Shown here: positions 1 through 64,000 of the stretch, one piece after another
How the letters are laid out: each line of letters begins with the position of its first letter
Numbering within the stretch: position 1 is the first letter of the stretch
Source of the DNA: Methanosarcina sp. MSH10X1
GTDB taxonomy: Archaea > Halobacteriota > Methanosarcinia > Methanosarcinales > Methanosarcinaceae
Length of the DNA: 64,000 bases
Direction: 5' to 3'
Assembly: GCF_004099695.1 (NCBI RefSeq)
Contig: NZ_SCHL01000004.1
Span: 1-64,000 of the forward strand
Position numbers and translations under genes: made by a program
The notes under the pieces: model-generated
Seen by the model: only the letters and a program-made list of their open reading frames with translations
What the model was told of the DNA's origin: nothing
Database searches by the model: none

Positions 1-1541
1 ATGGTCATTGCGTTTGCGTAGTCAATGAGCCAGAGACCTTCGATCTGGGCAATGCTGTCGACTGCGCCCTGGAAGACCTGGTTGACATGGACTCTGAAGA
101 CAACAACATCATCTTCGTCCTGGATGTCATCAAGTTCGACTTCCCAGGTGTTTTCGCCACTTCCAACGACTGAGATGATTTCGTCATCTACGAATTCTCC
201 GTCCTTGGTGAATTCGAGCCAGACTTTCTCACCTTCAACATCGACCTGCTTTGCTTCGAGAGCATAGCCTTCGCCGAGGTCAAGGGTTTCGCCGGTTCTG
301 ATGGTGTACCTGTCATCACTGTCAAGGGCGAGCTTGGCAAGCTTGTCAGCGCTGTTGGCTTTCAGAGGAATGTACTTCTCAGCAAAGAAGCCCATAACTG
401 GGTACTGGCCCCACTCATCATATTCGAAGTCGACATTCTGAACGGTTGTCTGGTAGACAAGACCACCGTCAGGAATTACATTCCCGCCGTTAAGTCCAGT
501 GACAGCCAGAGTCTCTGTAGTAACATCATCATTGAGGTCGTAGAAGAAACCTGCAAAGTTGGTTGCATCCCAGGTGAAGTCACCGTTAGCGACCTGTCCT
601 CTGACTTCATAGGTTCCTGCGTCTGTGAGTTCCTTCATGACATAGAACCTGAGTACATTGGTTGGTGTGTCAGCGACCTTGAAAGACATGCCTTCAGCGA
701 TTTCGTTTGTGGAGTCTCTGGTCAGAGTGAAGGTATCTTCGTTGCTGATCACGAGACGGTCTCCCTGAATAGAAACATCGTTGAGTTCGCCGAATTCATC
801 GTCAGACTCGATGGTCATTGCGTTTGCGTAGTCAATGAGCCAGAGACCTTCGATCTGGGCAATGCTGTCGACTGCGCCCTGGAAGACCTGGTTGATGTGT
901 ACTTTGAAGACAACAACATCATCTTCGTCCTGGATGTCATCGAGTTCGACTTCCCAGGTGTTGTCGTTAACTACTGAGATGATTTCGTCATCTACGAATT
1001 CTCCGTCCTTGGTGAATTCGAGCCAGACTTTCTCACCTTCAACATCGACCTGCTTTGCTTCGAGAGCATAGCCTTCGCCGAGGTCAAGGGTTTCGCCGGT
1101 TCTGATGGTGTACCTGTCATCGCTGTCAAGGACGAGCTTGGCAAGTTTGTCAGCGCTGTTGGTTTTCAGAGGAATGTACTTCTCAGCAAAGAAGCCCATC
1201 ACACTGTAGTTGTCCCAGCCTGCGGCGCCATTAAATTCATAGTCAACTTCCTGAATCTGGGTCTCATAGACGAGGCCGCCCTCTCCAATCACGTTGCCGT
1301 TGTTTCCTGCAACATTTCTAATGGAAAGAGTTTCAGTTGTGACGTTGTCGTTAATGTCATAGTAGAATGCTGCAAACTGTGTAGCATCGATTGTAATACC
1401 GTCGGTGCCGACGATATCCTGAATGTTAGAGCCGTTGAACACAGGACCGCGGATCTCAACTGCTTCTTGTGCACTTGCGGCGGATGCAAATACAGTAAGA
1501 AGCATGAGAGCAGCCAGTGTAACTGCTGCAAATCTCTTCAT
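1..1541 (-). CDS. S-layer protein, 3' end cut off by window edge
   Basis: Main surface-layer type protein of Methanosarcina, exported and forming the cell envelope lattice. Reading the minus strand from the ATG at 1541 gives an open frame to the window edge (513 codons). It starts with a signal peptide (Lys-Arg, hydrophobic core, cleavage after ASAASA) followed by EIRGPVFNGSNI, typical of the family. The S-layer duplication domain (DUF1608 type) occurs twice: about residues 25-290, then again to the edge. The blocks MGFFAEKYIPLK and YTIRTGETLDLGEGYALEAK occur in both. A GGAGG site at 1551-1555 supports the start. The C-terminal spacer and membrane anchor expected for the family would lie outside the window. 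Family identification is from known Methanosarcina S-layer proteins. Confidence 0.9.
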   Translation of the reverse strand, partial: MKRFAAVTLAALMLLTVFASAASAQEAVEIRGPVFNGSNIQDIVGTDGITIDATQFAAFYYDINDNVTTETLSIRNVAGNNGNVIGEGGLVYETQIQEVDYEFNGAAGWDNYSVMGFFAEKYIPLKTNSADKLAKLVLDSDDRYTIRTGETLDLGEGYALEAKQVDVEGEKVWLEFTKDGEFVDDEIISVVNDNTWEVELDDIQDEDDVVVFKVHINQVFQGAVDSIAQIEGLWLIDYANAMTIESDDEFGELNDVSIQGDRLVISNEDTFTLTRDSTNEIAEGMSFKVADTPTNVLRFYVMKELTDAGTYEVRGQVANGDFTWDATNFAGFFYDLNDDVTTETLAVTGLNGGNVIPDGGLVYQTTVQNVDFEYDEWGQYPVMGFFAEKYIPLKANSADKLAKLALDSDDRYTIRTGETLDLGEGYALEAKQVDVEGEKVWLEFTKDGEFVDDEIISVVGSGENTWEVELDDIQDEDDVVVFRVHVNQVFQGAVDSIAQIEGLWLIDYANAMT

Positions 1542-1550
1542 TTTATTGTT

Positions 1551-1880
1551 CCTCCATGTTTGTTAAGATATGTCGTATGTAAGAAGAAGTGTCGGGATCA
1601 ACACTTTAAGGGTTTCACCATTCTTCACCAAATTAGACGTTTAGATATCGTCTATTGCCGAAGAGGATTTCATTCCCTCCTTATCCCTCTAAATTGGATT
1701 ACAAGTGTTCTATAAAATAATTGCCTTATTAAATCTTTTGTGGTCTATTTCAGAGAAATTAAACAGGAAAAGCGCAAAACAACGATACAAATGACGGTAA
1801 ATGTCGAAAGAACTCAGGCAGGATATTCGTCAGGAGTTAACTTAAAAGATAAATTCGAAATACTTATAAGAGACTATGGA
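1551..1880 (-). promoter_or_regulatory. Probable promoter and long leader of the S-layer gene
   Basis: The 330 bases before the S-layer start hold its GGAGG ribosome site (1551-1555) and AT-rich DNA. The best TATA-like element on the minus strand is CTTATAAGTATTT near 1858-1870, preceded by a purine-rich stretch; a second AT-rich candidate lies near 1710-1725. The first would give a leader of about 300 bases. Highly expressed S-layer genes often have long leaders, but the choice of element is a guess from sequence alone. Confidence 0.3.
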
Positions 1881-1889
1881 AAAAAGATA

Positions 1890-2395
1890 GTATAATTATA
1901 GAGCTCTATGCTAAATAATTTCCGATCATTAAATTTAAAATCCAGATTGTAAGAGTACCCATCATCGCATTTTAAAAAGTTCTGAGCAGGGTAAACTTCC
2001 AGTATATGGACGAGGCTCCACGCCTACGGCTTTCATGAGCCTGCATAAACCCCTGAAAGACACACTATGGGTATTTCCTCCAAAGGGAAGATGCAAGTTT
2101 TCTCAAAAACCTTATCTTTAGAAGGTATAGTAACAAGTACTTTTTCTATTTTTATTATAATACACAAAATCTTGCACTATATACAGGAGAGAATGGGATC
2201 ATATTAGAAATTGACGATATAAAAATGGAAATATAAAAAAAGCATTATATGATACCAGTAACTTTAAAGGAAGGCAAAAAAGTCTACCACATTATGAATA
2301 TGGAAAGAAACTAAATAAAATCATGAGACAGGATAATTTCATATTTGTAAAAAGTAATGTTTGTAAGAAAATAACATATGTCTAAAGATAAGAAG
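1890..2395. other. AT-rich intergenic stretch with a GC-richer island
   Basis: No convincing gene is visible. Bases about 1980-2110 are clearly GC-richer than the flanks and contain short self-complementary pieces (for example GAGGCTC and GAGCCT). The rest is AT-rich and probably carries the promoter of the gene at 2407. Confidence 0.3.
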
Positions 2396-2406
2396 GGGAA
2401 TTCGCT

Positions 2407-2982
2407 TTGGAATGTAAAAATATTATTCAGGATGTCATATGCAGGATAAAAGCCATCAAAGGCGTTGAAGATACTTATGTTTTAAATGAAGAAGACAAAG
2501 AGAAAATTCTTGAGCTTGAAAAAAAAGCCGAAGGGGCGGTACTTATGGGTCTTGGCGTAGGGGATAACCAGGGGATAAAGGAGGTCTTCAAACGCCAGGC
2601 AATCATAGCCTTTACAACTAATATGAACTATGTCTGGCCTGAAGGGCCCAATGTGGTGCTTATGCAGTATGGAGAAAAGGTTGGTGAAGATGTTTACGAC
2701 CCCGAGAAACTTGAGGAATGCAAAAGATGTAATGATATGCTCGTGATGGGAAACTTTGTGATCTACAAGAGCGCAGTGCCCAAGCCAAAGGATTCAAAGA
2801 AAGAACCTATAACTGTTGTCCTTCCGCCTCAGAAATGCCAGGATGTAGAGTGTGTAGAAGGTGTCACCAATGCTGTACTTGCATCTCCCTCCACTCCATC
2901 GGACGAGTACATCAGGTCTGTAATGGGTCTCGAACCGGCAACAGGACTCGGAACTTTTATAATTGGATTCGATCCCTGCTAA
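2407..2982 (+). CDS. Conserved hypothetical archaeal protein
   Basis: Protein of 191 residues that I do not recognise at family level. It starts at TTG with an AAGGGGAA ribosome site about 7 bases before it; no ATG lies nearby. The N-terminal third is charged and helical. The middle contains GLGVGDNQGIKEVFKRQA and WPEGPNVVLMQYGEKVGEDVYDPEKL, and a Cys pair in ECKRC. Two more Cys follow in the C-terminal part (KCQDVEC), so a metal or Fe-S site is possible. No signal peptide or membrane segment. It stands alone, with a hairpin terminator just downstream. Function unknown. Confidence 0.75.
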   Translation: MECKNIIQDVICRIKAIKGVEDTYVLNEEDKEKILELEKKAEGAVLMGLGVGDNQGIKEVFKRQAIIAFTTNMNYVWPEGPNVVLMQYGEKVGEDVYDPEKLEECKRCNDMLVMGNFVIYKSAVPKPKDSKKEPITVVLPPQKCQDVECVEGVTNAVLASPSTPSDEYIRSVMGLEPATGLGTFIIGFDPC

Positions 2983-3008
2983 ACAATTAACCCGTAGGAA
3001 AAAGTACA

Positions 3009-3038
3009 AGCCTTTTCAAAAAAGGCTCGGGCAAAACT
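3009..3038 (+). terminator. Hairpin terminator after the 2407 gene
   Basis: AGCCTTTT and AAAAGGCT form a perfect 8-bp stem with a 3-base loop (3009-3027), followed by a T6 run within the next 15 bases. Confidence 0.65.
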
Positions 3039-3039
3039 T

Positions 3040-3330
3040 TTTTCAAAAAGGTTTGATCAAAAACCCATGCTTAATCTAAACCGGCGTAGCCAGGGCGGGC
3101 TCAAGCGACGCCACGCTTGCGGCTCAACGGTCGCAGGACAGCGGTTATAGTTGGAACTCTGTTAAGCAACCGGCCCGTAAAGGCTAATGAATATAACGAA
3201 GCAGTTCTGTATAACGCATATTAAGTTACCATTACACCTGCGTCAAATATATACTACCAGTAAGATTAAATTAGATGGCTTTAGAAAAGCCAAAAATCTT
3301 TTTTTAACTTATTAGAGAAATAACTTTTTA
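3040..3330. other. Intergenic region with a GC-rich island
   Basis: Bases 3085-3180 are GC-rich in an AT-rich context and contain a stem CAAGCG (3102-3107) / CGCTTG (3114-3119) plus several CGG/CCG pieces. No open frame of note. It could be a structured RNA, a decayed repeat or the leader of the Elp3 gene; nothing decides between these. Confidence 0.3.
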
Positions 3331-3386
3331 GACAATTGATTAGAAGAAAAAGCCGGAATTCAGAAACCGGAAAGACGGAACTTGAG

Positions 3387-5030
3387 ATGAGAGAAGATAA
3401 TTATAATAAGGCCTGCAGGAAGATCCTTGAAAAAGCGCTTGCAGGCGAAATAGAAAGCGAAAATCAGTTAAATAAGGTAAAAAAAGATGTCAGTAAATGT
3501 TATCATCTGGCCAGCCTCCCCAGAAATGGAGATATAATAATGCAGGGATCGCCCGAAGAACAGGCGATAATTAAAGAATTCCTTAGAAGGAAACCAGTGA
3601 GAACGATTTCCGGGGTTGCGGTAATTGCTGTAATGACCTCCCCGGCTCCATGCCCGCACGGAGTGTGTCTGCCCTGTCCGGGAGGCCCAAACTCCACTTT
3701 CAAGTCGCCCCAGAGTTACATGGGAAGGGAACCTGCAGCTATGAGGGCAATCCAGCATGAGTTCGATCCTTATTCCCAGGTTAGATCCAGGCTCTCCCAG
3801 CTCAAAGAGATCGGCCACGACATAGATAAGGTAGAACTGATAGTTATGGGAGGCACGTTTTCTGCACGCAGTTTAGATTACCAGGAATGGTTTATCAAAC
3901 GCTGCCTTGAGGCAATGAATGATTTCACAGGTAAGGAATGGAGGGAAACCGCCTGGAGAATAGGGAAATCTTTGCCATATATTCCTCTTGAGGAGGTGCA
4001 GAAAGCCAATGAAAAAGCTGAGATCCGTAACGTAGGGATAACATTCGAAACACGTCCGGACTGGACAGCCGAGGAACATGTGGACGAGTTTCTCAGGCTG
4101 GGAGGCACTAAGGTAGAACTGGGAGTCCAGAGTGTTTACGACTTTGTGCTCACCCGCATGCAGAGAGGGCATGGCGTTGCAGAGATTGTCAGGGCGAACC
4201 AGGTATTAAGAGACAGTGCATTCAAGGTTGGGTTTCATATGATGCCACACCTACCTGGTTCAGATTCAAAACTTGACATAAGAGGTTTTAAAAAACTGTT
4301 TGAAGACTCACGCTTCAGGCCCGACTATCTCAAGATTTATCCCACCCTTGTGACCGAAGGTACTCCTCTATACAGGCTCTGGGAGGCAGGAAATTACGAG
4401 GCGATCTCTGACGAAGAAGCTGCCGAACTGATCGCGGACATAAAGGGGATGCTGCCTAAATGGGTAAGACTCCAACGTATCCAGCGTGATATCCCGGCTC
4501 ACCAGATCTTTGCAGGAGTACGAAAAAGTAATCTAAGACAGCTTGCAGAAGAAAAACTGAGAGAAAAGGGAGGGAAATGCCGCTGTATCCGTTGCAGGGA
4601 GGTTGGACACACTGGCCTGAAGGGCAGGGAAATAAATGCAAAGGATGTCGAGCTCACTGTGGAGACTTACGAAGCCTGCGGAGGCACAGAGCATTTCATC
4701 GCGTTTGAGGACCTTACTGCAGATGTCCTGATCGGATTTACTCGGCTGCGTTTCCCTGCTGCCCCTTACCGCCCCGAACTGCAGGATGCCGCACTTATAA
4801 GGGAGCTGCATGTTTATGGTTCCATGGTGCCTGTAGGAAAAGGAGCAAAGCAAAAGGAGTGGCAGCATAGAGGATATGGAAAGGAACTTCTGGAATATGC
4901 CGAGAGAATAACGCATGAAAACGGCTATAGGAAACTTGCAATTATTAGCGGAATCGGAGCCAGAGAATACTATCGGAAATTCGGTTATACTCTTGATAGC
5001 GTATATATGTCAAAAGTTTTAAAAGATTAA
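3387..5030 (+). CDS. elp3: tRNA uridine(34) acetyltransferase Elp3 (radical SAM + GNAT)
   Basis: Elp3 installs the carboxymethyl group on wobble uridine (cm5U-type) of tRNA using SAM radical chemistry and acetyl-CoA; in archaea it works without other Elongator subunits. The radical SAM cluster motif is CPHGVCLPCPGG (C-x4-C-x2-C). The middle has TFETRPDW and FKVGFHMMPHLPGS, typical of Elp3, followed by a Cys-rich CRCIRC element. The C-terminal GNAT domain has HRGYGKELLEYAE and ends REYYRKFGYTLDS. The frame is open 17 codons upstream to a TTG at 3336, but that has no ribosome site, and family alignment favours ATG 3387, preceded by GGAACTTGAG. Length (547) is normal. Stands alone. Confidence 0.95.
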   Translation: MREDNYNKACRKILEKALAGEIESENQLNKVKKDVSKCYHLASLPRNGDIIMQGSPEEQAIIKEFLRRKPVRTISGVAVIAVMTSPAPCPHGVCLPCPGGPNSTFKSPQSYMGREPAAMRAIQHEFDPYSQVRSRLSQLKEIGHDIDKVELIVMGGTFSARSLDYQEWFIKRCLEAMNDFTGKEWRETAWRIGKSLPYIPLEEVQKANEKAEIRNVGITFETRPDWTAEEHVDEFLRLGGTKVELGVQSVYDFVLTRMQRGHGVAEIVRANQVLRDSAFKVGFHMMPHLPGSDSKLDIRGFKKLFEDSRFRPDYLKIYPTLVTEGTPLYRLWEAGNYEAISDEEAAELIADIKGMLPKWVRLQRIQRDIPAHQIFAGVRKSNLRQLAEEKLREKGGKCRCIRCREVGHTGLKGREINAKDVELTVETYEACGGTEHFIAFEDLTADVLIGFTRLRFPAAPYRPELQDAALIRELHVYGSMVPVGKGAKQKEWQHRGYGKELLEYAERITHENGYRKLAIISGIGAREYYRKFGYTLDSVYMSKVLKD

Positions 5031-5034
5031 GACT

Positions 5035-5820
5035 TTGTCATTTTCAGTCAGGTCACTAATTTCACTAGAACCCTCTAAAAGCAGTACCGTAGAAGCACCC
5101 CTCACGTCACTTAAATGTGGAGGCATCGTTAATTTATGGGTTTGATGAGCTTTCAAAACACCGAGAATAAGAAAAAGTTGCAGTGTTTAATAGTCAGGCT
5201 CTCCAACCTGAAGAATATATTTTATAATAAGATTCTCCGACCTGGAGAATATATTTTATAATAAGGTTCTCCACTGAAAAATTTCTTTTGTTAAACAATG
5301 GTATATTTAAAAGGATTTTACAGAAAAATATTAAATAGTATAGTACGATATCGTATACCAATTCTTCTCAAATATATAAAATAACATAATATTAATAAAA
5401 ACTCTCGGTAAAAAGTACCAGTTCTATCTCAACAAACCGATTTTCACAATTCCAACATGGATACAGGCTTGAAAAGAATCCTTCTGGAATTCAACAGATT
5501 TTACTTAAAAAGGAAAGAAAGAAGGATATTAGCCATTGTCACCCATATATCGTCTTAAAAAACAAAAGTTAAAAGTGTAAAATGAGATTAAAAACGTTCA
5601 TAAAAAATTAAATACTATATGCCCCTAACATAGCAAAAAACCTCAAGTATAAATGTCAGGTTTTGAAAAATGATCTGCAAACTCTAGAATTCAGATAAGT
5701 CCTAAAACGAACTAATCGAATTTTAGAGACAATGAATCCAAAAGGTTTAAAAATAAATAATTAAGTAAACCCGATAAATAGAATTAGAAAACTTAAGATA
5801 AGTTTCAAAACCAGTAAAAA
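5035..5820. repeat. Long AT-rich intergenic region with a 34-bp tandem repeat
   Basis: Bases 5201-5274 hold two full copies and the start of a third of a 34-bp unit (starts 5201, 5235, 5269). Each unit begins CTCC, contains ACCTG, then GAATATATTTTATAATAAG. The second copy contains the palindrome TCTCC-GACCT-GGAGA, and each AT part resembles a TATA box. The remaining DNA up to 5820 is very AT-rich with no supported gene. Confidence 0.6.
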
Positions 5821-6020
5821 CGTCAGAGAGCTCCGGAAAACCCTAAAATCCGGAAGGAACTCCGTAAATTTCTGGAACTTGAGGAAACCCTGAAGGGACT
5901 CTGATGAAGTCATATAACTCCAGAAAACTCGGAGGGGGCTCTGAAGAACATAAATAAAACCCTAAGAAACCCTAAAAATACCCAAAACGCTCTAAAGCAC
6001 CTAAAAAATACCTGGAAACG
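5820..6020 (+). repeat. Imperfect CCCTAAA-rich repeats upstream of DUF1699 gene
   Basis: A run of imperfect short repeats built on AAACCCTAA or AAACCCTGA and CTCCGGAA/CTCCAGAA lies directly before the DUF1699 gene. The last part stays open in the same frame as that gene and would read as a lysine-rich helical peptide with repeated ALKxL, but no start codon or ribosome site precedes it. Confidence 0.45.
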
Positions 6021-6033
6021 AACGGTGATAAAA

Positions 6034-6429
6034 ATGAAGATTAGAGTTGTAAGTTCAAAAGAAGAGATAGACACTTTAAAGCTTGATGAGGAAATTGTCC
6101 ATCTTGCATTCAGGCCATCCAATAAGGACATTTTTAAACTCATCCTTAAGTGTCCAGAAGTAAAAGCGATCCACATCCCAAGCTCATACAAGAAAACGAT
6201 TTCCAGTTCTGCACAGATGTATCTTTCCATGCAGAACATTGCTTTACTTGAGGGCGATGTATGGGGCCACAGAAAAGACATTAACGAATACTCTGAAGTG
6301 TCTCAGCACGTCTTTGACCGCATACAGGAACTCAAGGAAGAAGGGCTTTCTGACGAGGATACTATCGAAAGGCTTGTAAGAGAAACAAGACTCAGCCCGG
6401 ATTTTGTAAGTTTTATAATATCGAATTAA
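6034..6429 (+). CDS. DUF1699 family protein
   Basis: Protein of 131 residues matching the DUF1699 family, which is largely confined to Methanosarcinales; its function is unknown. It starts MKIRVVSSKEE. Other visible traits are LAFRPSNKDIFKLILKCP and a charged C-terminal helix region with RLVRETRLSPDFVSFII, suggesting a helix-turn-helix-like end. A GTG at 6025 would add three residues, but the GGTGAT at 6024-6029 is better read as the ribosome site for ATG 6034 because it matches the complement of the 16S rRNA tail. No membrane segment. Family assignment is from memory of conserved motifs. Confidence 0.8.
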   Translation: MKIRVVSSKEEIDTLKLDEEIVHLAFRPSNKDIFKLILKCPEVKAIHIPSSYKKTISSSAQMYLSMQNIALLEGDVWGHRKDINEYSEVSQHVFDRIQELKEEGLSDEDTIERLVRETRLSPDFVSFIISN

Positions 6430-6440
6430 AAATCATACAG

Positions 6441-6472
6441 GCCGGTCAGATCCTGATCGGCATTTATTTTCT
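6441..6472 (+). terminator. Hairpin terminator after DUF1699 gene
   Basis: GCCGGTCAG and CTGATCGGC form a stem with one mismatch around a short loop (6441-6461), followed by ATTTATTTTCTT. Confidence 0.65.
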
Positions 6473-6759
6473 TAGAAGTTACATTGTTTAAAATGATTAT
6501 ATTACTCAGGCTCTTTTTTACTTCTACACGAATTACTCTGAGATACATTTTCGTGTACTGATGCCAGTTTCTGAAATTTGATTTAGATAACGAATTTTAT
6601 CAGTTTCAGGCGATTACTGGTAATTTCAAATAACACATCTTATTTCCCTGTACCGAAACCTGCTCAAGCTAAAATAAATGCTCCTGCCCGTTCAGGACGA
6701 AAAGACGTGTTCTAAGTAAAAAGTTTAAGTAAAATAGCGAAAACATTTAACAGGATTTC

Positions 6760-7242
6760 ATGACTGAGTTTGAACGCATGCTTGTAAACTCATTTAATGC
6801 ATACATTGAAGAAAACGGAATAAGAGCCATTTCTTACAGGCTTAAGCAGCATAGATTTACTTCACAGTTCCTTGACGTGCTTGTGGATTCTCTTAATCCG
6901 GACTTATACCTGGGAATTGAATGCAAAAGCATTTCAGTGGATAAGGGAGCAAATGCACTTTATTTCTCTCAACATTTTACTGTGGATAAAAAAGGAATTC
7001 ATCAGATCGAAAGGATTTCGGAATACCTGGATAGATCAGGAAGACATGGGTTCCTTGCAGTGGAACTTCGCCTTGGACCAGGGCACGGCAGAGAAGCATA
7101 CATGGTTCCCTGGGATGAGCTGGAAAAAAAATATCGTAGTCAGAATCTTAAACTTACTTTACAGGAAATCCGAAATTGTCCTGAAATAAAAAGAGAAGGA
7201 AAAGATTATAAGGTTGATCCGAGGGAATGGGAAAGAAAATAA
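6760..7242 (+). CDS. PD-(D/E)XK nuclease-like conserved archaeal protein
   Basis: Protein of 160 residues resembling small archaeal nucleases of the PD-(D/E)XK superfamily such as Holliday junction resolvases. The N-terminal helix (FERMLVNSFNAYIEENG) is followed by RLKQHRFTSQFLDVLVDS, then GIECKSIS, which fits the D-x(n)-E-x-K active-site pattern, and a later helix region HQIERISEYLDRSGRHGFLAVE. A glycine-rich LGPGHGREAYMVPW strand pair follows. The start ATG 6760 has AGGA at proper distance. It lies 50 bases ahead of a RecJ-like DHH gene on the same strand, so a role in DNA or RNA processing is reasonable, but substrate is unknown. Confidence 0.75.
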   Translation: MTEFERMLVNSFNAYIEENGIRAISYRLKQHRFTSQFLDVLVDSLNPDLYLGIECKSISVDKGANALYFSQHFTVDKKGIHQIERISEYLDRSGRHGFLAVELRLGPGHGREAYMVPWDELEKKYRSQNLKLTLQEIRNCPEIKREGKDYKVDPREWERK

Positions 7243-7293
7243 AATCGGAAAAATGCAGTTAATTGAGGCAAGCAGAAAATCGTGGAGAGAGTA

Positions 7294-8694
7294 ATGTCTG
7301 AGACAATGAAAGCACTTCATAGAGAAGCGGTGAGATGTGCCGAAGAGATTAAAAAGTACAAATCAGTCCATGTCGTATCCCATATTGATGCTGACGGGCT
7401 GACTTCGGCAGGAATTATCTGTACAGCCCTTGAGAGGGCCAATTTTGAATATACAACGCGTTTTGTCAAGCAGCTTGATGAAAAGTCTCTTGATGATATC
7501 GCAGACCAGAATCATGATATTGTCATTTTTACGGATCTGGGAAGTGGAATGTGCGAACAAATAAAATCTCGCAGGATTAATGCAGTAATCTCAGACCATC
7601 ACCAGCCTCAGGGAAACCATCAATTCCACCTGAATCCTCACCTTTTCGGAGCAAACGGTTCCTATGAGTTAAGCGGCTCGGGAAATACTTACGTGCTAGC
7701 TTCAGCCCTTGGAAGAAATCAGGATCTTTCCTCGCTTGCCATAGTAGGGGCAGTTGGGGATATGCAGCACCTGAAGATGGGGCAGCTTGTCGGGATAAAT
7801 AGGGAGATTCTGGAAGAAGGAGTCAAAGGAGGCATTCTCCAGTTCAAAAAAGACCTGACCCTATTCGGAAAGCAAACTCGCCCGATTTATAAATTAATGC
7901 AGTACTCTTCAGATCCTTACCTGCCCGGGCTTACAGGGAATGAAGAAGCCTGTATTGAATTTCTTCATTCCCTCAACATCAGCATAAGCCAGGACGAACA
8001 CTGGAGGCGCTGGATTGACCTTGAAATCCCGGAAAAGCAAAAAATTGTCTCCGGACTCATCCGATACTGCCTCAAATCAGGTATGCCCTCGTACAAGATC
8101 GAGCGCTTGATAGGTGAGGTTTATGTTCTTCTGGGAGAGAAAGAAGGCACGGAAATGAGAGACGCTTCGGAGTTCTCTACTCTTCTTAACGCCACTGCAC
8201 GCTACGACCATGCCGAAATAGGACTGGCGGTCTGCATGGGAAATAGAGAGGAAGCTTATGAAGATGCCCGCAAATTGCTTGCCGAACATAGACAGAATCT
8301 TGTTAACGGACTAATGTATGTTAAAGAAAAAGGAGTTGTCCAGCTTGAAAATATCCAGTACTTCGATGCAGGCTCCGAAATAAAAGAAACTATCGTGGGA
8401 ATTATTGCAGGCATGAGTTCCACATTAGTTGAAAATAGGAATCTTCCCATTATTGCTTTTGCAAAAGCCGAAGGAGGCACCAAGGTTTCAGCAAGGGGAA
8501 CTCAAGATCTGATCCGCAGGGGTGTAAATCTTTCGGAAGCCATGTCCATAGTCTCGGCTGAACTTGGAGGCGCAGGCGGTGGGCATGACATTGCAGCAGG
8601 AGCAACTATTCCTGACTGTAAAAAGGATGAGTTTGCGAGAAAGCTGGATCTGTTTATAGGAGAACAACTGCGAAGAAAGGCACATTCAAAGTAA
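7294..8694 (+). CDS. DHH family phosphoesterase, archaeal RecJ-like exonuclease
   Basis: Archaeal RecJ-like proteins cleave single-stranded DNA or RNA 5'-3' and include GINS-associated nucleases. Motif I is SHIDADGLTSAG (Asp32, Asp34), motif II FTDLGSG, motif III ISDHHQP (Asp101-His103), then GAVGD. The C-terminal DHHA1 RNA-binding domain ends in LGGAGGGHDIAAGATIP. All catalytic residues are present. The frame extends to a GTG at 7282, but GGAGAG at 7284-7289 is well placed for ATG 7294, giving 466 residues. It follows the PD-(D/E)XK-like gene by 50 bases, probably as one operon. Which archaeal RecJ subgroup it belongs to is not decided here. Confidence 0.9.
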   Translation: MSETMKALHREAVRCAEEIKKYKSVHVVSHIDADGLTSAGIICTALERANFEYTTRFVKQLDEKSLDDIADQNHDIVIFTDLGSGMCEQIKSRRINAVISDHHQPQGNHQFHLNPHLFGANGSYELSGSGNTYVLASALGRNQDLSSLAIVGAVGDMQHLKMGQLVGINREILEEGVKGGILQFKKDLTLFGKQTRPIYKLMQYSSDPYLPGLTGNEEACIEFLHSLNISISQDEHWRRWIDLEIPEKQKIVSGLIRYCLKSGMPSYKIERLIGEVYVLLGEKEGTEMRDASEFSTLLNATARYDHAEIGLAVCMGNREEAYEDARKLLAEHRQNLVNGLMYVKEKGVVQLENIQYFDAGSEIKETIVGIIAGMSSTLVENRNLPIIAFAKAEGGTKVSARGTQDLIRRGVNLSEAMSIVSAELGGAGGGHDIAAGATIPDCKKDEFARKLDLFIGEQLRRKAHSK

Positions 8695-8743
8695 AGAGAT
8701 CAGCCTTCAGAAGCATACTCCGAAAAACGGAATTGAAAAGTAA

Positions 8744-8819
8744 ATAAAGGCTCAATAAAAATATAAAGGCTCAATAAAAATATAAAGGCTCAATAAAAAT
8801 ATAAAGGCTCAATGAAAAT
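8744..8819. repeat. 19-bp tandem repeat, four copies
   Basis: The unit ATAAAGGCTCAATAAAAAT starts at 8744, 8763, 8782 and 8801; the fourth copy has one change. It lies between convergent genes. The word GGCTCAATAA also resembles the reverse complement of the sequence just before 8883. Confidence 0.9.
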
Positions 8820-8882
8820 AAGGGATTTTTAGACAATATTTAAAGAACAGAGAGCTTTCAGGGTAAGATTTATTATTGAGCC

Positions 8883-9641
8883 TTAGACCAGATCTTCAAT
8901 CCTGCTCATCTCTTTAAATGAAATTAGCCTTGACATTGCACTGGTATCTATGTCAATCCCATATTCCTGCACAACAGCCATAGGATTTGTTCCTCCGATG
9001 ACGACTATCCCCAGATGGTCTCTCTCGATGGGAACATCCAGAACTCGTGTATTCGGTTCCCCGACTTCCATGATTCCACTAAAGCCTGCATCCAGAAGGT
9101 CAGAAAGACAACTTTCAATCTCGTCTCTTGCAATCATAGGGGCTTCCCTGAGGTTTGCAAGAACCTTGCCTGAGCCTGTCCTGAGCATTTCTGACACAGA
9201 AGTAATGCCCTGTGACATCAGAATTTCAAGCGGGTCCACAGTCGTACTCACATAGGTCAGCACGTCGGTAAAGCGCACCGGAATCCCGTTTCGGATCTGA
9301 ACAACTCCTCCGAGTTTGGGGTTTACAGGAATTCCTGCCTTGAGCAATACACCGTCAATCGTGATGCTGCATACTGTTCCGATACCTACCTTTCCCTTCT
9401 CAATAGTGAGGTCTCCTAGAGATTCTCCTTCGGAAATGATCTTAACGTAGGGAGTCACCGAAAGCCCGCTAGAAATCACCATCTTAAAGATTCCAAGCAC
9501 GTCATCAAGATCTTTCTTATCAATAAGTGAGAGATTAAGTATAATGTCTCCATCCATTTTCTTAGGATCAAATGTAGTCCTGTACATGAGGTCCTTTATT
9601 CTGGATGATGTAAATTGAATACGGTATCCATTTTTTTGCAT
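8883..9641 (-). CDS. nrpRII: NrpR-domain nitrogen regulator without HTH (NrpRII-like)
   Basis: NrpR represses nitrogen-fixation and assimilation genes in methanogens and is released by 2-oxoglutarate. This protein of 252 residues consists of a single NrpR effector domain (DUF128): [18 protein letters not shown], the loop [34 protein letters not shown], and the ending [20 protein letters not shown]. There is no winged-helix domain. In Methanosarcina mazei the NrpR function is split between NrpRI (with HTH) and NrpRII (without), and this fits NrpRII. ATG 9641 is preceded by GGAGG. The gene is alone and convergent to the RecJ-like gene. Some uncertainty remains because other NrpR paralogues exist. 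Confidence 0.8.
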
Positions 9642-9864
9642 TTCAAACCTCCAGTAATTGAAGGTATTTATACCTAATATAAGTTATGTATTCTTGTTAC
9701 AGATTATTCCCTGTTCTTACTGCTTATTTTTACAAGTCATCTACTTCAGAATTGAACCCCTACCCGGAAGACAGGAAAGAGAAAAAGTAAAAGTTCTTCG
9801 GAAAGAACGGCATGGAAAGAATAAATAAAAGCACAGTCCATGTAAGCTGGAAATAGCCTGTTTC

Positions 9865-10605
9865 TCAGAGTACTCCTGTTAAAAATGCTGTAAAATCCTG
9901 CGGAGCTGTCAAAAATCTGAGCTTTTCAATTTTATTTATTAGCTCATACATACTCTCTGTGGAGCCCAGCCCGAGTTCATCATGATCAAGGGGTTTAAGG
10001 TGACGGATAGCCGGGGTGTTTTTGTAAAGGGGGTTTTTAACAAAACCATCCTTAAGAAGGAAATAAGAAGCTCCGGAAAGTCTTTTTATAGGCTCGTAAA
10101 CCGATGAGAAGTCGCGACAGACCCAGTTTGCCATTTCAAGAGTTTCTCCGGAGGCATTTATAGTCACGTGCCCGTATCCAGGAGGAACAAGCACCAGGTC
10201 TCCTTTTTTCGCTTTAATTACAACGACGTCCAGAACAAGATCTTCCTCACCATTTTTTACTTTTTGAAGAAGGTAGGTAGCAGAACCTTGCAACACCTGA
10301 TAAATCTCAGGATAGGAAATATCTGTTCCTGGAACGCGCGGATGGTAGTGGCCTACAGTTTTAATGTATTCCGACCCGAGCATTTCGGGAGGAATTACAG
10401 TAATATCATATCTCAGGTGATTAGCTTCAATTGTTTCATGGTCAGAGTTGCTTTTCGCAAGGTCCCGGAACATGTAATACGCGTCTTGATTTCTGTCTTC
10501 TGTTTCTTCAAACCACTCCCTATCAAAAACTACATCTTCCATATCATGGAGTTTTCTCACATCTGCCACAGTGACTTTATCCCCGAACTTCAGTGTTACA
10601 GCCAT
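9865..10605 (-). CDS. pgi: Cupin-type glucose-6-phosphate isomerase
   Basis: Archaeal metal-dependent phosphoglucose isomerase interconverts glucose 6-phosphate and fructose 6-phosphate in gluconeogenesis or glycolysis. The cupin metal ligands are visible in TVGHYHPRVPGT (two His), YPEIYQVLQG (Glu) and VPPGYGHVTIN (His), with TSYPE-type substrate loop. Length 246 is longer than Pyrococcus enzymes because of N- and C-terminal extensions. The reading frame stays open 56 codons upstream through a hydrophobic stretch that covers the promoter TATA (near 10710) and is not coding; ATG 10605 has a GGGG ribosome site. Confidence 0.92.
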   Translation of the reverse strand: MAVTLKFGDKVTVADVRKLHDMEDVVFDREWFEETEDRNQDAYYMFRDLAKSNSDHETIEANHLRYDITVIPPEMLGSEYIKTVGHYHPRVPGTDISYPEIYQVLQGSATYLLQKVKNGEEDLVLDVVVIKAKKGDLVLVPPGYGHVTINASGETLEMANWVCRDFSSVYEPIKRLSGASYFLLKDGFVKNPLYKNTPAIRHLKPLDHDELGLGSTESMYELINKIEKLRFLTAPQDFTAFLTGVL

Positions 10606-10797
10606 TGAATTCCCCTTTCCTACCAGAGCATATAAGTAATATTCTGCTTGCAAATAAAAATCTGTTACTAAAACTGCCAATACGTTACCGAAATCGACTA
10701 CCAGAAACAGCAGTATAAGTATATAAACTAATTGACGAAATACTATTGCTGCTTTTTGTCTACCTCTTGTCAATCCCGAACCTGAAACATTTATATC

Positions 10798-11547
10798 TCA
10801 TTTTTTCAAAGCACTTTCAACCATTCTAGGATAGGTAAGTTCTATAATGGTTTTCAGATTAACTATATCATCTCTGTTATATTTAACAAGTTTGTCCAGA
10901 GCTTCCCGATCTCCTCTCTCATATCGTCTCCAGAGCCTTACGGCATCGAATCCTGTTAAGCCCTCGGTATCATTACCTCGGAAGATTCCAAGTGACTTTT
11001 CAATGTTTTTCAGGCCTCCATTGTATCCTATTCTTCTTAAAGGATACATAAGGTCTATATGGAGTTGCTTGAGCTCGATCTCTGGAAATTCGGACTTTAT
11101 GAAAGGTAGATCAAAACGAGCGCCGTTAAAGGATACAAGCAGCCTGTATTTTGAAATTTCTTCTACGAGATCTTCAAGGTTAATATCTTTTATATAGGTC
11201 TTTGATTCTTTTCCGTTATATATTCCCACAATGGTTATTTTATCCCGGGACTTGGAAAGCCCCGTTGTTTCGATATCTACGAATGCGACAGAATCGGAAA
11301 ATAAGGGGTACGCCCTCCAGTGTTCTGCAGAAGGAAGGCATTGTGAAAAAAAACAATGATCTTTTGCTGCCAGGTGCTCGGAAGATTTCCTTACCTCTTC
11401 ACAAATTCTGGTTCTTCGCGACGAAGGTATGGGAACCCTGTCTTCCATTTCAAGGAATTCTTCCCATGTGTGTATTCCCTGAGCCCAGATCTTTTGCTCA
11501 AGGGTCTTCCCTACACCTGGAATATGAATGTATGTATTATTCAGCAT
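10798..11547 (-). CDS. RNase H-like exonuclease-fold protein (YprB-type)
   Basis: Protein of 249 residues with an N-terminal helical part including IPGVGKTLEQKIWAQGI (a helix-hairpin-helix-like motif) followed by a DEDD exonuclease-fold domain: FVDIETTGLS (Asp and Glu ligands), VSFNGARFDLPFI (second Asp), HIDLMYPLRR and YNRDDIVNL (final Asp). These match the YprB ribonuclease-H-like family. It is probably a 3'-5' exonuclease acting on nucleic acid; the substrate is unknown. ATG 11547 has a GGGG ribosome site; a longer frame to 11634 covers AT-rich promoter sequence. It lies upstream of pgi on the same strand, separated by 192 bases. Confidence 0.82.
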   Translation of the reverse strand: MLNNTYIHIPGVGKTLEQKIWAQGIHTWEEFLEMEDRVPIPSSRRTRICEEVRKSSEHLAAKDHCFFSQCLPSAEHWRAYPLFSDSVAFVDIETTGLSKSRDKITIVGIYNGKESKTYIKDINLEDLVEEISKYRLLVSFNGARFDLPFIKSEFPEIELKQLHIDLMYPLRRIGYNGGLKNIEKSLGIFRGNDTEGLTGFDAVRLWRRYERGDREALDKLVKYNRDDIVNLKTIIELTYPRMVESALKK

Positions 11548-11792
11548 GTTTCCCCTGAACATTTGGGGGTAATATTTAATAAAAATACTGCATGAAATCT
11601 GAAAGTGTACTAAAGAAAAAAACAGTAAGTTCAAGAATTAAATGACAAGAAATATTATAGAGATGTGAGCACAGATAGATATAAAAAATAGTAGTTTACC
11701 GGCAATAAAGAGTTATATTATAGAATAAATTTTTAAAGTTAGAAATTTAAAATTTACCTTAAAATAAATTGTTTAACACAGGTGTACAGTTA

Positions 11793-12716
11793 ATGGCTAA
11801 AATTTCCGTGATTGGTGCAGGAAATGTAGGAGCAACTACAGTCCAGCGGCTGGCTGAACTTGAGCTTGGCGAAATTGTTATGACAGATATTGTAGAAGGG
11901 CTACCTCAGGGCAAGGCCCTTGATCTAATGCAAGCAGGTGCAATAAAGGGTTACGACACATCTATAGTCGGGACCAATGATTATGCAGATATAGCAGATT
12001 CTGACCTTGTAGTCATTACAGCAGGTATTGCAAGAAAGCCCGGAATGACCCGGGAAGATCTGATCAAGACAAACTCCAGAATAATAACCGACGTCTCCAA
12101 AAATATTGCGAAATATGCTCCGGAATCCATAGTAATTAGTGTAACGAATCCGCTTGACATTATAACCTATGTAGCTATGAAATCGACGGGTTTTGAGGCG
12201 AAGAAAGTTTTCGGAATGAGTGGAATTCTGGATTCGGGGCGTTTTGCGAGTTTTATTGCAGAAGAACTGAAGTGCTCGAAAAAGGATGTAAAGGCAATGG
12301 TTATAGGAGGGCACGGCGATCTCATGGTACCTCTTCCACAGTATACAACAGTATCAGGAATTCCACTCACGGATCTGCTTCCGGATGATAGAATTGCCAG
12401 GCTGGTAGAAAGGACAGTAAACGGGGGAGCCGAAATTGTAGAACTTCTTAAACAGGGCAGTGCCTTTTATGCTCCCTCGGCAGCTGTCGTCTCGATGGCG
12501 GAAGCTGTAATTAAAGACTCAAAGAGAATATTACCTGCTTCGGCATATCTGGAAGGACAGTACGGACAAGAAGGTATTTATTTCGGTGTACCCGTAAAGC
12601 TTGGGGCATCTGGAGTCGAAGAAATCCTTGAACTCAAACTCGATGAAAGCCAGTACGAAGTCCTCAGGAAATCCTCGGGAACTATTCGAAATGTGATTTC
12701 ACAACTGGAATTATAA
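11793..12716 (+). CDS. mdh: Malate dehydrogenase
   Basis: LDH/MDH-family enzyme interconverting malate and oxaloacetate with NAD(P). The Rossmann motif is VIGAGNVGATT (residues 6-16). The substrate loop ARKPGMTREDL has the Arg pair and the Arg in place of the LDH Gln that marks malate specificity. NPLDIITYVA, GMSGILDSGRF and the catalytic GGHGDLMVPL are all present. Length 307 is normal. Start MAKISVIG at ATG 11793 with AGGTG upstream; a TTG 8 codons earlier is unlikely. In methanogens it serves the partial reductive TCA pathway. Confidence 0.95.
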   Translation: MAKISVIGAGNVGATTVQRLAELELGEIVMTDIVEGLPQGKALDLMQAGAIKGYDTSIVGTNDYADIADSDLVVITAGIARKPGMTREDLIKTNSRIITDVSKNIAKYAPESIVISVTNPLDIITYVAMKSTGFEAKKVFGMSGILDSGRFASFIAEELKCSKKDVKAMVIGGHGDLMVPLPQYTTVSGIPLTDLLPDDRIARLVERTVNGGAEIVELLKQGSAFYAPSAAVVSMAEAVIKDSKRILPASAYLEGQYGQEGIYFGVPVKLGASGVEEILELKLDESQYEVLRKSSGTIRNVISQLEL

Positions 12717-13172
12717 GAGAATAAACTGGATAAAATAAACTTAGAATTCAAAAATAAACCGATTTTGTAGAAAGAGGTTATGCAAACCCCAAAGAGTTCT
12801 GCTTACAGGTAAACTTCCGAATTATCTGTAAGTCAGAACAATTTCTCAAAAAGATATTTTGGGTAGTCGCAGGAAAATGTTAAATAAGCTGTACTCTTTG
12901 AGCAAATTAGAAGAAAAATAGTTTAAAGCAATTAAAGCTCCCTCTTCGTTATTCGACGTCGGGTAACGGATTTGAGAAAGCCAGATCACGTTTACCTGCC
13001 ACTAATTTAAATAGGAAGATTTATTATAATAGTGACTGAGATTACATTTTTACATAGAGTGCGGAATAAAACTGGTAATTATATAAAGTCGGTAAAACTG
13101 TAAGATATATAAGTATGTTTTTCATATAAGGTTAAGAGAAAGATATAAATTAATTTACAAAGCAGGGATATA
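12717..13172. other. Intergenic region with a stem-loop after mdh
   Basis: TTCTGCTTACAG (12797-12808) pairs with CTGTAAGTCAGAA (12826-12838) with one bulge, a probable processing or terminator structure 80 bases after mdh. The rest, to 13172, holds AT-rich promoter-like DNA (for example TATAAG around 13105-13125) and no supported gene. Confidence 0.45.
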
Positions 13173-13430
13173 ATGCGCGCAGAACTTACATCACTTTTTG
13201 GTTTAAACATATACACAAACACCGGTGTGTATGTAGGGAAGTTGCAGGACCTCGTAATTGATATAGAAGATCAGAAGATTACCGGGCTTGCTATTTCGGA
13301 TATTAATAGGGAACTTTTTGACCTGACTAGCAGAGGCGTAATTATTCCTTATCGATGGGTTATAACGGCAGCGGATATCATTATAGTGAGAGACGTCATC
13401 CAGAGATACAAAAAGCGAAAAGAAGAGTAA
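13173..13430 (+). CDS. PRC-barrel domain protein
   Basis: Small protein of 85 residues that is a single PRC-barrel domain: FGLNIYTNTGVYVGKLQDLVIDIEDQKITGLAI, then GVIIPYRWVITAADIIIVRDVI. Archaeal stand-alone PRC-barrel proteins of this type are widespread and are thought to bind RNA or act in cell division or ribosome-related complexes, but the role is not settled. It is followed after 18 bases by thg1, probably as an operon with tyrS further down, so a tie to RNA or translation is possible. ATG 13173 has AGGGA close upstream. Confidence 0.88.
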   Translation: MRAELTSLFGLNIYTNTGVYVGKLQDLVIDIEDQKITGLAISDINRELFDLTSRGVIIPYRWVITAADIIIVRDVIQRYKKRKEE

Positions 13431-13448
13431 GTAAATCTCGAAAAGTAT

Positions 13449-14180
13449 ATGAAAAACCGGGAAATCTATGCTGAAATGCGCTGTATCCCTCCAGTGGTTG
13501 TGCGCGCTGACGGCAGGAATTTTAAAAACACGCTTTCGGGCCTGGGCTTTAGAAAACCCTATGATCAAGCCTTCGCCAGGGCAATGGCGGATACTGTTGA
13601 GCTTTTTATTAAGAAAAGTGGTTTAAGCCCACTCTTTGCCTATACTTTTTCCGATGAAATCAGTTTTCTCTTTATGGAACTCCCGTTTGAAGGAAGAGTC
13701 GAAAAAATTGACTCTGTCCTGGCAAGCTTTCTGGGAAGCGCACTTACGATAAAACTCCAGCTTGAGGAACCTGTGGCTTTTGATTCCAGAATAGTAGTTC
13801 TTCAAAAAGAGGAAATTCCTGCATATTTTCACTGGAGGCAGCTTGAAGCCTGGCGCAATTTTGTTGCAAGCTGGGGATATTATACGCTGAGGAATGAAGG
13901 AATTAATAAGACTGAGGCTTCAAAATATCTCAAAGGAAAAAAAGAATGGGAAATTCACGAAATGCTTTTTGAAAGGGGAATCAATCTTGCGGCGCTTCCT
14001 GCATGGCAGAGGAGAGGAGTCATTATTTCCAAGAAGGAATACGAAATTTCTGGCTTTAATCCTTTACTCGGCAAAGAGGTAAAATCTCTGCGCAGGAGGG
14101 TCTTTCAGGACTGGGAAATTCCGAATTTCAAATCCGAAGAAGGTGTAGCATTTTTACAGAAACTTATTAATAGAAATTGA
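13449..14180 (+). CDS. thg1: tRNA(His) guanylyltransferase (Thg1)
   Basis: Thg1 adds or repairs the G at position -1 of tRNA(His) and archaeal members are 3'-5' template-dependent polymerases. The metal-binding motifs are VRADGRNFKN (Asp21) and FSDEISFLF (Asp69-Glu70). Length 243 is as expected. The reading frame is uninterrupted: the Methanosarcina acetivorans orthologue is reported to carry a pyrrolysine codon around residue 84, while here that stretch (EGRVEKID) is all sense codons. It lies 18 bases after the PRC-barrel gene and 38 bases before tyrS. Start ATG 13449. Confidence 0.93.
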   Translation: MKNREIYAEMRCIPPVVVRADGRNFKNTLSGLGFRKPYDQAFARAMADTVELFIKKSGLSPLFAYTFSDEISFLFMELPFEGRVEKIDSVLASFLGSALTIKLQLEEPVAFDSRIVVLQKEEIPAYFHWRQLEAWRNFVASWGYYTLRNEGINKTEASKYLKGKKEWEIHEMLFERGINLAALPAWQRRGVIISKKEYEISGFNPLLGKEVKSLRRRVFQDWEIPNFKSEEGVAFLQKLINRN

Positions 14181-14218
14181 GTTTTTGAGAATAAGAAAAC
14201 AAAAGGAACGTAGAGGCA

Positions 14219-15172
14219 ATGGACAGACTCGAATTTATAAAAAGAAATGTTCAGGAAATCGTAACTGAAGGAGAACTTGAAGAACTTCTTACTAAAAAAG
14301 AAGCTCCTCGTGCCTATGTAGGATATGAACCCAGCGGGAAAATCCATATGGGGCACGTTCTCACAGTAAATAAGCTCATTGATCTGCAAAAAGCCGGATT
14401 TGAAATTACAGTCCTGCTTGCGGATGTACATGCTTATCTTAACAAAAAAGGCACGCTTGAAGAGGTCCGAAAGATCGCAGATTATAACAGGCGCTGCTTT
14501 ATCGCACTCGGGCTTGATGAAGAAAAAACCGATTTCGTATATGGGTCTGACTATCAGCTTGGCGCAGAGTACATGCTAAATGTTCTCAAGCTTTCAAGGG
14601 CAGTAACTTTGAACAGGGCACGCAGGAGCATGGACGAAGTCGGGCGAGCCATGGATGACCCAACGGTTTCCCAGATGGTATACCCGCTGATGCAGGCTGT
14701 TGACATTGCCATGCTCGAAGTTGATGTTGCAGTTGGAGGCATTGATCAGAGAAAAATCCATATGCTTGCCCGTGAGTATCTAAAGAGCCTGGGATTCGGA
14801 ACACCGATCTGCATTCACACTCCAATTCTACTCGGATTAGACGGAACCAAGATGGCTTCTTCAAAGGATAATTTTATTTCAGTAGACGATCCAGAAGAAG
14901 AAATCTACAGAAAGTTTAAGAAAGCTTACTGCAAGATAGGAGATATCGAAGAAAACCCGATTCTGGCCCTCTTCCGCTACCATATATTTCCCAGATACGA
15001 AACCGTTGTTATAGAAAGACCTGAAAAATTCGGTGGGAATATAAATTATCCCGATTACGAAGAAATGGAAAAGGCTTTCGTAGCAGAAAGTGTCCATCCG
15101 ATGGACCTGAAGAACTCAGCCGCAAAATATATAAACGAGATATTGGACCCCGTCCGAAAAGTTCTTCTCTGA
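14219..15172 (+). CDS. tyrS: Tyrosyl-tRNA synthetase
   Basis: Charges tRNA(Tyr) with tyrosine. Class I signatures are HMGH (residues 43-46, the HIGH motif) within EPSGKIHMGH, and KMASS (the KMSKS motif). YPLMQAVDIAMLEVDVAVGGIDQRK forms the tyrosine/tRNA-specificity region of the archaeal/eukaryal type. Length 317 is typical of the short archaeal enzyme without an S4 domain. GAGG and GGAACG precede ATG 14219. Third gene of the probable PRC-thg1-tyrS operon. Confidence 0.96.
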   Translation: MDRLEFIKRNVQEIVTEGELEELLTKKEAPRAYVGYEPSGKIHMGHVLTVNKLIDLQKAGFEITVLLADVHAYLNKKGTLEEVRKIADYNRRCFIALGLDEEKTDFVYGSDYQLGAEYMLNVLKLSRAVTLNRARRSMDEVGRAMDDPTVSQMVYPLMQAVDIAMLEVDVAVGGIDQRKIHMLAREYLKSLGFGTPICIHTPILLGLDGTKMASSKDNFISVDDPEEEIYRKFKKAYCKIGDIEENPILALFRYHIFPRYETVVIERPEKFGGNINYPDYEEMEKAFVAESVHPMDLKNSAAKYINEILDPVRKVLL

Positions 15173-15180
15173 ATATGAAG

Positions 15181-15202
15181 ATGGCCGGATCTTCCCGGTC
15201 AT
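15181..15202 (+). terminator. Hairpin after tyrS
   Basis: ATGGCCGG and CCGGTCAT form a stem around a short loop 9 bases after the tyrS stop, followed by TTTC. Confidence 0.5.
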
Positions 15203-15375
15203 TTCAGAGAAATGCAAACATAAGATATATCCAGTACAGGAGATATATTCATACAAGGTTGTTCATTTAAGGTAAGAGACTTATTCTATAAATAAAGAAA
15301 GCTCCTGGATAAAATGTTATATAGCTATAGGTCATAGAATATTTGAAGTGTTGTTTAGTTATCCAGGGTGCTTTT

Positions 15376-16548
15376 ATGAAATATATTTACCAGGACTCTA
15401 AGGAACTGCCTGTACAGCGGGATTTCATTGAGGATCTGAAAACTTTTTTAGGCGTAACTTCCCAGGTAATCCCTCTGGAAAACTCTATAATAGAGATAAA
15501 GTGCAAGCGTAAAGAAGCACTCCATGAATTGAAAAGTAGAATAGAAGGAATGAATAATTTTGAAGAAAGGCTCGAGACTTTACTTAAAAGATTAGTAAAT
15601 GAAGCTGATATCGAGGATGTTATACCCTGCGCTAATGCAGTCCTGCAAACCTGCAATGAAAATCTAAGGAAGAGAAAAGAGGTTCTCGGAGCCGAATGCG
15701 CGAAAATTGAGAATGGAGCTCCTTATGAATACAAAAAAATTGAAGCAAAAATACTTGAGGTTCTTAGCAGGTTTTTAATCTCGGGGGTTTACGGAACTGA
15801 AAAGAGATTTGAGCTTTCCAGCACTGCAAGTGGCGTCTCAGGAGAAATGGAGAGTTGGGTCTCGGGCTTGCAATACCATTACAGTCTCGGCTTTACAGAA
15901 GAGAGCCTGACCGTAGAAAAACTGCTTGGAAATCTGAGCCTGCCAGCGTGGACGCGGGCCGGAATCCTGCGAAAGGAAGAGAAAATAAAAATGCAGGACC
16001 TTTCCGAATTCCTTATAACCTTTCTGGAATACGATACCCAGAGAAATGTACGTATAACTTTTGAAAACAGAAAAGCAAACCGGAAATTCAGGATAGAAGG
16101 CGGGGATCACAGGTACTTTGTATATGAGGATAATAAGGAGATAACCGCTGACAAAGAACTTGGGGCTTTTATTGATATTGAAGCCCTGGCGAGAATTCCT
16201 GAAAAAATCCAGATTTATCTCAGGACAAATATACGCACCTACACCCTCTCAAAAGTCCTCCTTGACGAAGAAGATGCAGTTTCCACCAACCAGATATTTG
16301 ATTGTCTGAAAGTGATTGCCGAGCAGTATGGGGTAATCGTTCAGGAGTGCCTGGCAAAAGGGCATAACAAAGAAGAAATAACTATTAAAATAGAGGAAGC
16401 TGACGGCACAAGGACTGAAAAATATATAGCGAAAGCCGAAATCTACACCCAGCTTGCCGAGGTGGGAAGTGAAGGTATCGAGATTGCCGGAATACTTGGC
16501 GTTGACAGCAGGACTCAGATCAGAGATAGAAAGTACCTCATAGTCTAA
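15376..16548 (+). CDS. Conserved hypothetical protein
   Basis: Protein of 390 residues I cannot assign. No signal peptide or membrane segment. The N-terminal half is helical and charged (KRKEALHELKSRIEGMNNFEE is one helix-like part), the middle has WVSGLQYHYSLGFTEE, and the C-terminal half is rich in beta strands with RTYTLSKVLLDEEDAVSTNQIFDCLKVIAEQYG and ITIKIEEADGT. It may be a lineage-specific regulatory or scaffold protein. ATG 15376 with AGGGTG upstream; the frame extends 11 codons further but without support. Very T-rich DNA follows, consistent with transcription termination. Confidence 0.72.
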   Translation: MKYIYQDSKELPVQRDFIEDLKTFLGVTSQVIPLENSIIEIKCKRKEALHELKSRIEGMNNFEERLETLLKRLVNEADIEDVIPCANAVLQTCNENLRKRKEVLGAECAKIENGAPYEYKKIEAKILEVLSRFLISGVYGTEKRFELSSTASGVSGEMESWVSGLQYHYSLGFTEESLTVEKLLGNLSLPAWTRAGILRKEEKIKMQDLSEFLITFLEYDTQRNVRITFENRKANRKFRIEGGDHRYFVYEDNKEITADKELGAFIDIEALARIPEKIQIYLRTNIRTYTLSKVLLDEEDAVSTNQIFDCLKVIAEQYGVIVQECLAKGHNKEEITIKIEEADGTRTEKYIAKAEIYTQLAEVGSEGIEIAGILGVDSRTQIRDRKYLIV

Positions 16549-16549
16549 A

Positions 16550-16730
16550 CCTTATATTTTTTTTAGTTTAGTTCACTTTTTTAATTTTATTTTTTCTTTA
16601 TTTTTTTGCTTTTATCTTATTTTTTATAAACTTTGATTATGACAGTTTTTCTTAATTTTATCTTGATTATGGCTTATATTTTGTAACTTTTTACTTTGCT
16701 TGATTCTTCAAACTTTTCAATTTGTTTTAA
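16550..16730 (+). terminator. T-rich termination region
   Basis: About 180 bases after the 15376 gene consist mostly of T tracts of 5 to 8 on the plus strand. Oligo-T tracts alone can terminate archaeal RNA polymerase, so this is a likely multi-site terminator. Confidence 0.6.
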
Positions 16731-16833
16731 GATCCCTCGCTCTCTGAATATGTTTCCGGCACATTGATCCATTACTCGCAAAGGAAAGGATTAATAAACT
16801 TGATATTCAAAATCCCTGAAAGGGGAGATGAAT

Positions 16834-17391
16834 ATGGATGTTGACGAAATTCGAACGATATTCAAATTTTCAGCTCAGGAGAAAAATATAATCTCCAGTT
16901 TCGAGATTCAGGAAGAATTATTTCTGCCTTATCTGCTTTCGCTAAAATCTGGAGGTTCATGGAGCTACGCCTCCGAGGAAATGAAAAGTATTGCAGTAAA
17001 GGATGTTATTACCTATTATGATGACGACAGCAAGGCAGGTTATACCGTGGAGAAGATATACCTGTTTATCGAGCCTGAAATCGTAGAGGAGGAGGGAGTG
17101 ATCTACAGGCTCGAGAAGTGTGGAACAAGGGAAGAAAGAGAACTGGTTGAGAGACCCTACGTTATAAACCTGAGGGCGAAAAAAGTGATATTTGCAGAGG
17201 TTAACCCGAAACTCAGGACGATAAAGATAAAAGAGATGAAGAAAAGCCAGATACGCCTGAAAGGTACACCTGCATATAGCGCAGCTCATGAGCTTGAGCA
17301 TCTTGAGAAGGGAGAAATAAAAGGAATTCCGATATGGAACTTTGAGTACGTCAGTGAGCCTTTAGGAAATTGCCAGAGAGATGCTGATTAA
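16834..17391 (+). CDS. Peptide deformylase-like protein
   Basis: Protein of 185 residues resembling peptide deformylase. The zinc motif is AAHELEHLEKG (His152, Glu153, His156), matching the PDF HExxH followed by L-x-x-G. The third ligand is probably Cys96 in LEKCGTREERELVERPY, aligned to the EGCLS region. The PDF motif GxGxAAxQ is not recognisable; GGSWSYASEE takes its place. Archaea do not start proteins with formyl-Met, so the substrate must differ or the protein must have another role. ATG 16834 fits the AGGGGAGAT ribosome site better than ATG 16828. It stands alone. Confidence 0.78.
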   Translation: MDVDEIRTIFKFSAQEKNIISSFEIQEELFLPYLLSLKSGGSWSYASEEMKSIAVKDVITYYDDDSKAGYTVEKIYLFIEPEIVEEEGVIYRLEKCGTREERELVERPYVINLRAKKVIFAEVNPKLRTIKIKEMKKSQIRLKGTPAYSAAHELEHLEKGEIKGIPIWNFEYVSEPLGNCQRDAD

Positions 17392-17761
17392 AAAATAAAA
17401 AGTTACTACATAAAAGCTTCCGCAAAAAATGACTACATAAAAATCACATAAGGAATCACATAGGATATCATATAAAATATTACATAAATTGATTTTATAA
17501 TAATTATCAAATAATATCTTCCATCTACCTTTGCATCAAATTAATGATATCTATAGGGCTAATTTTTCCTATGTATTTCTAATACTTTTTTTGCATTGCT
17601 TTTGGGTTATCTATAGGAAAAAATTTATATCAAAAATGGAATGAGCTTCATGATACTTAATTTTCATATGTGTTTGAGTTTTTATATTCCATAGTTTTTG
17701 TAATGAATCTGAGCTCAAACACATAGATTGAATAAGCGTTTTCTATAAGACTCTCTATTTG
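17392..17761. other. AT-rich intergenic DNA with a 12-bp inverted repeat
   Basis: Between convergent genes. TATGTGTTTGAG (17667-17678) and CTCAAACACATA (17714-17725) are perfect inverted repeats with a 35-base spacer. This could be a long hairpin at the end of the transporter gene or a trace of a mobile element. A short AATCACATA-like repeat lies near 17445-17480. No gene seen. Confidence 0.5.
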
Positions 17762-18682
17762 TCACGTCGTGAAAAACACCACCAGGGGAATCGTCACTAT
17801 ACTTACAGCCAGCGTTGCAGCCGTTATCCCAGCGGCATAGGCACCTTCGTGTCCGTGCATCTTTGCAATCATCGGCACGACTGTCATCGTCGGCAGGGAC
17901 ATCAGGATGATCATGGACCAGATCATGTTATTCGGCAGGCTTGTCATCAACAGGAGTTTGCCCAAAAGGATCGGCAAAATAATCATTTTAACAACAATGC
18001 CGAAATACAGATCTTTTGTTTTGAATGCGGTCTTCCAGTCGGAGTAGAAGATCAAGGCGCCCAGATAGATCATGGCCATAGCACCGACCGCGTTTTTGAT
18101 CGTCTGAAGTGTATCATCAATGACCGTGGGCAGCTTGACGCCGATCATAATGAAGATGAGTGCCAAAGCAATCGCAACGATGTTGGGGTTCACAAAGCTC
18201 TTTAATGTTATTTTCGCTTTTTTATCGGATGCAGTTGCAAGATACACCCCATAAGTCCAGAATAGGAGTTGATCGACAATACTGAACAACGCTAGATACA
18301 AAATGCCGTCCTTCGGAAATAGAGCTATAAGCAGCGGTACACCGACAAATCCGGTGTTTCCGAAAATGAACGCAAACTGAAAAACCTTTGCTTTGTCGCC
18401 GGTCGGGCGAAGCCCTTTTGATATAATCCAGGTAACGGATGAAATGATCACATAAAACAGAGCCGCAAGACCGATCATTGTGGCATTCTCCCAGATCATC
18501 TGTCTTGTCGTTCCGGCATAGGTCATATAAAAGATCAGCACAGGCAGAAAGATCTTTGAAACCAGTTTAGCAAGATCCGGTAGATAATTTTCCTGGATAA
18601 CACCCTGCTTAGCCGCCACATGTCCGACTAGAAGAATACTGAAGAAAAGGATCATCTGATGAACGACGATTGAAAACAACAT
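17762..18682 (-). CDS. AEC family transporter (auxin efflux carrier type)
   Basis: Integral membrane transporter of 306 residues with about ten hydrophobic segments in the two-times-five arrangement of the AEC family, which exports organic anions such as malate in bacteria. Family signs are FLPVLIFYMTYAG in the first half, FIFGNTGFVGVPLLIALF in the middle and GKLLLMTSLPNNMIWSMIILMSLPTMTVVPMIA near the end. ATG 18682 follows GGAG with 9 bases spacing; a longer frame to 18742 is not supported. The gene is visibly richer in G+C than its neighbours and sits between AT-rich borders, which suggests transfer from bacteria. Substrate unknown. Confidence 0.88.
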   Translation of the reverse strand: MLFSIVVHQMILFFSILLVGHVAAKQGVIQENYLPDLAKLVSKIFLPVLIFYMTYAGTTRQMIWENATMIGLAALFYVIISSVTWIISKGLRPTGDKAKVFQFAFIFGNTGFVGVPLLIALFPKDGILYLALFSIVDQLLFWTYGVYLATASDKKAKITLKSFVNPNIVAIALALIFIMIGVKLPTVIDDTLQTIKNAVGAMAMIYLGALIFYSDWKTAFKTKDLYFGIVVKMIILPILLGKLLLMTSLPNNMIWSMIILMSLPTMTVVPMIAKMHGHEGAYAAGITAATLAVSIVTIPLVVFFTT

Positions 18683-19005
18683 CTTGTAAATCTCCTTTTT
18701 GTTAATCTTGAAAGCGTGATAGGAATACTGAGCCACCCGCACGCCTGAGTTATTTTACCATACAGTATGCTCACCGTCTTTGGTTTTTGTAAATAGTCAC
18801 AAAGCAGTATCATTACAGATACATACCCTTGATAATCTCATGAATAGTAGCAATTGCGAGTCAGTTCACGTAAGTATATTTCCATTTTCTAGAAGAGAAT
18901 AAGCAAATACTTATAATCAGGACGTTATGTATTTTACTGACATTTGAATATATTATTATATATTTACTGATACCTGGATACTTATAATCAAGACATAATA
19001 CTTGC
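18683..19005. other. AT-rich spacer with an imperfect direct repeat
   Basis: ATACTTATAATCA with following GAC occurs near 18908 and again near 18978, each continuing for about 30 bases in similar form. The stretch probably holds the promoter of the transporter gene. No gene seen. Confidence 0.4.
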
Positions 19006-19335
19006 TTACTGATCCTTATTATTATAAGGACATTTGTCACAGGAAAAATTATATTGGCATCTCTCAACGGTTGTTTTAAATAATTCATCTATTTCCATTC
19101 TATATTTAGACAACACATCGGAATTAATTTTATAAAAAACTCTAAAACCTCTACGATTCTCTTCAAGTATTCCAATATTCTTTAAAATCTTTATATGCTG
19201 CGATGTGGCAGGTTGAGAAATGTCAAGTTGTTTAGCTACATCAGAAACACAAAAGGTTTCACTATTATTAGAAGCAAATATTTTTATTATTTTTAGTCTT
19301 TTCTCATCGCCAAGGGCTTTGAGAACTTCAGCCAT
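19006..19335 (-). CDS. ArsR family transcriptional regulator
   Basis: Winged-helix repressor of 109 residues: MAEVLKALGDEKRLKIIKIF, then the recognition helix ISQPATSQHIKILKN and wing EENRRGFRVFYKIN. It ends with a Cys-rich tail, RCQYNFSCDKCPY (three Cys), which could bind a metal or thiol-reactive ligand. The ELCVC metal box of classical ArsR is replaced by FCVSDV with one Cys. It lies upstream of the AEC transporter on the same strand and a perfect palindrome lies just before it, so autoregulation and control of the transporter are likely. ATG 19335 is chosen from family alignment; in-frame GTG and TTG lie 7 and 12 codons earlier. Confidence 0.87.
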   Translation of the reverse strand: MAEVLKALGDEKRLKIIKIFASNNSETFCVSDVAKQLDISQPATSQHIKILKNIGILEENRRGFRVFYKINSDVLSKYRMEIDELFKTTVERCQYNFSCDKCPYNNKDQ

Positions 19336-19377
19336 GTTTTTGATATGACCTTTCACAAAATAACCTCTCAATTATAA

Positions 19378-19401
19378 ATATATAAGCATTCTCTTATATA
19401 T
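19378..19401. promoter_or_regulatory. Palindromic operator before the ArsR gene
   Basis: ATATATAAG, six bases, CTTATATAT: a perfect 9-9 palindrome 43 bases before the regulator start, overlapping TATA-like DNA. Spacing and symmetry fit an ArsR dimer site. Confidence 0.6.
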
Positions 19402-19403
19402 GT

Positions 19404-19661
19404 TTGTCAGGTATTACAAATAATTTTCTTTTTTTCCTGTTTCGCCAAATACTGGAGTTATACCCCAGCAAAAAGGTATTTCTTCAAATTAAGTGGAAAC
19501 CGCTTCATTTTCAATTAAATGCTCTTCTATTTGTTAATTCTGAAATTATTATAAGAAATCAAATTCCTCTTATCTTAACTGATTCAGAAATATGTGACAT
19601 AATTAAAAATAGAAGAAATGAAAAGGTTGACGTTAAAATAGAAAGCATTAAAAGTTTATAG
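19404..19661 (+). CDS. Doubtful small ORF, possible gene remnant
   Basis: Open frame of 85 codons starting at TTG immediately after the ArsR palindrome, with no ribosome site. The last 40 codons (around RNQIPLILTDSEICDIIKNRR) look more protein-like than the first part. It may be the end of a decayed gene. I do not recognise it. Confidence 0.22.
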   Translation: MSGITNNFLFFLFRQILELYPSKKVFLQIKWKPLHFQLNALLFVNSEIIIRNQIPLILTDSEICDIIKNRRNEKVDVKIESIKSL

Positions 19662-19833
19662 AGCAAGAATTTTGTGTGGAGCGATGTATAAATAATGTCC
19701 TGTCAGGAATTCACTGGAAAAACTCACTAATGAGTAAAGATTATGAACATTATTGTAGGACTCAAATTATCCCTTTTAATGAGTTGCTGACGTACCGGAC
19801 ATTTCTTTATCGAGGGTGCGGAGGCCTGTAGAA

Positions 19834-22389
19834 ATGAGAACTGGTTTTCTTAATGCTTTAATCTGTATACTACTCATAGGGTTAATAATTCCTGGAATGA
19901 TCCCGGGCATCGCATTTGCTGTGGAAGATATAGATAAGGGATCTGAGGAAAATGGAAACTCGACTGTTGACCTGGTAATTGAAAGTATCTCATTTGATCC
20001 TGAAAATCCTGGTCCCGAGCAGAAGAAAGTAGATATCATAACATCGGTGAAGAACCAGGGAAACGGAACTTCGGAATCAACAAATCTGGCTTATTTTATA
20101 AATGGTTATCGCACAGGAGAGAGTAGAGTTCCTGAAATTGAAGCTGGACAACGTGAGCAGATATCATTTTCATGGGAACCGGAGTCCGAAGAAGGCACAG
20201 TGGAAGTAACTGTGAAAATTGACGAAAGAGAATTAGTGCCTGAAACTAATGAAGACAATAACGAGAGGGCTCAATCCTTAACTTTCGCCGGACTCCCGGA
20301 CCTGATAATAGATACCTTCAGGTATCCCAAGGAAGCGAAAACTGGAGAACTCAAGAACATAGAAATAATTGTTAAGAACCAGGGAACATCGGAATCGGAA
20401 GGAACAAAGCTGAAACTCCAGATCGACGGAGTTGAAGTTAACGAATGGGATGTATCCTCACTCGCCGCAGGAGAGAACAGTGAATTAATCTCAGAGCCAT
20501 GGACTCCGGCATCAGACGGGCCTGTAGAGATAAAAGCCGTAGTTGATTCTGAAATGTCTGTATCTGAGAGTAATGAGAGTAATAACCAGAAAACAGGCAC
20601 TGTAACCGTAACCGGGTCAGAGGAATTACTTCCGGATCTGACGATAGAATCCTTCAAATATCCTGAGAATTCGGAACCTGGAAAGCATGAGAACATAGAA
20701 ATACGTGTGAAGAACCAGGGAACATCGGCCTCCGAAGTAGCAACGAAACTGGAACTCTATATCGGCGGAGTAAAGGTTAACGAATGGGATATTCCCTCAC
20801 TTCCGGCAGGAGAAAGTAGTGAGCCGTTCTCAGGGGAATGGATTCCGGCATCAGAAGGGTCCGTAGAGATAAAAGCCGTGGTCGATGGAGGGAACCTGGT
20901 AAATGAGAGCCATGAAAACAATAACCAGAAAGCTGATACTGTAACCGTAACCGTATCAGAGGAGCTTCTTCCTGACCTTGTGGTTGAAGACATTTTATCT
21001 GAGCAGGGTGACCCTCAGGCAGGAAAACTTTCGAATCTTACCGTGAAAATAAAAAACCAGGGTGCAGCTCCTGCAGCGGAGGCTGCGGCAAAATGGTATA
21101 TTAACGGTGAGGCTGTTAACGAGAATCTTCAGGTTCCAGCTCTTTCAGAAGGGGCAAATGCAGAAGTATTACTTCCACTGACTCCGGAAAAGGCAGGAAA
21201 AACGGAAGTGAAAGTACTTGTTGATTCTGGAGCTTCTGTAACAGAGAGTAATGAGAGTAACAACCAGCTCACAAAAGTAATAGATGTCAAGGGTTTACTG
21301 CCTGACCTGAGAATTGAGTCTCTTTTTTTGAACCCGGAAACCCCGAAACCGGGAGAGAATATAACTTTCACGGTAACGGTAAAAAACGATGGGGCTGGGG
21401 ATGCATCGAGCAACGAACTTGAATACAACATAAATGGAATAAACGAAACATATAGCGGGAGAATCCTGATACCCGCACTTTCTCCAGGCAACACGACAAG
21501 TGGTACTTTTTCCTGGGCACCCGGAAATGAAGGGCAAATCGAAATAAAAGCGACCATAGATGCCGGAGGCGTGGTGTCCGAAAATAATGAGTCTAATAAC
21601 GAACTCACAAAAACTTTGACAGTCTCTAAAGAAACTATTTCAGGCGGTAGCGGAGGGGGCGGGAGACCCAGGTCATCCGGAAGCAGTGGAGGAGGAGGCA
21701 CTGCTTCTAAAGAGCCGGCAAGCAATGTTGATGTGAAGGAGCTTTCCACCAGGCATGTTATAAACAGTTATCATGTCAAATTCGATTTCATAGAAAACGT
21801 TACATGCGTCACATATATTGAATTTGATCCAAAGAAGACGTTCAGGAGAACAACAACAATTGTAGAAGTGCTAAAAAATAAATCCGTTTTCGTCCCGGAA
21901 CTTCCCTTGGGAAGGATATATAAACATATGAATATCTGGGTGGGAGACGAAGGAGCCGGGCTTCCCGGTTCTTTTAAAAATGGAGTCATTGAGTTTAGGG
22001 TTGGAAAGGCATGGATTAAAGAGAACAACGTGAATCAATCCCTTATAGCCCTCCAGTGGTACGATAAAAGCTGGCGTTCTCTTTACACCGAAAAAGTAAG
22101 AGAAGATCGGAATTACGTTTACTTTAAAGCGGAAACTCCCGGTTTCTCCTGTTTTGCAATAACGGAATATATAGTAGATGAAAAAAGCAGCCAGGAAACA
22201 GAAGGAGAGGGAAAGTTACAGGAGACTTTAAAAAATTGGAACGGCCGAAAAGCAGGTAACCTGAACGGAAGTGTAGAAGAAAGCGGTCTAATTAAAAACC
22301 CTATGGGAAAGGCCAAGATACTTATGGCAATATCTCTGCCTCTGTTCATGATTTTTGTAGAGTACTTTATCCTGAAGAAAAAAATCTGA
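19834..22389 (+). CDS. Surface protein with CARDB repeats and PGF domain
   Basis: Exported, membrane-anchored protein of 851 residues. A signal peptide (to about residue 30, IPGIAFA) is followed by five CARDB adhesion-type Ig-like repeats, each starting PDLxIES or similar and ending SNESNNQ-type (one ends NEDNNERAQ). A Gly/Ser linker (SGGSGGGGRPRSSG) leads to a PGF-pre-PGF domain with the typical ETPGFSCFAITEY, and a C-terminal membrane helix (ILMAISLPLFMIFVEYFI) with basic tail. Many NxS/T sites suit N-glycosylation. ATG 19834 has GGAGG upstream. Probably a cell-surface adhesin. It is alone, with a strong hairpin between it and the convergent neighbour. Confidence 0.9.
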   Translation: MRTGFLNALICILLIGLIIPGMIPGIAFAVEDIDKGSEENGNSTVDLVIESISFDPENPGPEQKKVDIITSVKNQGNGTSESTNLAYFINGYRTGESRVPEIEAGQREQISFSWEPESEEGTVEVTVKIDERELVPETNEDNNERAQSLTFAGLPDLIIDTFRYPKEAKTGELKNIEIIVKNQGTSESEGTKLKLQIDGVEVNEWDVSSLAAGENSELISEPWTPASDGPVEIKAVVDSEMSVSESNESNNQKTGTVTVTGSEELLPDLTIESFKYPENSEPGKHENIEIRVKNQGTSASEVATKLELYIGGVKVNEWDIPSLPAGESSEPFSGEWIPASEGSVEIKAVVDGGNLVNESHENNNQKADTVTVTVSEELLPDLVVEDILSEQGDPQAGKLSNLTVKIKNQGAAPAAEAAAKWYINGEAVNENLQVPALSEGANAEVLLPLTPEKAGKTEVKVLVDSGASVTESNESNNQLTKVIDVKGLLPDLRIESLFLNPETPKPGENITFTVTVKNDGAGDASSNELEYNINGINETYSGRILIPALSPGNTTSGTFSWAPGNEGQIEIKATIDAGGVVSENNESNNELTKTLTVSKETISGGSGGGGRPRSSGSSGGGGTASKEPASNVDVKELSTRHVINSYHVKFDFIENVTCVTYIEFDPKKTFRRTTTIVEVLKNKSVFVPELPLGRIYKHMNIWVGDEGAGLPGSFKNGVIEFRVGKAWIKENNVNQSLIALQWYDKSWRSLYTEKVREDRNYVYFKAETPGFSCFAITEYIVDEKSSQETEGEGKLQETLKNWNGRKAGNLNGSVEESGLIKNPMGKAKILMAISLPLFMIFVEYFILKKKI

Positions 22390-22625
22390 AAAACTTTTTT
22401 CTTCATAATTCTATTTTCAAATAAAACTGTGAAAAGCAGGTTTTGAGCCGGATAGTCCACTCCTGTCACCTGGCTAATAAATTTTCTATTTTTTTGCCAG
22501 CTGCCCCAACAGAAATAGTTTTCAGGATAACAGATATGCTCTAGCCGGAGATTCCGAAAGGTATGTAAGGTAAAAATAATCTGCCGCAACCGGACAATCA
22601 ATATGCCTTAACTGGAGTATCTTGT

Positions 22626-22660
22626 CTGACTAAATGGAGAATCTAATTCTCCACAGTCAG
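22626..22660. terminator. Large hairpin between convergent genes
   Basis: CTGACT and ATGGAGAAT pair with ATTCTCCA and AGTCAG around a 3-base loop, giving a nearly perfect 35-base palindrome. It can serve as terminator in both directions. Confidence 0.55.
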
Positions 22661-22740
22661 GTAATGTTCTCAAAAAAGGGCTTAATGCAGGCACTTTTTG
22701 AGATTACAGAGTTTTCGATTCATTTGCAGGAAGATAGCTA

Positions 22741-23130
22741 TCAGATTGTACTTCTCTCAGCCAGAAGAGCTCCAATTACCGACCCAAGTATGCCTATTAT
22801 AGCTGTGTGAGCTACGATAACCAGAGTAATTATAAACGCAGAAGCCGCTACGAATCCCCCGAGAACAGGAGCATCTCTAAGTATCGACCCCAGGACTCCT
22901 CCCAGAAGAAAGCCTGGAATAATCATAAAGACAGTCATCAGAACTCCTGTCTTAAGCCCTCCTCCGGATCCTCCATCCGCGTAATAGCCTCCTAAGAGAC
23001 CGCCCAGTAAAGGGGCTATGGAGTTTACCAATGGAATAAAATAAAAAATAAAAGTACAGACCATACCTATCAGTGCACCACCCAGAACTCTAGCTATTAT
23101 TTCCACCCCCGATAATGAAGTAAAATACAA
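22741..23130 (-). CDS. Small membrane protein, DUF5518-like
   Basis: Gly-rich integral membrane protein of about 120 residues with four hydrophobic segments: ARVLGGALIGMVCTFIFYF, APLLGGLLGGYYADG, GVLMTVFMIIPGFLLGG and the C-terminal IVAHTAIIGILGSVIGALL. This fits the DUF5518 family, common in Methanosarcina, of unknown role. The start is uncertain: TTG 23130 has no ribosome site, GTG 23106 is possible, and the GGGGGTGG at 23103-23110 would best serve an ATA codon at 23097. TATA-like TATATATTTA lies near 23170. Confidence 0.72.
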   Translation of the reverse strand: MYFTSLSGVEIIARVLGGALIGMVCTFIFYFIPLVNSIAPLLGGLLGGYYADGGSGGGLKTGVLMTVFMIIPGFLLGGVLGSILRDAPVLGGFVAASAFIITLVIVAHTAIIGILGSVIGALLAERSTI

Positions 23131-23337
23131 ATTATGGATATTAGAATAAATTTGATTTAATTATTATTAAATATATAGTAAACGTTTAGTAATTCTCATT
23201 TCGAAAAGGAGCTAAAATCTCTCATGCTTTTCCTGCCTTCTACCCGCTTATCTTAATTTATTGCTCTGAATACAGGTGCGAAAGGAACAGAACCCTGATA
23301 TAAGTGTATCCCCTAAAACTTAAGGGGATTGGATATA

Positions 23338-23754
23338 ATGGAAGATTGCCTTTTTTGCAAGATAATAGCGGGGAAAATTCCTTCAGATAAGGTATATGAA
23401 GACGATACTGTTTTTGCATTTCTTGATGTTTTTCCGGCTAGTGAAGGGCATACCCTTGTGGCTCCTAAAAAGCACTTCGTCAAGTTTACGGATATGGATG
23501 CGGAAAGTGTTGCCATGCTTTTTGAGGCTGCAAGAAAGATTACGGCGGCAGTCGAGAAGGCATTTCCGGCTGAGGGATCAAATATAGGAATCAATAATGG
23601 GAAAGTAGCTGGACAGGAAATTCCCCATGTACACGTACATGTTATTCCAAGAAGGAAAGGAGACGGCGGGAGAGGAATAAAATCAATAGTATGGACTGAG
23701 CCGGATACTACCAATCTGAAAGAGGTTGCAGAAAAACTCAGAAGAGCGCTCTGA
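23338..23754 (+). CDS. HIT family nucleotide hydrolase/transferase
   Basis: Histidine-triad protein of 138 residues acting on nucleoside phosphoramidates or dinucleotides. CLFCKIIAGKIPSDKVYED is the typical N terminus with a zinc-type Cys pair, AFLDVFPASEGHTLVAPKKH follows, and the catalytic triad is HVHVHVIPRR. Start ATG 23338 has AGGGGATTGGA upstream; a TTG three codons earlier is less likely. It precedes the sulfur gene set by 155 bases but is probably independent. Confidence 0.95.
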   Translation: MEDCLFCKIIAGKIPSDKVYEDDTVFAFLDVFPASEGHTLVAPKKHFVKFTDMDAESVAMLFEAARKITAAVEKAFPAEGSNIGINNGKVAGQEIPHVHVHVIPRRKGDGGRGIKSIVWTEPDTTNLKEVAEKLRRAL

Positions 23755-23908
23755 AAAGAAAGATTGAAATAACAGGGGTAATTCCCGATAGAACTTTTAA
23801 TGCGAAACGATAATATATTTTTTGGGATATAATGAACTTTAGCAAAGGACGGCAGGCAGAACTGCTGTAAGAATCCTTCCTTTTCTCTTACTTTGGGGGG
23901 TAAGAATA

Positions 23909-24136
23909 ATGGCAGATGTAGAAATCGATGTTCGAGGGCAGACCTGTCCGGTTCCGCTGGTAGAGTGCAGAAAGGCTTTGAAGAAAGCCTCTCCGGGGGA
24001 TCTTGTTATTGTGAAAGGAACACATCCGGCGTCGAGAAAGGAAATTCCTATGGCTTGCGAGGCAATGGGGCTTGAAGTGCTGGATATTGAGGATAAAGAA
24101 GGAGGGAAAGAGTGGGAGATAAAGATCCGGAGATGA
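23909..24136 (+). CDS. TusA/SirA-like sulfur carrier protein
   Basis: Sulfurtransferase carrier of 75 residues that passes persulfide sulfur from donors to tRNA thiolation or cofactor pathways. The motif DVRGQTCPVPLVECRKALK has the CPxP active site with the sulfur-carrying Cys. ATG 23909 has GGGGGGT upstream. It starts a run (TusA, DsrE-like, desulfurase homologue, IscU) with gaps of 18, 229 and 77 bases, which suggests joint work in sulfur delivery. Confidence 0.92.
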   Translation: MADVEIDVRGQTCPVPLVECRKALKKASPGDLVIVKGTHPASRKEIPMACEAMGLEVLDIEDKEGGKEWEIKIRR

Positions 24137-24154
24137 ACCGGAAGAGGAGTCGAA

Positions 24155-24574
24155 ATGGGGGAAAAGACGGTAATTATTCTTCACAGCGGCGATATGGATA
24201 AAGTATACAGTGCACTTATAATTGCTAACGGAGCCCTGGCAATGGGTATGGAGGCTTCGATATATTTTACTTTCTGGGGGCTAATGCGCCTGAAGAAAGG
24301 AGAGCTTGATAAAGGTCAGCTTTCCAAGATGAATATGCTGGGACTTGGCAGGCAGATGATAAAGAAAAGAATGGACAAAGCCAATGTAGTTTCACTTGAA
24401 AGATTGATGAACGATTTCAAGGAACTTGGGGGAAAAATAATCGCCTGCGAGATGACCATGGAAATCATGGGTTTAAGTAAGGAAGAACTTCGAACGGAAT
24501 GGATAGACGAATGGGGCGCTGTTGGTTCCTATATTCAGGAAGCAAGAGATGCCAGCGTAACGCTCTTTATCTGA
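24155..24574 (+). CDS. DsrE-like family protein (DsrE2 type)
   Basis: Protein of 139 residues of the DsrE/F-like fold: VIILHSGDMDKVYSALIIANGALAMGMEASIYFTFWGLMRL, then ELGGKIIACEMTMEIMGLSKEEL and a C-terminal GAVGSYIQEARDASVTLFI. The Cys in IACEMTMEIMG is the expected persulfide site of the DsrE2 group. Members act as sulfur carriers beside TusA in sulfur oxidisers and many archaea. It follows tusA by 18 bases with GAGGAG near the start. Partner choice is inferred from context. Confidence 0.9.
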   Translation: MGEKTVIILHSGDMDKVYSALIIANGALAMGMEASIYFTFWGLMRLKKGELDKGQLSKMNMLGLGRQMIKKRMDKANVVSLERLMNDFKELGGKIIACEMTMEIMGLSKEELRTEWIDEWGAVGSYIQEARDASVTLFI

Positions 24575-24803
24575 AGTTTAAAAAGTTACTAGATTTCAAA
24601 TTACACTATAGTAGAACTTATCTTGTGAGTCGGCCTGATTCAGACTTACTTCATCCAGTTAAATTAATATTCCGGGAGTTTTTCGGATCTAAAGCCTCAA
24701 GGTTTCTCGGCTTAGAAGCCGCACAATTCACTGAAAAACTTGAGTTTAGCTGTAGAATTCAAAATTATATTGTATATGGGGAGGGAGAAAAATATTTGAG
24801 AAT

Positions 24804-25958
24804 GTGATATATCTTGACAATGCCGCATCCACCAGATTGGATGAACAGGTACTTGAAGCGATGAAGCCCTATTTTTTTGATACTTATGCAGTGGCAACAT
24901 CGGAATTCGGCTATTCTATGGGGATTGACGCAAAGGAAGCACTCGAAAGGTCCCGAGAAAGCATTGCTCTAAAACTTGATGCAAACTCGGAAGAGGTTAT
25001 TTTCACATCAGGATCCACCGAATCAAGCAATACCGCACTTAAAGGAGTTGCCTGGGCTTTTAAAGAGAAGAAAGGAAAGCATATCATTGTCTCGAAAATC
25101 GAGGATTTTCCTGTGCTGAATACCGCAAAAGCTCTTGAGAGAGAGGGTTTTAGTGCAACTTTCCTTGATGTGGATGCTGAAGGGTTTGTAGACCTCGAAG
25201 GGCTGAGAAATGCAATCACAAAGGAAACGGTCCTTGTCTCAATCCAGCAAGGGAACCAGGAAATAGGAACAGTCCAGGATCTGAAAGCTATCTCAGAGAT
25301 CTGTGAAGAAAAAGATGTGCTCCTGCACACAGATGCTACTCATAGCTTTACCAGGCTTCCCCTGAGTATGAAGGAACTGCCCGTAGACCTGATCACCATG
25401 TCCGCCCACACTATTCACGGCCCAAGAGGAGTGGGGGCTCTTTACATCCGGAAAGATACCCCGATAACCAAGTTTATGGACGGCGGTTTTCAGGAATTTA
25501 ACCTGAGGGCAGGAGTGGAAGATATTCCATCAGCAGTTGGTTTTGCAAAAGCCGTAGAGCTCGTAACCGAAGAGGAAAACGGGAGGCTCAAAGCCATGAG
25601 AGATCGGGTAATTGACAAAGCACTTTCCGGGATTCCTGATGTTACGCTCAACGGGAGCAGGGAAAAGCGCCTCCCTCAGAACGCAAACCTGACTTTCCAC
25701 TATGTAGAAGGCGAATCCGTAACTCTGCATATGGATATGAGAGGTTTTGCGGTAAGCACGGGTTCTGCCTGTTTTAGCCGGTCTCTCGAAGCCAGCCATG
25801 TAATCAGGGGTATCGGAGGAGACCATGAGAGAGCGCACGGTTCGGTACGCTTTACCTTCGGGCGCTATAACCGCATGGAAGACGCTGATGCCGCAATTGA
25901 GGCAATGAGTGAGATAGTGGCAAGGCTCAGGGAAATAAGTCCCCTTGCGAGAAAATGA
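24804..25958 (+). CDS. Cysteine desulfurase homologue lacking PLP lysine
   Basis: Aminotransferase class V protein of 384 residues, clearly of the NifS/IscS family (YLDNAASTRLD, GSTESSNTALKG, HTDATHS, ending GSACFSRSLEASHVI with the persulfide Cys323). Key residues are changed: the PLP Schiff-base lysine position (SGHK in E. coli IscS, Lys206) is Thr203 in SAHTIHGPRG, and the active-site His104 position is Asp101 in KIEDFPVL. Classical desulfuration would not work with these changes. Archaeoglobus IscS also lacks the lysine and still forms a complex with IscU, so this may be a scaffold or sulfide-using partner. Start GTG 24804 has no clear ribosome site. It overlaps the open frame of the next gene. 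Confidence 0.9.
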   Translation: MIYLDNAASTRLDEQVLEAMKPYFFDTYAVATSEFGYSMGIDAKEALERSRESIALKLDANSEEVIFTSGSTESSNTALKGVAWAFKEKKGKHIIVSKIEDFPVLNTAKALEREGFSATFLDVDAEGFVDLEGLRNAITKETVLVSIQQGNQEIGTVQDLKAISEICEEKDVLLHTDATHSFTRLPLSMKELPVDLITMSAHTIHGPRGVGALYIRKDTPITKFMDGGFQEFNLRAGVEDIPSAVGFAKAVELVTEEENGRLKAMRDRVIDKALSGIPDVTLNGSREKRLPQNANLTFHYVEGESVTLHMDMRGFAVSTGSACFSRSLEASHVIRGIGGDHERAHGSVRFTFGRYNRMEDADAAIEAMSEIVARLREISPLARK

Positions 25959-26035
25959 ACAAAGGATTGAAGGATAGTACGAGAGAAGCAGATTATAGAA
26001 GCTCAGGGAAAGGAAAATTAGAGAAAGGTGAGAAA

Positions 26036-26671
26036 ATGAAATTTCCTTACAGTCAAAAAGTGCTGGAACATTTCAAGAACCCGCATAATGTAGGAAAGAT
26101 CGAGAACCCTGACGGAAAGGGCCTTGAAGGAAGTCCGGCTTGCGGAGACATGGTTGCAGTTTATATAAAGGTCAATCCCGATACAAGGGTTATTGAAGAT
26201 GTAAAATTCGAATCTTACGGCTGTGCATCAAATATTGCCACAGCCTCAATAATAACCGATCTAGCATTAGGAAAAACTCTTGATGAAGCGAAGAAAATAA
26301 CCTGGAAGCAGGCTGCTGAAGAACTTGGCGGATTGCCTCCGATAAAAGCCCACTGTTCAGTGCTTGCAGTTGAGGGCCTGCGAGCCGCAATCAAGGACTA
26401 TGAGGAAAAGCATGGGCTTATAACCGAGAAGGAGCCCACAACCGAAGAAGTTGTCAAGAAGAGACTTAAACACGTTATGAACCCCCTGACAGGGCTTGAT
26501 ATCATCCGTACAAACCTTATCCTTAAAACCAGTGTTGAGGATGGAGTGGTGAGAGTAGTTGTGGATTTGCCTGCAAACCATCAGTTTGCTCCGGCGATAA
26601 AAGAGGATATTGCGGAAAAATTGGGGTCTTTATGGGATGTCGAGAGGGTTGATGTGGTGTTTACGGCCTGA
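26036..26671 (+). CDS. iscU: IscU-type Fe-S scaffold fused to DUF59/MIP18 domain
   Basis: Fe-S cluster assembly scaffold of 211 residues. The N-terminal IscU domain has the three cluster Cys and the Asp: SPACGDM (Cys36, Asp38), YGCASN (Cys63) and KAHCSVL (Cys107). From about residue 137 a second domain, VMNPLTGLDIIRTNLILK to VERVDVVF, matches the DUF59/MIP18 family used in Fe-S targeting (SufT, CIA2). ATG 26036 with AAAGGTGAG upstream is preferred over the ATG at 25955 that overlaps the desulfurase homologue. It follows the PLP-lysine-less desulfurase homologue directly. Confidence 0.93.
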   Translation: MKFPYSQKVLEHFKNPHNVGKIENPDGKGLEGSPACGDMVAVYIKVNPDTRVIEDVKFESYGCASNIATASIITDLALGKTLDEAKKITWKQAAEELGGLPPIKAHCSVLAVEGLRAAIKDYEEKHGLITEKEPTTEEVVKKRLKHVMNPLTGLDIIRTNLILKTSVEDGVVRVVVDLPANHQFAPAIKEDIAEKLGSLWDVERVDVVFTA

Positions 26672-26729
26672 GTGATAGAATCGTATCATGGTTTAAGGGA
26701 AATAAGAACGCTATATGGTAGGGGGTAAT

Positions 26730-27524
26730 ATGAAGGGTGAAAAAATGACATATTATTTATGTCTACTCACAGCGACTGCGATCCTCCTTTCCGGCTGTGC
26801 AATAGGGGAGTGCCAGCCGCAAAAAGGGAATTGCATTATGAAGCCAGCTCAAATGGAAACGTTTGAGGGGGAAAATAAAACTCTGGGCAATGGAACTGTC
26901 TATTCCTGGGTTACGCTTGACACCGAAGGAAATCCTTCATCAATAGGAGTAAACTTCACAGAATCAGCCCTGGAGGAACTGCCAGAAGCGGTTGTAGAGT
27001 ATGCATTTGATCTGCCAGAAGAAGCTGCTTCTACAGCCTATGACCATGTAGGAATTGATTGGAATCCGGCTGGACATGACCCGCATGGGATCTATGATAA
27101 GCCGCATTTTGATTTCCATTTTTACATGATAAGCCCTGAAGAAAGGGATAAAATTACAGCTTCTGATAAAGACTCAGAGAAATTATCAAAAGAGCCGGTT
27201 CCCGGTTATATCCCCGAAGGATATGTTTCCACACCCGGAGGAGTACCCAGAATGGGAGCACACTGGATAGATCCTGAAGCCCCTGAGTTTAAAGGACAGC
27301 CCTTTAATGAGACCTTTATCTATGGGTTTTACAACGGGAAAATGGTTTTCGTCGAACCGATGGTTACAATAGCCTTCCTTGAGGCAAAACCGGAAATAAC
27401 GAAAGAACTCAAGCTTCCGAAATGCTATCCGGCAGGTGCATACTACCCCACTAACTATTCCATAAGCTATAATGAAGCGAGTAAAGCGTATACGGTAGCC
27501 CTGGAGAATCTAACCCTCAGATAA
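26730..27524 (+). CDS. Lipoprotein, DUF5602-like (TTHB210-like domain)
   Basis: Exported lipoprotein of 264 residues. The signal peptide ends in the lipobox LLSGC. The mature part contains YDHVGIDWNPAGHDPHGIYD and PHFDFHFYMISPEERDKI, a His-rich pattern seen in DUF5602 proteins that could bind metal, plus GGVPRMGAHWIDPEAPEF. ATG 26730 has GGGGGT upstream and gives Lys residues before the hydrophobic core; ATG 26715 and 26745 are possible. It follows iscU by 58 bases. Role unknown; possibly a metal-binding surface protein. Confidence 0.78.
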   Translation: MKGEKMTYYLCLLTATAILLSGCAIGECQPQKGNCIMKPAQMETFEGENKTLGNGTVYSWVTLDTEGNPSSIGVNFTESALEELPEAVVEYAFDLPEEAASTAYDHVGIDWNPAGHDPHGIYDKPHFDFHFYMISPEERDKITASDKDSEKLSKEPVPGYIPEGYVSTPGGVPRMGAHWIDPEAPEFKGQPFNETFIYGFYNGKMVFVEPMVTIAFLEAKPEITKELKLPKCYPAGAYYPTNYSISYNEASKAYTVALENLTLR

Positions 27525-27552
27525 GATACATAGTTTAATTTTTAAAAACAGA

Positions 27553-27574
27553 GAGAGGAGTAATTTCTCCTCTC
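27553..27574. terminator. Bidirectional hairpin terminator
   Basis: GAGAGGAG and CTCCTCTC form a perfect 8-bp stem with loop TAATTT, between the convergent lipoprotein and catalase genes. Confidence 0.7.
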
Positions 27575-27636
27575 AATTAGTCTCAGCTTAAGTTAATTTA
27601 GCCCAGATGAACTAAAAAGTTAGAGCTTAATTAAGC

Positions 27637-29781
27637 TCAGGCTGGAACCTGTTCTTTCTTTTCCCTGTCCCAGTGCCGGTGCTTTGCAATCGCAGTGGTG
27701 AAGGATTTGTTAAAATCGCTCCTATCCCCTTCTTTGACGGCAGTTACGACACCTTTATCGGAGACTAACGGAATCTCTTTGTCAACCGATTCCTTCCCTG
27801 CAAATTGTATATCTGGCAGGTTTGCAGCTTTGAATAACTCTACGCCTTCACCGGTTGCCCCCAGTGCTTTGCAGTGCCGGAATGCCTCATTGACGAAATG
27901 GATTGCATCTCCCTGCATTTTCAGGGTCTTTACATTCTCTTTTCCTCCCGGGATATATACGGCGTCGTACAGTACTGATTCCGTAGTGACGTAGCTTTTA
28001 TCAACCTCTATTTCTTCCCCGCTTGAACTCTTTAGCATCCCCTGGTGTTCAGAAACAATATGGGTTTTTGCTCCGCCAGCCTCTAAAGCCTGCTTTACCT
28101 GGCTAACATCGTTATGATTATACCCATCCGCAGCAATGATGGCAATCTTTCTGGTTTTAATGGTGTTCTTCACATTACGCTCCGAGCGCTCCTGGCTGAC
28201 ATTCGGAGACTCTTTTGTGACAGGGGATCCTCCTTTCTTTTCAGGAGCAGGGACACCTACCCCCTTTGCAATTTCAATTGCAAGATCTCCGTCCACATTG
28301 TTGAACATATCAACAACCGCTTTCCGTATATTCTTATCATTAACTTTTCCTATCTCAAAATGGAATGCTTCTATAATGTGTTTCTTTTCCGGCTCCGACA
28401 TACTGTTCCAGAATAATTTGGCCTGGCTGAAAAAGTCTTTGAACTTCTCACTGCGGGAGCGGATCTTTTTACCCTCTACCTTTTCCATATAGTGGACGTA
28501 TCCGCCTTCTTCTCCAGAAGCCGGACGAGGAAGGTTTTCCCCTACCGTGTTAGGGAAATAACTTGTTTTGCCTTTGTTTATCGTCGTACGGTGATAGCCC
28601 TCTCTTTGATTATTGGCTACCGGTGCCAGCGGCCGGTTAATCGGGATTTCCTGGAAATTCGGACCACCCAGGCGGATTAATTGCGTATCGAGATATGAGA
28701 AAAGGCGCCCCTGAAGGAGCGGGTCGTTGGAAAAGTCGATACCTGGAACCACATTTGCCGGGCAGAATGCTACCTGTTCGGTTTCAGCAAAGAAATTATC
28801 AGGATTGCGGTTAAGGGTCATCTTACCTATCCATTTAATAGGTACATCCTCTTCCGGCCAGATCTTGGTGGGATCTAGAATATCGAAGTCGAATTTAAAC
28901 TCGTCCTCTTCCTCCAGGATCTGCACTCCGAACTCATACTCCGGATAGTCTCCCATCTCAATTGCTTCCCAGAGGTCACGCCGGTTAAAATCGGGATCTT
29001 TTCCTGCTATTTTCTGAGTTTCATCCCAGACAAGGGAGTGAATGCCAAGCAGGGGTTTCCAGTGAAACTTTATAAATCTCCCCTTGCCTTCCGAATTAAC
29101 GAAACGGAAGGTGTTAACCCCAAAGCCCTCCATCATGCGGTAACTCCTGGGAAGCGCACGATCGGAAAGAACCCACATAATCATGTGTGCATTTTCCGGG
29201 TGGCAGGAGACAAAGTCCCAGAATGTATCGTGGGCTGCCGAAGCCTGGGGTATCTGGTTGTCCTGTTCGGGTTTAATCGCATGGACAAGATCAGGGAACT
29301 TAATAGCATCCTGAATAAAGAATACAGGCATATTATTGCCGACAAGGTCATAGTTCCCATCCTCAGTGTAGAACTTTGTCGCAAAACCCCGGACATCCCT
29401 GACGGTATCAGCCGAGCCTCTAAAACCTACAACCGTCGAAAACCGTACAAAGACAGGCGTTTTCTTATTAGGATCCTGAAGGAATTTCGCACTCGTATAT
29501 TCCTTCATAGGCTCATAGACCTGGAAATACCCGTACGCTCCGGATCCACGGGCATGTACAACCCTTTCCGGAATCCGCTCATGATCAAAATGAGTTAATT
29601 TCTCCCTGAAATGGAAATCTTCAAGCAGGGTTGGTCCCCTTTCCCCTGCTTTGAGTGAAATATCTGTATTGCTAACTCTAACACCCTGATTCGTTGTCAG
29701 GAATTCACGCTCAGGATCTTCACGGACCATCTCTAACTGCTCGTCTTTGCTCTTTTCATCGACTATCCTCTTCTTCTCCAC
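27637..29781 (-). CDS. katE: Large-subunit (HPII-type) heme catalase
   Basis: Breaks down hydrogen peroxide. The protein of 714 residues has the clade 2 architecture: N-terminal extension, catalase barrel and a C-terminal DJ-1/PfpI-like domain (from about 545, [27 protein letters not shown] and the rest in pieces). Catalytic His76 is in [11 protein letters not shown], Asn149 in [10 protein letters not shown], and the heme-ligand Tyr363 in [10 protein letters not shown]; their spacings (73 and 287) equal those of E. coli HPII. GTG 29781 is the start, with GGTG nine bases before it. No signal peptide. Catalases of this type are patchy in methanogens and point to acquisition from bacteria and to oxygen tolerance. 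Confidence 0.95.
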
Positions 29782-30300
29782 TGTTCAGCACCTTCCCTAT
29801 TTATCTGGTTCTAAATTTTAGATAACTGGAATTTATATTTTCATGGGTTCTTAAAGGAAGCAAAGGCGGGTAGTGGCATATCTCAATGTAAGTGACTATC
29901 ATGACTGAAACGCAAAATTTCAGACCCAGTCCGTGATACATCTGATTCTGGCAGCCAGAGAATAATTTTAGCTCCATACGGGTCAGAGCTTTAGCTCAAT
30001 CTACAACTAACAATTGAGTGCATATGCATGCTCAACTTCCCCATTCCAACTTCCCCATTTGTAAATTGGTTTGTTATTATATGAGTGTTTTTATAAAGAG
30101 ATTAAATCCTTAACACAGAAGATGAACTCTGGAATGAATTAATAGAACACCGCAGGGACTTGCAGGCAAGACGTGTAAAACTGGAAGGAATTATCCTGAG
30201 TGCTGACTTTCAGCCGGTGCAGTAGCATTTGTTTCTTTGCATAAAGATAAGAATATATTAGCCAAAAACATTTAATGAACATTGAACTTGAAAAAAGAGA
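29782..30300. other. Divergent intergenic region
   Basis: About 520 bases between the divergent catalase and methyltransferase genes. A 13-base word CAACTTCCCCATT is directly repeated near 30025-30057. TATA-like elements occur on both sides (for example TTATATGAG near 30077 and TTTTATAAAG near 30090). No gene or palindromic operator is convincing. Confidence 0.35.
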
Positions 30301-30308
30301 GTGAGCAC

Positions 30309-31109
30309 ATGGCTGGATATGTTCACGGTTATTCCGAAAGAGAAGCGCTCCGTCTGGAAGAGCAGGCAGATACACTTGAGGGACTTCTTCATTACGATAC
30401 AATATATCCACCCGGGGCAAAGGTACTCGAAGCCGGCTGCGGAATAGGGGCCCAGACCGTTATTCTGGCAAAAAACAACCCCAGGGCAGAAATCACTTCG
30501 ATTGATGTCTCTCTGGATTCACTTGAAAAGGCCAGAGAAAATGTGGATTCTAAAAGTATTGGAAATGTCAGATTCCTGCAGGCAGATATATTTTCTCCCC
30601 CTTTCGAAGATGAGAGTTTTGACCATATTTTCGTTTGTTTCGTACTTGAGCATCTTCAGAATCCGTCCGAAGCTCTGGATAGACTTAGAAAAGTCCTGAA
30701 ACCTGGGGGTACTATAACTGTTATTGAAGGAGACCACGGTTCATGTTACTTTTATCCGGAAGGAGAAGAAGCTCTTGCAGCCTGGAATTGCCTTATCAAG
30801 GTACAGTCATATATGAAAGGAAATTCCCTTATCGGACGCCAGCTTTACCCTCTTCTGCAGGGATCAGGATTCAATGAGGTGAAAGTAGAGCCCAGGATGG
30901 TATATGCGGATTCCAGTAAGCCTGAGCTGGTAGACGGTTTTATCCTGAAGACCATTATTCCCATGGTAGAAGGCGTGAAAAGACAGTCTCTGGAAATGCA
31001 AATGATCGAAGAAGAAACATGGAATAAAGGGATAACAGAACTCCATGAGACTGCCAGACCCACAGGCACGTTTTGCTATACCTTCTTTAAAGGAAGAGCG
31101 AGAAAGTAA
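30309..31109 (+). CDS. SAM-dependent class I methyltransferase
   Basis: Protein of 266 residues with the class I fold: motif I VLEAGCGIGAQTV, acidic EITSIDVS after strand 2, LQADIFSPPFEDESFDHIF for motifs II/III, and LRKVLKPGGTITVIEGDHG. The closest type is the UbiE/COQ5-like small-molecule methyltransferases. The C-terminal part (WNKGITELHETARPTGTFCYTFF) may define the substrate. ATG 30309 is chosen; upstream TTG 30282 is less likely. It is divergent from catalase and stands alone; substrate unknown. Confidence 0.88.
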   Translation: MAGYVHGYSEREALRLEEQADTLEGLLHYDTIYPPGAKVLEAGCGIGAQTVILAKNNPRAEITSIDVSLDSLEKARENVDSKSIGNVRFLQADIFSPPFEDESFDHIFVCFVLEHLQNPSEALDRLRKVLKPGGTITVIEGDHGSCYFYPEGEEALAAWNCLIKVQSYMKGNSLIGRQLYPLLQGSGFNEVKVEPRMVYADSSKPELVDGFILKTIIPMVEGVKRQSLEMQMIEEETWNKGITELHETARPTGTFCYTFFKGRARK

Positions 31110-31114
31110 AAAAT

Positions 31115-31151
31115 CCTGAACTCAAGTAATTGGAATAGCCCAGGGTTCAGG
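31115..31151. terminator. Hairpin between convergent genes
   Basis: CCTGAAC (31115-31121) pairs with GTTCAGG (31145-31151). Confidence 0.4.
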
Positions 31152-31171
31152 GGGAAAACGGAAAAAACAGG

Positions 31172-32299
31172 TTATTTCTCAAACAACCTTGAAACCTCTT
31201 TTAACATCTCTCTTATAGGGGTCTTTTGTGGACATTTTTCCTCGCATTCCCCGCATTCCGTACAGTTTGAAGCCTTGCCTTCAAGGCCGCTATATAAGAG
31301 TTTTTCCTCTTCGATTTTATCAAACATCTCAGCATTATTAAGGTATTTAAAGTTCTCAGGAATATTTACTCCTGAAGGACAGGGCATGCAGTACTGGCAA
31401 CCAGTACAGTTAACTCTGGTTTTCGACCTGTAGATCTCCTTTACTTTGGAAATCAACCTTCTCTCTTCCTCTGTCAGGGAATTAGGAAAACCGTTTGCTG
31501 CAATTTTTACGTTATCTTCTACGTGAGCCAGTTCGGTCATGCCACTCAGGACAACACCTATCTCAGGATAGTCCCAGAGATAACGAAGACCCCATTCCAC
31601 AGGGCTTCGTATGGTTTCAGCACTATCCCAGATCTCCTTGACTTCCCGAGGAATTTTTGAAGCCAGGTATCCTCCACGCAGAGGTTCCATAATAGCAACC
31701 CCAAGACCCTTTGAAGCTGCATACATCAGACCTTCTTTGCCTGCCTGGAAGCTTTCGTCCATGAAATTAAACTGGATTTGACACATGTTCCATGGATAAG
31801 AATCAACGATTTCTTTAAATAGGTCCATATTGTCATGGAAAGAGAAACCTGTATATTTTATTCGTCCATCTTTAAGGGCGGAATTAAGGAAATCAAAAAC
31901 ATCATGCTTTTTTAAAAGGGGCCAGAAATCCCCGTTCAGCGCGTGAAGAAGATAGAAATCTATATAGTCAGTCCTGAGTCGTTCAAGCTGCTCGTTTAAA
32001 TAACGGTCCATATCCTCCCTGCTCGTAACAAGCCAGCTTGGAAGTTTCGTTGCGAGACAGACTTTTTCCCTGTAGCCATCCTGAAGGGCTTTCCCAATAA
32101 CAGATTCACTCATACCCCCATGATAGGGATATGCAGTATCAATATAATTGACGCCGTGATCAATGGCGTAACGAATCATTTGTGCAGCTTTTTCCTCATC
32201 AACTTTTGAATCGTCACCCCCAAGAGTAGGAAGCCGCATAGTACCGAATCCAAGTATTGAGACACTTTTACCCGTTTGACCAAGCTCTCGATATAACAT
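31172..32299 (-). CDS. Aldo/keto reductase with C-terminal 4Fe-4S domain
   Basis: Protein of 375 residues. The N-terminal TIM barrel has the aldo/keto reductase marks: GFGTMRLPTLGGDDSK, YIDTAYPYHGG (catalytic Tyr), LATKLPSW (Lys). The C-terminal part carries two ferredoxin-like clusters, CTGCQYCMPCPSGV and CTECGECEEKCPQ. Such fused enzymes are common in Methanosarcina and anaerobic bacteria and probably take electrons from ferredoxin rather than NADPH. ATG 32299. Physiological substrate unknown; the gene stands alone. Confidence 0.94.
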   Translation of the reverse strand: MLYRELGQTGKSVSILGFGTMRLPTLGGDDSKVDEEKAAQMIRYAIDHGVNYIDTAYPYHGGMSESVIGKALQDGYREKVCLATKLPSWLVTSREDMDRYLNEQLERLRTDYIDFYLLHALNGDFWPLLKKHDVFDFLNSALKDGRIKYTGFSFHDNMDLFKEIVDSYPWNMCQIQFNFMDESFQAGKEGLMYAASKGLGVAIMEPLRGGYLASKIPREVKEIWDSAETIRSPVEWGLRYLWDYPEIGVVLSGMTELAHVEDNVKIAANGFPNSLTEEERRLISKVKEIYRSKTRVNCTGCQYCMPCPSGVNIPENFKYLNNAEMFDKIEEEKLLYSGLEGKASNCTECGECEEKCPQKTPIREMLKEVSRLFEK

Positions 32300-32793
32300 T
32301 ATATTTACCCCTCAATATAAAAGAAAAAAATCCACCCCAGGTGAAATTCTTATTACCTTTTCGACATGATACTTGATAATACTTTGTGAGATTACGAACC
32401 GTCCAAATGAAGGCAGAAAAAGGCTCAACCGGGAGAAAAAGACCTGTTTCTGGAAAAAATACCTGAACTCAGAGCGAACTTAACCTGAGACAGCTACTTC
32501 TCAGGGGGAGAGAGTTTCTGGAGAAAACGATGATGACATGTATATATAAAAAGAGCTTAAACTAAGAATAGGAATTAAGTGGGGGCAAAGAGGTACTTTT
32601 GATGTGATTAGCCGGGTATGTAAAGGAATACTTAAAATTGTCCTTTTCCGGTTTATGAGAAGTTCCAGATTATAAAGATCCGAATTAAAAAATGCCTCTT
32701 CAGTTAGTGGAAGAAACCGGACTGAAACGGATTTCAGCTGATGGAGAAAATACTTAAAATGACCTGTTCTGAGCTGGTTGTGGAGGTGCTTAG
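32300..32793. other. Divergent intergenic region
   Basis: About 490 bases between divergent genes. A good TATA-like element TATATATAAA lies near 32540-32550 on the plus strand. No gene, operator or repeat is convincing. Confidence 0.35.
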
Positions 32794-33756
32794 CTGAACC
32801 TCGGAAGACTGAAGAGAATCACTCTGGCTATTTTATTACTCACCGCAGGAGTGATTTCAGTTTGCATCTACTGGACAGAAATTGTGCGTGTACTGGAAGA
32901 AAGCTGGAGAATGCTCAGCGGAGCCCGGATCAGTTATGTTATTCTGGCTTCCTCGGCTTACCTGCTGAGTGTTTACTTTTTTGCAGTCCGCTGGCAACAG
33001 GTGCTCTCCTCTATCGGGTATGAGCTTAAAGCCACAAGCCTTCTTCCTATTTTTTTCGGGGCAGCGTTCTTAAACAACATTACCCCGGCAAGCAGGACAG
33101 GAGGAGAATCCCTCCGGATAATCTGGGCTAACAAAAGCTTTGGAATCAGTTACACCCATGCCCTCATAGCAATAGTTTTCGAGAGACTGGTTGAGGCAAT
33201 TCCTGTTGCACTGCTATCAATTTACGTTCTATACTTATTCCCCTCATTAGAGATAGAATTCCTGCCTCAGAAGAGTGCTTTAACGTTAAACTCGACCTAT
33301 CTGATATTCGTAGCTATCCTTACAGCAGGGGTGGCAACATGGCTTTTCCGGGAGAAATTTATTATTCTTTTCAGGGATATGCAGCAAAATCAAAAGCAGA
33401 TTAATAAATCCTTCATTCCTGTTCTCCTGCTATCCTGCAGCATATGGGCTCTCGATGTGCTGCGCCTCAAATTGGTAGCTTCAGCCCTTGAAATCTCCTT
33501 ATCTGTGAACTCAATTATAACACTTTCAGTCCTGTACCTCGTGCTGGGATGCCTTCCAATTACTCCGGGGGGACTCGGTATAGTAGAGGGAGGCTTGATT
33601 TCCTTGCTTCTCTATTTCGGGTTGTCACTTGCCTCAGCAGGTAGCTTTGTGCTTCTTGAGAGGTTAATCTCCTATGGACTCAGCAGTCTGATAGGTGGTG
33701 TGTACCTGTTTTATTATGGGGGATATGAGATATGGAAAAACACAAAATCGCGTTGA
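32794..33756 (+). CDS. Flippase-like membrane protein (LPG_synthase_TM, AglD-like)
   Basis: Integral membrane protein of the UPF0104/lysylphosphatidylglycerol synthase TM family (about eight segments). Family marks are NNITPASRTGGESLRI, FERLVEAIP and CLPITPGGLGIVEGGLI. Relatives act in membrane translocation or in archaeal glycan assembly (AglD). The frame starts after a TAG at 32791; the first possible codon is CTG 32794, placed 6 bases after a perfect GGAGGTG, and encodes NLGRLKRITLAILLLTAG, an ideal first membrane segment. The first ordinary start, GTG 32851, would cut that segment. It overlaps the glycosyltransferase gene by 25 bases, so both likely work on the same surface glycan or lipid. 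Confidence 0.85.
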   Translation: MNLGRLKRITLAILLLTAGVISVCIYWTEIVRVLEESWRMLSGARISYVILASSAYLLSVYFFAVRWQQVLSSIGYELKATSLLPIFFGAAFLNNITPASRTGGESLRIIWANKSFGISYTHALIAIVFERLVEAIPVALLSIYVLYLFPSLEIEFLPQKSALTLNSTYLIFVAILTAGVATWLFREKFIILFRDMQQNQKQINKSFIPVLLLSCSIWALDVLRLKLVASALEISLSVNSIITLSVLYLVLGCLPITPGGLGIVEGGLISLLLYFGLSLASAGSFVLLERLISYGLSSLIGGVYLFYYGGYEIWKNTKSR

Positions 33757-34862
33757 TCAGTGACTGGTATTTTCCAAAGGTCGGAGGGATCGAGTATTCC
33801 ATGCATTCTCTTGCAAAAAAGTTAGTTCAGAAGGGGCATGAGGTTCATATTATTACCAGAAGCTATCCTGATATTCCTCAATATAGCGTAAGGGACAAAG
33901 CAAGAATAATAAGGATAGAAGGCAGCCCCATTCCCGGACAACAGCGTTTCCTGATGCCGGGCGCTTATAAAGAACTCTACAATTTATTGAAATCTGAAAA
34001 ATATGATATTATCAACTCTCACGGACTGGACTCCCCGCTCAGTATGGCTGCTCTTATCGCGTCCAGAAAACTTGGATTTCCGTCCGTAGTTACCAATCAC
34101 TCTCTTGTAGGGGACACACCACTGAGCCCCTTTCTGTATCTGGCAGGGAAACTGCTTATCAGAAACGCCGATGCAGTGATTGCAGTCAGTTCAGCAGTCG
34201 AAAAAGACTCAAAGACAATGACAGAAAAACCTATTTACTGTATTTCTAACGGTATTGATCCGGAGAGTAAGACTATCAAGATCCCCTTTCCTGTAGATAA
34301 GCGAAGAAAAACCGTAATTATTACGGTTGCACGCATGATTAAAAAGAAAGGAGTTCAGAATATTATATGCCTTGCCCCTTCGATTCTGAAAAAACATGAA
34401 AATTTACTATTTGTAATGATAGGAGACGGACCCCTCAGGAAAAGATTGGAAAGAAAGGTAGAAGAAGCAGGTTTATCCGGAAACTTCTATTTTACAGGAG
34501 AGGTTCCCAGGGAAAAAGTACTGGGGTATCTGGAACAGGCTGATATCTTTGCTCTTCCTTCGATTAATGAAGCCTTCGGAATTTCGATCCTGGAAGCGAT
34601 TTCAAAAGAGGTTCCTGTTGTTGCAATGAATAATAGCGGGGTTTCGGATATAATCAGGAGCGGCGTAAACGGCTACCTTGCAAATAATCTTGCAGAATTT
34701 TCCTATCTCCTGCAGGATTTGATAGAGAACCCGGATCTGCGAACCTCATTTGCACTGGAGGCAGTCCGTGGGCTTTCAAATTATGACTTAAATAAAATAT
34801 GTGAGCAAACAAGCAGGGTATATTCAAGTGTTATTTATGAAAAATATAACAATAACAATTGA
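33732..34862 (+). CDS. Glycosyltransferase family 4 protein
   Basis: GT-B fold glycosyltransferase of 376 residues. The N-terminal domain has the GT4 donor/acceptor start SDWYFPKVGGIEYSMHSLAKK and FPSVVTNHSLVG; the C-terminal domain has ARMIKKKGVQNII, IGDGPLRKRLERK and the nucleotide-sugar motif EAFGISILEAISKEVPVVA (E-x7-E). It probably adds a sugar to a membrane-bound lipid or glycoprotein precursor. It starts inside the flippase-like gene (25-base overlap), evidence of translational coupling. No membrane segment. Confidence 0.93.
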   Translation: MEKHKIALISDWYFPKVGGIEYSMHSLAKKLVQKGHEVHIITRSYPDIPQYSVRDKARIIRIEGSPIPGQQRFLMPGAYKELYNLLKSEKYDIINSHGLDSPLSMAALIASRKLGFPSVVTNHSLVGDTPLSPFLYLAGKLLIRNADAVIAVSSAVEKDSKTMTEKPIYCISNGIDPESKTIKIPFPVDKRRKTVIITVARMIKKKGVQNIICLAPSILKKHENLLFVMIGDGPLRKRLERKVEEAGLSGNFYFTGEVPREKVLGYLEQADIFALPSINEAFGISILEAISKEVPVVAMNNSGVSDIIRSGVNGYLANNLAEFSYLLQDLIENPDLRTSFALEAVRGLSNYDLNKICEQTSRVYSSVIYEKYNNNN

Positions 34863-35050
34863 TGCGGAAGCGGGCTGCCGACCTGGCTTACAACTGCAAT
34901 AAGTATGCAAGGATTGCTAAGTTTTTTTGATTCCTTCAAAAGGTAGAGGTTATTCTTCAAGAACTTCCATGATATTCTGATTTTGTCGTTTTCTAGGAAT
35001 AACTTTCGGGCAACGTCCAGGCACCTGCACAAATAAAGAAGCTTGACTTC

Positions 35051-35338
35051 TCATTTTTCTACTGCTTTCTTTGCCTCTTTCGTAATCTCTTTCATCATCT
35101 CCCCTACGAGGTTCGCCTTCTCACAATGAGAAGCCTCCTTCGGCTTGCAGTTCAGGAGGATACTCATCAGTCTGTCAGCCATCCGGTAAAGTTTGATATC
35201 CTCAAGCCTGACCAGAAGCGTGGACAGGCTCTCACTAAACTCCCTGCATTTATCGTGATTACAGACTGCCTCCTCATGCAGCCGGCAGACCGATTGCAGG
35301 TCTTTTATAATCTCTTCCGGAATATTTGTCTCAACCAT
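35051..35338 (-). CDS. Small helical hypothetical protein
   Basis: Protein of 95 residues, all helical by composition, with four Cys (VCRLHEEAVC, DKC and NCKPKEASHC). It resembles no family I can name. It is the last gene of the minus-strand group that contains the DsrE/F/H-like genes (122 bases after DsrH), so a link to sulfur transfer or to metal binding is possible. ATG 35338 is chosen; GTG 35359 with GAGAG upstream is an alternative. Confidence 0.6.
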   Translation of the reverse strand: MVETNIPEEIIKDLQSVCRLHEEAVCNHDKCREFSESLSTLLVRLEDIKLYRMADRLMSILLNCKPKEASHCEKANLVGEMMKEITKEAKKAVEK

Positions 35339-35460
35339 AGGGATTATCCGATTCAGCACTTCTCTCTAAGGGTATTAAATACGGTTAAAGTATGAAAATA
35401 GAACTGGCATTTCTAATTACAAATAGAAAAGTAATATCTTAAACTTTAGGGTCAGATATT

Positions 35461-35769
35461 TTAAAATGTATATGCATGCCTGCAGTGTTCCATCGCATCC
35501 TCAACAAAAGCGGTGTAAAAATCATCCGGAACTATAACTCTTTCCCCGACTCTTATCGCTCTGAGTTCAAGATCCTGCTGACAGGCGTAAATCTTGAATC
35601 CCGGCAATTCCTCGATTCCGGTGAGCAGATGATAGACTCCGTCTCCTGCCAGATAAATCCTTGCGTTCCCGGAACGGGCAGCCAGTTTTAAGCACAATTC
35701 GGACCTGTCGTTGTGGGGAGGCTTTGTAAGCAGGAAAACATCGTATTGCTCTTTTTTTACATTATCCAC
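35461..35769 (-). CDS. DsrH/TusB-like sulfur relay protein
   Basis: Protein of 102 residues with the DsrH (TusB) pattern: YDVFLLTKPPHNDRSELCLKLAA, then ARIYLAGDGVYHLLTG and a C-terminal RVIVPDDFYTAFVEDAMEHC. The conserved Cys near the C-terminal half (IYACQQDL) fits the family. DsrE, DsrF and DsrH form a heterohexamer that passes sulfur to partners; here they follow one another in the order DsrE, DsrF, DsrH. GTG 35769 with AGGT upstream is the start. Confidence 0.78.
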   Translation of the reverse strand: MDNVKKEQYDVFLLTKPPHNDRSELCLKLAARSGNARIYLAGDGVYHLLTGIEELPGFKIYACQQDLELRAIRVGERVIVPDDFYTAFVEDAMEHCRHAYTF

Positions 35770-35840
35770 ACTATTACCTGTTCCACATTATTATCTGTTC
35801 ATTGTTATTCTTGAGATCACTTACTCAATAATAAGCCGCT

Positions 35841-36185
35841 TTAAAGCAGGATAACACACTCTGAACTTTCCAGAGCTTCAAGAAAGTTCTCCTCATCCGC
35901 CAGTTCCAGGGTTTCTATCAGGGTTTCCCCAAAAAGGTCTCTTTCCAGCAGCGAAGGTTCGTGAACAAGCACTTTCAGTTCTCCATATGCGTAAAGAATA
36001 TCGGCGAGGTTTGGCATTCCGGAACTTTTGCTGTCCTGACCGGCAAGAGCCAGATAAACTCCATCTCCATAAAGGCCAAGCACTGCACTTATCCTGTTAA
36101 AACTTACTGCAGCCGCATTCAACGCTCCAAAGGCTTTTTCGCTGCCGTAGGGGGCGGTATCTAATAGATAAAAAACAGATCTCAT
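35841..36185 (-). CDS. DsrF/TusC-like sulfur relay protein
   Basis: Protein of 114 residues resembling DsrF (TusC): MRSVFYLLDTAPYGSEKAFGALNAAAVS, GLYGDGVYLALAGQDS and KVLVHEPSLLERD. The gene lies 40 bases after the DsrE-like gene and 71 before the DsrH-like gene. ATG 36185 has GAGG at 9-10 bases. A C-terminal Cys (SSECVILL) is present. Assignment is from pattern and context. Confidence 0.78.
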   Translation of the reverse strand: MRSVFYLLDTAPYGSEKAFGALNAAAVSFNRISAVLGLYGDGVYLALAGQDSKSSGMPNLADILYAYGELKVLVHEPSLLERDLFGETLIETLELADEENFLEALESSECVILL

Positions 36186-36225
36186 TGAATCTGGACCTCG
36201 CAAAAATCGGGCATAATGTTAGACC

Positions 36226-36606
36226 TTATCTTGAGAGTGAAATTACCCTATCGCTCTTACATATCATTTCTGAGAGTTCATAGAGACTGGAAATCTCTAT
36301 TCCAGGAAAATAATCCCTGCAATTGGTCCCGTTCGAGATCTCCTCTTCTGCAATATAACCTCTTGCAGCAGCGCATCGTGCGCATGCCCTGATTACAGCC
36401 CCTTTCTTCGCAAGCCCGGAAAAAAGTGCACCGACATTGGTGAAAAAGGAGGGGGTCTGACCTTTTTTGGGGATATGCACCGCATCCAGGTACAGGAATA
36501 TGTTTACCCGGTATCGTTTAAGTGCAACCCCGGCAAGCAGGCATGCAATTTCGGCATACTCGGAAATATAAGGACCATCCGTAAGTAGTATTGTTAAGGT
36601 TTTCAA
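36226..36606 (-). CDS. DsrE/TusD-like sulfur relay protein
   Basis: Protein of 126 residues of the DsrE family: TLTILLTDGPYISEYAEIACLLAG, RVNIFLYLDAVHI and the catalytic region GAVIRACARCAAARGY with the persulfide Cys. The start is taken as TTG 36606, five bases after GGAGG; the frame extends to a TTG at 36636 that has no ribosome site. It follows the Fe-S-domain regulator by 39 bases, so the regulator and relay genes probably form one operon. Confidence 0.82.
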   Translation of the reverse strand: MKTLTILLTDGPYISEYAEIACLLAGVALKRYRVNIFLYLDAVHIPKKGQTPSFFTNVGALFSGLAKKGAVIRACARCAAARGYIAEEEISNGTNCRDYFPGIEISSLYELSEMICKSDRVISLSR

Positions 36607-36645
36607 AGCCTCCTCCGACAAAATGATAATATTCAATAACGGTGC

Positions 36646-37443
36646 TCAAATGTGCTCACTCAGAAACTGCAAACGCTCTTGACTGGCTGCATACTCCGGC
36701 TCTTTAAGCAGTGTACACCTATCGAGACTGACCTGTCCTGCCATTAGCCTTATGGCAAAGCTGTAGCATCCCTGCTCGCCGCACTGACGACAGTTGATTC
36801 GGGGCAGGTGTTTGTATATATCCATGAATTCGACCCTGATTTTTTCTCTGGGAGCTGGAACCACTCCTTTTCTAATAGCTTCATTAATAGTTTCTTTCAG
36901 GATTTCAAGCTCTTTTTTAGCTTCTGCCTCACTTCCAACCATTCTCATGACAACTTTTCCACTACCATAAATCGTTGTAATTATCTCTCCTTTTTGAATT
37001 ATCAGACTACTTTTTATATCCGAATAATTCCCCCGGGGAAAGATAGGCTTAAGGATTTTCAAGACTCTGCCCAATGGAGGGGAAATGTTTGCAACGATTC
37101 TGAATTTCGTGGAATCTGCTATACAGGGTAAAAGCTGTCTAACCTCGGCAATCTCTACAGGCTTTGCCTGAGAAAGATCTTTAGTTTCTTCAGTTCCTTT
37201 TTCTTTTCCACCTTTCAAGAAGTTCTTTCCGTGTTCACTTATTTTGACAATCTTATCTTCTAGCTCAATCAGACCTGCCTCGTGCAAAATCTTTAGATGG
37301 AAATCAACAGTTTTTTCCCCGACTATCCCTTCGATTTCCTCAATATCCCTATCACTGTCTGCAAGGCAGTTAATTATTTTCCTTCTGGCCTTATTTGCCA
37401 TAGCAAAATTTACCAGCTTTGTTTCACTCATACCTCCTGACAT
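36646..37443 (-). CDS. HTH regulator with C-terminal Fe-S (ACS-gamma-like) domain, copy 1
   Basis: Protein of 265 residues. Residues 1-70 form an ArsR-like winged helix (ANKARRKIINCLADSDRDIEEI, VDFHLKILHEAGLIELED). Residues 95-210 form a conserved middle domain (RQLLPCIADSTKFRIVANIS, then KGEIITTIYGSGKVVMRMV). The end has INCRQCGEQGCYSFAIRLMA and a later Cys in SLDRC, matching the four-Cys Fe-S domain of the CODH/ACS gamma subunit and RnfB. A redox or sulfur-sensing repressor is a reasonable inference. It is 88 bases downstream of a close paralogue and just before the DsrE-like gene. ATG 37443 has GGAAGG upstream. Confidence 0.85.
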   Translation of the reverse strand: MSGGMSETKLVNFAMANKARRKIINCLADSDRDIEEIEGIVGEKTVDFHLKILHEAGLIELEDKIVKISEHGKNFLKGGKEKGTEETKDLSQAKPVEIAEVRQLLPCIADSTKFRIVANISPPLGRVLKILKPIFPRGNYSDIKSSLIIQKGEIITTIYGSGKVVMRMVGSEAEAKKELEILKETINEAIRKGVVPAPREKIRVEFMDIYKHLPRINCRQCGEQGCYSFAIRLMAGQVSLDRCTLLKEPEYAASQERLQFLSEHI

Positions 37444-37530
37444 CTTTTATACCTTCCAGCGCTGTTGAAGTCAAACTCTGTCTGTCTCTAAAAAATATAC
37501 AGGCGCAGGTTATGTTTTAGAGTAACCTGC

Positions 37531-38328
37531 TCAAATGTATGCACTCAGAACCTGCAGATGTTCCTGGTTTGTTGCATATTTTGGCTCATTAAGAGGCGTG
37601 CACTTATCAAGGGAAGTTTCGCCACTCATGAGCTTTATAGCAAAAGTATAGCAGCTCTGCTCGCCGCATTTGCCGCAGTTGGTTTGGGGCAAGTATTTAT
37701 AAAGCTCCATGGGTTCGACTCTGACCTTTTCCCTGGGAGCCGGAGCGACGCCTTTTGCAATAGCCTCGTTGATAGTACTTCTGAGATTACCAAGCGCTTC
37801 TCTAGCTTCGCCCTCGTTTTTAATCATCGTCATGGTAACCTTTCCGGTACCGTAGATCGTTGTAATAATTTCTCCTTTTTGCATTATCAGGGCGTTTATC
37901 CTGTCAGAATATCTGCCTCTGGGGAAAAGGGGCTCAAGAACTTTGAGAGTTCCGCCAAGCGGGGGAGCCAGATTTGCTATCACCCTGAACTTAGAGGAGT
38001 CTGCTATACAGGGCAAAAGCTGTCGAACTTCTACAATATCCACGGGTTTTGCCTGAGAGAGATCTGCGCTTTTACCTGAATCTTTCTCTTCCTTATCCTT
38101 CAGGAAATTTCTGCCGTATTCACTTAATCTGACAGTTCCTTCTCCTAGCTCGATCAGGCTTGCCTGTTGCAGAAGCTTTAGATGGAAATCGAGCATGGAC
38201 TTCCCTACAGAATCTCCAATTTCCTCAGTACTTCTATCGCCATCTGTTAGGAAGTTCATAATCTTCCGTCGGGTGGCATTGGACATAGCGTTGTTTACCA
38301 GCTTTATCTCATTCGGATTTCCGGGCAT
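37531..38328 (-). CDS. HTH regulator with C-terminal Fe-S (ACS-gamma-like) domain, copy 2
   Basis: Paralogue of the next gene with the same length (265) and domain order: winged helix (SNATRRKIMNFLTDGDRSTEEI), middle domain (LLPCIADSSKFRVIANLAPP) and C-terminal TNCGKCGEQSCYTFAIKLMS with SLDKC. About two thirds of residues are shared. It is the first gene of the minus-strand series leading into the DsrE/F/H set. ATG 38328 has GGTGGGAA upstream. The two copies may form a heterodimer or sense different signals. Confidence 0.85.
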   Translation of the reverse strand: MPGNPNEIKLVNNAMSNATRRKIMNFLTDGDRSTEEIGDSVGKSMLDFHLKLLQQASLIELGEGTVRLSEYGRNFLKDKEEKDSGKSADLSQAKPVDIVEVRQLLPCIADSSKFRVIANLAPPLGGTLKVLEPLFPRGRYSDRINALIMQKGEIITTIYGTGKVTMTMIKNEGEAREALGNLRSTINEAIAKGVAPAPREKVRVEPMELYKYLPQTNCGKCGEQSCYTFAIKLMSGETSLDKCTPLNEPKYATNQEHLQVLSAYI

Positions 38329-38481
38329 ATTCCCACCTACTGTATTATCTGAACATAATCATTAAATGTAACCTGACATCGTTTCTGAGAAGTTATCACT
38401 ATAAAGCAGCGTTTTCCCTGGAAATTAAATCCATTATTCTAAATTAATATGGAATTCACTTCATAAGAACCTGAAAGCCGG

Positions 38482-38501
38482 ATATCAAAAAAGATTGATA
38501 C
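38482..38501. promoter_or_regulatory. Shared palindrome ATATCAA-N6-TTGATAC, site 1
   Basis: ATATCAA, six bases, TTGATAC; one mismatch to the consensus found at four other places in this window. It lies 210 bases before the small ORF at 38694 and 150 bases before the regulator start at 38328. Confidence 0.6.
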
Positions 38502-38590
38502 GAGATTCGAAATCTGATGTAGTCATTTACAGTTATTCCTTATCAGTATGTATTAAATTACCAGATATATCGGATACGCAAAACTGGCAT

Positions 38591-38610
38591 ATATCAATAA
38601 TTCTTGATAC
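38591..38610. promoter_or_regulatory. Shared palindrome ATATCAA-N6-TTGATAC, site 2
   Basis: Second copy 109 bases from the first, about 85 bases before the small ORF at 38694, which is a suitable place for repressor control of the transcript leading to the AhpD-like gene. Confidence 0.65.
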
Positions 38611-38693
38611 TCGTCAAGCAGGTTTTTAAAATTTGAGTCTGCAATATTGACTACACTATTTTTGAAATTCCAATGAATTAAGGAGGCTGGAAA

Positions 38694-38843
38694 ATGGAAA
38701 AAGAAAAAGATGCATTACCGGAGGAAAAGAATGCAAAGAATCAGGAAGATGATGAAGAAGATTTACTGTATACCCATAAGCCGGAAAATCGGGGCAGCAG
38801 TATGCAATGGAATTCTGCTTTTTGCAGAAAACCTGGTCAATGA
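38694..38843 (+). CDS. Small acidic ORF (49 residues), possibly truncated
   Basis: Starts at ATG 38694 with a very good AGGAGG seven bases upstream. It is strongly charged (EEKNAKNQEDDEED) and ends after KPGQ. The overlapping frame +1 (38710-38901) stays open further and ends in a more protein-like stretch (LLFAENLVNEIDVGSISNYG), so a frameshift may have split a gene of about 65 residues. It precedes the AhpD-like gene by 171 bases. I cannot assign a family. Confidence 0.45.
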   Translation: MEKEKDALPEEKNAKNQEDDEEDLLYTHKPENRGSSMQWNSAFCRKPGQ

Positions 38844-39014
38844 GATCGATGTGGGAAGTATCAGTAACTATGGTTTAACTTTAAAGATAAATTGCCTGTA
38901 AATTCGACCGCCTGCAACTTTAAATTCGAAGTAATATATCAGGATTCTACCATAAGTTAAAATTTTAAATTATATTATTTTGTATATTTACTTTTTAAAG
39001 AGGAGGATGTTTAA

Positions 39015-39356
39015 ATGTCATTTTTGAATGAAATCTTACCTGAAACCGCGGAAGCTTTCGGACAGATGAGAAATTCTATTTTCAAAGATGGTTTTCTGGA
39101 TCTTAAAACCAAAGAGCTTATAGCTGTTGCTTCTTCGGTCCTTATGCGCTGCCAGTTCTGCGTTGACGCTCATTCGCAAAGAGCGATTACTGCAGGAGCC
39201 ACAAAGGAGGAGATCGCAGAGGCAATTTCAGTTGCAATGTTTGTTGCTGCTGGTTCGCAGATTGGATGGACGAACATATACGGGGAAAATATATACGATA
39301 AAATCTTTGAACAGGATAAGGAAGAAGATAACTGCTGCTGTTGCTGCAAGGATTAA
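39015..39356 (+). CDS. AhpD-like carboxymuconolactone decarboxylase family protein
   Basis: Protein of 113 residues, mostly helical, with the AhpD-type redox motif RCQFCVDAHSQRAITAGAT (C-x-x-C plus His). AhpD relatives reduce disulfides or peroxiredoxins. The C-terminal end is unusual: NCCCCCKD, five adjacent Cys that could bind metal or carry disulfides. ATG 39015 has GGAGG upstream. It lies downstream of two copies of the shared palindrome and next to ArsR and the thioredoxin/CcdA genes, so a role in redox or metal(loid) defence fits. Confidence 0.92.
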   Translation: MSFLNEILPETAEAFGQMRNSIFKDGFLDLKTKELIAVASSVLMRCQFCVDAHSQRAITAGATKEEIAEAISVAMFVAAGSQIGWTNIYGENIYDKIFEQDKEEDNCCCCCKD

Positions 39357-39392
39357 AAATCCTGGTTATCTTTGATTTAAACATTTTTCTAT

Positions 39393-39767
39393 TTAACTTA
39401 ATTCAGCATATTCGGACTTTTTGTTCTGTACCTGCGATATAGTGTTCAGGATATTTCCAAATTCGGGGTTTAACCTGTAGAAATGCCATTTTGAACTGCT
39501 GTAAGCTTCAACGATCCCGCAGTTTTTCAAGACTGTCAAATGGTGGGAAACAAGGTTCTGCTTCTCATTTAGTTTAAATATTAGTTCACATACGCAGTGG
39601 TCTCGCTGGGATAAAAAATAAGCAATTTTGAGTCTTATAGGATGCCCGAGTGCGCTAAATATCTCACTGGCTTTTTTAATGTCATTGTCCAGAAAATCGA
39701 TTTCCTGGAGCATTTTCTCTTCCCATTCCTTCTTCTTCTCAGGGTCGGCAGGACAGCAATAACTCAT
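39393..39767 (-). CDS. ArsR family regulator with Cys metal box
   Basis: Winged-helix protein of 124 residues: SEIFSALGHPIRLKIAYFLSQRDHCVCELIFKLN carries the CVCE metal/metalloid box in the alpha-3 position, and LVSHHLTVLKNCGIVEAY is the recognition helix. An N-terminal YCCPADPEKKK adds two more Cys. It is divergent from the thioredoxin/CcdA genes; the intergenic space holds two copies of the palindrome ATATCAA-N6-TTGATAT, the nearest one 38 bases before this start. It is the best candidate for the protein that binds that palindrome at all five sites. Confidence 0.92.
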   Translation of the reverse strand: MSYCCPADPEKKKEWEEKMLQEIDFLDNDIKKASEIFSALGHPIRLKIAYFLSQRDHCVCELIFKLNEKQNLVSHHLTVLKNCGIVEAYSSSKWHFYRLNPEFGNILNTISQVQNKKSEYAELS

Positions 39768-39804
39768 GAATAAAATAAGTCAAGCTTTCTAATTAAGATT
39801 TTTC

Positions 39805-39824
39805 ATATCAATTTTGTTTGATAT
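39805..39824. promoter_or_regulatory. Shared palindrome ATATCAA-N6-TTGATAT, site 3
   Basis: Perfect 7-7 palindrome, 38 bases before the ArsR start; probable autoregulatory operator. Confidence 0.7.
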
Positions 39825-40020
39825 TTAACATGCAATTATTTATACTCAATCACTTTCTGGATTTTGAAACCTTAAATTACAATATATTCTCAGTTGACGG
39901 ATCAATTAAAGGAAGATTTACTCTCATCAATAGGGCTCATTACTGCAAGTAATTTCCTATATTTTTTGCGAACCACCGATAATTAAAGCAAAAAACTTAT
40001 AAGATTTGTTATACTTTAGT

Positions 40021-40040
40021 ATATCAACATATCTTGATAT
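40021..40040. promoter_or_regulatory. Shared palindrome ATATCAA-N6-TTGATAT, site 4
   Basis: Perfect 7-7 palindrome 60 bases before the thioredoxin-like gene. An AACTTATAAG TATA-like element lies about 25 bases before it (39995-40004), so the palindrome covers the expected transcription start. Confidence 0.72.
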
Positions 40041-40100
40041 CCTACAATCTTTTCCTGTTTCTTAGCTGGAAAACGAAAAGAAGATTTTTGGAGGATTATA

Positions 40101-40679
40101 ATGAAGCGATTGCATAGAATACAAGATAAAGAACGAACTCCTTTTTCACCATTTCCTTTGATAAAATTACTCTCGATTTCAGCGATTTTTTGCTTCCTGA
40201 TATTCAGCTCCGGTTGCACAGATGCGGAAACCTCCGATAATGAAGCAGGCCTTGATGGAGTTGAGAACGTTAATAATTCAGGCAGCGGAATGGAATTAGT
40301 TGAAGTTACCAACCTTAGCCAGATTAATGAATCTCTCAAAAAGGGTCCTGTTGTACTTAAACTTGGTTCAAAGGGCTGTATTCCCTGTGCAGAGCAGGAA
40401 GAAGTCTTCTTAGAACTACTCCCACTTTATCAGGATTCTGCTTCATTCATGCTTATTGATATCAAACAGTACCCGGAGTTCGCTGAAGAGTTTGGAGTAA
40501 GGGTCATTCCGGATACCTGTATTATTACAGACATCGAAAACGAAAAATACATGTATATGCGACCGGATGGCAGCAAAAACCAGGAAAGAGAAGCCGCAAG
40601 ATTCCTGGGTGTTACCGACAAAGAAACTCTTTCAGAGACTCTTGAGAAAGCTATCGAATCCAGGAAAATTGAGGGTTAA
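40101..40679 (+). CDS. Thioredoxin-like lipoprotein
   Basis: Exported protein of 192 residues anchored by lipid (signal ends FSSGC). The mature part has a thioredoxin fold with active site GCIPCAEQEEVF and the cis-Pro loop RVIPDTCII. It follows GGAGG at ATG 40101 and is followed after 3 bases by a CcdA gene, the usual partner that carries electrons across the membrane to such proteins. The pair probably keeps surface thiols reduced or detoxifies oxidants or metalloids. Confidence 0.9.
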   Translation: MKRLHRIQDKERTPFSPFPLIKLLSISAIFCFLIFSSGCTDAETSDNEAGLDGVENVNNSGSGMELVEVTNLSQINESLKKGPVVLKLGSKGCIPCAEQEEVFLELLPLYQDSASFMLIDIKQYPEFAEEFGVRVIPDTCIITDIENEKYMYMRPDGSKNQEREAARFLGVTDKETLSETLEKAIESRKIEG

Positions 40680-40682
40680 ATA

Positions 40683-41327
40683 ATGCTTTTTGATTTTCTT
40701 CCAGTTGCAGCTTTTTTCGCAGGGGTTGTCAGTGTACTCTCCCCATGTATTCTGCCTGTAATTCCTGTAGTTTTTGCCTACTCTACTGGAAGAGGGAAGT
40801 TCAGACCACTTGCTATCGTATCAGGTTTGTCACTTTCCTTCACCTGCATGGGAATCATTACTTCAATTTTTGGAGCAACACTTACAGCCTATCTCGGTTA
40901 TCTTAATATTTTTGCAGAATTTGTCCTGATCGCGATGGGCATTTCGTTACTCTTTGACTTAAACACTTTCAGCATCTTTGGAAACTTTTCATCTCTTGTA
41001 AACTCCAGGCGGGAGGGTCTTTTTGGAGGGTTTTTACTCGGGCTTTCTCTAGGGATTGTCTGGCTTCCATGTGTCGGCCCGGTGCTGGGTTCCATCCTAA
41101 CAATGGTTGCTGTTTCAGGAGAGATTGTTTATGGAGCACTGATGCTTTTTATTTATTCTCTGGGATTTTCCGTTCCAATGCTTCTTGTTGCTTATTCTGC
41201 AAGCTTTTCTTCCATAAGGCTTCAGAAGGTCTCAAAATATGGTTTCCCGTTAAAAAAAGTTGCAGGCTTTGTAATCCTAGGAATTGGCCTTTACATGGTT
41301 TATCAGAACCATTTCAGCGGTTTCTGA
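40683..41327 (+). CDS. ccdA: CcdA/DsbD-type membrane electron transfer protein
   Basis: Integral membrane protein of 214 residues with six segments. The two conserved Cys are in GVVSVLSPCILPVIPVVFAY and in GIVWLPCVGPVLGSIL, both with the family prolines. CcdA shuttles reducing equivalents from cytoplasmic thioredoxin to extracytoplasmic thiol proteins. It sits 3 bases after the thioredoxin-like lipoprotein, with GAGGGTTAA serving as ribosome site, and is controlled by the same upstream palindrome. Confidence 0.94.
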   Translation: MLFDFLPVAAFFAGVVSVLSPCILPVIPVVFAYSTGRGKFRPLAIVSGLSLSFTCMGIITSIFGATLTAYLGYLNIFAEFVLIAMGISLLFDLNTFSIFGNFSSLVNSRREGLFGGFLLGLSLGIVWLPCVGPVLGSILTMVAVSGEIVYGALMLFIYSLGFSVPMLLVAYSASFSSIRLQKVSKYGFPLKKVAGFVILGIGLYMVYQNHFSGF

Positions 41328-41364
41328 AATTAAAATCTATTTAGTTAACCCCTAGGAAACTGGT

Positions 41365-41397
41365 CAGGCATCTGAAAAAAAACTCTGGCAATGCCTG
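41365..41397 (+). terminator. Hairpin after ccdA
   Basis: CAGGCAT (41365-41371) and ATGCCTG (41391-41397) form a perfect stem. Confidence 0.45.
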
Positions 41398-41673
41398 AGG
41401 AAATTAAATCCAGAGGCGAAATCATAAGGTAATCTTAAATAAATAGAATTTACCGCAGGTGAACTGAGAAAACAATCACATTCAACCTCCGATATAAAAC
41501 ACTAAACCGTTCTAAACAACTGATTTTTGTACCTCACATTCTTGAGTTCAGTGTTCATATATATTTGAGAGCTTACATATATAAATATTTAAATATATAA
41601 ATGAATTTTTGAGTAAGATTATGAAAAGAATGATTTAAACTTACATTAAACAGATAAGCCAATAGTGATATAC

Positions 41674-42222
41674 ATGAACTATAGTAAAATGACAAAGGAC
41701 GATTTTGACAGAATTCTTTACATATGTCTTAAAGAGGAAACTCTTCAATCAATAGTTAAAATTCCAGGCGTCTCTGAAATAGTATCCAAACATTTCAATA
41801 ATGATACATTTCTTAAAGAGGAAATTCCTCAATCAATAGTTAAGATTCCAGGAATCTATGAAATAGTATCCGAACATTTCAATAATGATATACTTGAAAA
41901 GTGGGAGTATGAGCAATATATAAAGGTTAAAGAGATTGTAGAAAGAATTAGCTTGTGGAATCCAGAGTTCCAGCGAACCCTGGTGCTACTAAAATTAATA
42001 AACGAATTAACTGAAGTTCTTTGCGGTACTCTGGATCTAAAATTGGACCAATATATTAACCTTCGTGCACTTCCAGTTAGAGAGTTTTTTAGAGAGGTAG
42101 TGGATAAATATTCAGCTTACCCTATCTGGACATGTGATTTTGAGGGATCCTGTCTCGTTGGTGCGGAGAAGCTTGAAATAGAGCCTATTGATTCAATTCT
42201 CCACCGCTTTGGAGATGAGTAA
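41674..42222 (+). CDS. Hypothetical protein with internal 28-residue duplication
   Basis: Protein of 182 residues without a family I know. Near its start a 28-residue unit, beginning LKEET and ending in FNNDTF, is repeated (second copy LKEEI to FNNDIL). The DNA copies are 84 bases each and nearly identical (41728-41811, 41812-41895). The rest is helical with VLLKLINELTEVLCGTLDL and WTCDFEGSCLVGAEKLEI. No signal peptide. ATG 41674. It stands alone in AT-rich DNA and may be lineage-specific. Confidence 0.65.
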   Translation: MNYSKMTKDDFDRILYICLKEETLQSIVKIPGVSEIVSKHFNNDTFLKEEIPQSIVKIPGIYEIVSEHFNNDILEKWEYEQYIKVKEIVERISLWNPEFQRTLVLLKLINELTEVLCGTLDLKLDQYINLRALPVREFFREVVDKYSAYPIWTCDFEGSCLVGAEKLEIEPIDSILHRFGDE

Positions 42223-42313
42223 ACAATTTGAGAAAAACTTTGGTAGTTACCAGAACTATATAAATGCTATGCAGTGTATCTATATAAATAGTGGGCTGCA
42301 TATATACTTAATT

Positions 42314-42781
42314 CTACTTTTCCTGCTTAACAACAAGAACAGAGACCTTTGAGTGCCTTACTACCTTATCTGTCACACTTCCGAGTAAAAATCTTTCCAA
42401 TCCTCCTTTACCGAGAGTTCCCATTACTATAATATCTACTTTATTCTGCTCCGCAAACTCCAGGATCTCATTAGCAGGATCACCTTCTACAACTGCACCT
42501 TCATAATCTACCTGCTTATCCTCTGCAACCTTTTTCGCGTACTGGATGGCATCATTTCCTTCCTGACGCAGCGTTGCCTCCGTAATGTTCCAGTCAGAAC
42601 CCAGAGGAACCGGAGTTTCCAGCACAGGCGGTGCATATTCATCTTTATTAAACACGTAAAGAGCATAGACCTTTGCACCCATAAGTTTTGCAAGTTCCAT
42701 TCCATGCAGTACGGCATTTTGACTATATTTAGATCCATCTGTTGCAATCAGGATTTTTTGGAAAACATTCTTAAGAGTTAT
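42314..42781 (-). CDS. Universal stress protein UspA family, with ATA in start position
   Basis: Usp fold protein: ILIATDGSKYSQNAV with the ATP-loop Asp, VEGDPANEILEFAEQNKVDIIVMG, and the ATP motif GTLGKGGLERFLLGS (G-x2-G-x9-GS). Full-length sequence (155 codons) runs back to a TAA at 42782-42784. The codon right after that stop is ATA, six bases from a GGGGGG ribosome site, exactly where the start belongs. No ATG, GTG or TTG exists until 42700, which would delete the first strand and ATP loop. Either ATA is used as start or the start codon has been lost. Confidence 0.85.
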   Translation of the reverse strand: MTLKNVFQKILIATDGSKYSQNAVLHGMELAKLMGAKVYALYVFNKDEYAPPVLETPVPLGSDWNITEATLRQEGNDAIQYAKKVAEDKQVDYEGAVVEGDPANEILEFAEQNKVDIIVMGTLGKGGLERFLLGSVTDKVVRHSKVSVLVVKQEK

Positions 42782-43004
42782 TTACTTCCCCCCAGTTACA
42801 TAGCAGTATTGAATCGTGTTGATGTCTAAGTTAAATGTAAACAAAAAGTATTACAGAATTATTTAAGATAAAAGCAAATAAAGATTATGTGTACTATTCG
42901 CACTGGAAATTTTTTATGAATTTAAGAAGCATCCACTATTATAACAGAACACAGTAGATCAAATCTGCTACCTGCGAAATATCTCTAAAGCAGTAAAGAT
43001 AGTT

Positions 43005-43325
43005 TCAAACATCCCTGAATTCGATACTGATGCTGCCTGCCTTTTTTACTAGAGATTTTGCCAGGAAACCGCTCTCCATTCTGCAGAGGTTCAGTACTGC
43101 ACAGGGAACAAGGCAATTTGAAGAGCAATTTGCTTCCTGTGCCCTGTCAATGACGTAGTTATTTTTAATATCCAGAATTTCCATCATGGGAACTTCCATA
43201 TGAGAGAATTTCTTTATCTTTTCACACGGAGTTTCGATGTCAATAATAATTTTATTTCCCTTTTTGCTTCCATGGATTGTATGAACAAACCCACAGATAG
43301 TGGAATTTACGATAACCTCGGTCAA
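43005..43325 (-). CDS. DUF6951-like Cys-containing protein
   Basis: Protein of 106 residues resembling the small family annotated DUF6951: TEVIVNSTICGFVHTIHGS, DIETPCEKIKKFSHME and CSSNCLVPCAVLNLCRMESG, with seven Cys suggesting an Fe-S or metal site. TTG 43325 preceded by AAAGGTGG is the better start than the ATG at 43349. It is the last gene of the permease operon and follows the DGC-domain gene by 90 bases. Role unknown. Confidence 0.72.
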   Translation of the reverse strand: MTEVIVNSTICGFVHTIHGSKKGNKIIIDIETPCEKIKKFSHMEVPMMEILDIKNNYVIDRAQEANCSSNCLVPCAVLNLCRMESGFLAKSLVKKAGSISIEFRDV

Positions 43326-43415
43326 TATGCCACCTTTGATTTTGGTCATTTAAGTTTTTTGATTCTTTAGAAAAATAGCTGTAAATGACGATATAGAAGT
43401 TAATCGAGTCCGGGA

Positions 43416-43799
43416 TCACTCGGACTGCAGTGTCTCAAGGGTTTTTTCTAGAGCTTCTGAGATTTCATTGTCCTTGAGATCTTTATCTTTATTCTTTTTG
43501 ATACCCAATTCAGAAATTATAATGTGCCGATATACTTTGAAACCTGCAAGCTCGAGAGTTTTGCTGGCACAGTTAACAGGGCAACCGTCAACCGCAATTA
43601 TTCTGTCTGAAGCCTCGGCAGATTTCATGAGTCCGGGGGCTCTAGCTCCGATTCCTACAGTGCACATCAAGTTTCCAACGTTTCGTTTTTCGAGTTCAAT
43701 TGCGATTTTATTTGAGATCTGACCCACATTTGAAGCCCCAGCACATGGAAAAATTGCCACATTTGCGGAACCACATGCACATTTTGTCTCTTCTGCCAT
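43416..43799 (-). CDS. DGC domain protein (putative zinc-binding)
   Basis: Protein of 127 residues with the four conserved Cys of the DGC family: CACGS at the N terminus, AIFPCAGASNVGQISN, GNLMCTVGIGARAP and AVDGCPVNCASKTLE. DGC proteins are putative zinc or metal(loid)-binding proteins often found with permeases and ArsR. It lies 67 bases after the small disulfide protein gene. GGAGG precedes ATG 43799. Confidence 0.88.
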   Translation of the reverse strand: MAEETKCACGSANVAIFPCAGASNVGQISNKIAIELEKRNVGNLMCTVGIGARAPGLMKSAEASDRIIAVDGCPVNCASKTLELAGFKVYRHIIISELGIKKNKDKDLKDNEISEALEKTLETLQSE

Positions 43800-43866
43800 T
43801 GTTTATCCTCCCTTCTGAATTATCATCTGGTTTTTAATCTTTTTTACTATAGGCACATGTCTTCTT

Positions 43867-44100
43867 TCATTGGGCAATCCACTTTCGAACGTCCTTTTCA
43901 TCCGGAACTTTGCCTGCAAGTTTTATGTCTCCATCAATAACAACTGCAGGGGTAACCATAACGCTGTAGCTCATAATTTTTTCAATATCCTCAACTTTAA
44001 TTACTTCAGCTTCAACGCCAGTTTGCTTCAGTAATTTTTCAATTTTTTCTTTTGTTTTCTTACACTTGGAGCATCCTGTTCCGAGAATTTCTATTTTCAT
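43867..44100 (-). CDS. Small redox-active disulfide (thioredoxin-like) protein
   Basis: Protein of 77 residues, thioredoxin fold: MKIEILGTGCSKCKKTKEKIEKLL (as the first 24 residues, in part), with C-x-x-C active site in GTGCSKCK, followed by VMVTPAVVIDGDIKLAG (cis-Pro) . It matches the family known as redox-active disulfide protein 2 (TIGR00412). It lies between the permease and DGC genes. AGGA precedes ATG 44100. It probably reduces a substrate of the permease/DGC pathway. Confidence 0.9.
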   Translation of the reverse strand: MKIEILGTGCSKCKKTKEKIEKLLKQTGVEAEVIKVEDIEKIMSYSVMVTPAVVIDGDIKLAGKVPDEKDVRKWIAQ

Positions 44101-44192
44101 ATATTTTCCTTCTTTTTCATTAGTTGATTCTTTTCCGACTTTGCCTTTATTTACAGCTTTATATTGTTAAATTTTAAAATACAGTAGGAGAC

Positions 44193-45164
44193 TTACAACA
44201 ACATATTGAATAGATATCCTGTAAAAATGATAGATAATGTTATAATTGAGACGAAAATTGCTACTAATTCTTTTTTAAGTACCTTTCTAAGGATAATCAT
44301 CTCAGGCAGAGATACGGCTGTGACAGACATGAGGAAAGCCAGGGCAGTTCCTACTGGAAGCCCTTTTCCAATCAGGCTTTCTACAATAGGAATCATTGCC
44401 ATAACGTTCGAGTAAAGGGGTACTCCAATAAGGACAGCAATTGGCACTGCAAGCAGATTATCCTCACCAGCGTATTTTTCGAGTATGCCTTCAGGAGCGT
44501 ATCCATGGAAAATGCCTCCTATAGCAACTCCTATTATTACATAGAGCCATACCCTGCCCACAATATCTTTTACACTTTCAAAAGCGTATTCTGCTCTTTC
44601 CCTCATTGTTAGCTTTTGGTCTTCACTGCTTTGTTTTCCCACTTTCATCTTATATACAAAGTCTTCTACATACTTTTCAAGTTTCAGGACGCCGATCATA
44701 TAGCCCCCTACGACTCCCAGTAAAACTCCTGATACTACGTAAATTACTGTTGCCTGGAGTCCGAGAGTTGCCCATAGAGCAGCAACTGCGGCTTCGTTTA
44801 CAAGAGGAGAAGTGATCAGAAAGGCGAAAGTGACTCCCAGGGGCACTCCGGCTTCAACAAACCCTATAAAGATCGGAACAGACGAACACGAACAGAATGG
44901 AGTTATCGTTCCTATGAGAGATGCAAGAAAATAATATCTGAGTCCTTTCTTGCTTCCGAGAACCTGTCTTGTTCTCTCGGGAGTGATATATGTCCTCAGG
45001 TAGGAAACAACAAAGATCATTACAGCTAGAAGGACGAAAATTTTCATTACATCGTAAATGACAAAATTAACACTTGCTGCAAGGCGTGTATCAGGTGCAA
45101 TCCCGAGCAACTCATATGTCAGTTTATCAGCAATCCATTGAAGGGGATAGAAAATATCAACCAT
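44193..45164 (-). CDS. Permease, ArsP/DUF318 type (PF03773)
   Basis: Integral membrane protein of 323 residues with eight to nine segments. The motif TPFCSCSSVPIFIGF with its adjacent Cys is the hallmark of the family, repeated in form by GVPLYSNVMAMIP in the second half. ArsP members export methylated arsenicals; others of unknown substrate accompany thioredoxin-like proteins as here. AGGATC precedes ATG 45164. The promoter region holds a TATA box and the shared ArsR-type palindrome, and an ArsR gene lies upstream. Confidence 0.92.
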   Translation of the reverse strand: MVDIFYPLQWIADKLTYELLGIAPDTRLAASVNFVIYDVMKIFVLLAVMIFVVSYLRTYITPERTRQVLGSKKGLRYYFLASLIGTITPFCSCSSVPIFIGFVEAGVPLGVTFAFLITSPLVNEAAVAALWATLGLQATVIYVVSGVLLGVVGGYMIGVLKLEKYVEDFVYKMKVGKQSSEDQKLTMRERAEYAFESVKDIVGRVWLYVIIGVAIGGIFHGYAPEGILEKYAGEDNLLAVPIAVLIGVPLYSNVMAMIPIVESLIGKGLPVGTALAFLMSVTAVSLPEMIILRKVLKKELVAIFVSIITLSIIFTGYLFNMLL

Positions 45165-45221
45165 TTTGGATCCTTCTTTTACCTAGTTGTGATTTCTATT
45201 GAAACAGTTCAAGTTTCTAAT

Positions 45222-45241
45222 ATATCAATATACATTGATAT
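45222..45241. promoter_or_regulatory. Shared palindrome ATATCAA-N6-TTGATAT, site 5
   Basis: Perfect 7-7 palindrome (8-8 with a shorter spacer) 58 bases before the permease. On the minus strand a TTTATATA box lies about 10 bases before it (near 45250-45257), so bound repressor would block transcription start. Confidence 0.75.
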
Positions 45242-45497
45242 TCACCCGGGTATATAAACATTCCCCTCAATATAAAATAATTTATTCATCTAAATACAAG
45301 ACAGTAGAAGTTCCATCTTTAAACAATAACTGACAAACTGAAAATTAAAATCGTGTTAACTCTGAAAAAAGGGAGGAGCAGGAAAAGTTATTAAATCAAA
45401 TAAAGGTAAGGGCGCTGCACGGCATTCCTGAAAAAAAATTACATTTATTTTTATCAGGTAATATATTTCTTGAATTTCACCTGCAATGGTATTGGTT

Positions 45498-45809
45498 TTA
45501 TTCTTCAAGGATTTCCAGAATCTTCCTGATTTTCTCATTTTGTATAGAATACAGCCTCATTTTTCCTTCTTTTTTTACTTTAATTATCCCCCAGTCCTGC
45601 AATTTTGCAAGGTGCATCGAGGTATTGGATTGCGTCCTCCCAATTATTTCCGGGATTTCACAGGCACATAACTCTCCTTTGCTACCGTATTTATTTTCTC
45701 TGCACTTATTCTCAGATTCGATTAAAGCCTTAATAATTCTATACCTGGTGTCTTCACTCAGGGCTTTGAAAAGCTGTAGATTTGCTTCATTAATCATATC
45801 AATAATCAT
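45498..45809 (-). CDS. ArsR family regulator with CACE box
   Basis: Winged-helix protein of 103 residues: LQLFKALSEDTRYRIIKALIES, then KGELCACEIPEIIGRTQSNTSMHLAKLQDWGII, with the ELCACE metalloid box. A Cys in ENKCRENK may add a ligand. It lies 333 bases upstream of the permease on the same strand. ATG 45809 or 45797 may be the start; a TATA-like ATATATAT lies only 13-25 bases before, so the message may be leaderless. Confidence 0.92.
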   Translation of the reverse strand: MIIDMINEANLQLFKALSEDTRYRIIKALIESENKCRENKYGSKGELCACEIPEIIGRTQSNTSMHLAKLQDWGIIKVKKEGKMRLYSIQNEKIRKILEILEE

Positions 45810-46197
45810 TGAACCTGTAAAACTATATATATTTTTCGAAATTGGAAATCAGGCTTATTGCCTGCAAATAAGGAAGGTTATTTTCCTTTGCTTTTCCCGA
45901 ACCTGTCAGCTTTTCTTGTAAATCTGTGCTTAACTACTTAATTATATACACGTTTTATTTTAGATATATTTAAAATAAAAGTAGAAGTCACCAATTTAAG
46001 AATGAATCGAGTCTGTTAGAATTTATGAAAAAATAATGCCCAGCTATCATAGATAATATGTAGTGTTATTAATTGCATAACTCGAGTTAGAAACTTATAA
46101 ATATTTATGCGCATATGTGTGAAATCAGAAATTTTTATCACTTTTGTAGTTATGAGCAAGCTCAATTAGAAACTTAAAACTTGGGAGTCCGAAAAAC
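45810..46197. promoter_or_regulatory. Divergent intergenic region with palindrome and TATA box
   Basis: TAACTCGAGTTA (46078-46089) is a perfect 12-base palindrome just before the TATA-like ACTTATAAATA of the methyltransferase gene. A related sequence, CTCAATTAGAAACTTAAAA, recurs near 46163, matching CTCGAGTTAGAAACTTATAA. These could be a regulator site and its partner. Confidence 0.45.
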
Positions 46198-46902
46198 ATG
46201 TCTGAACAAAAGAATGTCTGGGAAGATTTTTTTAAGGATAAGAAGCATGGAGGGCACAGATATTCATCGGAAGAGTTTCTTGCCATGGAAGCCAGGGAAA
46301 AATTATTCCACCTTGACGGAGGCAGGACACTTCTCGACTTCGGGTGCGGCTCTGCTGAACTTCTGACTTATTATGCTGCTGAGTATGAACAGCTTGTAGG
46401 AGCGGACTTTTCCCCATCCATGCTTGAAGAAGCAAGTAAAAGAATCAGGGAAAAAAAACGCAATAATATCGACCTGGTCCTTGCCAATCATGAAACCCTC
46501 TGGGATAAGCTGCGCACCACCTTTGACAGGATAACTGCAGCCGGAGTAATTCAGTACCTGACATATCAAGAGGTTGATAAATTTATTTTTGATGCGTCAA
46601 AGTATCTGAATAAGGGGGGAAAAATAGTATTTTTTGATTTACTGGATTCCCGACTGTATCCGCTATGGAAAATAGGACTATTCTCAGAAAATGCAAATGG
46701 GCTCAAAATTTTACGCAAAGCTGGTTTCGAATTTCGGAACATTATGCTGGCAAGTATGGAAAATCATCCAAAAGATATTCTCGGGTTTGCCCACAATCCC
46801 AATAGAATTAAAGAAATTGCGATTAAGCATGGTTTTAGAATGATTTGTATACGTTCGATGTACTACGAGTACAAGTACCATGTAATAATTTTCCGGGATT
46901 AA
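46198..46902 (+). CDS. SAM-dependent class I methyltransferase
   Basis: Protein of 234 residues with motif I TLLDFGCGSAELLTYYA, GADFSPSMLEEASKR, an aromatic-type AAGVIQYLTYQEVDKFI and YLNKGGKIVFFDLLD. The N terminus (VWEDFFKDKKHGGHRYSSEEF) resembles methyltransferases of glycan or lipid modification. It lies directly upstream of a large deacetylase-like protein and a GNAT gene, so a polysaccharide-modifying cluster is possible. ATG 46198 with GGGAG at distance. Confidence 0.86.
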   Translation: MSEQKNVWEDFFKDKKHGGHRYSSEEFLAMEAREKLFHLDGGRTLLDFGCGSAELLTYYAAEYEQLVGADFSPSMLEEASKRIREKKRNNIDLVLANHETLWDKLRTTFDRITAAGVIQYLTYQEVDKFIFDASKYLNKGGKIVFFDLLDSRLYPLWKIGLFSENANGLKILRKAGFEFRNIMLASMENHPKDILGFAHNPNRIKEIAIKHGFRMICIRSMYYEYKYHVIIFRD

Positions 46903-46974
46903 GAGGCCATTCATTTGTGTTGAATTGAGTAAATCGAGTCGGATCTGGATAAAGATATTTTGTGTGGTGGTCCA

Positions 46975-48765
46975 GTGAATAGTCTTCGTCGCCCAAAAAC
47001 ATTCCTTTCCATGCTATCTATGTCAAGTAGTTTATGTATCGGAGATAGCAAAGCTTTCCCGGACAAAGATGCTTTAAATGCCCATGAACGTGCTGGTCAG
47101 GGTATCCTCCCCCTTTTTTCGCAAAGTTACTCCAGAGCTAACGGTGTTCCGAATAATATTTTTATTGCAAAACTTCAGGGTAATAAGATTTATGACAGAC
47201 TGTATTCAGCAATTTACGGGACTTTGAAGTCAGAAATTACCTTCGATACATCAACAGTCCTGAAGTATAAAGTCGCAAGAGATTCCCGTCTATTTCCTTA
47301 CAGCTTATTTCCCATTGCAGACACTATTTTAGAATCCGGAGTAAATGGATACACGGTAGATTTAATGAGATCTTCAGAGACTCACAGTTTCTGTGAAGCC
47401 GCTTCCATACCACTGATTCATTACAGAGCACAGCCAAGACAAAGCGGCTCACTTTATATTTGCGGGCTTGTACCAATGGTTAAATGCACCTATCAAATTT
47501 CAATGGATACAAAGATGGACGACCCTCAAAGCTTTGTCGAGCTTAACAGCCCGGGTTCAAAATTAATTATTCAAAAAATAGGTAATGATATTATATTAAA
47601 AAGCTATTTTAGAGTTTCTTCTGAAGATATTAGATCTGAAAACATATGCATCCGGAGCGCAGCAGAGAAATTCGATTTTAAAATTAAATTTGACGGGCAC
47701 AATAAAACGAACACTATTTACACAAAAGACGGTAACTCTATAGTGACCCCGTTTTATAATCCCGACAGGCAGAGATTACCATATATTGATTTTTCAAACG
47801 GGTATATTAAACTCACTTCTTTTATAACGGGAAGAGGAACGCATCTGGATGTTGAGATATACCGTATAAATCAGACAGCAGACAGGAAGCTCATAACCGC
47901 CATTGGGTGTAGCAGGATGCTGCCTTTCGGACTTGATGGTCCTCATATCAGAAAGACAACGGAGCAGGGCATAAGCTACCTCAACAGTAAAAACAATAGA
48001 GGAACAATATGGTTTGACATAGAACTCCTTGAGCAGTGCAATGAAACCGATCTCGAATACCTGCGCAGTCTGGTCATCAATAATTCATGGGATGTGGGAA
48101 TACATTACTCAAAGGAATTGAATAGCCTTCCACTCGAACAGGCGTATGAAGTAATTGATGAAGGGTATTTATACGTTTATAATAAAATCGGTCGAAAACC
48201 GACAAGCTGGTGCTCAATGAGAAATAAGGATACTGTTACACACGCTATTTACGCATATGAAAACCTGGAAATGTTCTGGAGAAACGGAGACTCGGGAATT
48301 CATGCGGAAAAAGATATCGGGAATCTGGACGATGCTACCTGGGAATGGTGGGAAACTGCATCCAGGGCAGGCATGATACATCCTGTCTTTACCCACGAAC
48401 TTGACCAGGACCCAGCTATAAAATATTCAATTAGCCGCTCAAAATTTCAAAACTGGGTAGAGAATTACGATTCAAATAACATATCCATAGTGTCTTTTTA
48501 TGAGTATGGTCAGGTAAGTCGAAACACATATGACGCCTATTTTGAGAACCTTATATATACTGAACATTCTGTCACTTTTGATGCATACACAAACGGAGCC
48601 GCTGCCCTTATAAATATAGATGTAGCCGCTGGAAGAAATACAAAGGTTTACGACAATAAATTAAAAAAATATATTAGCTATAATATAGAACAGGACAATT
48701 CGATTACTTTCTGGGTTGAGAATAAACATACTTATAATATATACCTGAATGAAATTGAACAATAA
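46975..48765 (+). CDS. Large hypothetical protein, polysaccharide-deacetylase-like C-terminal half
   Basis: Protein of 596 residues. The N-terminal half is rich in beta strands (repeated small strands up to about 310). The C-terminal half, from about RKLITAIGCSRMLPFGLDGP, has GTIWFDIELLEQC, WDVGIHYSKELNSLP, WCSMRNKDTVTHAIYAYENL and GMIHPVFTHELDQDP, which recall the NodB-like deacetylase barrel with His and Asp ligands, though the usual motif pattern is not complete. GTG 46975, with GGTGG upstream, is the likely start; no clear signal peptide. It follows the methyltransferase by 72 bases. Family assignment is tentative. Confidence 0.65.
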   Translation: MNSLRRPKTFLSMLSMSSSLCIGDSKAFPDKDALNAHERAGQGILPLFSQSYSRANGVPNNIFIAKLQGNKIYDRLYSAIYGTLKSEITFDTSTVLKYKVARDSRLFPYSLFPIADTILESGVNGYTVDLMRSSETHSFCEAASIPLIHYRAQPRQSGSLYICGLVPMVKCTYQISMDTKMDDPQSFVELNSPGSKLIIQKIGNDIILKSYFRVSSEDIRSENICIRSAAEKFDFKIKFDGHNKTNTIYTKDGNSIVTPFYNPDRQRLPYIDFSNGYIKLTSFITGRGTHLDVEIYRINQTADRKLITAIGCSRMLPFGLDGPHIRKTTEQGISYLNSKNNRGTIWFDIELLEQCNETDLEYLRSLVINNSWDVGIHYSKELNSLPLEQAYEVIDEGYLYVYNKIGRKPTSWCSMRNKDTVTHAIYAYENLEMFWRNGDSGIHAEKDIGNLDDATWEWWETASRAGMIHPVFTHELDQDPAIKYSISRSKFQNWVENYDSNNISIVSFYEYGQVSRNTYDAYFENLIYTEHSVTFDAYTNGAAALINIDVAAGRNTKVYDNKLKKYISYNIEQDNSITFWVENKHTYNIYLNEIEQ

Positions 48766-48962
48766 GATAACGTTTGTGGAAAATTGCTTTTTAATCTAAA
48801 ACTTGCTTGCCCGGTTATAATGCTCATATTACTTGTCTATGAAACCCCGTTAGTAACAGGAGTATAATAAAGAAAGAAGGTGAATTCCTCTTAATAGTCA
48901 GAAACAATTAGCGCTATCTTTGACGATTTCACCGATAGTTTTACTTTCTTAAAAGTGATGTT

Positions 48963-49532
48963 ATGAGCCACTCAAAGATCTACATAAAATCTATTGTATT
49001 TCTAACGAGTTTTAAGAGACTGATACGCGATAGCATTGGGGCTCTTCTTTTAAAGAACTGGAAACAGTCGGAAAAGAAAAACGTTATGTCTTTAGAGGTG
49101 GCTATGCTGCCTGACGTCCTTAGAATACAGGAAGAAGGCTTTGAAACCCGAAACCAGGGCAAGCTTATAAAGTATTCGAGAAGGCTCAGGAAAATTTTTT
49201 ATGTTATAAAGAATCAGAATCAGGTTATAGGTTACTCTATATACTATATACTACTGACACCTTCGTTCAGGGGTTTCAAGAAAAAATCAGTAATTTGCTC
49301 AATTGCAATTGATAGAAACTTCAGAGGAAGGGGTTTTGGTGAGATTTTATTAAAAGAGAGTATTCAGGAAATGAGGCAAAATAAAATAACTTCTGTCCTG
49401 CTGTATGTAAATATAAAAAATATTTCTGCTATAAAATTATATGAAAAACTGGATTTTCGGATAATCGGAGAAAAGAAAGATATTTGTGGCGAAGATGAAA
49501 AATGTTATGAGATGGAGTTGAATTTGATTTAA
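48963..49532 (+). CDS. GNAT family N-acetyltransferase
   Basis: Protein of 189 residues with a RimI-like GNAT domain: VICSIAIDRNFRGRGFGEILLKES gives the acetyl-CoA binding loop (RGRGFG) and VNIKNISAIKLYEKLDFRIIGEK the C-terminal strand and helix. An N-terminal extension of about 45 residues is basic. ATG 48963. It may acetylate a sugar or protein in the same small cluster as the methyltransferase; the target is unknown. Confidence 0.88.
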   Translation: MSHSKIYIKSIVFLTSFKRLIRDSIGALLLKNWKQSEKKNVMSLEVAMLPDVLRIQEEGFETRNQGKLIKYSRRLRKIFYVIKNQNQVIGYSIYYILLTPSFRGFKKKSVICSIAIDRNFRGRGFGEILLKESIQEMRQNKITSVLLYVNIKNISAIKLYEKLDFRIIGEKKDICGEDEKCYEMELNLI

Positions 49533-49757
49533 CTGCTCTCTGGCTCAGGCATAATCTATTTTTGTCGACTTTTATTTGAATCTCCCGGGCTTCTATCAGG
49601 GAATTTTTAAATTAAAAAACACTTAAAAGTTGTACCCAGGCAGTCAGAGTGATTTCAAATTATTTTGAACTAACACTTAAATAATAAAATTATCATAGTA
49701 TATAGATTGCTTTAATAGCATGAGCCTGAAAGCACATAGACAAAAGGAGCCACAGAG

Positions 49758-50090
49758 ATGAGAATGCTGGAAGAATTTTTCCCGGAATTCACCCAAAAGC
49801 TGGACGAAATCGATCAACTTTATGCCGAAAAAAGGATGATTGACGAAAAGACCTATCAGTTCATTTGTTTTGCTCTTTCCATCAAAGCCAGATCAAAACC
49901 CTGCGTACTTAAGCATTTTAAAGGTGCTCTCGAAGCCGGGGCTACAGTTAAGGAACTTTCATATATTTTTGCCCTCGTTATGCGAGAAGCTGCAGGTGCC
50001 GATGATTGCTGGACCCATGATGTAATTGGGGACTGGAAAGAAATCCTGAAAGGAAATATTTCCTGCAGTTGTGCAGGAGATGAGGAATAA
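49758..50090 (+). CDS. Carboxymuconolactone decarboxylase family protein
   Basis: Helical protein of 110 residues of the CMD/AhpD fold (FPEFTQKLDEIDQLYAEKRMIDEKT, FKGALEAGATVKELSYIF). The AhpD C-x-x-C pair is reduced to a single Cys (SKPCVLKHF), while the C-terminal end carries CSCAGDEE with two Cys. GGAG precedes ATG 49758. Unlike the 39015 paralogue it has no shared palindrome nearby. Confidence 0.86.
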   Translation: MRMLEEFFPEFTQKLDEIDQLYAEKRMIDEKTYQFICFALSIKARSKPCVLKHFKGALEAGATVKELSYIFALVMREAAGADDCWTHDVIGDWKEILKGNISCSCAGDEE

Positions 50091-50281
50091 TCCCATTTCC
50101 ATCAAAAATTCTCAAATCTAATTAAAATTAAACCAATGAACCGGAATCGGAGTTTTGAGCATTTATGCTCTGTTTCCTTTCTGAACCTGTTCGGAATCGA
50201 AAATCTGGAGTTTGAAAAACTCAATTTTTAGTTTTTTCCTCTTCTCGCCTCTTACCCCATTTTCTGGACAAACCCCAGAAA

Positions 50282-51253
50282 TCACTTTTTTGAAAAATCA
50301 GTGAGTTTAAGCTGCTTCGGATAGGAAAGTTTTGCTTGCATGGGTTTCATGCAGTCTCCGGACAGATGGTATTTTTCCATAAGAGAGTTCAGTATTCCGT
50401 AGAGTTCAGCTTTATAGGTTCTGTCAGCTCCTCTTTTTGCATACAGTTTCCTGTATGGGTCTACACGTTCGGGAAAGTTAAGTTCAAGAAAATCGAGAAA
50501 ATGTTTTCTGGTATCGCCCCTGAGATAAAGAACGCCAGATAGGGCATAGTCCACTTCACATTTAGCTGCAAGAGAAAGAATTTGCTCCAGGTTCTGAGGG
50601 CTATCGGTAAGAAAAGGAAGAATCGGCATCATATGAAGTCCGGTAACAGTAGCGGTGCCTTTAAACGCTCTCAGGATCGAAAACCTATTTTCGGGAGGAG
50701 AAGCAAGGGGTTCAAGCAGAGTGCTTAATTTCTTATCCATCGTTGTAACCGTAACCGCGACATTTACATATGTAAGTTCAGCAAGCTCTTTAAGAAGATC
50801 GAGATCCCTGAGGATAAGATCGGATTTCGTAGAGATGATAACAGGATTTCGGTATTTTATCATCAATGGCAAAACCTGGCGCATCAATCCGTACTCTGCT
50901 TCTGCAGGCTGGTAGCTATCACATATCCCGCCTATATTGATTACTTCTTTTTTCCAGTTTTTGGCTCCAAGCTGCTTTTCAAGAGCTTCTGCGATATTCG
51001 TTTTCACGCAGATTTTCTGAAAGAAAGCACATTTCTCTATTCCCGGAGGGTCTGTAGCCAGGAAAGAGTCTTTTTCTACTTTTTCCAGATAGCGGTGAGA
51101 ATACATTGCGTAACAGTAGTTGCAACCGTGTTCACATCCCCTGTAGATATTGAGATCCCAATGGAATGGTAGCGTGATCCTGCTAGACTCTTTTATCCGG
51201 TTCAGAGCCGTTTTAACCTTGATTTCCTCAAACATCCCATAATAAGAAGGCAT
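50282..51253 (-). CDS. Radical SAM protein, spore photoproduct lyase-like
   Basis: Protein of 323 residues. The cluster motif [19 protein letters not shown] (C-x3-C-x2-C) and the order of segments ([47 protein letters not shown]) match the SplB-like or Rv2578c-type radical SAM family. Function of these non-sporulating relatives is unknown; DNA or nucleotide modification is possible. ATG 51253 is taken, ATG 51235 is an alternative. It stands alone. Confidence 0.9.
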
Positions 51254-51334
51254 AAAACCTATAAAAACTTAAGAGAGCAGAACCCGAGATACGAAAAATG
51301 AAATTAGCTTCCTGGAAAAAGAAAAAGAAGCGAA

Positions 51335-52165
51335 TTATTCTCTGTAGACTCCATCTCCTGTGATAAGTTTTCCTTCTGCCTGGACCCAACCTCCCTGCGG
51401 ACCTGAAAGCTGGACAGAAATTCTATCACTGTAGTCATTATATTGCCAGCCGTAAATCCACCACTCATTTCGGCCGTCCATCTGGACAAAAATCTGAACC
51501 TCGGCATCAGGAGATGTTTCATAATGTGCATATACCAGGCTTTCGTAATCAAAATATTCGGGATTGATATGCTCAGGTAGAGAAATTACCGGATATTCTT
51601 TGGATTCTCGAAGATTATGTTTAGGCAGGAGCACGGACTCATTGCCAATAGGAAATCTGGTATTAATCAGATGGTCAGCCTTTACAGAGATTCCGAAATC
51701 AATTGGTGTCAGAACCGGGGTCTCTTCCGAATATTCACCGGACTCAATTAACCGCTCTTCTTCCGGAACTTCATCTTCAATATTCTCGGATCCGGGTTCA
51801 GGCTCGGGAACAGCTACAGGAAGAGAATGATAAACCGGTTGAATTTCGGCAGTTTCTATTTTGAACATTAACCCGTACTCGGTATCTTCAAGGTTGAGAT
51901 TCCATTTAGAAGGTTTATTGTAATAATCTCCGTTTATCATTTCCAGTCCGACCTCGGATTCGTTTTCAAAAACCGAAGCCGGCAAATACAAGGTTACATT
52001 TTGCAAGGTGCTGTTGCTCTCTATGGATATGTCGTACTCATAATTGCTCATAAGACTGTCATTGTACATTTCCTCGTTTCGATTTTCCAGATATATTGAA
52101 CCCAGTAAAAGCAAAAAGAGAATAAATAATACAAATCCTCCAAAAATGGTTATCTTTCTGTTCAT
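51335..52165 (-). CDS. Membrane-anchored hypothetical protein
   Basis: Protein of 276 residues with one N-terminal membrane helix (IFGGFVLFILFLLLLGSIYL) acting as anchor and an outside domain rich in beta strands. An acidic Pro/Glu linker (PVAVPEPEPGSENIEDEVPE) sits in the middle. NxS/T sites in the first third suggest glycosylation outside the cell. DEWWIYGW-like and GPQGGWVQAEGKL strands end the protein. No family recognised; similar proteins occur in Methanosarcina. Confidence 0.75.
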   Translation of the reverse strand: MNRKITIFGGFVLFILFLLLLGSIYLENRNEEMYNDSLMSNYEYDISIESNSTLQNVTLYLPASVFENESEVGLEMINGDYYNKPSKWNLNLEDTEYGLMFKIETAEIQPVYHSLPVAVPEPEPGSENIEDEVPEEERLIESGEYSEETPVLTPIDFGISVKADHLINTRFPIGNESVLLPKHNLRESKEYPVISLPEHINPEYFDYESLVYAHYETSPDAEVQIFVQMDGRNEWWIYGWQYNDYSDRISVQLSGPQGGWVQAEGKLITGDGVYRE

Positions 52166-52412
52166 TACAAGTCACTCTTTCAAAAAGATTGAAAACGTCT
52201 ATGTGAGGAATATAATTAAGCTTTACTTAATTTAAACAGAAAGAATAACTCCGAATTTGTTGATAGCATTAAGTGTGCCGCAAAAAGAAACCTAAGTAAC
52301 CGGGATACGTTTTTTACTGGCAATACATTACTCTTTTATCAGTAGAAGATTAGAGTCAAAAAACACTTAGTTTCTTGTAACTTGATAAGGAGCACCAAAT
52401 ATACATTTTTAT

Positions 52413-53555
52413 ATGTGGGAGGAAGAACCGAAGAATCTGGGAACATTAAATCTGTTTTCGCCACCTCCGATGTTGAAAGGCTATATGTATGGAGCGCAGG
52501 AAGCGCGTAAAGCTCGGAACTCAAACAGGCTTTTAGCCATACGCCTTGAAACGAATAAATCATGCAATCTCCGTTGTCGATACTGCTATGCACAGAGCGG
52601 AGATGATTCGGCAAAAATAGCCGATATCAATTCTCTCAAACGCATAGTTTCGGAAGCAAGAGAACTGGGAATCGGGTCTGTGGTCGTAATTGGGGGAGGA
52701 GAGCCGACCCTGTACCCGAAGTTCAGGGATTTAATAGTTTATATCGATTCCCTGGGAATAATCCCTGTAGTGTTTTCTAATACGGTTTTAATGACAGAGG
52801 AGCTTGCAGGATTCCTGTACGAACACAACGCCTCAGTAATGGGAAAGCTGGATTCCCTTAAGCCTGAAGTCCAGGATTACCTGGCAGGAAGGGAAGGGTC
52901 CTCCGAAGAGATCAGAAGAGGGCTTGAAAACCTTCTTAAAGCAGGCTTCTCAAAACCGGCAGGACCTGGAGAACTCCGCCTGGGAGTTTCGTTCGTAAGT
53001 AACAAAATGAACCTGGGAGAAATTGAGGAAATCTGGCACTTCTGCAGGCAAAATAATATCTTTCCCAATATGGAAATTTTAACGCCTACCGGCAGGGCAA
53101 ACGATGAGCTTGGGGATAAGCTTCTGACGGCTGACGAGATAAAGGAATACAAATTAAAACTCCTGGAAATCGACCGGAAATGTTACGGGTACAACTGGCT
53201 GCCCTACACCCCGATTACCGCCAGTGGCTGCCTTCAGCACCTTTACAGCCTGTATATCAACATAGAGGGAAATGTCCGGCCCTGTGCGCCTACGAAACTG
53301 GACGAACATCCTGCGCTCAAAGTTGGCGGGGAATATCCCTATAACATAAATAAAATGAGCCTTCGGGAGATTTATAAATCCGATCTCTTCACATATGTCC
53401 GAAACATCGATAAAGTGCTTGAGGGAAGATGCAAAAATTGCGAACATATTGAAGAGTGCATAGGCTGCCGGGGATACGCCTATAGCGTGGGAGTAAACAA
53501 TGGTGTTGATCCTCTCAAAGCCCTGAGGATGGAGTGCCAGCAATGTTTCAAATAA
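52413..53555 (+). CDS. Radical SAM/SPASM enzyme
   Basis: Protein of 380 residues. The radical SAM motif is KSCNLRCRYCYAQSG (C-x3-C-x2-C), followed by GGGEPTLYPKF (SAM-binding GGE) . The C-terminal SPASM-like domain holds NVRPCAPTKLD, CKNCEHIEECIGCRGYAYS and a final CQQC, enough for one or two extra clusters. Such enzymes modify peptides or small molecules. It opens an operon with an EgtD-like methyltransferase (92 bases) and an arginine-deiminase-like enzyme. ATG 52413 has no close ribosome site; the message may be leaderless. No precursor peptide is visible nearby. Confidence 0.9.
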   Translation: MWEEEPKNLGTLNLFSPPPMLKGYMYGAQEARKARNSNRLLAIRLETNKSCNLRCRYCYAQSGDDSAKIADINSLKRIVSEARELGIGSVVVIGGGEPTLYPKFRDLIVYIDSLGIIPVVFSNTVLMTEELAGFLYEHNASVMGKLDSLKPEVQDYLAGREGSSEEIRRGLENLLKAGFSKPAGPGELRLGVSFVSNKMNLGEIEEIWHFCRQNNIFPNMEILTPTGRANDELGDKLLTADEIKEYKLKLLEIDRKCYGYNWLPYTPITASGCLQHLYSLYINIEGNVRPCAPTKLDEHPALKVGGEYPYNINKMSLREIYKSDLFTYVRNIDKVLEGRCKNCEHIEECIGCRGYAYSVGVNNGVDPLKALRMECQQCFK

Positions 53556-53646
53556 ACGGCAGGAGGGAAAAACCGAACCCAGGCAGTAAGTCGAAAAAAT
53601 GATTTAAGGCATAAGCTGTTGAATAGTTCGGGGAGAAGGTGAGGGA

Positions 53647-54672
53647 TTGAACATTACGGGAAAAGTGGAGTCCAGGCAGGTTTCGGAAAATAGTGAAATT
53701 ATTGTAGTTACCAGCAAAAAGGATATTGAAGAGAAATTCCGTCAATGCCTGAAGAATCATGAACTGCCTGATTATCTTCTGTATACAGGCGCCAGAGGGA
53801 CAAAAAACTGGATGGAGCTTGACAGAGCTGAAACATTTCCTGTAGCCAGGCAGCTTAAAACCCTTCTGGAGAGAAATCTTGAATCAATAATGAGATTCAT
53901 TCCGACAGGTATGAGCTTCGTGAGCGTTGGAGTAGGGGATGGGGAAAAGGAGAAAATTGTTCTCGAGGCACTTGTAAGGAAGAATCTGGCTGAAAATCCG
54001 ACCTCAGGAAAAGTATCGATAAGCTATTACCCTATAGATATAAATGGCGAATTTGTGGATCTTGCCCTTGAGAAGGTTGAGAACCTGCCTGTAGGAAAGA
54101 AAGGAATAGTTGGTTTCATCGAGGACATGGCAACTCTAAAAAAGAACTGGCGCCTCCCGGTTCTCTTTTGCATTCTGGGAAATACTTTTTGCAACTACGA
54201 GCCAGAATTCATTCTTCAGCTTGTCCGTGAAAACCTTGAGCAGGAAGATCTATTTTTCTTCGATGCCAATCTGCTCCCGACTGAAGATCAGGAGGTACGA
54301 GCTGCAAGAAAATCAATACTAGGGGCATACTCGTCAAGAGAGAACGCCCTCTTCAATATGTACCCCCTGCTTCAGTACGGCATGGTTCCTGAAGATTTCG
54401 ATTTTGAGCTTTCGCTTGCAAATGTGAAATCAAGGATAGGGGGAGTATACAGGACCAGGAAGAACCTGTATATCCTGAAAGATACCGAGCTTGCAATCGG
54501 GGCAGAGACCATAAGCTTCAGGAAAGGAGATGTCATCCGCATGGGTTTCACTTATAAGTACACCTATGATCAGATTACAGCTTTTCTGGATATCTGCGGA
54601 TTTGATATCCTCAAGGCTTTCCTGAGTGAAGACCGGACAAATGCTATAATCCTCGCAAAAAAACGCATGTGA
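53647..54672 (+). CDS. EgtD-like (histidine-specific type) methyltransferase
   Basis: Protein of 341 residues of the Methyltransf_33 family that includes EgtD, which trimethylates histidine in ergothioneine synthesis. Parallel features are YTGARGTKNWMELDRAETFP near the N terminus, SVGVGDGEKE (SAM site), CILGNTFCNYEP and FRKGDVIRMGFTYKYTYDQI at the end. The EgtD substrate residues are not all conserved, so the substrate is probably another amino acid or amine. TTG 53647 has AGGTGAGG upstream. Middle gene of the three-gene operon. Confidence 0.85.
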   Translation: MNITGKVESRQVSENSEIIVVTSKKDIEEKFRQCLKNHELPDYLLYTGARGTKNWMELDRAETFPVARQLKTLLERNLESIMRFIPTGMSFVSVGVGDGEKEKIVLEALVRKNLAENPTSGKVSISYYPIDINGEFVDLALEKVENLPVGKKGIVGFIEDMATLKKNWRLPVLFCILGNTFCNYEPEFILQLVRENLEQEDLFFFDANLLPTEDQEVRAARKSILGAYSSRENALFNMYPLLQYGMVPEDFDFELSLANVKSRIGGVYRTRKNLYILKDTELAIGAETISFRKGDVIRMGFTYKYTYDQITAFLDICGFDILKAFLSEDRTNAIILAKKRM

Positions 54673-54703
54673 GAATGATACTGATCAATATGGAGGTTCA
54701 GGT

Positions 54704-55675
54704 ATGGGTTGTGAGATTGGGGATCTGGACAGGGCTGAAAAGGCAGGGGCCGGTATCGATTATGGATGCGATGAACTTACCAGGCTGAAAAGCGTACTTA
54801 TTCATACGCCTGGAGAAGAACTGTCCCTGGTCAACAAGTCGAATTGTAAATACTGGCTTTATGATAAAGTTCCTGATATTTCTGGATATATCAAAGAACA
54901 TAGAAGTTATCAGGAGTTACTGGAATCAAACGGTGTCAAGGTTTATGAGCTTGAAGATTATGTGAACGAAGGTATAAATCTGATAAGAAAAATGCCGAAT
55001 CTGACCTTTCTTCATGATACTGCCGTTATCTCAGGGAAAGGGGCTATTCTCTCGAGAATGCGCCCGCCTGCGCGGGAAAAAGAAGAGGTTGTCGTAAAGG
55101 AAGCCCTGAATAACCTGGGAATTCCCATTCTAAGCGAATTCAATGGAGAACAGGGCTTTTTTGAGGGCTGCCTTCTGCTCTCAAAAGATACGGTATTTGT
55201 AGCTGATACGGAAAGACACACTTACCCTTTTATCCGTGAATTTGTTTCAAATATTCTAGAAGAGTTTAAGGAGGTTATTTACGTCCGGGTTCCCAAAGCC
55301 AGACGATATATGCATCCTGATACTGTTTTCAATCGAATAAGGGAAGACCTTGCTCTTGCTTACCTGCCTGCATTTGAGGAAACCTGCCTGTTTACGAAAG
55401 ATTCAGGAGAAAAAATCGATTTTAAAGCTTTCATGCGGGAGAAAGAGGTGGAAATCATTCCTGTGTCGGACTCCGAGCAAAGTCGCCTCGCCTGTTCTTT
55501 CGTTCCTCTTGAAAGCGGGACTATTTTTCATTACGATACCGCACTTGACCAGAACACTCACAAAACCCTTGGAAATGAAGGTGTTGAAATCATTCCTTTC
55601 CACCCGGATGCCCTGCTTGCAGGAGGAGGGAGTTTGCGCTGCCATACCCTGAGGCTCTGCAGAAGGAAAAATTAA
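54704..55675 (+). CDS. Arginine deiminase/amidinotransferase family protein
   Basis: Protein of 323 residues of the guanidino-group modifying superfamily. LKSVLIHTPGEEL is the usual N-terminal strand, MPNLTFLHDTAVISGKG contains the FxRD-type motif in changed form, RRYMHPDTVFNRI carries the catalytic His, and GGGSLRCHTLRLC the nucleophilic Cys. It could act on free arginine, methylated arginine or an arginine-derived metabolite. It follows the EgtD-like gene by 31 bases with GGAGG upstream, so the methylated product and the guanidino enzyme are likely in one pathway. Confidence 0.88.
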   Translation: MGCEIGDLDRAEKAGAGIDYGCDELTRLKSVLIHTPGEELSLVNKSNCKYWLYDKVPDISGYIKEHRSYQELLESNGVKVYELEDYVNEGINLIRKMPNLTFLHDTAVISGKGAILSRMRPPAREKEEVVVKEALNNLGIPILSEFNGEQGFFEGCLLLSKDTVFVADTERHTYPFIREFVSNILEEFKEVIYVRVPKARRYMHPDTVFNRIREDLALAYLPAFEETCLFTKDSGEKIDFKAFMREKEVEIIPVSDSEQSRLACSFVPLESGTIFHYDTALDQNTHKTLGNEGVEIIPFHPDALLAGGGSLRCHTLRLCRRKN

Positions 55676-55758
55676 GTTTTAGGGGAAGAAACCGTAAGAG
55701 AGCCAGATAAAAAGCAGAAAGTGCCAGAATAGAGCAAGGAAGATAGGTTGGTAGAGGG

Positions 55759-56652
55759 TTAGAAAAGGGAATCAAGAATGATCGAGGCAGAATAGGTCAC
55801 GAGTGAAACATGATAAAGGAAAAGTACAAACAAGCCAGTCTGCTGATTTCTCACCCTGAAGAGATTATAGTTTGCATATCCGAGCACCAGAAACCCTGAA
55901 ATGAAACCGTAGAATGCGATATCTCCAAGCTGTTTTAAAAAAAGAAATGCTGTGAAATAATGCACAAGCGTAAAACCCAGGATCCAGAATAAAGTTCCTT
56001 CAGTGCCGTAAAGTACCGGAATTGACTTTATTCCTCTGGCCCTGTCGTTCTCAGTATCAATGAAATCGTTGACTGCAAGGTGTGCGAGCGTCCAGGGATA
56101 AAAAAAGAGTATATAGAGAAGTACGGTCATATCAGGCTGCCCGTAACAGAGGTATCCTGCTACCGGGAAAAGTGTGAAATCCATCCTGCCTGCAAGCTGG
56201 GCGACAGGAAAACTCTGGTTCTTCCTTTTAACCTGATAGAAGTATTCAAGAATACATGACGAGAGCATTGTCCCGAACACATAAAGTGAGTTCGGATAAG
56301 GCAAAGTAGACATTACGAGTCCCGTGAGCCCGGAAAGCAGTAAAAAAACTGCCAGGGCAAAGTTAGGGGAGATCCTTCCAGACGGAAGCGGTCGGCTTTT
56401 AAAGGGCCTCCAGTAAGCTGTGAGAGAGCTTTCAACGTCAAGCCTGTCCTTTTTCCGGTCGACATAATCATTAAGTACAAGCCCACCTTCAAATCCGAAG
56501 AAACCGATCAGGATAGCTTTTAAGGTTACCGGCAGGGAAAAGCTTCCATAGTTATTAAAAGCAAGTGCAAGGCCTGAAGAGAAAAGCAAAATCCAGACAA
56601 GGAAGAAGTGAGCTCTTGTCAGATCTACCAAGGCTTTAATGGTTTCTCTCGT
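55759..56652 (-). CDS. UbiA family prenyltransferase, copy 1 (ACG in start position)
   Basis: Membrane-bound aromatic/lipid prenyltransferase with about eight or nine segments. The two Asp-rich motifs are LNDYVDRKKDRLDVE and VNDFIDTENDRARG, which bind prenyl diphosphate via Mg. It is a tandem paralogue of the next gene. Aligned to that paralogue (MIETLKAY), the coding sequence continues upstream as RETIKALVDL, and the position of its Met is an ACG at 56650-56652, five bases after GGGGGAG. The only ordinary start is TTG 56631 without ribosome site. UbiA enzymes make quinones, heme A, archaeal lipids or other prenylated compounds. Confidence 0.9.
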   Translation of the reverse strand, partial: TRETIKALVDLTRAHFFLVWILLFSSGLALAFNNYGSFSLPVTLKAILIGFFGFEGGLVLNDYVDRKKDRLDVESSLTAYWRPFKSRPLPSGRISPNFALAVFLLLSGLTGLVMSTLPYPNSLYVFGTMLSSCILEYFYQVKRKNQSFPVAQLAGRMDFTLFPVAGYLCYGQPDMTVLLYILFFYPWTLAHLAVNDFIDTENDRARGIKSIPVLYGTEGTLFWILGFTLVHYFTAFLFLKQLGDIAFYGFISGFLVLGYANYNLFRVRNQQTGLFVLFLYHVSLVTYSASIILDSLF

Positions 56653-56869
56653 ACCCTCTCCCCCGCTTAATATAAAAGATTATTATATGCTTATACTTTT
56701 TGTAAAGGAATAAAAGCAACAAACCGGGTTCAGAGAAGTAAAGCAGAATAAAAGACTGAGAAAAGCCGAAAAAGAATCGAGGGAAATGAAAGGAGGCTGA
56801 AAAAGAGAAGCAAAGAGAAAGAAGAAAACATCAGACATTCTCTCAATTAAATACAGCTATTTTTCCGGT

Positions 56870-57763
56870 TCAGTATATAAAGTCAAGAATTATCGAAACT
56901 GCATAGATAACAAGAGTTCCGTGGAAAAGGGGAAGTACCTTCAAGCCGGCTGCCGGACTTTTTTCTTTCCAGAGATAGAGATTCGATCCTGTAAGAAGTA
57001 TAAACCCTGCTATAAAACCATAAAGGGCAATATTTCCAAGTTCCTTCACAAAGACAGCTCCTGCAAGGAAATGCAGGACTGTAAAGCCTGTAATCCAGTA
57101 CATCGTCCCTTTTTCGCCATAGAGTACGGTTATGGATTTCATACCCCTTGCCCGGTCATTTTTCAGGTCTATAAAGTCGTTTAATCCAAGGTGCGCCATT
57201 GTCCAGGGATAGAAAAAGACAATATAGAGAAGTACTGTCATGTCAGGCTGCCCATAGCAGAGATAGCCTGCTGCCGGAAAAAGGGTAAAATCCGTCCTGC
57301 CCAGAAGCTGTGCGATCGGGTATTTCTGGTCTCTTTTTTTCACCTGATAGAAAGCTTCGATGCCGTACGAGTACAGCATGATTGCGAAAACGTAGAGCGA
57401 ATTAGGATAGGGGAGCGTGAAGATGAGGACAGAAGCAATCCCGGCAAGCAGGATAAATAGCAGGAAGGCACTTTTTGAAGAGAGCTTTCCTGAAGGAATG
57501 GGGCGGCTTTTAAAAGGTCTCCAGTATCGCGTAAGCGTATTCTCGACATCAAGCCTGTCCCTTTTCCGGTCGACATAGTCGTTAAGCACGAAGCCAGCTT
57601 CGAAGCCAAAGAGGCCTATCAGGGCAGCTTTAATCGTCAGCGCCCAGGAAAAGCCGCCGTAATTTGCAAAAGCAAGCACCAGCCCCGAGCAGAAGATCAG
57701 GGGCCATGCCGGAAGAAAATGCGCACGTATAAGGTCAAAGTAGGCTTTCAGGGTTTCTATCAT
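56870..57763 (-). CDS. UbiA family prenyltransferase, copy 2
   Basis: Protein of 297 residues, about 60 percent identical by eye to copy 1. Asp-rich motifs LNDYVDRKRDRLDVE and LNDFIDLKNDRARG are intact, and WRPFKSRPIPSGK is shared. GAGG lies 8 bases before ATG 57763. The two copies are separated by about 217 bases of AT-rich DNA and may act on different acceptors. In Methanosarcina, methanophenazine carries an ether-linked prenyl chain whose attaching enzyme is not established; these are candidates, not proof. Confidence 0.93.
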   Translation of the reverse strand: MIETLKAYFDLIRAHFLPAWPLIFCSGLVLAFANYGGFSWALTIKAALIGLFGFEAGFVLNDYVDRKRDRLDVENTLTRYWRPFKSRPIPSGKLSSKSAFLLFILLAGIASVLIFTLPYPNSLYVFAIMLYSYGIEAFYQVKKRDQKYPIAQLLGRTDFTLFPAAGYLCYGQPDMTVLLYIVFFYPWTMAHLGLNDFIDLKNDRARGMKSITVLYGEKGTMYWITGFTVLHFLAGAVFVKELGNIALYGFIAGFILLTGSNLYLWKEKSPAAGLKVLPLFHGTLVIYAVSIILDFIY

Positions 57764-57779
57764 TTTTTGGCCTCAATAA

Positions 57780-58140
57780 CAATAGCGGTAACTAAGGTAA
57801 ACTAATACATAAAAATTATGAAAATCGACGAAAGTTGATGTTAAAAAATTACTATTTTTGAAAACATAAAAAAAATTAAATTCATGCCTAACGCGCTTTT
57901 ATATGCAAAGCTTAAGATAAATTTATCAGTGCTTGATTTAAACCTCGCCTGTGAAGTTCTCCCAGGACTTTCCAGAGCAGGACAGGAGGCAAAAGAGTCC
58001 TCAGATCAACTTCAGAACCTGAATGCAGATTTTTATAAATAAGTTATTAAATATTCTTTAAAATCTTCCCTGACAACATTAATAAAAAAAGCTACAATCA
58101 CTGTATTTAAATATTTCCTGAAAATTTTAAATTTCAGGAA
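57780..58140 (+). other. Intergenic region with a doubtful 52-codon ORF
   Basis: ATG 57884 opens 52 codons (MPNALLYAKLKINL at the start, ending QNLNADFYK) with plausible composition but no ribosome site. The rest is AT-rich. I would not call it a gene without expression data. Confidence 0.25.
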
Positions 58141-58190
58141 ACGCAAAATCAGAATTGGTTTATCAAACTGTTTTTGAAAAAAGGAAAAAG

Positions 58191-58211
58191 GTAGCCTTTT
58201 TGAAAGGCTAC
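58191..58211 (-). terminator. Terminator of the Glu-rich lipoprotein gene
   Basis: GTAGCCTTT and AAAGGCTAC form a perfect 9-bp stem with a 3-base loop; on the minus strand it is followed by CCTTTTTCCTTTTTTC. Confidence 0.8.
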
Positions 58212-58235
58212 TTAGATATTCCTTTTTACGCTAAA

Positions 58236-58694
58236 TTAAGCAGTTTCTTCTGCAGCTTCTTCTTCGGCTGGAGCTTCTTCTTCAGCTGGAGCTTCTTCTT
58301 CGGCTGGAGCTTCTTCTTCAGCTGGAGCTTCTTCTTCAGCTACAGGCTCTTCTTCAGCTACTGCAACTGTTTCTTCAGGTGCGTCTGCAATTGCTTCTTC
58401 AGGTGCTTCTGCATCTGCAGCTACTTCTTCTTCAGGTGCAGCTACTTCTTCTTCAGGTGCAGCTACTTCTTCTTCAGGTGCAGCTTCTTCTTCGACAGCT
58501 TCTTCTACTGGAGCTTCTTCAACTGCAACTTCTTCTTCAGCTGCATCGTCTGCTACTGGAGTTGCTGCTTCGTCAGTCACTTCTTCTGCGGCTCCCTCTT
58601 CTGCTTCTGGCTCAGCCTGTTCAGCACAGCCAGCTGCAAAAACAACTGTGGCAATAACAAGGAGCATTGCCATAATCTTTAACATTTTTTTCAT
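58236..58694 (-). CDS. Glu/Ala/Pro-rich repeat lipoprotein
   Basis: Exported lipoprotein of 152 residues: a signal peptide ends in the lipobox FAAGC, and the mature part is nearly all Glu, Ala, Pro and Val. It contains three copies of APEEEVA (21-bp DNA repeats, 58420-58482) and five copies of an AEEEAP-like unit (18-bp repeats, 58255-58344). No fold is expected; it is a highly acidic surface chain. Repeat number is likely to vary between strains. The terminator downstream and the ATG at 58694 support a real, separately transcribed gene. Confidence 0.85.
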   Translation of the reverse strand: MKKMLKIMAMLLVIATVVFAAGCAEQAEPEAEEGAAEEVTDEAATPVADDAAEEEVAVEEAPVEEAVEEEAAPEEEVAAPEEEVAAPEEEVAADAEAPEEAIADAPEETVAVAEEEPVAEEEAPAEEEAPAEEEAPAEEEAPAEEEAAEETA

Positions 58695-59110
58695 TAATAA
58701 TACCTCTAAAGTTCTCTTCCTTTTTTACACCCAGCTCATACAAAATTATGTGATTTTGATATGAGATATTTATGCATGAACCGCCAATGACATTAAAACT
58801 TTTCGATTTGGTAAAAAAATAATATAACGAAAGAGTTTATATGACTAGAATGCATACCCCCAGACTACTTATAATAAGACAGGAATTATAAAAATCCTTC
58901 CAATTTATTTTTCCCTTAGATATCTAAAATAAGTATTAGAAGGCTAAAATAAGCATTGGAAGGCGAATAAACAGGTAAAGGGTTATAAAAGGAAAATTAT
59001 TTGGCGATAGGAAAGTATTTAAAGGTGATATAATATTCCCTCGTTCAAGAACTGCAAACCTATAAACACCCTGTTTGGAAAAGTATATGAAAGTGAAAGC
59101 CATTTGAGGC
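58695..59110. other. AT-rich intergenic region with 20-bp tandem pair
   Basis: CTAAAATAAGTATTAGAAGG at 58924 is followed directly by a copy with two changes. The lipoprotein promoter probably lies near 58740-58790. A TATA-like GATATAATATT near 59027 probably serves the YigZ gene. Confidence 0.4.
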
Positions 59111-59116
59111 AGAACA

Positions 59117-59719
59117 CTGAAAAGTTACAAAACTCTCAATTCCTGTGGCAAGGCTCAAAAAGAATTCAAAAATTCCCTGTTTATAGGTTACGCCCGTCCT
59201 GTAAAAGGTGAAGCTGAGGCAAAAGCCTTCATAAAAAGGATAAAGGAATTACACCGGGATGCAAATCATAATGTTTCGGCTTATTTTGTGAAAGAAAAAA
59301 GTTCTTTTGCCCTCAAATACGATGATGACGGAGAGCCTGCGGGCAGCTCAGGAAAACCTGTTTTTAAAATACTGGAATTAAGAGAGATCCTTAATGCAGT
59401 TGTAGTCGTGACCCGGTATTTTGGGGGAATAAAACTGGGTTTCGGGGGGCTTTCGAGAGCTTACCGGGATACTGCACTTGCCGCTATTGAAGAGTCAGGA
59501 ATTGTCGAAGTATTCGAACAGGTCAGATTCAGAATACGTCTGGGATATGCGGAAAGCCAGAAGATAAGAAATCTGATCGAGAAATATGGAGTGATCCGGG
59601 AAGAAACATATACGGACACCGTGGAATTCGTTGTCCTTGTAAGAGAAGAACTTGAAAATGAATTCGTTAAAAAGCTTAAAGATGAGACAAAAAATAAAGC
59701 CGGGCTTGAAAGGCTTTAA
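59117..59719 (+). CDS. YigZ/IMPACT family protein (UPF0029), CTG start
   Basis: Protein of 200 residues. The N terminus KSYKTLNSCGKAQKEFKNS and the family motif FIGYARPVKGEAEAKAF, HRDANHNVSAYF, DDDGEPAGSSGKPV and RYFGGIKLGFGGLSRAY are all present, followed by the C-terminal ferredoxin-like domain. The frame begins after a TGA at 59105-59107; codons to the first ordinary start (GTG 59288) encode the FIG motif, so the start must be earlier. CTG 59117, 7 bases after GAGG, gives the normal family length. Function is linked to translation or stress but not settled in archaea. Confidence 0.88.
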   Translation: MKSYKTLNSCGKAQKEFKNSLFIGYARPVKGEAEAKAFIKRIKELHRDANHNVSAYFVKEKSSFALKYDDDGEPAGSSGKPVFKILELREILNAVVVVTRYFGGIKLGFGGLSRAYRDTALAAIEESGIVEVFEQVRFRIRLGYAESQKIRNLIEKYGVIREETYTDTVEFVVLVREELENEFVKKLKDETKNKAGLERL

Positions 59720-59964
59720 CTCAGTCAGTTAAGTTTGCATCCCAGCTATATGCCCTTAAAGCTTCTGTTTAAGGGGAGGAATAGTAAAGCGCGCCGGACC
59801 ATTAAAGAAACCGTTAAGAATTATAGGAAAAGGTAATGATTTAAAGAGTCTTCAGCTATAAACGGACTTTTAATTTTTATTATAGTAGAATAAGACCGAT
59901 ATTGAAAATTTTTTATACTCATGTTTACATAATGAAATTATAGGTAATGTTGGAAGTGTAAATA

Positions 59965-61086
59965 TTGAGATATAATAACTTTTCAATTCTGCTTGTTTCA
60001 CTCATTTTATTTGCGGGAATGGTTACATTCTCATGTTCGGCTGCTGGCGAAGCTCTAACAGGGACTGAACACGAGATCACTGCAGCTTACGGGAACCAGG
60101 TTAACCCGGTAATCTCAGGGGAATACGTTGTCTGGCAGGACCAGAGGCATGGAAACTGGGATATCTATACATACGATCTTTCATCAGGAAGGTCAGAGGT
60201 TGCCATCTTTTCAGACCTGAAAGATGAAACTGAACCTGCAATTTCAGGTAGCTGCGTAGTTGTCTCGAGTGACAGGAGAGGCAACTCGGATATTTATCTT
60301 TATGATCTTGTTTCCGGAAAGGAAACCCAGCTCACTTCAGACAAATTTGCCCAGACCGAGCCTGCAATCTCAGGAGACAGAATAGTCTGGACAGACCGCA
60401 GAAACCAGAACATGGATATCTACATGTATGATCTTACTTCCAAGACGGAAAAACGGATAACTTCAGATAAGGCTGAGCAGACCCAGCCTGCGATCTCGGG
60501 AAATATCATAGTCTGGAAAGATACGCGCAATGATAACGATGATATCTATATGTATAATATCGATACGGGCAAAGAGACCGCAGTAGTTACGGACCCTGCA
60601 GAACAGGCAAACCCGGCTATTGAAGGTAACCATATAGTATGGGAAGATAGGCGCGCAGGAAATCTTGATATTTATCTGTATGACCTCTCCAGCGGACAGG
60701 AAAAGGCAGTTACTACTGATCCATCCCCTCAGAAAACCCCTGCTATTTCAGATGGAAGAATAGTCTGGGCTGATGGAAGAATTAAAGGTACGAAGATCTT
60801 TATCTATGACATAGCAGCAGGAGAGGAGAAGACCGTATCTACTGCTTCGGAATACGAGAGTAATCCCTCAATCAGCGGCAGCAGGATAGCCTGGCAGGAT
60901 AAACGCAAAGGCACTATGGATATTTTTATGTTCACAGAAGCCGCTCCCGAAAAGGGAACTGAGGTAGTGGGAGGAAAAGCTGAAACCGCAGAGAAATCCC
61001 AGCTTGGTATTTACCCTGCGGCATCTGCCGTTTTAGCGGCATATCTTGTCGCAACCGCTACTCAGAGCGGGAGAAGAAAAAATTGA
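59965..61086 (+). CDS. Beta-propeller surface protein (TolB-like repeats)
   Basis: Exported protein of 373 residues. A signal peptide (cleavage after TFSCSAAG region) leads to seven repeats of about 40 residues with the pattern NPAISGxxIVWxDxRxGNxDIYxYDLxSG, one blade each. A hydrophobic C-terminal segment (AASAVLAAYLVATAT) with basic end may anchor it. Such propellers are abundant Methanosarcina surface antigens. Start TTG 59965 with GGAAGTG upstream. Alone, with a convergent hairpin downstream. Confidence 0.9.
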   Translation: MRYNNFSILLVSLILFAGMVTFSCSAAGEALTGTEHEITAAYGNQVNPVISGEYVVWQDQRHGNWDIYTYDLSSGRSEVAIFSDLKDETEPAISGSCVVVSSDRRGNSDIYLYDLVSGKETQLTSDKFAQTEPAISGDRIVWTDRRNQNMDIYMYDLTSKTEKRITSDKAEQTQPAISGNIIVWKDTRNDNDDIYMYNIDTGKETAVVTDPAEQANPAIEGNHIVWEDRRAGNLDIYLYDLSSGQEKAVTTDPSPQKTPAISDGRIVWADGRIKGTKIFIYDIAAGEEKTVSTASEYESNPSISGSRIAWQDKRKGTMDIFMFTEAAPEKGTEVVGGKAETAEKSQLGIYPAASAVLAAYLVATATQSGRRKN

Positions 61087-61096
61087 TCCATCCTGC

Positions 61097-61115
61097 TTCC
61101 GGTTATTAACCGGAA
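61097..61115. terminator. Bidirectional hairpin terminator
   Basis: TTCCGGTTA and TAACCGGAA form a perfect palindrome between convergent genes, followed by AAAAATC. Confidence 0.65.
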
Positions 61116-61222
61116 AAATCTGGGATAAGGCTTCAAAAAGTGTAAAGTGGTGCAAGCTTCAGACCTGAGGAAACAAAAAGTAATTTTACAAGCGCCCTTT
61201 ACACCTTCAAAACCCAGATCCC

Positions 61223-61936
61223 TTATGTGATTTCGATATCCTTTATATGATGCTCATAATCTTCTTCCCATGCCGGAGCAGTTATACAAATCTGCTTAAG
61301 ATTTCCACGGAACCAGAACCTTTTTCCTGCGGGTACGACAACCACATCTCCGGCTCTGGCTTCATATTCTCTGTCATCAATGGTCCAGACTCCGCTGCCT
61401 TCCAGAATATAATAAATGAAATCGCTTTTTTCGTGAAGGAATTCTTCGGTATGCCCTTTCTGTGTTTCCTGATACAATACCGCAGCATTTCTGGATTCGG
61501 CTTTAGTAGTGTAGATTCTCATCTTCACCCCATGTTTCTCAATTATTGCCGCATCCTCAGGCTTGAAAACTACCCGTATAAGTTCTGTAGAGGCAGCAAG
61601 GCGTACCTCCTGAGAAAAGTTTTCTTTTCGCGGATTAAAAAGGATAAGATTTTTCTCAAATCCTCCCCTGTCGCGTTTCTTCTGCTGCCTCACTGTCTCG
61701 AGTTCAGCTTTTGAAGAACCTCTGAGTTCAGCGATTCTATAAATTACCTCAAGCAGGTCGGCAAGCTCCTCAAGCTCTTTGCTTGCGAGATATTCCCCGA
61801 CTTCCTCATCGAGTTTACTCTCAAGCTCAGGAAGAAAACTCGAATCTGAAAGCTCTCTGATTATGAATTCCCTGCCTGAAAGTTTGAGGATCTCGGGTAT
61901 AAAGTCCCTAATTGCTTTTGAAGTATTTCCTGACAT
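61223..61936 (-). CDS. MazG-like NTP pyrophosphohydrolase fused to a cupin
   Basis: Protein of 237 residues with two domains. Residues 20-95 resemble phosphoribosyl-ATP pyrophosphohydrolase/MazG-like proteins: SKLDEEVGEYL (E-x2-E), EELADLLEVIYRIAEL (ExxD) and the KKRDRGGFEKNLIL end. Residues 120-230 form a cupin: HTEEFLHEKSDFIYYILEGSGVWTIDD and ARAGDVVVVPAGKRFWFRG, with metal ligands less complete. A house-cleaning nucleotide hydrolase with a ligand-sensing or second catalytic domain is a reasonable inference. ATG 61936. Alone. Confidence 0.8.
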   Translation of the reverse strand: MSGNTSKAIRDFIPEILKLSGREFIIRELSDSSFLPELESKLDEEVGEYLASKELEELADLLEVIYRIAELRGSSKAELETVRQQKKRDRGGFEKNLILFNPRKENFSQEVRLAASTELIRVVFKPEDAAIIEKHGVKMRIYTTKAESRNAAVLYQETQKGHTEEFLHEKSDFIYYILEGSGVWTIDDREYEARAGDVVVVPAGKRFWFRGNLKQICITAPAWEEDYEHHIKDIEIT

Positions 61937-62078
61937 AGTTTTGCCCGGGCTACAGTGTTTTTTTGTTTAAGGTCGATCTAGAGGCGATGGCATCCGAACT
62001 GAAAATTCTGGAGTTCCAGATTTAATTCTATGACATTTCCAGCAGGTATTTAAATACTACAGGCATATTCCCTGCCAA

Positions 62079-62990
62079 ATGTTTCTGGAAGGGAAAAAGC
62101 CGCATCTGGCAGTAATTGCAGGCTGCATTTTCTACGGCATGAATGGGCTTTTCATAAATCGTATTCATGATATGGCAACTGCTCCCATAATATTCTACAG
62201 GCTATTTTTTGGTTTGCTGTTTCTTTTTATCTATATAGCTGCCAGGGGGAAAACCTCAGACCTGAAATTGAAGAAAAGAAAAGTAAGCCTTCTCCTTCAG
62301 GGAGTGCTTGTTGTCGCGTGCATGCTGCTTTACTTTACCTGCCTGAGAATTACCTGTGTCTCTATTGCTATCCTGCTCCAGTATACGGCTCCCTTTTACG
62401 TAATGCTTGCCTCCCCCCTTATCCTGGACGAGAAAATCGGGAAGGAAAGCATAACCGCCCTTTTTGTAGCAATTGCCGGAGTATTTCTTATAGTAAAGCC
62501 GGAAAGCTTTTCGGATATCGAACTTACAGGCACCTATATGCTTGGCATTGCAGCCGGATTGCTCTCAGGAGTGATCTTTGCGGCACTTATCATGAACGTG
62601 AGAATCCTGAAAACCGAATACCCGGAAATTGCAATTATGTTCTGGCCTATGGGAATCGCCCTTTTGCTTTTAAGCCCCTTTGCGTTTGAGATTTCACCTG
62701 ATGCTTTTTATGGCAACCTGAAAGTGCTTGTAACCTTCGGGATAGTCTCTATAGGTTTTGGAGAAATATTTACCATTCTCGGGCTTGCCAATCTCAAAGC
62801 CCAGACCGGCAGCCTTCTGGCGCTGGTAGAACCTGTCAGCGGAGTATTTTTTGATATAGCTGTGCTGGGAATCGGATTATCCTCCGAGACGCTTGCAGGC
62901 TGTACACTTATACTGGCTTCTGCAACACTCATAAGCCTTAGAGGTTCGGAAAACATAAGAGAAAAAGATAGAAAGAAAGCCCCTTTTTAA
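62079..62990 (+). CDS. EamA/DMT family transporter
   Basis: Integral membrane protein of 303 residues with ten segments in two EamA halves: PHLAVIAGCIFYGMNGLFINRI, VSIAILLQYTAPFYVMLASPLILDEK in pieces, and ANLKAQTGSLLALVEPVSG in the second half. These exporters carry amino acids or other metabolites. No ribosome site precedes ATG 62079, but a TATA box TATTTAAATA lies about 27 bases before it (62047-62056), so the message is probably leaderless. Substrate unknown. Confidence 0.92.
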   Translation: MFLEGKKPHLAVIAGCIFYGMNGLFINRIHDMATAPIIFYRLFFGLLFLFIYIAARGKTSDLKLKKRKVSLLLQGVLVVACMLLYFTCLRITCVSIAILLQYTAPFYVMLASPLILDEKIGKESITALFVAIAGVFLIVKPESFSDIELTGTYMLGIAAGLLSGVIFAALIMNVRILKTEYPEIAIMFWPMGIALLLLSPFAFEISPDAFYGNLKVLVTFGIVSIGFGEIFTILGLANLKAQTGSLLALVEPVSGVFFDIAVLGIGLSSETLAGCTLILASATLISLRGSENIREKDRKKAPF

Positions 62991-63020
62991 AGAGATTTTT
63001 CAGGAGGCTCTCAGCAAAAC

Positions 63021-64000
63021 TTACTGCGAGAAGTAGTTATCTCTTGCCCTGACAAGAGCTTTTATATTCTCAATTGGAGTATGAGGGGCAAGCCCGCAAC
63101 CCGGGGCAAGGATATCAATTCCATCCTCAAGGCAGGCAGTAGCTTCAATCATGATTGCTTCAGGTCCTTTTGTCAGCAGGGTATCAGACGGGGAAACATT
63201 TCCTATAAGGCGCACCCTGTCACCTGTAATCCCTTTTGCGAAACTTACACCTACTTTCTCTTCAATGCTTATTCCGTCAAACCCTGCATCTGCAAGCGGG
63301 TCAAGGACAGCGGTGGCGTCGCCACACATATGAAGGACTTTCAGACCTTTCACATTCCTGCAATATTTTCTGTAGAGAGGAAAGACCGATGTTTCGAACA
63401 TTTGAGGGGAAATAATATCAGGTCCTGCTTCGGAATCGATGAGAGTTACGGCATGTGCTCCTCTTTCGAGCAAACCATTCGCATATTCTATACAGGCATC
63501 AGTGAGAACTCTCATGAGTTCCTCAACAACCTCAGGGTTGGTCACAAACCATATAAGGTAATTTTTCATCCCGGCAAGCATTGAGGCAAGTCCTGCCGGA
63601 CCAACCACCCCTGCAACAACAGGTACGGTCTCCCCTACCTTTTCGCTCAGAATTTCAACGGCATCCAGTACTACCGAGGTCCGCCTGCTCTCAAGAAGCG
63701 TGTCCGGAACCGTTATATCCTTGGTATCTTTCTTCTTCTTGCAGGGGAAATCCGTTACATAGGGCTGTATATCTATACTTCCTTCATCTACTGAGCAACC
63801 CAGTGTCTCGGCAAGCACGGTGGTGTCGAAAGGACAGCGTACGTTCTCGAATCCTGCAAGCTCATACCCTGCCAGTGCGAGCTCAGCCATCTTTTCAGCA
63901 TTGTAGTTTGCCTGAGGCCAGTATGCTCCGGTCATTTCCATAAGCTCGACAGTGCCGGTCTGGGTTACCGAACAGACAGGAACCGAGTCTAATGCCTCTC
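63021..64000 (-). CDS. Methylcobamide:CoM methyltransferase (MtbA/MtaA family), N terminus cut by window edge
   Basis: Transfers a methyl group from a corrinoid protein to coenzyme M in methanogenesis from methanol or methylamines. The uroporphyrinogen-decarboxylase-like barrel has the zinc ligands H-x-C in LKVLHMCGDATAV and a distant Cys in LAPGCGLAPHTP. The frame runs to the window edge beyond the ATG at 63941 (upstream ALDSVPVCSVTQTGTVEL is typical family sequence), so the start is outside. No in-frame amber codon is present in the visible part. Whether it is MtaA, MtbA or an MtsA-like form cannot be told here. Confidence 0.92.
   Translation of the reverse strand, partial: EALDSVPVCSVTQTGTVELMEMTGAYWPQANYNAEKMAELALAGYELAGFENVRCPFDTTVLAETLGCSVDEGSIDIQPYVTDFPCKKKKDTKDITVPDTLLESRRTSVVLDAVEILSEKVGETVPVVAGVVGPAGLASMLAGMKNYLIWFVTNPEVVEELMRVLTDACIEYANGLLERGAHAVTLIDSEAGPDIISPQMFETSVFPLYRKYCRNVKGLKVLHMCGDATAVLDPLADAGFDGISIEEKVGVSFAKGITGDRVRLIGNVSPSDTLLTKGPEAIMIEATACLEDGIDILAPGCGLAPHTPIENIKALVRARDNYFSQ

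Follow-up and report, generated by a model that had tools for sequence, protein, structure and literature searches.

How sulfur is delivered to Fe-S clusters in methanogens and other archaea, where cysteine is not the donor, is an open question, and a gene of Methanosarcina sp. MSH10X1 poses it in particular form, since its product has the build of the cysteine desulfurase IscS without the lysine to which PLP would be joined. The gene lies in the window (the whole stretch of DNA analysed, 64,000 nucleotides) between genes for sulfur carriers and a gene for the scaffold IscU (Table 1), and a disarmed IscS so placed suggests Fe-S assembly from a source other than cysteine. With IscU, disarmed IscS and carriers in one cluster, and the genus genetically tractable, this offers a definite candidate for a sulfide-based route.

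Table 1. Genes of the cluster and diagnostic codons of the IscS homologue, in window coordinates
Feature	Position	Strand	Basis
TusA-like sulfur carrier, 75 aa; carrier Cys13 of CPVP motif at 23945-23947	23909-24136	+	Pfam TusA PF01206, E 1.1e-20
DsrE2-like protein, 139 aa; conserved Cys98 at 24446-24448	24155-24574	+	Pfam PF13686, E 7.3e-37
IscS homologue lacking the PLP lysine (IscS1 type); 384 aa, starts with GTG	24804-25958	+	ORF, alignment, profile, predicted model
Asp101 codon, position of E. coli IscS His104	25104-25106	+	alignment; 49/49 relatives
Gln152 codon, position of E. coli IscS Asn155	25257-25259	+	alignment; 49/49 relatives
His180 codon, position of E. coli IscS Gln183	25341-25343	+	alignment; 49/49 relatives
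Thr203 codon (ACT), position of Schiff-base Lys206 of E. coli IscS	25410-25412	+	alignment; 49/49 relatives
Cys323 codon, position of persulfide Cys328 of E. coli IscS, in STGSACFS	25770-25772	+	alignment; in every aligned Thr-type row
IscU with C-terminal FeS_assembly_P domain	26036-26671	+	Pfam NifU_N PF01592, E 6.1e-43; FeS_assembly_P PF01883, E 1.4e-13

An intact gene with an altered active site

The sequence-only reading had taken the gene to be intact, with threonine for the Schiff-base lysine, aspartate for the acid/base histidine and the persulfide cysteine kept, and on all these points it is borne out by the 384 uninterrupted codons and by alignment with E. coli IscS, from which the residue equivalences used here derive. 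(Several orthologues have ATG at the position of the GTG start.) The pocket changes at Gln152 and His180 come on top of those it had named. Retained are His202 (E. coli His205) and Asp177, the equivalent of E. coli Asp180, the partner of PLP N1. The fold of a type I cysteine desulfurase (IscS/NifS) is present, the predicted model (mean pLDDT 87.5, pTM 0.88; low-confidence stretches at 29-37, 226-230 and in the Cys loop, 321-328) having a TM of about 0.9 to solved IscS and NFS1 structures. The loop persulfide cysteine of that class is also present, while its Schiff-base lysine and its catalytic histidine are not. The protein falls well short of both curated NCBIfam cut-offs, with 430.2 vs 530.75 bits for NifS and 378.8 vs 643.2 for IscS; the two lysine-bearing IscS paralogues of the same genome, at 620.7 (L003) and 611.9 (L004) bits, are above that for NifS.

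From established PLP chemistry and the precedent of Archaeoglobus IscS we infer that the protein has no cysteine desulfurase activity. PLP may still be bound, given that its site retains Asp177 and Thr72, and slow cleavage of cysteine, with PLP held non-covalently or another base standing in for the lysine, is conceivable: Ser200 of the same site is often retained too in the Thr-type proteins, as those sharing Thr203 are termed here, and PLP is drawn in the lysine-less Archaeoglobus protein in the legend to a structure figure of PMC9769115. However, lysine and histidine have both gone, the phosphate-cup Thr243 has given way to Val, Leu, Ile or Pro, and Archaeoglobus IscS is itself reported inactive as a desulfurase in the part of PMC7585200 available, so that such residual catalysis is improbable.

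The altered pocket is a fixed one. Fifty Thr-type sequences were aligned (two of them, L037 and L062, being from one genome) and, when L038 is not counted, which is truncated but has the same residues, Thr203, Asp101, Gln152 and His180 are found in 49/49, as are Ala29, Val30, Thr32 and an inserted Phe35. Identity throughout these clade members means that the losses are due neither to sequencing error nor to chance. Invariant columns number 142 of 384, and dN/dS is 0.03-0.075 in eight of nine pairs, the ninth being saturated; Thr-type iscS is under purifying selection. A duplicate of IscS decaying without function would fit the lack of a Thr-type gene in 28 of 111 genomes of the family, an in-frame stop in the gene of G076 and, from the part of PMC7585200 available, the recovery of recombinant M. 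acetivorans IscS1 in inclusion bodies. The invariant columns argue against it, dN/dS rules out decay of iscS1 as a general explanation, and the probability left to the idea is very small. The other 83 genomes, as counted from the listing of family genomes, have matches of at least 68% identity, some of them partial.

Decay of the cluster is nevertheless seen locally, and is recent. Two genomes of the genus to which the window belongs have a dsrE full of stops (G090:C14:3445-3828 and G091:C27:26762-27175), and in G076 (contig C17) there are stops in both iscS1 and dsrE. One in-frame TAG is present in the otherwise conserved dsrE of G009, and in-frame TAG also occurs in the otherwise conserved tusA of G091. 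TAG can encode pyrrolysine in Methanosarcina.

Carriers upstream and the scaffold downstream

That the gene stands directly ahead of iscU, as first read, is confirmed: the likely iscU start is the ATG at 26036, 77 bases past the iscS stop, with a longer reading frame opening at 25955 and overlapping that stop. The partners of Thr-type IscS have their working cysteines, with the carrier Cys in 42/42 neighbouring TusA and the conserved Cys in 41/41 neighbouring DsrE; 49/49 IscU have all three cluster Cys. All 49 IscU partners of the Thr type fall in length classes of at least 200 aa, whereas all 38 partners of lysine-bearing IscS fall in those of 120-159 aa, and partners of the Asp type (aspartate at the lysine position) are mixed. 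The C-terminal FeS_assembly_P domain (PF01883), or at least the matching added length, is present in 49/49 partners of the Thr type. Its fusion may couple the scaffold to target delivery. Docking of TusA on IscS1 is putative, the docking residues known from E. coli not being retained: Glu21 of TusA is Val, within the CPVP motif, and Arg220 of IscS is Lys or Glu.

Directly after iscU is a gene for a TTHB210-like domain protein (PF18197, E 1.9e-18; 26715-27524, plus strand) with a secretion- or lipoprotein-signal-like start, and convergent with the cluster, from the ORF list, is a large catalase-like gene with an added C-terminal domain (27637-29781, minus strand). Promoter-like sites number 10 vs 6.8 in shuffles, by a sigma-70 scan that does not suit archaea, and terminator-like sites 9 vs 4.4; neither count carries weight here.

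Lysine-less iscS is more widespread than the family of the window. Named genome contigs were scanned with an Archaeoglobus-first alignment and the best 80 loci kept, among which lysine-less genes have Asn-Asp at the His-Lys positions (one, L159, has Ala for the lysine) and hosts include Archaeoglobi, Bathyarchaeota, Hadarchaea, Thermoplasmata, Asgard archaea and Methanoperedens. In a first set, association was counted where at least 1200 bp of upstream DNA was available, as tusA and/or dsrE no more than 1200 bp upstream in the same orientation, and the count was made without Archaeoglobus IscS lacking DNA, the window and repeat loci, E. coli and the SufS-type L001. By this measure 94 of 106 lysine-less genes have one or both carriers upstream vs none of 38 that bear the lysine (one of the 38, L002, being SufS-type). 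The Asp/Ala type contributes 52 of 58 (TusA at 50, DsrE at 29) and the Thr type 42 of 48, with both carriers at 41. Loci with shorter upstream DNA gave 4/5 for the Asp/Ala type, 0/1 for the Thr type and 0/3 for lysine-bearing genes. For a second set, 196 genomes were taken evenly from the phylum, and 80 regions, fetched in the order listed and none of them from the family of the window, yielded 82 IscS genes; a carrier is upstream of 25/26 of the Asp type, 0/1 with Gln and 0/55 with lysine (25/27 lysine-less in all), the two sets not being fully independent since they share loci (e.g. L084/L192) and identical pairs. The gene with Gln, L253 (genome G211), is one for which neither tusA nor dsrE was found upstream; L159 has both nearby. 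On a Methanophagales contig (L088/L204) a lysine-bearing iscS is head to head with tusA-dsrE-iscS-iscU on the other strand, the iscS of the latter being lysine-less.

Within the family, dsrE is found without Thr-type iscS in none of the 111 genomes and together with it in 79, among them G090 and G076, where it was scored present though broken, and G009, with its one TAG. At the cut-off used it was not found in four of the 83 Thr-type genomes: G016, which is 76% complete with a gap at the locus, G060, with a gap and the gene at a contig edge, G067 and G091. In G067 Thr-type iscS1-iscU1 is retained and neither tusA nor dsrE was found. Ten genomes of genus g7 have the tusA-dsrE pair elsewhere in the genome, still together.

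On the tree the lysine-less genes fall into two clades, Thr and Asp, and since the free tree keeps these apart while the one in which they are joined has the higher score (lnL +21.46, p-AU 0.858), one loss of the lysine and two are both possible. The association accordingly represents one or two evolutionary events only, and a paired test on the tree has just 1-2 independent pairs and no power.

A proposed route for sulfur and its rivals

The first-sight suggestion of an IscU partner that has lost cysteine cleavage is compatible with all results here and may be regarded as partly supported. In the form favoured here, at a little better than even, IscS1 would be a PLP-independent partner of IscU whose cysteine binds the cluster or relays persulfide, and which is fed by DsrE/TusA. 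A desulfurase-dead IscS would be retained as partner of its own IscU and would not use a PLP Schiff base to generate persulfide from cysteine. The invariant Cys323, on a mobile loop, would reach IscU and there either coordinate the forming [2Fe-2S] cluster for a time, in the manner of the solved Archaeoglobus IscS-IscU complex, or be the point from which persulfide is relayed to IscU. The sulfur would most likely be inorganic sulfide or polysulfide entering via the neighbouring DsrE and TusA, with the presumed flow DsrE to TusA to IscS to IscU. The casting of the carriers as sulfur supply comes from gene order and co-occurrence only. Entry by this route would make the flow opposite to that in E. 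coli, which in the accounts available runs from IscS to TusA, with TusA and IscU competing for IscS. That competition counts against a relay, as do the missing E. coli-type TusA contact, G067 with its lack of carriers, the other genomes in which dsrE was not found or is broken, and the restriction to one or two clades.

A reading with less for IscS1 to do is that it provides Cys323 as a cluster ligand and keeps IscU stable, with free sulfide as the source and TusA-DsrE serving another pathway from the same operon. This is how Archaeoglobus IscS has been proposed to act, with M. acetivorans IscS1 suggested to do likewise (PMC7585200, in the part available), and it would suit both G067 and the 6 of 58 Asp/Ala-type loci with neither tusA nor dsrE upstream. 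However, it leaves unaccounted for the linkage of the carriers, in both sets, exclusively to lysine-less and never to lysine-bearing iscS, and the failure of dsrE to occur in the family apart from Thr-type iscS; though it merits attention, it is judged unlikely.

Sulfur might instead travel outward, with SufS or another IscS loading Cys323 and IscS1 passing the sulfur to TusA and DsrE for thiolation of tRNA or a cofactor. This would match the direction in E. coli, and possible donors are at hand in the genome of the window, where SufS-type and lysine-bearing IscS genes number two each, beside three for IscU. Pertinent here is a scan for class V aminotransferases in 14 genomes (E up to 1e-25). 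Seven genomes of g7 and g10 have SufS-type genes along with Thr-type IscS, and lysine-bearing IscS was not found in them by that scan. But in five genomes of group f9, which is probably Archaeoglobaceae-like, the same scan revealed no SufS-type gene, second IscS or lysine-bearing IscS, that is, no other desulfurase, each having one Asp-type IscS and four of them also one L006-like enzyme. That IscS1 adjoins its own IscU, cluster cysteines intact, also speaks against outward traffic, for which the prospects appear poor.

A broader proposal, made tentatively and at rather under an even chance, is that the favoured route represents a PLP-free, cysteine-independent version of ISC spread over several archaeal phyla, in which DsrE/TusA would supply the loop cysteine of a disarmed IscS and this in turn IscU. 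In Methanosarcinaceae the pocket would in addition have been rebuilt as a fixed Asp101-Gln152-Asp177-His180-Thr203 constellation, possibly a site for a metal or small molecule.

Relation to known systems

In the available part of Deere et al. 2020 (PMC7585200), three iscSU clusters are described in M. acetivorans. Its IscS1 (MA0808), with IscU1 (MA0807), lacks the essential lysine as does Archaeoglobus IscS, and was suggested to act like it; STGSACFS is at 318-325 and an IscU of about 24 kDa follows. The window protein corresponds in having STGSACFS at the same numbers, no lysine and a larger IscU downstream, and the two are probably the same gene in different species, the likeness having been drawn from Table 1 and the text of that paper rather than from alignment to the MA0808 sequence by name. 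The core idea of a lysine-less IscS1 acting like that of Archaeoglobus is thus already published for M. acetivorans. There iscSU1 is placed in a cluster with four genes whose function is given as unknown, and the main text, as far as available, does not mention TusA. No report of an archaeal link of tusA/dsrE with iscS and iscU was recognised in a literature search covering mostly the openings of abstracts, with subscription journals largely missing. What is added here, at least with respect to the passages of published work that were available, is the link to tusA-dsrE, the constancy of the four pocket changes and the regular partnership with a fused IscU.

IscS of the IscS2 and IscS3 types in Methanosarcina, and MisS of the MIS system (the names MIS, MisS and MisU being those of PMC12442378, seen in part), have the same fold and are likewise followed by iscU. 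Unlike the window protein, they retain Lys, His, Asn and Gln and have no tusA/dsrE upstream. From the available part of PMC10500019, loss of IscSU2 in M. acetivorans gives a cysteine-specific defect, and a sulfide-specific phenotype is absent after deletion of SufBC. The carriers of the window are of the same families as those of the DsrEFH/TusA relay of Allochromatium vinosum, whose DsrE, according to the part of PMC3397948 available, is persulfurated by sulfide alone, without a desulfurase. The acceptor there, however, is DsrC and not an IscS-IscU pair.

The closest solved relative by sequence is Archaeoglobus fulgidus IscS (PDB 4eb5, 4eb7 and 4hvk; the D199K mutant is 4r5f), and in its complex with IscU Cys321 is a cluster ligand, as given in the part of PMC9769115 available. 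Common to it and the window protein are the missing lysine, the retained loop cysteine and an adjacent iscU, and the Archaeoglobus group also has tusA/dsrE upstream. The statement in the sequence-only reading that Archaeoglobus IscS has lost the same lysine holds for the lysine itself and does not extend to the rest of the site: the Archaeoglobus protein has Asp199-Asn198-Ala176 where the window protein has Thr203-His202-His180, and it retains the equivalents of His104 and Asn155 where the latter has Asp101 and Gln152, so that the Archaeoglobus hallmark, Asn-Asp at the His-Lys positions with the His104 equivalent kept, is absent from the window protein. If the proposal made here is true, Archaeoglobus IscS would no longer be an isolated oddity but one representative of a system that extends across several archaeal phyla.

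Follow-up and report, generated by a model that had tools for sequence, protein, structure and literature searches.

A conserved palindrome, probably an ArsR-type operator, predicted to link arsenic efflux, disulfide-handling and iron–sulfur regulator genes in Methanosarcina

Gene organization of the locus

The 64,000-nt window (the whole stretch of DNA analysed in this study) contains five sites of the palindrome ATATCAA-N6-TTGATAT, located at 38482, 38591, 39805, 40021 and 45222 (Table 1). A motif scan of the window reproduced the positions, half-sites and 6-base spacing that had been reported in an earlier note on this DNA. As that note had also described, the sites at 39805, 40021 and 45222 are perfect palindromes, those at 38482 and 38591 have one mismatch each (a final C for T), all five are intergenic, and there is no other full copy; every further match in the window has at least three mismatches.

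Table 1. Genes and predicted regulatory sites at the palindrome locus
Feature	Position	Strand	Remarks
Paralog of gene 37531	36646..37443	-	62% identical; not preceded by an operator in this genome
Gene 37531, three-part protein, likely redox/metal-responsive transcription factor	37531..38328	-	Pfam, profile and AF2/Foldseek matches
Operator 1	38482..38501	-	GTATCAATCTTTTTTGATAT; upstream of the gene 37531 TATA-like TTCTTATGAA (38469-38460), 12 nt beyond the site
Operator 2	38591..38610	+	ATATCAATAATTCTTGATAC; upstream of TATA-like TTTTTAAAAT (38623-38632, 12 nt gap), the 49-aa ORF and AhpD
49-aa ORF	38694..38843	+	MEKEK...EEDLLYTHKPENRGSSMQWNSAFCRKPGQ; conserved; first gene after operator 2
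AhpD/carboxymuconolactone-decarboxylase family protein	39015..39356	+	PF02627, E 1.7e-22
ArsR1, probable repressor	39393..39767	-	PF01022, E 4.8e-13
Operator 3	39805..39824	-	37 bp before arsR1 (predicted autoregulation); downstream of TATA TATAAATA (39844-39837, 12 nt gap)
Operator 4	40021..40040	+	Follows TATA-like TTATAAGA (39997-40004, 16 nt gap); thioredoxin gene 60 bp downstream
Exported thioredoxin-like lipoprotein	40101..40679	+	PF00085; CIPC active site; lipobox SSGC
CcdA/DsbD transmembrane electron carrier	40683..41327	+	PF02683, E 1.1e-21
DUF6951 protein	43005..43349	-	PF22263, E 3.5e-22; last gene of the operon
DGC-domain protein	43416..43799	-	PF08859, E 4e-35
MTH895/ArsE-family thioredoxin-like protein	43867..44100	-	TIGR00412, 102.1 bits (cutoff 62)
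ArsP_1-family permease	44193..45164	-	PF03773, E 8.7e-74
Operator 5	45222..45241	-	57 bp before the permease gene; downstream of TATA TTTATATA (45258-45251, 9 nt gap)
ArsR2, second candidate regulator	45498..45809	-	PF01022, E 1.4e-10; helix SNTSMHL
Imperfect related palindrome	45796..45815	-	Over the arsR2 start codon; 3 mismatches

ArsR1 is a single winged-helix protein of 124 aa (PF01022, 49.2 bits, cutoff 22; NF033788, 76.5 bits, cutoff 55) with an N-terminal CCP motif (C4 and C5), C58-V-C60 and the recognition helix QNLVSHHL. C4, C5 and C58 are present in all 49 ArsR1 homologs and C60 in 39 of them, and sequence comparison indicates that these conserved cysteines could provide a thiolate site of the As(III) type, which presumably resembles that of the Corynebacterium ArsR. 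ArsR2 shares 25% identity with ArsR1, and the recognition helices differ. The AhpD protein has a CQFC active site and a cysteine-rich tail (NCCCCCKD) that is kept in its orthologs; it also matches ahpD_dom and, below cutoff, an arsenosugar-associated peroxidase-like family. No Pfam match was obtained for the 49-aa ORF upstream of it; a similar ORF with the block DLLYTHK(P/S/L)E...WN...C(R/K) lies at the same place in the leaders of most relatives. A search of the window against Rfam returned nothing, so the leaders are not accounted for by any known RNA element. The lipobox of the thioredoxin-like protein was read directly from the sequence. In four of the relatives, the permease gene string runs on into genes for USP and ACR3.

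The product of gene 37531 combines an ArsR-type winged helix (residues ~8-73), a single TBP repeat (~95-192) and a four-cysteine Fe-S domain (PF04060, 213-245). Pfam detected the Fe-S domain with an E value of 1.7e-13 and the TBP repeat with 0.0014, the latter below the curated cutoff. Profile matches were obtained to 1y0u (1.7e-7), the Methanocaldococcus jannaschii TBP 2z8u (8.5e-6) and the corrinoid Fe-S protein 2h9a (4.9e-9), and the top Foldseek match of the AF2 model is a TBP. This protein is likely to be a redox/metal-responsive transcription factor. No description of its architecture was found in the open literature.

Conservation of the palindrome

The window contains five matches with at most one mismatch, whereas 150 dinucleotide shuffles averaged 0.02 such matches and never gave more than 1; at three mismatches or fewer, the window contains 17, and shuffles averaged 7.05 and reached 13 at most. 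In the whole 3.56-Mb genome, the perfect palindrome occurs only four times, three of them in the window, and the fourth copy (contig C15, position 12308) is within a glycosyltransferase ORF and is presumably due to chance. The sites are thus nearly confined to this locus. A genome-wide regulon was rejected for this genome because most two-mismatch matches are background (46 in the forward search versus 36 in the control). Plausible members outside the locus were seen only on contig C54, which carries an AhpD paralog (70498) with a site at 70425 and palindrome relics at 79478 and 80036.

The earlier note had called for a scan of the genome and its relatives, and the frequency found is not random: the genomes of Methanosarcinales contain 113 perfect copies, compared with 7 of the reversed control. 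Perfect sites are present in 34 of the 40 genomes with a close arsR1 but in 26 of the 146 without it (Fisher p 4e-15, kinship ignored); all of these cross-genome counts are inflated by kinship. No perfect site was found in three genomes of the genus that lack arsR1, arsR2 and gene 37531, one of which is only 73% complete. A search with the spacer restricted to A/T, which proved too strict to be of use, yielded no match outside the order.

Each site also keeps its gene. The palindrome lies at -36/-37 in 24 of the 30 arsR1 copies of the genus with sufficient upstream DNA, the site being absent from one copy in each of three relatives. Operator 4 is kept in 13 of 14 relatives (≤3 mismatches), and operator 5 is found at -49 to -66 in all 16 relatives (≤2 mismatches). 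These positions agree with the assignment of the three sites by the earlier note to arsR, to the thioredoxin/ccdA pair and to the permease/disulfide protein/DGC/DUF6951 operon. That note had assigned both remaining sites to AhpD, which holds for 38591 only: operator 2 is kept 212-421 bp before AhpD, with the 49-aa ORF as the first gene in between and, in most relatives, a TATA box 11-12 nt beyond the site. The site at 38482, by contrast, accompanies gene 37531 on the minus strand, even at loci without a nearby AhpD, and was rejected as an AhpD operator; in every ortholog with ≥80% identity, it precedes the gene by 122-265 bp, and in most of these a TATA box follows 11-14 nt beyond the palindrome. 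In some relatives, an operator also precedes the 36646-37443 paralog. The five palindromes are real, conserved control sites.

Relationship to ArsR operators and the likely regulator

The published ArsR consensus ATCAA-N6-TTGAT (PMC9137774) forms the core of the palindrome. This sequence is the operator of Paracoccus denitrificans ArsR1 and ArsR2, the binding of which is released by arsenite and diamide (PMC9137774), and, as cited in that paper, the core of the Campylobacter jejuni ArsR operators. The core half-sites, the spacing, the winged helix, the thiol sensor and the operator before ars genes are common to the bacterial system and the predicted Methanosarcina one. Unlike the former, the latter has archaeal TATA promoters, two additional palindromic bases per side and several scattered units, with predicted sites on both sides of the TATA box.

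Outside the genus, and also in members of a second family, a perfect palindrome is found 23-37 bp before arsR1-like genes (36-56% identity) that encode the same QNLVSHH-type helix, usually with a (USP-)ACR3 arsenite pump gene on its far side. Because the palindrome lies there between arsR1-like genes and ACR3, the ArsR at 39393 is the likely reader. This CVCE-box protein, which the earlier note had favoured, is the best candidate also by its constant -37 site, which suggests autoregulation, and by the association of perfect sites with arsR1. Linkage to arsenical efflux is seen both here, in the ArsP_1 permease, and in the arsR1-like/palindrome/ACR3 arrangement of the other genera. The published ArsR core and the conservation across relatives support the view that the motif is an ArsR-type operator joining separate units, with an arsenic/thiol-sensing repressor of the ArsR type as its most likely binding protein. 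It appears quite probable that this palindrome ties an unusual iron–sulfur regulator into one regulon with arsenic pumps and proteins that handle disulfides.

The operon with the ArsE/MTH895-family protein beside the permease is similar in this pair of genes to the arsEFG/ArsP organoarsenical efflux systems (cited in PMC9144182), and differs from them in being archaeal and in its DGC and DUF6951 partners. Among methanogens, MsvR is a redox-responsive regulator (PMC3729527), the family model of which gives a weak match to the winged helix of ArsR1, far below the curated cutoff (18.9 versus 220 bits); the 37531 protein differs from MsvR in carrying TBP and Fe-S domains. The sRNA162/MM2441 ArsR system of Methanosarcina mazei (PMC3510493) was considered as a possible link, and nothing was found that speaks for or against it. 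No paper on a comparable Methanosarcina ArsR regulon was found in the open literature, most subscription journals being outside the search.

Promoter geometry and a model of regulation

The earlier note had placed two sites at the transcription start behind TATA boxes. With TATA boxes assigned by consensus-based guesses, three sites (39805, 40021 and 45222) are just downstream of the TATA box, in a repressor position, but those at 38482 and 38591 are 12 nt upstream of it and may therefore act in the opposite sense. A similar arrangement is known for SurR of Thermococcales, a redox-controlled regulator that activates from sites upstream of TATA and represses from sites downstream (PMC12162507). 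The two systems are alike in their ArsR-related winged helices, in TATA-relative positions that differ by target group and in the disulfide-handling genes of the regulon. However, SurR recognizes GTTn3AAC and has two winged helices and a CxxC switch (PMC12162507); ArsR1, with a different motif and one winged helix, is not a member of the SurR family, and dual action is suggested here by position alone.

Since the downstream sites cover the expected transcription start, we propose that ArsR1 is a repressor. Without inducer, an ArsR1 dimer would occupy the palindromes and repress arsR1, trx-ccdA and permease-arsE-DGC-DUF6951, and at the 37531 and microORF-AhpD promoters, upstream-bound ArsR1 could aid the recruitment of basal factors. 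ArsR1 would leave the operators in response to As(III) or when its CCP/C58 thiols are oxidized, upon which the efflux and thiol-repair genes would be turned on and the two upstream-site promoters would shift the opposite way. In this model, ArsR1 binding, the identity of the inducer and repression are inferred from sequence. We consider the model as a whole to be probable. Activation at 38482 and 38591, suggested by analogy, is nearly balanced between true and false and is proposed tentatively. It is rather unlikely that a single arsenic/thiol ArsR is a position-dependent switch that represses the pump and disulfide-relay operons and drives the 37531 factor and the microprotein-AhpD unit; if true, metalloid stress would be coupled to a TBP-like redox regulator of a new architecture.

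Alternative explanations

ArsR proteins are usually pure repressors, and it is quite possible, if short of probable, that 38482 and 38591 serve in ordinary repression by obstructing the loading of TFB/TBP, the whole regulon being derepressed together. Co-induction of AhpD would then make simple sense under oxidant or arsenic stress. However, with a gap of 11-14 nt neither the TATA box nor its flank is covered, unrelated promoters share this spacing, and SurR acts otherwise at sites upstream of TATA (PMC12162507).

The ArsR at 45498, which the earlier note had named as an alternative reader, may be the one that chiefly controls the permease operon, through an operator nearly identical to that of ArsR1, so that the five sites would represent two overlapping regulons. 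This is possible but on the doubtful side. The arsR2 gene is usually directly upstream of the permease gene, and the permease site is perfect in three genomes (G010, G110 and the fragmented assembly G028) in which arsR2 is present and arsR1 absent; because the site persists there, ArsR2 may share it with ArsR1. The palindrome at 45796-45815, a possible arsR2 operator, is conserved in relatives; it often has an inner CAAT in common with the permease sites, unlike the arsR1 sites, and in one relative a 16-bp stretch is near-identical between this palindrome and the permease site. On the other hand, half of this palindrome is coding sequence, it deviates from the motif by 1-3 mismatches, it was not detected at several arsR2 copies, and the recognition helix of ArsR2 is unlike that of ArsR1, which is favoured overall.

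It is improbable that the 37531 protein itself, rather than ArsR1, reads 38482 and 38591 as an autoregulated redox activator. It bears an ArsR-type winged helix, and the site before its own gene extends from all close orthologs to the neighbouring genus; however, its helix (MLDFHLKLL) is unlike that of ArsR1, no such operator was found before homologs outside Methanosarcina and the nearest genus, and in G109 and G110, which keep gene 37531 without arsR1, the palindrome at this position is of another type (ATTTCAA/GTTTCAA). The AT-richness of the window, and the location of one of the four perfect genome copies inside a gene, would be in keeping with an origin of the palindromes by chance or as a non-regulatory repeat. 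Such an origin is nevertheless extremely improbable, and chance was rejected, in view of the shuffles and reversed controls and because the sites have fixed positions and are conserved in several genera.

Significance

Few methanogen regulons have been mapped so far. The palindrome, its predicted reader and its listed targets are conserved across Methanosarcinales and can be put to the test, and the predicted regulon would link metalloid efflux with thiol repair. The two-sided placement around the TATA box would probe the generality of the SurR position rule in archaea, and the TBP/Fe-S-fused regulator could reveal how redox or metalloid stress is sensed in strict anaerobes.

Conservation of the palindrome

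All five copies of ATATCAA-N6-TTGATAT described in the earlier note are present in the window, three of them perfect and two with a terminal C for T, and there is no further full copy, every other site in the window having at least three mismatches. Copies with no more than one mismatch averaged 0.02 in 150 dinucleotide shuffles of the window (maximum 1), versus the five observed. The wider scans proposed in that note revealed four perfect copies in the whole genome (3.56 Mb), three of them in the window and the fourth inside a glycosyltransferase ORF. In the order, perfect copies outnumbered the reversed pattern by 113 to 7 across 186 genomes (68 to 2 within the genus), although such counts are inflated by shared descent. 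Nearly all named relatives of the arsR1 locus belong to Methanosarcina, the genus assumed for this genome.

Each gene of the set is also preceded by a site in relatives. The site is located at -36/-37 from arsR1 in 24 of the 30 copies with enough upstream DNA, mostly at -49 to -62 from the thioredoxin gene trx (at most three mismatches in 13 of 14 relatives), and at -49 to -66 from the permease gene in all 16 relatives. It is present before all orthologs of gene 37531 that are at least 80% identical, and mostly 280-420 bp 5' of AhpD, leaving a long leader. Because gene orders around the sites differ among species, the sites follow the genes and not the block.

Palindrome sites and associated features (C54, another contig of this genome; L018 and L114, loci extracted from it)
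Feature	Location	Context	Basis or content
Site	38482-38501	before gene 37531 (37531-38328, -)	
Site	38591-38610	before 49-aa ORF and AhpD (39015-39356, +)	
Site	39805-39824	before arsR1 (39393-39767, -)	
Site	40021-40040	before trx-ccdA (trx 40101-40679, +)	
Site	45222-45241	before permease operon (permease 44193-45164, -)	
ArsR-type winged helix	in 37531-38328	-	profile match to 1y0u, E 1.7e-7
Single TBP repeat	in 37531-38328	-	profile match to M. jannaschii TBP, 8.5e-6
4-Cys domain	in 37531-38328	-	profile match to Fe-S part of corrinoid iron-sulfur protein, 4.9e-9
49-aa ORF	38694-38843	after site 38591, before AhpD	kept at same place in relatives
AhpD paralog (77%) and its operator	C54:70425-70800 (L114 4425-4800)	two-mismatch operator 53 bp upstream	
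Second arsenic cluster	C54, L018 5109-10027		ACR3-USP, permease relic, DGC, thioredoxin-like protein, permease

Candidate regulator

The core of the palindrome matches the published ArsR binding consensus, ATCAA-N6-TTGAT, and a Paracoccus ArsR leaves such DNA with arsenite and with the thiol oxidant diamide (PMC9137774). Other genera, and a second family of the order, have perfect copies 23-37 bp 5' of arsR1-like genes whose identity is 36-56%; the far side of the palindrome usually carries ACR3 or USP-ACR3. The consensus core, the conservation and this linkage bear out the main reading of the earlier note: the palindrome is a conserved predicted ArsR operator that links several units into a regulon.

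ArsR1 homologs adjoining the palindrome retain a recognition helix of QNLVSHH type, which varies slightly (QNLISHH and QNLVSYH, for example). They also retain C58 and the CCP at the N terminus, including those that have lost C60. In ArsR1-like proteins of five loci (L183, L184, L186, L187 and L258), the second cysteine of CVC is missing (CVE, CVA, CVT or CVK) and the helix type and operator are the same; thus, the sensor site varies and DNA recognition is constant. Where a close arsR1 is present, 34 of 40 genomes have a perfect site, versus 26 of 146 where it is absent, and in several of these 26 a more distant arsR1-like gene adjoins the site. No perfect site was found in three genomes of the genus without arsR1, arsR2 and gene 37531, one of which is only 73% complete. 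ArsR2, the CACE-box protein (45498-45809, -), is an alternative candidate: three genomes that carry arsR2 and lack arsR1 have a perfect permease site, and a weaker palindrome spans the arsR2 start codon, where coding constraint blurs the signal. Given the consensus core, the arsR1-like neighbours elsewhere, the retained helix and cysteines and the co-occurrence with arsR1, the CVCE-box ArsR1 is the best candidate reader, as the earlier note had favoured.

Two site classes relative to the TATA-like box

Two of the sites had been placed behind TATA boxes at the expected transcription start. This position applies to arsR1, trx and the permease gene, where the distance from the end of a TATA-like box to the site is usually 7-17 nt, so that the site lies over the expected start; a second class, upstream of TATA, had been missed. 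The box starts 11-14 nt past the site in 15 of 20 gene 37531 sequences, 14 of 20 AhpD sequences and 5 of 5 AhpD paralogs of relatives scored. Site 38482, previously assigned to AhpD, serves gene 37531 instead; site 38591 does precede AhpD, with the 49-aa ORF between.

SurR, an archaeal redox regulator whose folds are related to those of ArsR, also has sites in both positions; it activates from those upstream of TATA and represses from those downstream (PMC12162507). Applied to ArsR1, the analogy suggests that it may repress the arsR1, trx and permease promoters from downstream sites and activate those of gene 37531 and AhpD from upstream sites. In two relatives that keep gene 37531 (G109 and G110), no close arsR1 was found, and an ATTTCAA/GTTTCAA-type palindrome replaces the usual one at the gene 37531 position, which fits a change of reader.

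Predicted target genes and a second palindrome

For the gene 37531 protein, the best Foldseek match of the AlphaFold model was TBP (E 1.5e-3, about 81 residues, 2.9 A); the model has a mean pLDDT of 78.8 and a pTM of 0.42, and its relative domain placement is unreliable. The Pfam TBP model on its own scores under its cutoff. Homologs in other genera are often near arsR1-like, AhpD or ACR3 genes. The region 36646-38328 holds two tandem paralogs, both with winged-helix, TBP-repeat and Fe-S domains; genomes of family f4 match the C-terminal part only, in 186-aa frames in which the winged helix is absent.

The 49-aa ORF, shorter than usual ORF cutoffs, has no Pfam match and carries W-N-x-x-x-C-R-x-P-G in its C-terminal region; the AhpD that follows has a conserved Cys-rich tail. 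The AhpD paralog on C54, with a TATA-like box 14 nt beyond its operator, is likely an additional regulon member.

The permease operon includes an ArsE/MTH895-family protein. In several relatives, its gene string runs on into USP and ACR3, and the predicted permease operator may therefore also govern arsenite efflux. The ACR3-USP of this genome is on C54, next to a permease relic whose site has degraded; comparison with relatives suggests that this second cluster has lost arsR2 and the first permease, or that they have decayed.

A second palindrome type, ATTTCAAA-N4-TTTGAAAT, is present at 49652-49671, upstream of another AhpD-like gene (49758). It also occurs in tandem, flanking a TATA box, ahead of a paralogous permease operon of ArsP type on C54 (L018 10050-10108; C54:82049-82107). 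It is kept in relatives and probably marks a sister regulon with another reader.

With sites on both sides of TATA and a winged helix-TBP-Fe-S target gene, the predicted ArsR regulon goes beyond one more ars operon.

Follow-up and report, generated by a model that had tools for sequence, protein, structure and literature searches.

Our study describes a three-gene operon of Methanosarcina and two sister genera, which encodes a radical SAM/SPASM enzyme (rSAM), an EgtD-like methyltransferase and an arginine-deiminase-type (ADI-like) enzyme. We propose, with a probability of about one half, that this operon serves a small-molecule pathway whose product is an alpha-N-methylated amino acid that either derives from arginine or is made with its help. 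No methanogens have been studied better than Methanosarcina, yet this conserved three-enzyme operon apparently lacks an assigned function; if our reading is true, the locus would lead to an undescribed metabolite and to an EgtD-fold enzyme of archaea that acts on a new substrate, and it would bring guanidine and radical chemistry together in a new way in a genetically tractable organism. The locus lies in the window, the whole 64,000-nucleotide stretch of DNA that was analysed, where ORF and Pfam support establish that the five genes named in the original prediction (the operon and a facing pair of UbiA genes) are real and sit where they were first placed (Table 1).

Table 1. Features of the operon and its surroundings in the window.
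Feature	Position	Strand	Details
Conserved upstream element CACTTAGTTTCTTGTAACTTGATAAGG	52364..52390	+	22 nt 5' of the rSAM start codon
Radical SAM/SPASM gene (rSAM)	52413..53555	+	380 aa ORF; Pfam PF04055 8.5e-20 and PF13186 (SPASM) 4.1e-7
EgtD-like gene, TTG start	53647..54672	+	341 aa ORF; Pfam PF10017 8.2e-25
ADI-like gene (arginine-deiminase type)	54704..55675	+	323 aa ORF; Pfam PF02274 1.2e-26
UbiA copy 1 (NF009511)	55759..56631	-	290 aa ORF; Pfam PF01040 (1.9e-33 and 3.9e-31 for the pair)
UbiA copy 2 (NF009511)	56870..57763	-	297 aa ORF; Pfam PF01040 (1.9e-33 and 3.9e-31 for the pair)

The spacers within the operon measure 91 and 31 nt, and the UbiA pair is convergent with it. The EgtD-like gene starts with TTG, and the ribosome-binding-like GGTGA in front of it recurs in most Methanosarcina spacers. 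The upstream element CACTTAGTTTCTTGTAACTTGATAAGG is recognisable in all nine aligned upstream regions; it is present as a single copy in the window and in none of 100 shuffles, and is likely to be an element of the operon's promoter or leader. We rejected a function as a regulon signal, since the genome shows no second copy: the first 17 bases of the element find no other match there at zero or one mismatch. An Rfam scan of the window gave no match.

All three genes are complete in 24 of the 36 genomes of Methanosarcina and the two sister genera, with G075, which we take to be the M. acetivorans genome, among the carriers. The genes are under strong purifying selection (nearest-neighbour dN/dS of 0.05-0.21 for rSAM, EgtD-like and ADI-like) and their order is identical in the three genera; the arrangement is therefore not a product of chance. 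An ADI-like ortholog is found in none of the 201 other genomes of the class, rSAM orthologs within the class are restricted to the same three genera, and matches to the EgtD-like profile among 392 genomes of the phylum are likewise confined to them. A contig search with the ADI-like protein returned eight loci, all from Methanosarcina, and the viral contigs searched gave no match. A tblastn search of plasmids found no EgtD-like protein and ADI-family proteins in 26 records; in the three neighbourhoods opened (Kozakia, Haladaptatus and Thermomicrobium) the annotation lists no EgtD-like gene and no radical SAM gene.

Four of the 36 genomes are without any gene of the operon, and in four more the EgtD frame stands alone, with rSAM and ADI absent (G082, G096, G098 and G100). 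Downstream DNA in G082 retains an ADI start behind EgtD, while fragments persist in G096 (rSAM and ADI) and G100 (rSAM). Private changes at otherwise invariant sites number 11/53 in the left-over EgtD copies against 35/352 (Fisher p 0.03, a weak test). EgtD could have a role of its own in these four genomes, but this is made less likely by the remaining ADI start, the fragments and the excess of private changes, and the lone copies look as if the whole unit were decaying. The three genes behave as the real operon first proposed, largely inherited and lost together.

The AF2 model of the EgtD-like protein (pLDDT 81) matches 4uy6 with a Z-score of 32.3 over 300 aligned residues (chain 2-322) in a VIA search, and the next fold outside EgtD reaches 17.6; as modelled, the protein has the entire EgtD fold, including the substrate domain. 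It shares this whole fold with EgtD/EanA, the histidine N-alpha-trimethyltransferase of ergothioneine synthesis, and the equivalents of EgtD Y39, G161 and N166 are invariant in its family. However, identity to EgtD/EanA in structural alignments is 16-17%, and the histidine-pocket residues M252, E282, S284 and Y56 of EgtD are replaced, aligning with G266, G300 (invariant), T302 and T63; for EgtD residues other than M252 and E282 we presume the roles usually assigned to them. Exchange of M252 for V and E282 for A gives the EgtD variant that, by its PDB title, was crystallised with tryptophan. The protein scores 50.4 bits against TIGR03438, far below the cut-off of 290.9, and a protein from the related genus g11 (locus L059) scores 353.7.

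Because the histidine-selecting residues are lost, the EgtD-like protein is very probably not an ergothioneine enzyme; its sequence places it in a divergent subfamily without these residues, whose substrate is most likely an amino acid bulkier than histidine, methylated on its alpha-nitrogen. The name given to it at the outset is thus apt for the fold, while the pocket residues and family score make histidine an unlikely substrate. The setting also differs from that of EgtD/EanA, with no EgtB, rhodanese or MES partner here and with rSAM and ADI-like as neighbours. The top NCBIfam match is the fungal methyltransferase EasF (69 bits, well under the cut-off of 205.6), which we take to be the 4-dimethylallyltryptophan N-methyltransferase of ergot alkaloids. 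The side-chain pocket is apparently opened in both proteins, although the dimethylallyltryptophan pathway is absent beside the EgtD-like gene.

The ADI-like protein shares its catalytic and arginine-binding residues with the guanidino-modifying enzymes of the ArcA (TIGR01078), DDAH and ArgZ types. N99, D105, R124, E154, R171, H204, D206 and C313 are invariant in 20 sequences, and in the alignment to 1lxy all eight mapped ADI positions are identical (D161, E213, H269, D271, C398, N155, R180 and R232); the roles of these residues, catalytic or in binding free arginine, are those that we assume for ADI. In contrast to ArcA, a helical domain of about 75 residues is missing between the two stretches aligned to 1lxy, and the TIGR01078 score of 105.4 bits falls short of the cut-off of 489.1. 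The ADI-like protein is the sole PF02274 member in the genome, where carbamate kinase (arcC) is represented by two weak TIGR00746 matches, neither above the cut-off, and it is therefore not an enzyme of arginine fermentation. Its structure model (pLDDT 47) is too poor for use; from its residues it appears to be a guanidino-modifying enzyme of the arginine-deiminase type that lacks the helical domain.

The rSAM protein scores above the cut-offs of PF04055 and PF13186 and has complete sets of radical SAM and SPASM cysteines: a CxxxCxxC motif and eight more invariant cysteines (273, 291, 340, 343, 349, 352, 375 and 378) in 18 sequences. It probably holds two auxiliary Fe-S clusters. This core is common to SPASM radical SAM enzymes such as NirJ2, AhbD and the mycofactocin and tungsten-enzyme maturases; unlike these, rSAM has orthologs restricted to three genera, and its top NCBIfam match, NirJ2, reaches 88.6 bits against a cut-off of 500. 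PADLOC returned just weak generic viperin matches. Five Methanosarcina copies of rSAM contain an in-frame amber codon, and full purifying selection persists in them, which implies, at the level of sequence, that these copies undergo read-through; the codon, located at residue 80 in G079 and G077 for example, is probably read as pyrrolysine.

From these enzymes we infer a joint pathway, its substrates and its product. The three plus-strand genes would together be a biosynthetic operon whose small-molecule product has an alpha-amino acid as its scaffold. Methylation of the alpha-nitrogen of a non-histidine amino acid would fall to the EgtD-fold enzyme. The ADI-type enzyme would apply its Cys-His-Asp/Glu machinery to free arginine or a compound resembling it; it would either cleave the guanidine, leaving a side chain of the ureido or ornithine type, or hand the amidine on to a second amine. 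The difficult C-H bond change would be the task of the radical SAM/SPASM enzyme, and the likely product would be an alpha-N-methylated (betaine-type) non-protein amino acid. We found no known pathway that combines rSAM/SPASM, EgtD-fold and ADI-type enzymes, as had been anticipated, and a literature search found no paper on the operon. More tentatively, Methanosarcina and its two sister genera may possess a new anaerobic pathway of their own, whose product would be an arginine-linked amino acid of betaine type not seen before, serving as osmolyte, cofactor or signal; the pathway would combine an EgtD-fold enzyme with a substrate other than histidine, a deiminase or amidinotransferase lacking the helical domain, and a SPASM radical enzyme.

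SPASM enzymes act mostly on peptides, which counts against a small-molecule product. The SPASM enzyme might instead modify a peptide or protein encoded elsewhere, with the ADI-like enzyme converting its arginines and the EgtD-like enzyme methylating a released amino acid or the N-terminus. The complete SPASM domain fits this alternative, as does the presence of peptide maturases among the top NCBIfam matches of rSAM, all far under their cut-offs. Nevertheless, we consider it improbable: the plus strand of the window's spacers contains no precursor ORF of at least 15 codons, in agreement with the original prediction, and none is conserved in the upstream regions checked; no RRE/PqqD domain was matched by Pfam in rSAM; the ADI-like enzyme retains the residues presumed to bind free arginine in ADI; and EgtD-fold enzymes use free amino acids.

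Somewhat less probable again is that the ADI-like protein is an amidinotransferase, moving the amidine of arginine to the amine of a methylated or rSAM-modified amino acid and giving a guanidino compound as product. Such an enzyme would agree with the missing helical domain and the retained catalytic and arginine-binding residues, and the GGD of ADI is G-C in the ADI-like protein, with Cys156 invariant; the Pfam, NCBIfam and PDB match lists, however, place the sequence nearer to ADI than to amidinotransferases.

The inclusion of the twin UbiA enzymes in the pathway, as first suggested, did not hold up. Both copies belong to NF009511 (515 and 581 bits for copies 1 and 2; cut-off 281), and all five genes might serve one prenylated product, such as a lipid-linked amino acid, or take part in making methanophenazine. 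A passage of PMC6315138 treats methanophenazine biosynthesis as unsolved and proposes UbiA genes for it. The UbiA gene is convergent with and adjoins the operon in three genera, and accompanies it in 23 of the 24 genomes with the complete operon. Yet it is missing from the remaining one (G103), and NF009511, present in 34 of 36 genomes of the three genera, occurs in three of the four genomes that lack the operon (G083, G091 and G097) as well as without it in five genomes of g11; the two loci lie about 162 kb apart in G080 and 132 kb apart in G102. Within the class NF009511 is confined to 4 of 39 genera, too few for methanophenazine, and since UbiA is both separable and too narrowly spread we reject this link and regard a shared prenylated product as very unlikely. 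The second UbiA copy is a minority state among genomes, and the UbiA genes look like neighbours of the operon with a history of their own, which we judge to be outside the pathway.

That an ergothioneine EgtD and a catabolic arginine deiminase are neighbours by chance, as the family names PF10017 and PF02274 and the true EgtD of g11 might suggest, is highly implausible given the fixed gene order, with ergothioneine synthesis rejected on the TIGR03438 score (50 bits against 291) and the lost pocket residues, and arginine fermentation on the TIGR01078 score (105 against 489) and the lack of an arcC above cut-off. Distant rSAM and EgtD homologues lie a few kb apart in the g11 genomes G046 and G058 and at first sight resemble a related cluster. 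At the g11 locus L059, read gene by gene, the true EgtD is accompanied by rhodanese, SufS and SufE in an EanAB-like arrangement, while the rSAM stands after UbiA and a geranylgeranyl reductase; judged from this gene content, the g11 neighbourhood is a different system.

Our analysis describes a three-gene operon, encoding a radical SAM/SPASM protein (rSAM), an EgtD-like enzyme and an arginine deiminase (ADI)-like enzyme, which we propose, at about even odds, to be a small-molecule amino-acid pathway. Such an operon would combine radical C-H chemistry, alpha-N-methylation of a non-histidine amino acid, and guanidine chemistry with either free arginine or an arginine-like molecule as substrate; our literature search found no paper on an rSAM-EgtD-ADI operon. 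All five open reading frames of the original prediction were recovered, with Pfam assignments to radical SAM plus SPASM, PF10017, PF02274 and, twice, UbiA. The trio is tightly spaced (91 and 31 nt) and the UbiA genes converge on it, in a genome assembled as 3,558,779 bases in 55 contigs.

Coordinates of features in the window and at related loci (L numbers)
Feature	Stretch	Position	Strand	Remark
Membrane-protein gene	window	51335-52165	-	divergent from rSAM
Conserved element	window	52364-52390		27 bases
rSAM	window	52413-53555	+
rSAM codon 80	window	52650-52652	+	TCG
EgtD-like	window	53647-54672	+
ADI-like	window	54704-55675	+
UbiA1	window	55759-56631	-
UbiA2	window	56870-57763	-
Lipoprotein, putative	window	58236-58694	-
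Transporter genes	L127	11021-12422
Transporter genes	L133	9080-10481
True EgtD set and genes following it	L059	8299-15512

The trio is confined to Methanosarcina (taken to be genus g1) and two sister genera (g4 and g5) within the phylum sample, bacteria being covered by plasmids and one pattern-based scan of genome contigs. It is complete in 24 of their 36 genomes, a count that includes G094, with its ADI gene cut at a contig end, six genomes with amber codons, and G099, with an insert in the EgtD-like frame; the order rSAM-EgtD-ADI is identical at complete loci of all three genera. Eight genomes carry a partial or decayed trio (G009, G076, G082, G092, G096, G098, G100 and G102; G092 through a contig end) and four have no trio gene (G083, G090, which is 73% complete, G091 and G097). 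EgtD-like matches occur in 61 of 111 family genomes: clear orthologs, some broken or partial, in 32 genomes of the three genera (at least 52% identity at the loci examined), and 29 matches of 22-26% identity in other genera. The rSAM is found in 35 of 237 class genomes (E 1e-20), 29 in the three genera and six elsewhere at 29-30% identity, and the ADI-like enzyme in 29 of 237, every one in the three genera. Against 392 phylum genomes the EgtD-like profile found 18, all in g1 and g5, and the ADI profile found 17 in g1 and g5 as well as nine partial matches, none above 50 bits, whose reading frames (408-462 aa) equal classical ADI in length.

Nearest-neighbour dN/dS (Nei-Gojobori, own script, copies with internal stops left out) was 0.09-0.21 for the EgtD-like enzyme, 0.05-0.18 for the ADI-like enzyme and 0.05-0.12 for rSAM. 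Four genomes (G082, G096, G098 and G100) retain the EgtD-like gene with rSAM and ADI gone or broken, an arrangement in which the enzyme could have an independent role. Private substitutions at otherwise invariant columns number 11 of 53 in these copies against 35 of 352 in 24 others (Fisher p 0.033), a weak test which suggests that the whole trio is decaying there as a unit; the independent role is the less likely reading.

The AF2 model of the EgtD-like enzyme, METHYLTRANSFERASE, has pLDDT 81 and pTM 0.82; the best 15 Foldseek matches listed are EgtD throughout, and VIA aligns it to 4uy6 with Z 32.3 (rmsd 2.6, 300 residues), the next other fold being AzeJ (Z 17.6). NCBIfam scores are 50.4 bits against 290.9 for TIGR03438 and 69.1 against 205.6 for the EasF model. 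Residues were mapped via the true EgtD of L059, a locus from the related genus g11, and then MAFFT, with exact positions resting on alignments of ~16-24% identity: Y39, G161 and N166 are kept as Y46, G178 and N183, invariant in 20 orthologs, while Y56, M252, E282 and S284 are changed to T63, G266 (A/G/P/T among orthologs), G300 and T302, the last two invariant. The title of PDB entry 4pip, 'EgtD-M252V,E282A in complex with tryptophan', indicates that losing both side chains opens the pocket. Structure-derived sequence motifs reliably predict histidine specificity, according to Seebeck's group (PMC9516567). At L059 the true EgtD stands with rhodanese, SufS and SufE genes, an EanAB-like ergothioneine set, followed by UbiA, geranylgeranyl reductase and SPASM radical SAM genes; eanA and eanB of Methanohalophilus are already known (PMC11993508).

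The rSAM carries CxxxCxxC and eight later invariant cysteines, consistent with a full SPASM domain; its best NCBIfam model is NirJ2, at 88.6 bits against a cut-off of 500. A peptide system built around this protein is unlikely: the Pfam search found no RRE in it, and the spacers of the window hold no plus-strand open reading frame of at least 15 codons, in keeping with the earlier statement that no precursor peptide is visible between the genes.

In the ADI-like enzyme, N155, D161, R180, E213, R232, H269, D271 and C398 of 1lxy correspond to N99, D105, R124, E154, R171, H204, D206 and C313, and none of these eight positions varies among 20 orthologs. Unlike ADI, it has G-C in place of GGD after the catalytic Glu and lacks the helical domain (~75 residues); its AF2 model (pLDDT 47) is unusable. 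It is the sole PF02274 protein in the genome, where a search found no carbamate kinase over the cut-off. A version of the pathway with amidinotransferase chemistry is more doubtful still than a peptide system.

The UbiA pair had been tentatively counted among the pathway enzymes, a membership we abandon. Of the 237 genomes in the class, the UbiA family model NF009511 matches 39: 34 of the 36 in the three genera and 5 of the 201 others. These include 23 of the 24 trio-complete genomes, G103 being the exception, and three of the four without any trio gene; UbiA lies ~162 kb from the trio in G080, ~132 kb in G102, and on a separate contig in G005. For these reasons we treat UbiA as a neighbour. 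Methanophenazine biosynthesis is described as unsolved (PMC6315138). The divergent gene upstream of rSAM is present in all three genera (product 271-289 aa, membrane-anchored, no Pfam family), though not at that position in G006 or G075; in G083 (L133) the trio is absent and this gene adjoins UbiA2. Polar amino-acid ABC transporter genes lie directly behind UbiA2 in some genomes of Methanosarcina and g5: G006, G008 and G083 have them there, with relatives in G075, a fragment in G097 and none in the window.

Codon 80 of rSAM is Ser (TCG/TCA/TCC) in 11 of 21 copies, TTG in one, CAG in four (G103, G099, G078 and G101) and TAG in five (G088, G079, G077, G089 and UBA293; loci L002, L003, L007, L056 and L057). 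Downstream of this codon, pairs with TAG have a dN/dS of 0.07-0.10, the same as other pairs, and we therefore take the amber codon to be read through; all 12 genomes tested have PylS above its cut-off, and the codon is probably decoded as pyrrolysine. TCG-TAG-CAG is a two-step route passing amber, which may have been the intermediate linking Ser and Gln, although a tree did not settle the order of changes. The dispensable pyrrolysine reported in Thg1 of M. acetivorans (PMC2933860) is a precedent. EgtD-like genes of G087, G080, G102, G089 and UBA293 also carry TAG, at codon 11 (L006, L010 and L042) or codons 24-29 (L011, L056 and L057), in a poorly conserved N-terminal stretch following the TTG start.

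Ahead of the operon lies a conserved element whose core has no second near-copy in the genome. The putative lipoprotein beyond UbiA2 has a long Glu/Ala/Pro repeat tail, with conservation confined to its N-terminal part.
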